DNA from: Planctomycetaceae bacterium | GTDB taxonomy: Bacteria > Planctomycetota > Planctomycetia > Pirellulales > UBA1268 | Length of the DNA: 9,307 nt | Reading direction: 5' to 3' | Assembly: GCA_030616935.1 (NCBI GenBank) | Contig: JAUWWJ010000039.1 | Location: 1 to 9,307, forward strand | Shown: in pieces, positions 1-9,307 of the stretch | Numbering within the stretch: the first letter of the stretch is position 1 | How the letters are laid out: each line of letters begins with the position of its first letter | Program-made: the position numbers and the translations under genes | The notes under the pieces: model-generated | The model's input: the letters and a program-made list of their open reading frames with translations, nothing else | What the model was told of the DNA's origin: nothing | Databases searched by the model: none

Positions 1-859
1 GACCCTGCCAGCTGGCTGGCGGATTCCTGTGGTCTTCCGGAGAGCTGGAAGACCAAGTGAAATTTTTGTTGAGCTAGCCGGAGTTCACACACCTGCAATG
101 CTCAATGAACTCATGGCTGGACGCCGAGCTCCCCTGTCAGAAAACAAACCTGGCGACAGCCCAGAACCCAAGCCAAATCCTTTGGCCCCCGATCCGGCAG
201 ACCTTCCAGAGTCAATTCAAAAATTCTATGAACCTCGTTTTGGCTACGCCAACTTTTATTTCAACAGAATCGAACTTGAACGGGTCCGTGAGGTTCTCCA
301 ACGCAGAAAATCAGCCTCTGAAAAACAAGATACATCGTGGCGATACCACGGACAGCTTGAGACCGGCGGCTCTTTTGAGATTGAACTGAGTGACCAGTCG
401 GCAACAATTTCTCTTCCAACCGGAATATCTCGTTGGGAACAGGCTGCTGCCGATGCAGGCCTCTCTGCTGAAGCTGGGTTTGACTCAAGCCCTCCAGGAT
501 CAGGCGGCATGCTAGCAGCATTAACAATGTGGCGACGTCTACTTACAGAAGGTGCACAGAATATTGACGGACGTATCACCTACTGGGGGCAGCAGCCACT
601 TTATTCAACATCCACAAACCAATTGGCTGATGTTCTTGAACTGACAACAAGCAGCTGTCGTTCTCGATTTTTTATTGATGAATTTGGAAATGTTTCACAC
701 GTAACATTTTTTCTTGGATCCTCCTCTACTTCGTGCGACCTGCATTTCACTGGACTAAGTAAACGCGGGCCATACTGGCAGCCAACGCATCTGACTGTCG
801 ACTATGACGGCGACCGATTTGCTACATTCCACTTTGAGAAGGGTGAGCAACAAAAGTAG
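1..859 (+). CDS. C-terminal part of a PDZ-containing, probable S1C (HtrA-like) exported protein; 5' truncated
   Basis: The frame is already open at base 2 and runs 285 codons to TAG at 857-859, so the true start lies upstream of the window; the GTG at 29 is internal. The first residues (LPAGWRIPVVFRRAGRP followed by a beta strand and LAGVHTP) look like the last strands of a PDZ domain, as found after the protease domain of HtrA-family proteins. A proline-rich linker follows (DSPEPKPNPLAPDP). The last ~200 residues form a beta-rich domain with a YWGQQPL segment, a central FFIDEFGNV strand and a C-terminal PTHLTVDYDGDRF strand, a pattern I associate with planctomycetal S1C proteins. The stop abuts the next ATG, and two further S1C-type genes follow, which supports the family call. 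Whether its protease domain is active cannot be seen here. The function of the C-terminal domain is unknown. Confidence 0.7.
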   Translation, partial: TLPAGWRIPVVFRRAGRPSEIFVELAGVHTPAMLNELMAGRRAPLSENKPGDSPEPKPNPLAPDPADLPESIQKFYEPRFGYANFYFNRIELERVREVLQRRKSASEKQDTSWRYHGQLETGGSFEIELSDQSATISLPTGISRWEQAAADAGLSAEAGFDSSPPGSGGMLAALTMWRRLLTEGAQNIDGRITYWGQQPLYSTSTNQLADVLELTTSSCRSRFFIDEFGNVSHVTFFLGSSSTSCDLHFTGLSKRGPYWQPTHLTVDYDGDRFATFHFEKGEQQK

Positions 860-1930
860 ATGAATTTGAGAACCCAACACCAAACTGCCGTGTGCTCAAG
901 AACACTCCAAGTAGCCATAGTACTGGGGGTTACTTCTCTCGCTCTCTGCCCCACTCGAGCGATGGGTGGTGACGTCACAGCAGTAAGCGTGGATGCTGCA
1001 AGCCGTGTCGTGAAACTCTACGGAGCAGGTGGTATTCGTGGCCTGGAGTCATACCAAACAGGGATACTCGTCTCTCCATCGGGCCATATCCTGACCGTAC
1101 TGAGTACAGCAATCGACTCAGAAGTGATTGATTGCGTTCTCGATGATGGCCGCCGTTATACCGCGAGCCTCGTTGGTGCGGACCTTCGCCGAGAATTAGC
1201 AGTCTTAAAAATAGATGGCACTAATTTGCCTTTTTTTAAGCTTTCGGCAGACTCACCTCGACAAGTTGTTGGAACCCGTGTGCTGGCTTTGTCAAATCTT
1301 TTCGGGGTAGCAGTTGGTGACGAGCGGGTAAGCATTCAACAGGGCGTTATTGCGGCCCACGTACCGCTTCGAGCCCGCCGAGGGTCTCACGAGGCTGCAT
1401 ATCGTGGAGATGTCTATATTCTGGATTGCACAACCAACAACCCAGGCTCTCCTGGTGGATGTCTCATTACTTGGCAGGGGAATTGCATTGGCATGCTTGG
1501 TAAGGAATTACGATCTGCCGAAAATGCGACATGGTTGAGTTACGCAATCCCAACGAACGAGTTGGCTCTTGGACTTGAAGCTATCTTAAGCGGAAGAAAC
1601 AACGAATCACTTGCAGGTGAGAAAGAGGCTTCGGATTTTGACATCCGGTCACTTGGCCTGGAGTTAGTTCCCGATTTACTTAATTTGACACCACCTTTCG
1701 TGGAGGCGATTGTGCCAAACACGCAGGCTGCCGAAACTGACTTGCAGGCCGATGATCTTATTGTCGCGGTTGGAAATCGCACCGTCACATCACAGCGAGG
1801 CCTTCGCCAAGAACTCTCTTATCTTATTCCTGGTGATCCCATTCAATTGAATATCATACGTAATGGGAGAATCGTCCTGGTAGATTTGGGCGTCGTCCCC
1901 TCTCTTACCGAATCCAGAGGGAAAAGGTGA
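860..1930 (+). CDS. Exported S1C trypsin-fold/PDZ protein with a lost catalytic triad (pseudoprotease)
   Basis: This is a 356-residue protein. Residues 1-35 look like a signal peptide (basic start, hydrophobic ~17-30, PTRA near the cut), so it should act in the periplasm or envelope. Residues ~43-240 have the HtrA/DegQ trypsin fold: GILVSPSGHILT, RELAVLKID, the NNPGSPGGCLI segment around the nucleophile elbow, and YAIPTNEL. Residues ~263-347 are a PDZ domain (VEAIVPNTQAAETDLQADDL, LNIIRNGR). Compared with the family consensus, the catalytic His (ILTNxH) is Ser82, the Asp (xDLAVLKI) is Glu112 and the Ser (GNSGGP) is Pro198. I infer no serine-protease activity, leaving a binding, scaffold or regulatory role. 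ATG 860 directly follows the upstream TAG (857-859). A GA-rich stretch ~836-847 is the only nearby ribosome-binding candidate and is rather far, so translational coupling is likely. It is 3 bases from the next gene. Confidence 0.85.
   Translation: MNLRTQHQTAVCSRTLQVAIVLGVTSLALCPTRAMGGDVTAVSVDAASRVVKLYGAGGIRGLESYQTGILVSPSGHILTVLSTAIDSEVIDCVLDDGRRYTASLVGADLRRELAVLKIDGTNLPFFKLSADSPRQVVGTRVLALSNLFGVAVGDERVSIQQGVIAAHVPLRARRGSHEAAYRGDVYILDCTTNNPGSPGGCLITWQGNCIGMLGKELRSAENATWLSYAIPTNELALGLEAILSGRNNESLAGEKEASDFDIRSLGLELVPDLLNLTPPFVEAIVPNTQAAETDLQADDLIVAVGNRTVTSQRGLRQELSYLIPGDPIQLNIIRNGRIVLVDLGVVPSLTESRGKR
1923..1930 (+). promoter_or_regulatory. Ribosome-binding site of the 1934 gene, inside the upstream stop
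   Basis: AAAGGTGA lies about 5-8 bases before ATG 1934 and contains the TGA stop of the preceding gene. This fixes the start and implies that translation of the two genes is coupled. Confidence 0.65.
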
Positions 1931-1933
1931 AAA

Positions 1934-4033
1934 ATGAATGGTGTCTTCAGACGAATTACTTCAATTCATTTGATGCTGGGTGTATGGTTTCTTTGTGCCG
2001 TGTCTGTGAACCCGTGCTACCCGGCTCAAGCCACACAACAGACACCACCCGAGCGAGTCCTCGCCGAACAAACAGCTTTCCAAAAGGCTCTGAACGGAAT
2101 CGCTGATTCCGTTGTCCGAATTGAACCAACTGGTTTATCTATAGCCACCCTACAAGGTGCGCGTGAAGCAACACCGACTGCAGGTCCATCGAGCGGTCTT
2201 GTTGTTGGAGCCGATGGCTGGATTCTTACTACTGAATTTGCCGTCCCCTCTGATATTGAAGAAGTAGTTATCACGCTACCACCAAAGAAAAAAATAACTG
2301 AAAGCTCAAAGCAGTCGCCTAAACGACTGGTGGGGCGAGTCACTGGACGAGACCTCAATCGCCGCCTTGTTCTTCTCAAGTGTGATCCCAAAGAGCCACT
2401 CACTGAAGCTGAATTTGTTCCTCGAAAAAACGTGCGACCCGGTGAATGGGCACTTGCTGTTGGCCGAGTATGGGATCTCTATGAGCCGAGCATCGCTATA
2501 GGTATTGTTTCTGCGGTAGGACGATGCTGGGGCAGAGCCATTCAAACCGATGCGGCAATATCGCCCGTGAATTACGGCGGGCCTTTACTCAACATTGAGG
2601 GGAAGGTTTTTGGCATCATTGCACCACTTCCTGCAGAGACTGCAGGCATGTCTACAGGAACCGAGTTGTATGACTCGGGTGTCGGGTTCGCCATACCTAT
2701 GCACGACATTATTCCGCTCATTCCTCGACTCAAGAAAGGGGAGACACTCAAGCCTGGGCTGTTGGGAATTGGCTACTCAACAACGGACCCTATCAATGGA
2801 CGCCCTATTATAGAAATAGTCCGAACTGGCTCACCAGCCGCCAAATCGGGCCTCAAAAGTGGCGATCTCATTACTCAAATAAATGGTCAGTCGATACAAC
2901 GCATTGCAGATGTACGACATGCACTCACACCTAAATTGGCAGGCGACACTCTCGAAATCACCGTTCAACGTCCGGAGAAAAAAGCACCACTATCAATCCG
3001 TGCTGTTCTCACTGGCAAACTACCACCGTGGAAGCGGTCAATGCTTGGCATTGCCCCAGTGCGTCAGCCGTCGAAGAGTAATGCAAAAAGCATGGAGGAG
3101 GGCGTCGCTGTCAAGTGGACATGGCCGAACGGTCCGGCAGAGAAAGCTGGCATCCAGCCTCAAGACGTGATCACTCACGCTGCAATAGTTTCACAAACCA
3201 ATGAAGACGATCTTCCTCTTCGATCAATCACATCATCGAACCAATTAGCCGGCCTCCTCGGCGGACTCACAATCAATACTGATATTGTCCTCAAGATTCG
3301 CAACTCAAAAACGTCCCGGAAGGTCCGAGTCACAACCGCACCTTTCCCTGAAAAACCTCCAAATGAGGTTCCTGAATTCGACGCAACCAATAAGGCCACC
3401 CCACCACCTGCAATCGTGAAGCTTGAAATCCCAGAAGTAGCGGAACCTTCGTGGGCACTTATTCCGGAACGGCGGGATGGCCCGCCGGCTGGTGTTCTCG
3501 TGTTTTTTGACGAGCCATCTGGGATGCTCTCAGAAAAAGCTGTGACCGTCTGGACATCGAACTGGCGGGAGGCTGTTGCCCAATATCGAGTTGCCCTGGT
3601 TTTAATACCATCTTCAGATTCCGGCAGTTGGCGGCAAGCAGATCTGGAGCGGGTCGGAAAGACAATTGGTGCATTAGCACAACGCTGCGAAATTGATCCA
3701 ACCAGAATTGCCTTTGCCGGCTCAAAAGCAGGCGGGACATTCGCTTGGCTGGGAGCAAATCGATTCGACACGATAGCTCGCGGGGTCTGCCTGATCGATG
3801 CTGACATACCTCGCCGAACAAGAATCCGCGAAGCCTCACCAGATCGTTTCCGTTGGGTGCTCTTTGGCACTACGACCACGGAAAAAAACAAAGAGGAAGG
3901 GAGCCAGCAGTATCAAAAAACCCTGAAACGACTTCGCCAAGCCGGTCTCCCTGTCGGTGAGATCACGTTAGGAGATGAAACGGAAAGAGCATCTAAGCTC
4001 TGCCAGTGGGTTGAATCGATCGGCGTGCTTTAG
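1934..4033 (+). CDS. Exported S1C trypsin-fold/PDZ-PDZ/alpha-beta-hydrolase protein; both enzyme domains appear inactive
   Basis: This is a 699-residue protein. Residues 1-31 form a signal peptide (RR, then a hydrophobic stretch, cut near YPA). Residues ~50-262 are an HtrA-type trypsin fold (SSGLVVGADGWILT, RRLVLLKCD, AAISPVNYGGPLLN, GVGFAIP). PDZ1 is ~274-360 (GSPAAKSGLKSGDLI) and PDZ2 ~370-468 (GPAEKAGIQPQDVI), the latter with a longer insert at ~418-435. After a Pro-rich linker, ~500-699 resemble an esterase/S9-like alpha-beta hydrolase (AGVLVFFDEPSG, RIAFAGSKAGGTFAW). The trypsin triad positions read Phe102 (His), Arg144 (Asp) and Tyr214 (Ser). The hydrolase elbow GxSxGG reads GSKAGG, with Lys598 at the nucleophile; the usual Asp and His regions also show no match. 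A good ribosome-binding site (AAAGGTGA, 1923-1930) overlaps the previous stop. I infer a structural or client-binding envelope protein. Its partner is unknown; the neighbours are the obvious candidates. Confidence 0.85.
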   Translation: MNGVFRRITSIHLMLGVWFLCAVSVNPCYPAQATQQTPPERVLAEQTAFQKALNGIADSVVRIEPTGLSIATLQGAREATPTAGPSSGLVVGADGWILTTEFAVPSDIEEVVITLPPKKKITESSKQSPKRLVGRVTGRDLNRRLVLLKCDPKEPLTEAEFVPRKNVRPGEWALAVGRVWDLYEPSIAIGIVSAVGRCWGRAIQTDAAISPVNYGGPLLNIEGKVFGIIAPLPAETAGMSTGTELYDSGVGFAIPMHDIIPLIPRLKKGETLKPGLLGIGYSTTDPINGRPIIEIVRTGSPAAKSGLKSGDLITQINGQSIQRIADVRHALTPKLAGDTLEITVQRPEKKAPLSIRAVLTGKLPPWKRSMLGIAPVRQPSKSNAKSMEEGVAVKWTWPNGPAEKAGIQPQDVITHAAIVSQTNEDDLPLRSITSSNQLAGLLGGLTINTDIVLKIRNSKTSRKVRVTTAPFPEKPPNEVPEFDATNKATPPPAIVKLEIPEVAEPSWALIPERRDGPPAGVLVFFDEPSGMLSEKAVTVWTSNWREAVAQYRVALVLIPSSDSGSWRQADLERVGKTIGALAQRCEIDPTRIAFAGSKAGGTFAWLGANRFDTIARGVCLIDADIPRRTRIREASPDRFRWVLFGTTTTEKNKEEGSQQYQKTLKRLRQAGLPVGEITLGDETERASKLCQWVESIGVL

Positions 4034-5358
4034 AACCGATCATCAGTGAACGTGGGCCTCAAGGCCGTCTTCGAAACTTTGTTCCAATACCTCGAAAATC
4101 TGCCGAGATCCTTTACTTTACTGGCGTCACAGAAAGACGGCCAATCAAAAGGAACAACTGGCGTTGTACTAGCCAGCCTGTCGACAACCTGACGCACGGC
4201 AGGACAAGATGTGTTCGCCACACTGATAGCATTCGCACTATTCGCGCGAGCTCTCTCCTGCAAAACCGTAGCAGTATCTCCAAACCATATTTCCACATCT
4301 GGAAGATCTGCTAGACACTCACAAATAAACGCTATGCGCTTAAAGGAGGGACGTTCATCAGATAGCCAGTGCTGGTCAAATACAAAAATTGCCGGTGATT
4401 CTGGAAAGTGAAGTTTGGCAGGAGAACAAGCCGAAAGTGAGTCAAGAGTCATCCATACAAGCGATTTACCAGGAATGTCTGAAGAGCACCATGACACTAC
4501 TGGCGGTATCGTAAGTCTCACTTTTCGCTCATCAGAATCATTCATAAACAACTTTTCATTAAGCTGTTCGTATGTCCCTTCAAAATCACAATGCCCGAAA
4601 GCAGGGCACGTTTCACAATAAATCCCAGCAGTAAAACGCTCCAAATTCTCGCGGTTGAAAATATATGGCTTGCTTGAGAACGTTCCCGCAATCCACTGCC
4701 ATGAAAAATTATTACTGGCGGGATCAGCGTCGAGCAGATGCTGAAGAAACCAGGCGGCACCCACCCTCCAAGTCACTTTGCGAGTATGAACAAGCCACGA
4801 TGCAAGCCACATCCGTTCGTGATTGTGAAGCCAACCATCGTGTGTAAGTTTTCTACAAAATGCATCGATGCAGTCCAAGCCAGTTTCCCCACGCGCAACC
4901 GCATCTGGAAGATGGTCAATTACCTGCCCTCGATGCCTTGTGGCGGGAGTTTCGAAATCATGCCACACTCCCTCAGGGCGAGCTGCACGAACCCGCTGCC
5001 AATAATCTCGCCATCCCAATTCGGCAATAAGTTTTTCAGCTTGCGATGCTTGCTGTACTTTTGAAAGAGCTACATCACGAACCTCTGTTAGAGACAACAC
5101 TCCGTGACGAAGCCACGGAGACAACTTCGTAACATCGCCTGAGACAAAATTCCTTGTTCGACCATATTTAATTGGCTCGATCTTCTGTAGCCGTTCAATT
5201 GCTTTGAGTCGTCCTCCGCGAAATTGGCTCCCGGAGAAGTTTTCGATTTCGACGGCCGTCGGAGGCGGCAGCTCATGCCCCGTTACGAGATGGAACTCAC
5301 GAGCAATGCGTGAATGCATCGCCTCAGAGTCATTTCTGCATGACTGGAGATTCTTCAT
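4030..5358 (-). CDS. Photolyase/cryptochrome-family flavoprotein with the FAD domain first and an antenna-like domain last
   Basis: This is a 442-residue protein from ATG 5358. I prefer this start to ATG 5403 (457 residues) because AAAAAGG lies 7-8 bases upstream, while 5403 has no clear ribosome-binding site. Residues ~40-240 carry the photolyase FAD-domain signatures in order: FRGGRLKAIERL, TKLSPWLRHGVLS, WRDYWQRV, TGLDCIDAFCRKL, GWLHNHERMWLASWLV, then DADPASNNFSWQWIAG and PYIFN. These are flavin-binding and redox-Trp regions of light-dependent DNA repair enzymes. A cysteine motif CETCPAFGHC (248-257) follows. Residues ~298-435 look like a Rossmann domain (PAIFVFDQHWLSDE, EIWFGDTATVLQERA, GRFSRYWNKV), resembling the N-terminal antenna domain of classical photolyases moved to the C-terminus. 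It could repair CPD or (6-4) photoproducts or be a light sensor; substrate and cofactors beyond FAD are not decidable. The gene stands alone and overlaps the convergent gene by 4 bases. Confidence 0.85.
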   Translation of the reverse strand: MKNLQSCRNDSEAMHSRIAREFHLVTGHELPPPTAVEIENFSGSQFRGGRLKAIERLQKIEPIKYGRTRNFVSGDVTKLSPWLRHGVLSLTEVRDVALSKVQQASQAEKLIAELGWRDYWQRVRAARPEGVWHDFETPATRHRGQVIDHLPDAVARGETGLDCIDAFCRKLTHDGWLHNHERMWLASWLVHTRKVTWRVGAAWFLQHLLDADPASNNFSWQWIAGTFSSKPYIFNRENLERFTAGIYCETCPAFGHCDFEGTYEQLNEKLFMNDSDERKVRLTIPPVVSWCSSDIPGKSLVWMTLDSLSACSPAKLHFPESPAIFVFDQHWLSDERPSFKRIAFICECLADLPDVEIWFGDTATVLQERARANSANAISVANTSCPAVRQVVDRLASTTPVVPFDWPSFCDASKVKDLGRFSRYWNKVSKTALRPTFTDDRF

Positions 5359-5365
5359 AACGGGA

Positions 5366-5372
5366 CCTTTTT
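5366..5372 (-). promoter_or_regulatory. Ribosome-binding site deciding the photolyase start
   Basis: Read on the minus strand, GGTGAAAAAGGTCCCGTT precedes ATG 5358. AAAAAGG is at good spacing. The 45-base-upstream ATG at 5403 has no comparable site. Confidence 0.5.
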
Positions 5373-5772
5373 CACCTGCCCGAAATACAGGCACCAAGTG
5401 CATGAATACGGGACTTCAGTGGAATCTTGACTGACCAATAAAACGTACAAACGGGAACACACAGGCAAGAAATACAGAGTCTTACTGAACCCCAGTTTCT
5501 GCGGCGATAGGCACATGCCATATCGGCACAGAACTTGCAATGATTCATTTTAGGATTGTGAGGAAATATGCCCACGAGAGCGATCTTGAGTGCGTAACCA
5601 AACATTCTATCGTGATGCCTCAATGATTAACGCCCTCGCATTTCTTTGAAAACATGACGTGTCTGCTGATCCTTTCAAGGAGCACAGTAGTCATAGATGG
5701 CAACAAAAATCGTTATTCACCAGCTAAATACACGTGAGCAAACCATGCACCTGTGTCTATAAACCCTCCATT

Positions 5773-5835
5773 TATGGATGCCCCAATGGCTTGAGTGAGC
5801 AGTCCGCCTAGCTCGCTCAGGTCGGGGCATCCGTA
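5773..5835 (+). promoter_or_regulatory. Long stem-loop upstream of the PII gene
   Basis: The outer arms are 5773-5784 (TATGGATGCCCC) and 5824-5835 (GGGGCATCCGTA), pairing over 12 positions with one G-U. An inner stem pairs 5792-5800 (TGAGTGAGC) with 5811-5819 (GCTCGCTCA) through one G-U, around a 10-base loop. An asymmetric internal loop separates the two stems. No T-run follows on either strand, so it is not a classical terminator. It ends 69 bases before the GTG at 5905 and could be a leader RNA structure, a small RNA or a repeat element. I recognise no known family. Confidence 0.6.
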
Positions 5836-5904
5836 TGCTTAGTTCTAGAAAGGGTACCATGACGTAAGCTGGTTATTATTGACACAAACTCAAAGGCGGA
5901 TCCG

Positions 5905-6252
5905 GTGAAACTGATTATTGCAATCATCCAGCCCGACAAACTCGAACGAGTCAAACAAGCCTTGTCAGACGTTGAGGTCTTTCGTTTGACGATCCTCGAT
6001 GTCCAAGGCTTCGGCAGGCAACTTGGTCACGCGGAGACTTACCGTGGTCATGAAATTGCAATTAATCTCTTACGCAAGGTCCAACTTCAAATAGCTATTA
6101 ATGATGAATTCGTTGAGCCAACCATCCAAGCGATTCAGAAGAGTGGCCGATCCGGATTAGCTGGAGAGATTGGTGACGGAAAAATTTTCATTCTACCGAT
6201 GGATGAATGCGTCCGCATTCGCACAGGAGAACGAGGAGAAGAAGCTATTTAA
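5905..6252 (+). CDS. P-II family nitrogen regulator, variant T-loop without Tyr51
   Basis: This is a 115-residue PII signal protein (GlnB/GlnK superfamily). PII is a cytoplasmic trimer that senses ATP/ADP and 2-oxoglutarate and binds nitrogen-control targets. Conserved parts are the start KLIIAIIQPDKLE, GFGRQ with Gln39, HAETYRGHE with Tyr46, Lys58, GDGKIF with the ATP-contacting Lys, and C-terminal RIRTGERGEEAI. Departures from E. coli GlnB are Ile at the Tyr51 uridylylation site, His at 49, Leu40 for Lys, Gln60 for Lys, and three extra residues just before GDGK (SGLAGEIGDGK), which put Ala where Thr83 normally sits. That explains the length of 115 against 112. The GTG start is preceded by AAAGGCGGA (5892-5900). 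No amtB or glnA is adjacent. Control by GlnD-type uridylylation at the usual site is unlikely; targets are unknown. Whether it is the main PII or a specialised paralogue cannot be told. Confidence 0.9.
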   Translation: MKLIIAIIQPDKLERVKQALSDVEVFRLTILDVQGFGRQLGHAETYRGHEIAINLLRKVQLQIAINDEFVEPTIQAIQKSGRSGLAGEIGDGKIFILPMDECVRIRTGERGEEAI

Positions 6253-6284
6253 AAACATGACCCTTGAAACGAATCACAGAGCGA

Positions 6285-7844
6285 TCAGAGCTGCTGAGGA
6301 TGAAGCCTTGGCTTGCCTCCGATGGCGACACGATTCACTGCGGCAAGAAATGCTTTTGCTGACGCTTCTAGTGAGTCAGTTGACACACCTCTCCCTCGGT
6401 GCAGTTGTCCTCTATATCGCTCAGAAGTTGCTTCAAGCTCAACGGACACTTCTGCCTGAGCGTCTTTCCCGACTGTGACGGCCTGCACCCGAAAATCACG
6501 GCAGACCGTTGTGATGCCTGTTATTTTTTCAATCGCAAGAAAGATGCCATCAATTGGACCGTCGCCACTTGTTATCGACACTACCTGACTTTTTCCATCT
6601 TGTTTAACGCGAAGCGTCACTGTCGGCGCATTGCCACTTTCGCACGAAACCGAGTACCCTTCAAAAACGAAAAGCTCTGGCAACACGGCAAATTGCTGTT
6701 CACAGAGTGCTGCAATATCTCCGTCATAGATTTCTTTCTTCCGATCTGCCAGCAGTTTAAATTGTTCGAAAACTGTCTGAAGCTGTTCTCCTGTCAACTG
6801 ATAACCAAGAACGGCTGCCCGGTCTGCCAGAGCTGCTCGACCACTGTGTTTACCAAGCACCAGATCAGTCCGTTCAAGCCCAACGTCCTCTGGACGCATG
6901 ATTTCATATGTGCTTCGATCTTTCAGCATGCCATCCTGATGAATGCCCGCCTCATGGGCGAACGCATTCCGTCCAACAATGGCCTTGTTTCGTGGCACCT
7001 GAATTCCTGTGATATTCGCAACAAGTCGACTCGTTGGTACTAACCGCTGCGTAGCAATTCGACTCTGGCACTTATACAAGTCGGCTCGCGTCTTGAGAGC
7101 CATCACGACTTCTTCAAGTGAACAATTCCCAGCTCGTTCGCCAATCCCATTGATAGTGCACTCAACCTGACCAGCACCAGCCTGAATAGCTGCCAAGCTG
7201 TTTGCAACCGCCAACCCAAGATCGTCATGACAATGAACACTCAGAACTGCCTTATCGATATTGGGGACACGATTCCGAAGCGCATGGATCACATCAAACA
7301 TTTGCTGCGGCGTAGCATACCCAACGGTATCTGGAATATTAACGGTAGTCGCTCCAACATCGATGACCGCCTCAACCACGCGACAAAGAAAATCTATTTC
7401 TGTACGAGCAGCATCCTCTGGCGAAAACTCGATATCTCCACATTTTTCTCTTGCCCGACGGACACCTGCTACCGCTCGCCGAACGACCTCGTCTTCATCC
7501 ATCCGGAGTTTGAACTCACGGTGGATTGCACTCGTTGCTAAAAACACATGAATTCGAGGGCGGGCTGCTTCAGTGAGTGCTTCCCAGGCGCGGTCTATAT
7601 CACTGTCGTTGCACCGAGCGAGGCCACAAATCACCGGCTCTCGAACTGCACGACCGATTTCGCGAACTGATTCGAAGTCACCGGGAGAAGCAATTGGGAA
7701 ACCCGCTTCAATGACATCAACTCCTAATTGAGACAATGCATGCGCAACCTCAATCTTCTCGGTGAGATTCATGCTTGCACCCGGAGACTGTTCTCCGTCT
7801 CGAAGCGTCGTATCAAAAATTTTGACTGATTGATGAGCAGACAT
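6285..7844 (-). CDS. leuA: 2-isopropylmalate synthase
   Basis: LeuA condenses acetyl-CoA with 2-oxoisovalerate to 2-isopropylmalate, the first committed step of leucine synthesis, in the cytoplasm. The protein has 519 residues, a normal length for the bacterial form. The N-terminal TIM barrel shows FDTTLRDGEQSPG (10-22), IEAGFPIASPGDF, SPEDAARTE, VNIPDTVGYATP, the metal-binding HCHDDLG (204-210) and GIGERAGNCSLEE (233-245). The linker subdomain has AFAHEAGIHQDGMLK (294-308) and GKHSGRAAL. The C-terminal leucine-feedback domain (~390-505) includes SGDGPIDGIFLAIEKITG and GRGVSTDSLEAS, so feedback inhibition is expected. ATG 7844 fits the family start, but no good ribosome-binding site is near; GGAAAGG lies too far upstream. 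The gene stands alone, convergent with PII (32-base gap, no obvious terminator) and divergent from mazG. I see no leucine-rich leader peptide. Confidence 0.96.
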   Translation of the reverse strand: MSAHQSVKIFDTTLRDGEQSPGASMNLTEKIEVAHALSQLGVDVIEAGFPIASPGDFESVREIGRAVREPVICGLARCNDSDIDRAWEALTEAARPRIHVFLATSAIHREFKLRMDEDEVVRRAVAGVRRAREKCGDIEFSPEDAARTEIDFLCRVVEAVIDVGATTVNIPDTVGYATPQQMFDVIHALRNRVPNIDKAVLSVHCHDDLGLAVANSLAAIQAGAGQVECTINGIGERAGNCSLEEVVMALKTRADLYKCQSRIATQRLVPTSRLVANITGIQVPRNKAIVGRNAFAHEAGIHQDGMLKDRSTYEIMRPEDVGLERTDLVLGKHSGRAALADRAAVLGYQLTGEQLQTVFEQFKLLADRKKEIYDGDIAALCEQQFAVLPELFVFEGYSVSCESGNAPTVTLRVKQDGKSQVVSITSGDGPIDGIFLAIEKITGITTVCRDFRVQAVTVGKDAQAEVSVELEATSERYRGQLHRGRGVSTDSLEASAKAFLAAVNRVAIGGKPRLHPQQL

Positions 7845-8152
7845 GATCAGTTAAAAACTTGCCTTTCCAAGATAACCCAGGCACTTCTCAGAATAATGTG
7901 GCCCCGGAACCACAAGTCTAATTTAGCAGACCTTCTTGATTGTCCACCCTCTCTGAACTCTTGCTACCCCCAAGAACCTATGGCATCCGTATAGAGACAG
8001 AAAACCGCTGCTTCCGCCTAATATCGGGTCCTTGTTAGCACCATGCGGCATTGCAGACCATCTACATGCCTCCAAAGTTCCGCTCTGGTATCATCAAAGG
8101 TTGGGAGTTTCGACGGACATGACCAGGACGACTCTAATCGAGTAGACACAAG
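7845..8152. other. Divergent intergenic region between leuA and the MazG gene
   Basis: These 308 bases should contain promoters for both directions. I find no convincing -35/-10 pair, T-box, leader peptide or tRNA. The only structure noted is a weak hairpin, TGTGG (7897-7901) with CCACA (7910-7914) around an 8-base loop. Confidence 0.55.
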
Positions 8153-8452
8153 ATGACACTTCGTGAGTTCCAACAGCTCATTCGCAATATGTACCACGAC
8201 AAGGATGCTGCGCGTGGTGTCGAAGGAACATTCATGTGGCTGACAGAGGAAATTGGGGAACTCGCAACTGCCTTACGAAGCGGCTCACCTGAAGAGCAGG
8301 CCTTGGAGTTTGCTGATGTCTTGGCATGGCTCGCAACCATTGCAAATGTTGTCGATGTCGACCTCGAGCAGGCAATTGCAAAAAAATACGGACAAGGCTG
8401 TCCTGGCTGCGGGCAAATTTCTTGTACCTGCCCCGATGCGGAGAAGCCATAA
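8153..8452 (+). CDS. MazG-type nucleotide pyrophosphohydrolase with a cysteine-rich tail
   Basis: This 99-residue protein belongs to the all-alpha NTP pyrophosphohydrolase (MazG) superfamily, which cleaves NTPs or dNTPs to NMP and PPi for pool cleaning or stress control. The Mg-binding EExxE is at residues 32-36 (WLTEEIGELATAL) and the second acidic motif ExxD at 52-55 (EFADVLAWL). These are followed by the family's long helix and DLEQAIAKKYGQGCPGC. The length fits a single-domain member. The C-terminus carries C83-x2-C86-x4-C91-x-C93, a likely metal site, probably zinc. Start 8153 has no strong ribosome-binding site; the first residues (MTLREFQQLI) fit the family. The stop TAA shares its last A with the next gene's ATG, so the two are translationally coupled, though no functional link is evident. 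Nucleotide preference is unknown. Confidence 0.88.
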   Translation: MTLREFQQLIRNMYHDKDAARGVEGTFMWLTEEIGELATALRSGSPEEQALEFADVLAWLATIANVVDVDLEQAIAKKYGQGCPGCGQISCTCPDAEKP

Positions 8453-9231
8453 TGATTCCTAGGCAACTCATACTCTGCTTCCTTTTTTTGATTGCCACAC
8501 CGGTGGTCGGTATGGCGACATCTGACAGTCAGGAGTTCTCGGCTGAAATTGGCCTCAACGGAATTGTTCGTGCAGGACACTGGGCGCCGGTGACACTTCG
8601 AATTCCACAGTCTCTTGCGCAACCATCAACTCGCTACGTTGCTGTAGAAGCGCAGGACCCAGATGGACAATGGCTTCGATCACCACTGGTTCGTCCCACT
8701 TCGATAAACGACACACAATGGGCCGCAAGGCTTCTTGTAAAGATTGGTGGCCGAGACAGCACCATTCGGGCCATGGTCATCGACACGACGGAACCAAATG
8801 CAGACAGATCGCATCTCACAGAGGTGGTTGCTTCAAAAATAATACCTATCCCGCGACTACTGGAATCAAGTCAGGAAGTCTTGATGCTTCTCGGCGACCT
8901 TGAGAATGCAACAAGAGCGTCTCGACTTGCGGCTCGGGAAGATGGGTCACGAATGCTTGTGGTTTCTCCTGAGCCACGTTCCGAATCGCTTCCACTCTCT
9001 TCTGTATTTGGCCCTCCGGGGCTAACGTTTGACGGCATCGACAAGGCGATAATCTGTGGAAATGCGGTGACACGAGGCATTTCAGACGATCGCCTTCTTG
9101 AGCTTGATGCATGGGTCCGGGAGGGAGGTGACCTCCTTCTCATATCAGGAATGTCGCTTCCGGCTGCTATATCAACGTCTCCATCTCTCGAGTCATGGCT
9201 CCCTGGCAAGTTCAGCCGGCTGGTCCCATAA
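8452..9231 (+). CDS. Exported protein of unknown function, interrupted by an in-frame TAA
   Basis: The 259 residues run from ATG 8452, which overlaps the MazG stop in TAATG. GGAG (8440-8443) lies about 8 bases upstream and supports this start over upstream in-frame ATGs inside mazG. Residues 1-22 form a signal peptide with hydrophobic LILCFLFLIATPVV. Residues ~28-112 look like a beta-rich domain (SAEIGLNGIVRAGHWAPVTL, a substituted-Ig-like pattern). Residues ~140-258 look alpha/beta, ending DAWVREGGDLLLISG and LPGKFSRLVP, recalling the glutamine-amidotransferase-like domains of large planctomycetal exported proteins. The TAA at 9229-9231 seems premature: after it the same frame reads protein-like to the window edge (RRASALETYARSS). 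The gene is therefore probably a broken copy of a longer protein, or the base call is wrong. I do not know the function. Confidence 0.7.
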   Translation: MIPRQLILCFLFLIATPVVGMATSDSQEFSAEIGLNGIVRAGHWAPVTLRIPQSLAQPSTRYVAVEAQDPDGQWLRSPLVRPTSINDTQWAARLLVKIGGRDSTIRAMVIDTTEPNADRSHLTEVVASKIIPIPRLLESSQEVLMLLGDLENATRASRLAAREDGSRMLVVSPEPRSESLPLSSVFGPPGLTFDGIDKAIICGNAVTRGISDDRLLELDAWVREGGDLLLISGMSLPAAISTSPSLESWLPGKFSRLVP

Positions 9232-9307
9232 CGTCGGGCATCTGCGCTTGAAACATATGCGAGATCCAGTCGACCACTCGCCCGCCGAGCTATTGAAGAG
9301 CTACAGA
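9232..9307 (+). pseudogene. Probable continuation of the 8452 gene beyond the in-frame stop
   Basis: In the same frame as 8452-9231, 25 codons stay open to the window end (RRASALETYARSSRPLARRA, then IEELQ). Together with LPGKFSRLVP before the TAA, this reads as one domain. A second frame is also open here, so the support is moderate. Confidence 0.45.

What the first reader, a model, noticed from the sequence alone, without database searches (positions are those of the whole stretch)
4030..5358. Photolyase with reversed domain order (apparent circular permutation)
Only about 40 residues precede the FAD-domain signatures, so the normal N-terminal antenna domain is absent. After the FAD domain a region with VFD, a FGDTATVLQERA-like GDxxxVL motif and a RFSRYW end looks like that antenna/Rossmann domain. 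Short photolyase-like proteins lacking the antenna domain are known; I do not recall this permuted form being described.
Basis: partly seen in the sequence, partly recalled or inferred. Interest (0 to 1): 0.7.

Follow-up and report, generated by a model that had tools for sequence, protein, structure and literature searches.

The report
Photolyase with swapped domain order
A planctomycete gene encodes a light-driven DNA-repair enzyme whose two halves are joined in the opposite order to the textbook enzyme; this reversed form has been reported before in cyanobacteria, and here it is found in other bacterial groups, joined in some and split into two genes in others.

Summary

The order is not new. 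[quoted passage not shown] The window is a fused planctomycete member of the four-cysteine type. CPD-type active-site residues are present, so I favour CPD repair over the (6-4) repair suggested in 2022.

One point I did not find in print: in 117 sampled cyanobacterial genomes, 22 of 22 with the cysteine-type FAD-only protein also carry a separate antenna gene; in 7 of the 22 the genes are far apart or on different contigs. Docking geometry, chromophore and activity are untested.

The parts
4030..5403 (-). Reversed-order photolyase gene, 457 aa; alternative start ATG at 5358 gives 442 aa
   Evidence: close relatives of both lengths (P0002, P0004, P0005 457 aa; P0003 442 aa)
4516..5364 (-). FAD (catalytic) domain, residues 14-296 of 457
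4063..4464 (-). Antenna-type alpha/beta domain core, residues 314-447 of 457
4870..4872 (-). Cys178 (457 numbering), first putative Fe-S ligand
   Evidence: aligns with the Cys of FeS-BCP 'MNC'; conserved 53/53 in the Cys-type rows
4615..4617 (-). Cys263, putative Fe-S ligand (CxxC)
4606..4608 (-). Cys266, putative Fe-S ligand (CxxC)
4588..4590 (-). Cys272, putative Fe-S ligand
   Evidence: conserved 53/53; outside the span aligned to FeS-BCP, equivalence by motif

Best explanation
The gene encodes a blue-light DNA photolyase of the inverted-order, four-cysteine type (the Phr4/Phr5-Phr6 kind of picocyanobacteria), here as one fused chain in a planctomycete. The N-terminal half binds FAD, probably a [4Fe-4S] cluster, and the flipped-out lesion. 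On light, reduced FAD gives an electron to the dimer and splits it. The C-terminal alpha/beta domain is a photolyase antenna domain; it probably packs on the FAD domain as a light-harvesting and/or capping part. Shown: domain identities, their order, conserved residues, relatives. Inferred: CPD as substrate, Fe-S binding, docking, chromophore.
For: Swapped two-hit profile alignment and controls; domain models and fold matches, pTM 0.92 for the whole chain. Equivalents of E. coli E274, W277, N341, M345, D372, D374, N378, W359, W382 and W384 are all present in the window (the roles of these residues are recalled), and the helix reads HN as in E. coli Phr, not HH as in FeS-BCP. Four cysteines in 53/53 Cys-type rows against 0/16 other rows. 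The same parts occur fused or split in several phyla. Published: phr4/phr5 loss lowers UV-C survival and the genes protect E. coli from UV-C (PMC9426592); SPLs are called CPD repair enzymes (PMC9649867; PMC13274461).
Against: PMC9426592 infers (6-4) photolyase activity for Phr4/5/6 from the cysteines. The outer Trp of the classical electron chain (E. coli W306) is Gly here, W271 is Leu and T234 is Val. The antenna domain has lost the 'FRRDLR' arginines and the 'YEP' motif of normal ones, so chromophore binding is open. No experiment on a planctomycete protein.
Confidence: 0.82

Rival explanations
1. It is a (6-4) photolyase with an Fe-S cluster and inverted domains, as proposed for Phr4/Phr5 and Phr6.
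For: Cysteines shared with FeS-BCP (6-4) enzymes; phr4/phr5 matter for UV-C rather than UV-B survival (PMC9426592).
Against: Active-site residues follow the CPD pattern, with Asn at the N341 position where the FeS-BCP profile has the second His of 'HH'. PMC9649867 calls SPLs CPD repair enzymes. By my recollection Xu et al. 2021 found CPD repair by an Fe-S-bearing SPL; that paper could not be opened.
Confidence: 0.2
2. It is a light sensor or a degenerate protein rather than a repair enzyme.
For: 29 of 30 genomes carrying relatives have a PF00875 match over the cut-off and 27 of 30 a PF04244 match, so repair could be covered by other photolyases.
Against: Substrate- and FAD-site residues conserved in all or nearly all rows; phr4/phr5 protect E. 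coli from UV-C (PMC9426592).
Confidence: 0.08
3. The C-terminal domain is another Rossmann-like fold (for example a universal stress protein) that only resembles an antenna domain.
Against: Photolyase antenna domains rank higher by Foldseek and VIA and match by sequence profile at E 2e-10 with shuffled controls far below; three fused Deinococcus relatives hit the antenna HMM singly at E 1.7e-10 to 7.7e-8 in a search of six proteins.
Confidence: 0.03

Closest known systems
Phr6 and Phr4/Phr5 inverted-domain photolyases of Cyanobium and marine Synechococcus (PMC9426592)
   Same: FAD domain first, antenna domain second; four Fe-S cysteines; one-gene and two-gene forms
   Different: Planctomycete host; 39-40% best-segment identity to the fused cyanobacterial loci L020-L022, L024, L025; own clade in the FAD tree (SH-aLRT 97)
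Short photolyase-like (SPL) proteins (Xu et al. 2021, known here through PMC9649867 and PMC9178010)
   Same: Closely related FAD domain: 55-63% identity to the roughly 280-aa FAD-only proteins listed (120 of 1278 listed; some are partial planctomycete records)
   Different: SPLs are described as lacking the alpha/beta domain; the window has it, fused at the C-terminus
NewPHL / Phr7 (Emmerich et al. 2020, known here through PMC9426592 and PMC13274461)
   Same: Inverted topology, FAD domain first
FeS-BCP prokaryotic (6-4) photolyases (PhrB)
   Same: Equivalent cysteines
   Different: Antenna first (PF04244 type); 'HH' instead of 'HN' in the active-site helix
Class I CPD photolyase (E. coli Phr)
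   Same: Catalytic residues and both domain folds
   Different: Opposite domain order; W306 missing in the window; the window adds four cysteines

Membership tests
Inverted-domain Phr6 / Phr4-Phr5 type | N-terminal FAD domain, C-terminal photolyase (antenna) domain | tested here: met
Inverted-domain Phr6 / Phr4-Phr5 type | Four cysteines for an Fe-S cluster | tested here: met
Inverted-domain Phr6 / Phr4-Phr5 type | Groups with cyanobacterial fused and split members in a FAD-domain tree | tested here: inconclusive
   grouped in one set of 50 rows at SH-aLRT 93, below the starred level, quick method; three of the four L027-phylum cysteine rows lie outside it. The NS01 and PCC 7001 Phr6 sequences were not fetched; the WH7803 pair (L023) was in the tree
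Inverted-domain Phr6 / Phr4-Phr5 type | Fe-S cluster and FAD actually bound; UV protection | not testable with these tools
   needs protein
SPL (short photolyase-like) | Lacks the alpha/beta domain | tested here: not met
   domain present at the C-terminus
NewPHL / Phr7 | Inverted order | tested here: met
NewPHL / Phr7 | No Fe-S cysteines (as stated for Phr7 in PMC9426592) | tested here: not met
   four cysteines present
FeS-BCP (6-4) photolyase | PF04244-type N-terminal domain | tested here: not met
   no PF04244 match listed at E <= 1
FeS-BCP (6-4) photolyase | His-His in the active-site helix | tested here: not met
   HN in the window and in all 69 inverted-type rows
Class I CPD photolyase | N-terminal antenna, C-terminal FAD domain | tested here: not met

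The most novel reading that the evidence does not exclude
The 'antenna-less' FAD-only photolyases (SPL class, discussed as possible ancestors of the whole photolyase/cryptochrome family) are, at least in the cysteine-type lineage, one half of a two-part enzyme whose antenna subunit is encoded by a separate, sometimes unlinked gene. The window is the fused one-chain version. They would then not be relics of a primitive antenna-free enzyme.
Probability: 0.55. Interest if true: 0.5.

Novelty: new member of a known kind. Interest (0 to 1): 0.36.

Why it matters
Reversed-order photolyases show that the two domains need not be joined in the usual order, or at all, to stay together in evolution. Fused, adjacent and unlinked versions of the same two parts give a natural set for asking what the antenna domain needs to do its work. 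The pairing bears on the claim that FAD-only photolyases are the ancestors of the family.

Tried and rejected
Rejected: a chance resemblance of the C-terminal region (60 shuffled and one reversed control); a universal-stress-protein origin; a frameshift or chimeric-assembly artefact (same fused order in the uncut loci among L001-L019 and in the 120 listed homologs).

Led nowhere: own-genome searches (no genome held). Direct superposition of both domains on a normal photolyase was not possible because model coordinates are not given, so a permutation in 3D is untested. The C-terminal domains of the Burkholderiales and Bacteroidota relatives do not match the antenna profile (hhalign probability 0.6 and 2.1; they match the planctomycete C-terminal profile only weakly, 48.3 and 22.3), and none of their FAD-first frames hit the C-terminal or antenna HMM at E <= 0.01, so I do not claim the antenna fold for them. 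The seven planctomycete class I antenna domains alone gave no significant match (probability 5.7); the signal comes from the wider antenna set. A first pass at E. coli residue numbers was off by one and was redone.

Results against my pairing claim: one cyanobacterial genome (G204) has a FAD-first hit without a separate antenna hit, but it is the non-cysteine, 451-aa type; counting it gives Fisher 6.7e-23 instead of 2.9e-24. One genome of the L027 phylum (G364) has the antenna without a FAD hit at the cut-off used; in G412 the FAD hit covers only residues 140-262, in G388 the antenna is broken over two contigs, and two further genomes (G331, G348) match the antenna profile only weakly in frames of 531-617 aa and were not counted. 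The Fisher values ignore shared ancestry. The Rhodococcus SPL lineage (recalled) was not reached.

Full report
What is in the window. Its end overlaps by a few bases the end of a plus-strand gene (1934-4033) with Trypsin_2 and PDZ domains, so the two genes converge. The protein search found 1405 relatives at E <= 1e-3 among 6470 candidates; the 120 listed are mostly 430-460 aa, and the five whose source name gives an organism name planctomycetes. All 120 have the C-terminal region.

Sequence evidence for the swapped order. Profiles of 139 C-terminal domains and of 30 PF00875 domains from other proteins of relatives' genomes match with probability 96.8, E 2e-10. Controls: best of 60 column shuffles 18.5 against 67.5; reversed profile 13.2; FAD part against antenna no match. 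Against 27 whole normal photolyases the alignment falls into two hits in swapped order, and the same appears with E. coli Phr as first row of the template.

Catalytic features. With E. coli Phr as reference, the window has the equivalents of Y222, R226, S238, E274, W277, R278, W338, N341, M345, W359, D372, D374, N378, W382 and W384; T234 is Val, S235 Thr, R236 Lys, W271 Leu, L291 Gly, W306 Gly, M339 Leu and R342 His. Across 53 cysteine-type rows (20 planctomycete fused, 5 cyanobacterial fused, 24 grouped as split cyanobacterial, including L029 from a record titled only 'bacterium', and 4 of the L027 phylum) N341, W359, D372, D374, N378, W382 and W384 are invariant; E274 is Glu except for 2 Gln and 1 gap. 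The roles of these residues are recalled from the photolyase literature. The four cysteines are present in 53 of 53 rows and in none of the 16 Burkholderiales-type and Bacteroidota-type rows at any of the four columns. C178 and the CxxC pair align with the FeS-BCP cysteines; the fourth lies past the aligned span and is matched by motif only. I therefore expect an Fe-S cluster and, because the active-site helix reads HN and not HH, CPD repair. This differs from PMC9426592, which infers (6-4) repair from the cysteines.

What is already published. PMC9426592 (passages, section 5 whole, section 10 part 1 of 2; [quoted passage not shown] coli. [quoted passage not shown] PMC13274461 (passages) cites NewPHLs or SPLs as repairing CPDs in single-stranded DNA with an inverted topology. 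[quoted passage not shown] PMC9178010 (passages) lists an SPL gene in S. elongatus; PMC9498864 (passages) repeats the ancestor proposal. The primary NewPHL and SPL papers were not held. Listings that showed no planctomycete inverted photolyase.

Distribution. Fused cysteine-type genes: L001-L019, whose titles name planctomycetes (three as 'Candidatus Kuenenia stuttgartiensis'; L014, L018 and L019 are cut by contig ends), and cyanobacterial L020-L022, L024, L025. Split pairs with the antenna ORF directly downstream: L023 (Synechococcus WH7803), L026, L029; L027 (Anaerolineae) has the FAD gene with no antenna ORF in its flanks, but its genome has one on another contig. In the phylum of L003 the fused form is rare: 1 of 149 evenly drawn genomes at E <= 1e-30, the centre genome itself. 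On plasmids 66 records matched and 25 were listed; of the four Deinococcus records three are fused (456-472 aa) and one is split, with a 'hypothetical protein' overlapping the FAD gene's end that matches the C-terminal HMM at E 4.2e-25. In the FAD tree (quick method) the planctomycete rows form one clade (97) and the cyanobacterial fused rows group with the split L023 and L026 (96), so joining or splitting happened more than once or was reversed. Three of the four L027-phylum rows fall outside the main cysteine-type set.

Pairing of the split parts. In 117 evenly drawn genomes of the phylum of L026 (Cyanobium) the separate antenna is found in 22 at E <= 1e-6 and the FAD-first protein in 23 at E <= 1e-40. 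All 22 antenna genomes are among the 23; their FAD proteins are FAD-only and carry the CxxC...C motif, and the extra one is a non-cysteine, 451-aa protein. The genes lie within 300 bp in 12, within 2 kb in 3, and are far apart (4) or on different contigs (3) in 7; in all 15 linked cases the FAD gene is upstream on the same strand. In 121 genomes of the phylum of L027, 5 have the FAD-only gene and all 5 have the antenna at E <= 1e-29; a sixth has the antenna alone (caveats in Tried and rejected). The 22 separate antennas match the planctomycete C-terminal domain (E 1.6e-32) and normal antennas (E 7.4e-12) by profile. The exact test gives 2.9e-24 and 3.0e-8, without correction for shared ancestry. 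This suggests that the two proteins work together and that the window is their fused version. PMC9426592 already suggested heterodimerisation or frameshifting for adjacent phr4/phr5; the pairing when unlinked is, as far as searches show, an addition.

Verdict. What is added here is a fused planctomycete lineage, a CPD-type active site beside Fe-S-type cysteines, and the co-occurrence of the separate parts. A true permutation in 3D, chromophore and activity remain open.

Noticed in passing
L023:8790-8830 (Synechococcus WH7803): The FAD ORF ends with one TGA and the antenna ORF continues in the same frame right after it, whereas in L026 the antenna ATG overlaps the FAD stop (ATGCTGA) in another frame; junctions of the pair vary between strains.
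   Followed up: partly
L028 and L030-L080 (mostly Burkholderiales titles; L058, L060, L071 Bacteroidota titles, L073 Paceibacterota), L187 (Ruegeria TM1040): FAD-first proteins with a divergent C-terminal domain, often ending in an SFS-type motif; the 16 aligned rows lack the four cysteines. Probably the NewPHL kind, and frequent in Burkholderiales titles.
   Followed up: partly
L183-L186 (Deinococcus plasmids): Reversed-order photolyases on large Deinococcus plasmids, three fused and one split, annotated only as FAD-binding domain-containing proteins.
   Followed up: partly
window 860-4033 (+): Two consecutive genes each with a Trypsin_2 and a PDZ domain, the second converging on the photolyase gene with a few bases of overlap.
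   Followed up: no
window 5905-6252 (+) and 6285-7844 (-): A P-II nitrogen regulatory protein gene next to a convergent gene with HMGL-like and LeuA dimerisation domains (2-isopropylmalate synthase type).
   Followed up: no
L182 (G364, phylum of L027): A separate antenna gene in a genome where no FAD partner was found at the cut-off used.
   Followed up: no
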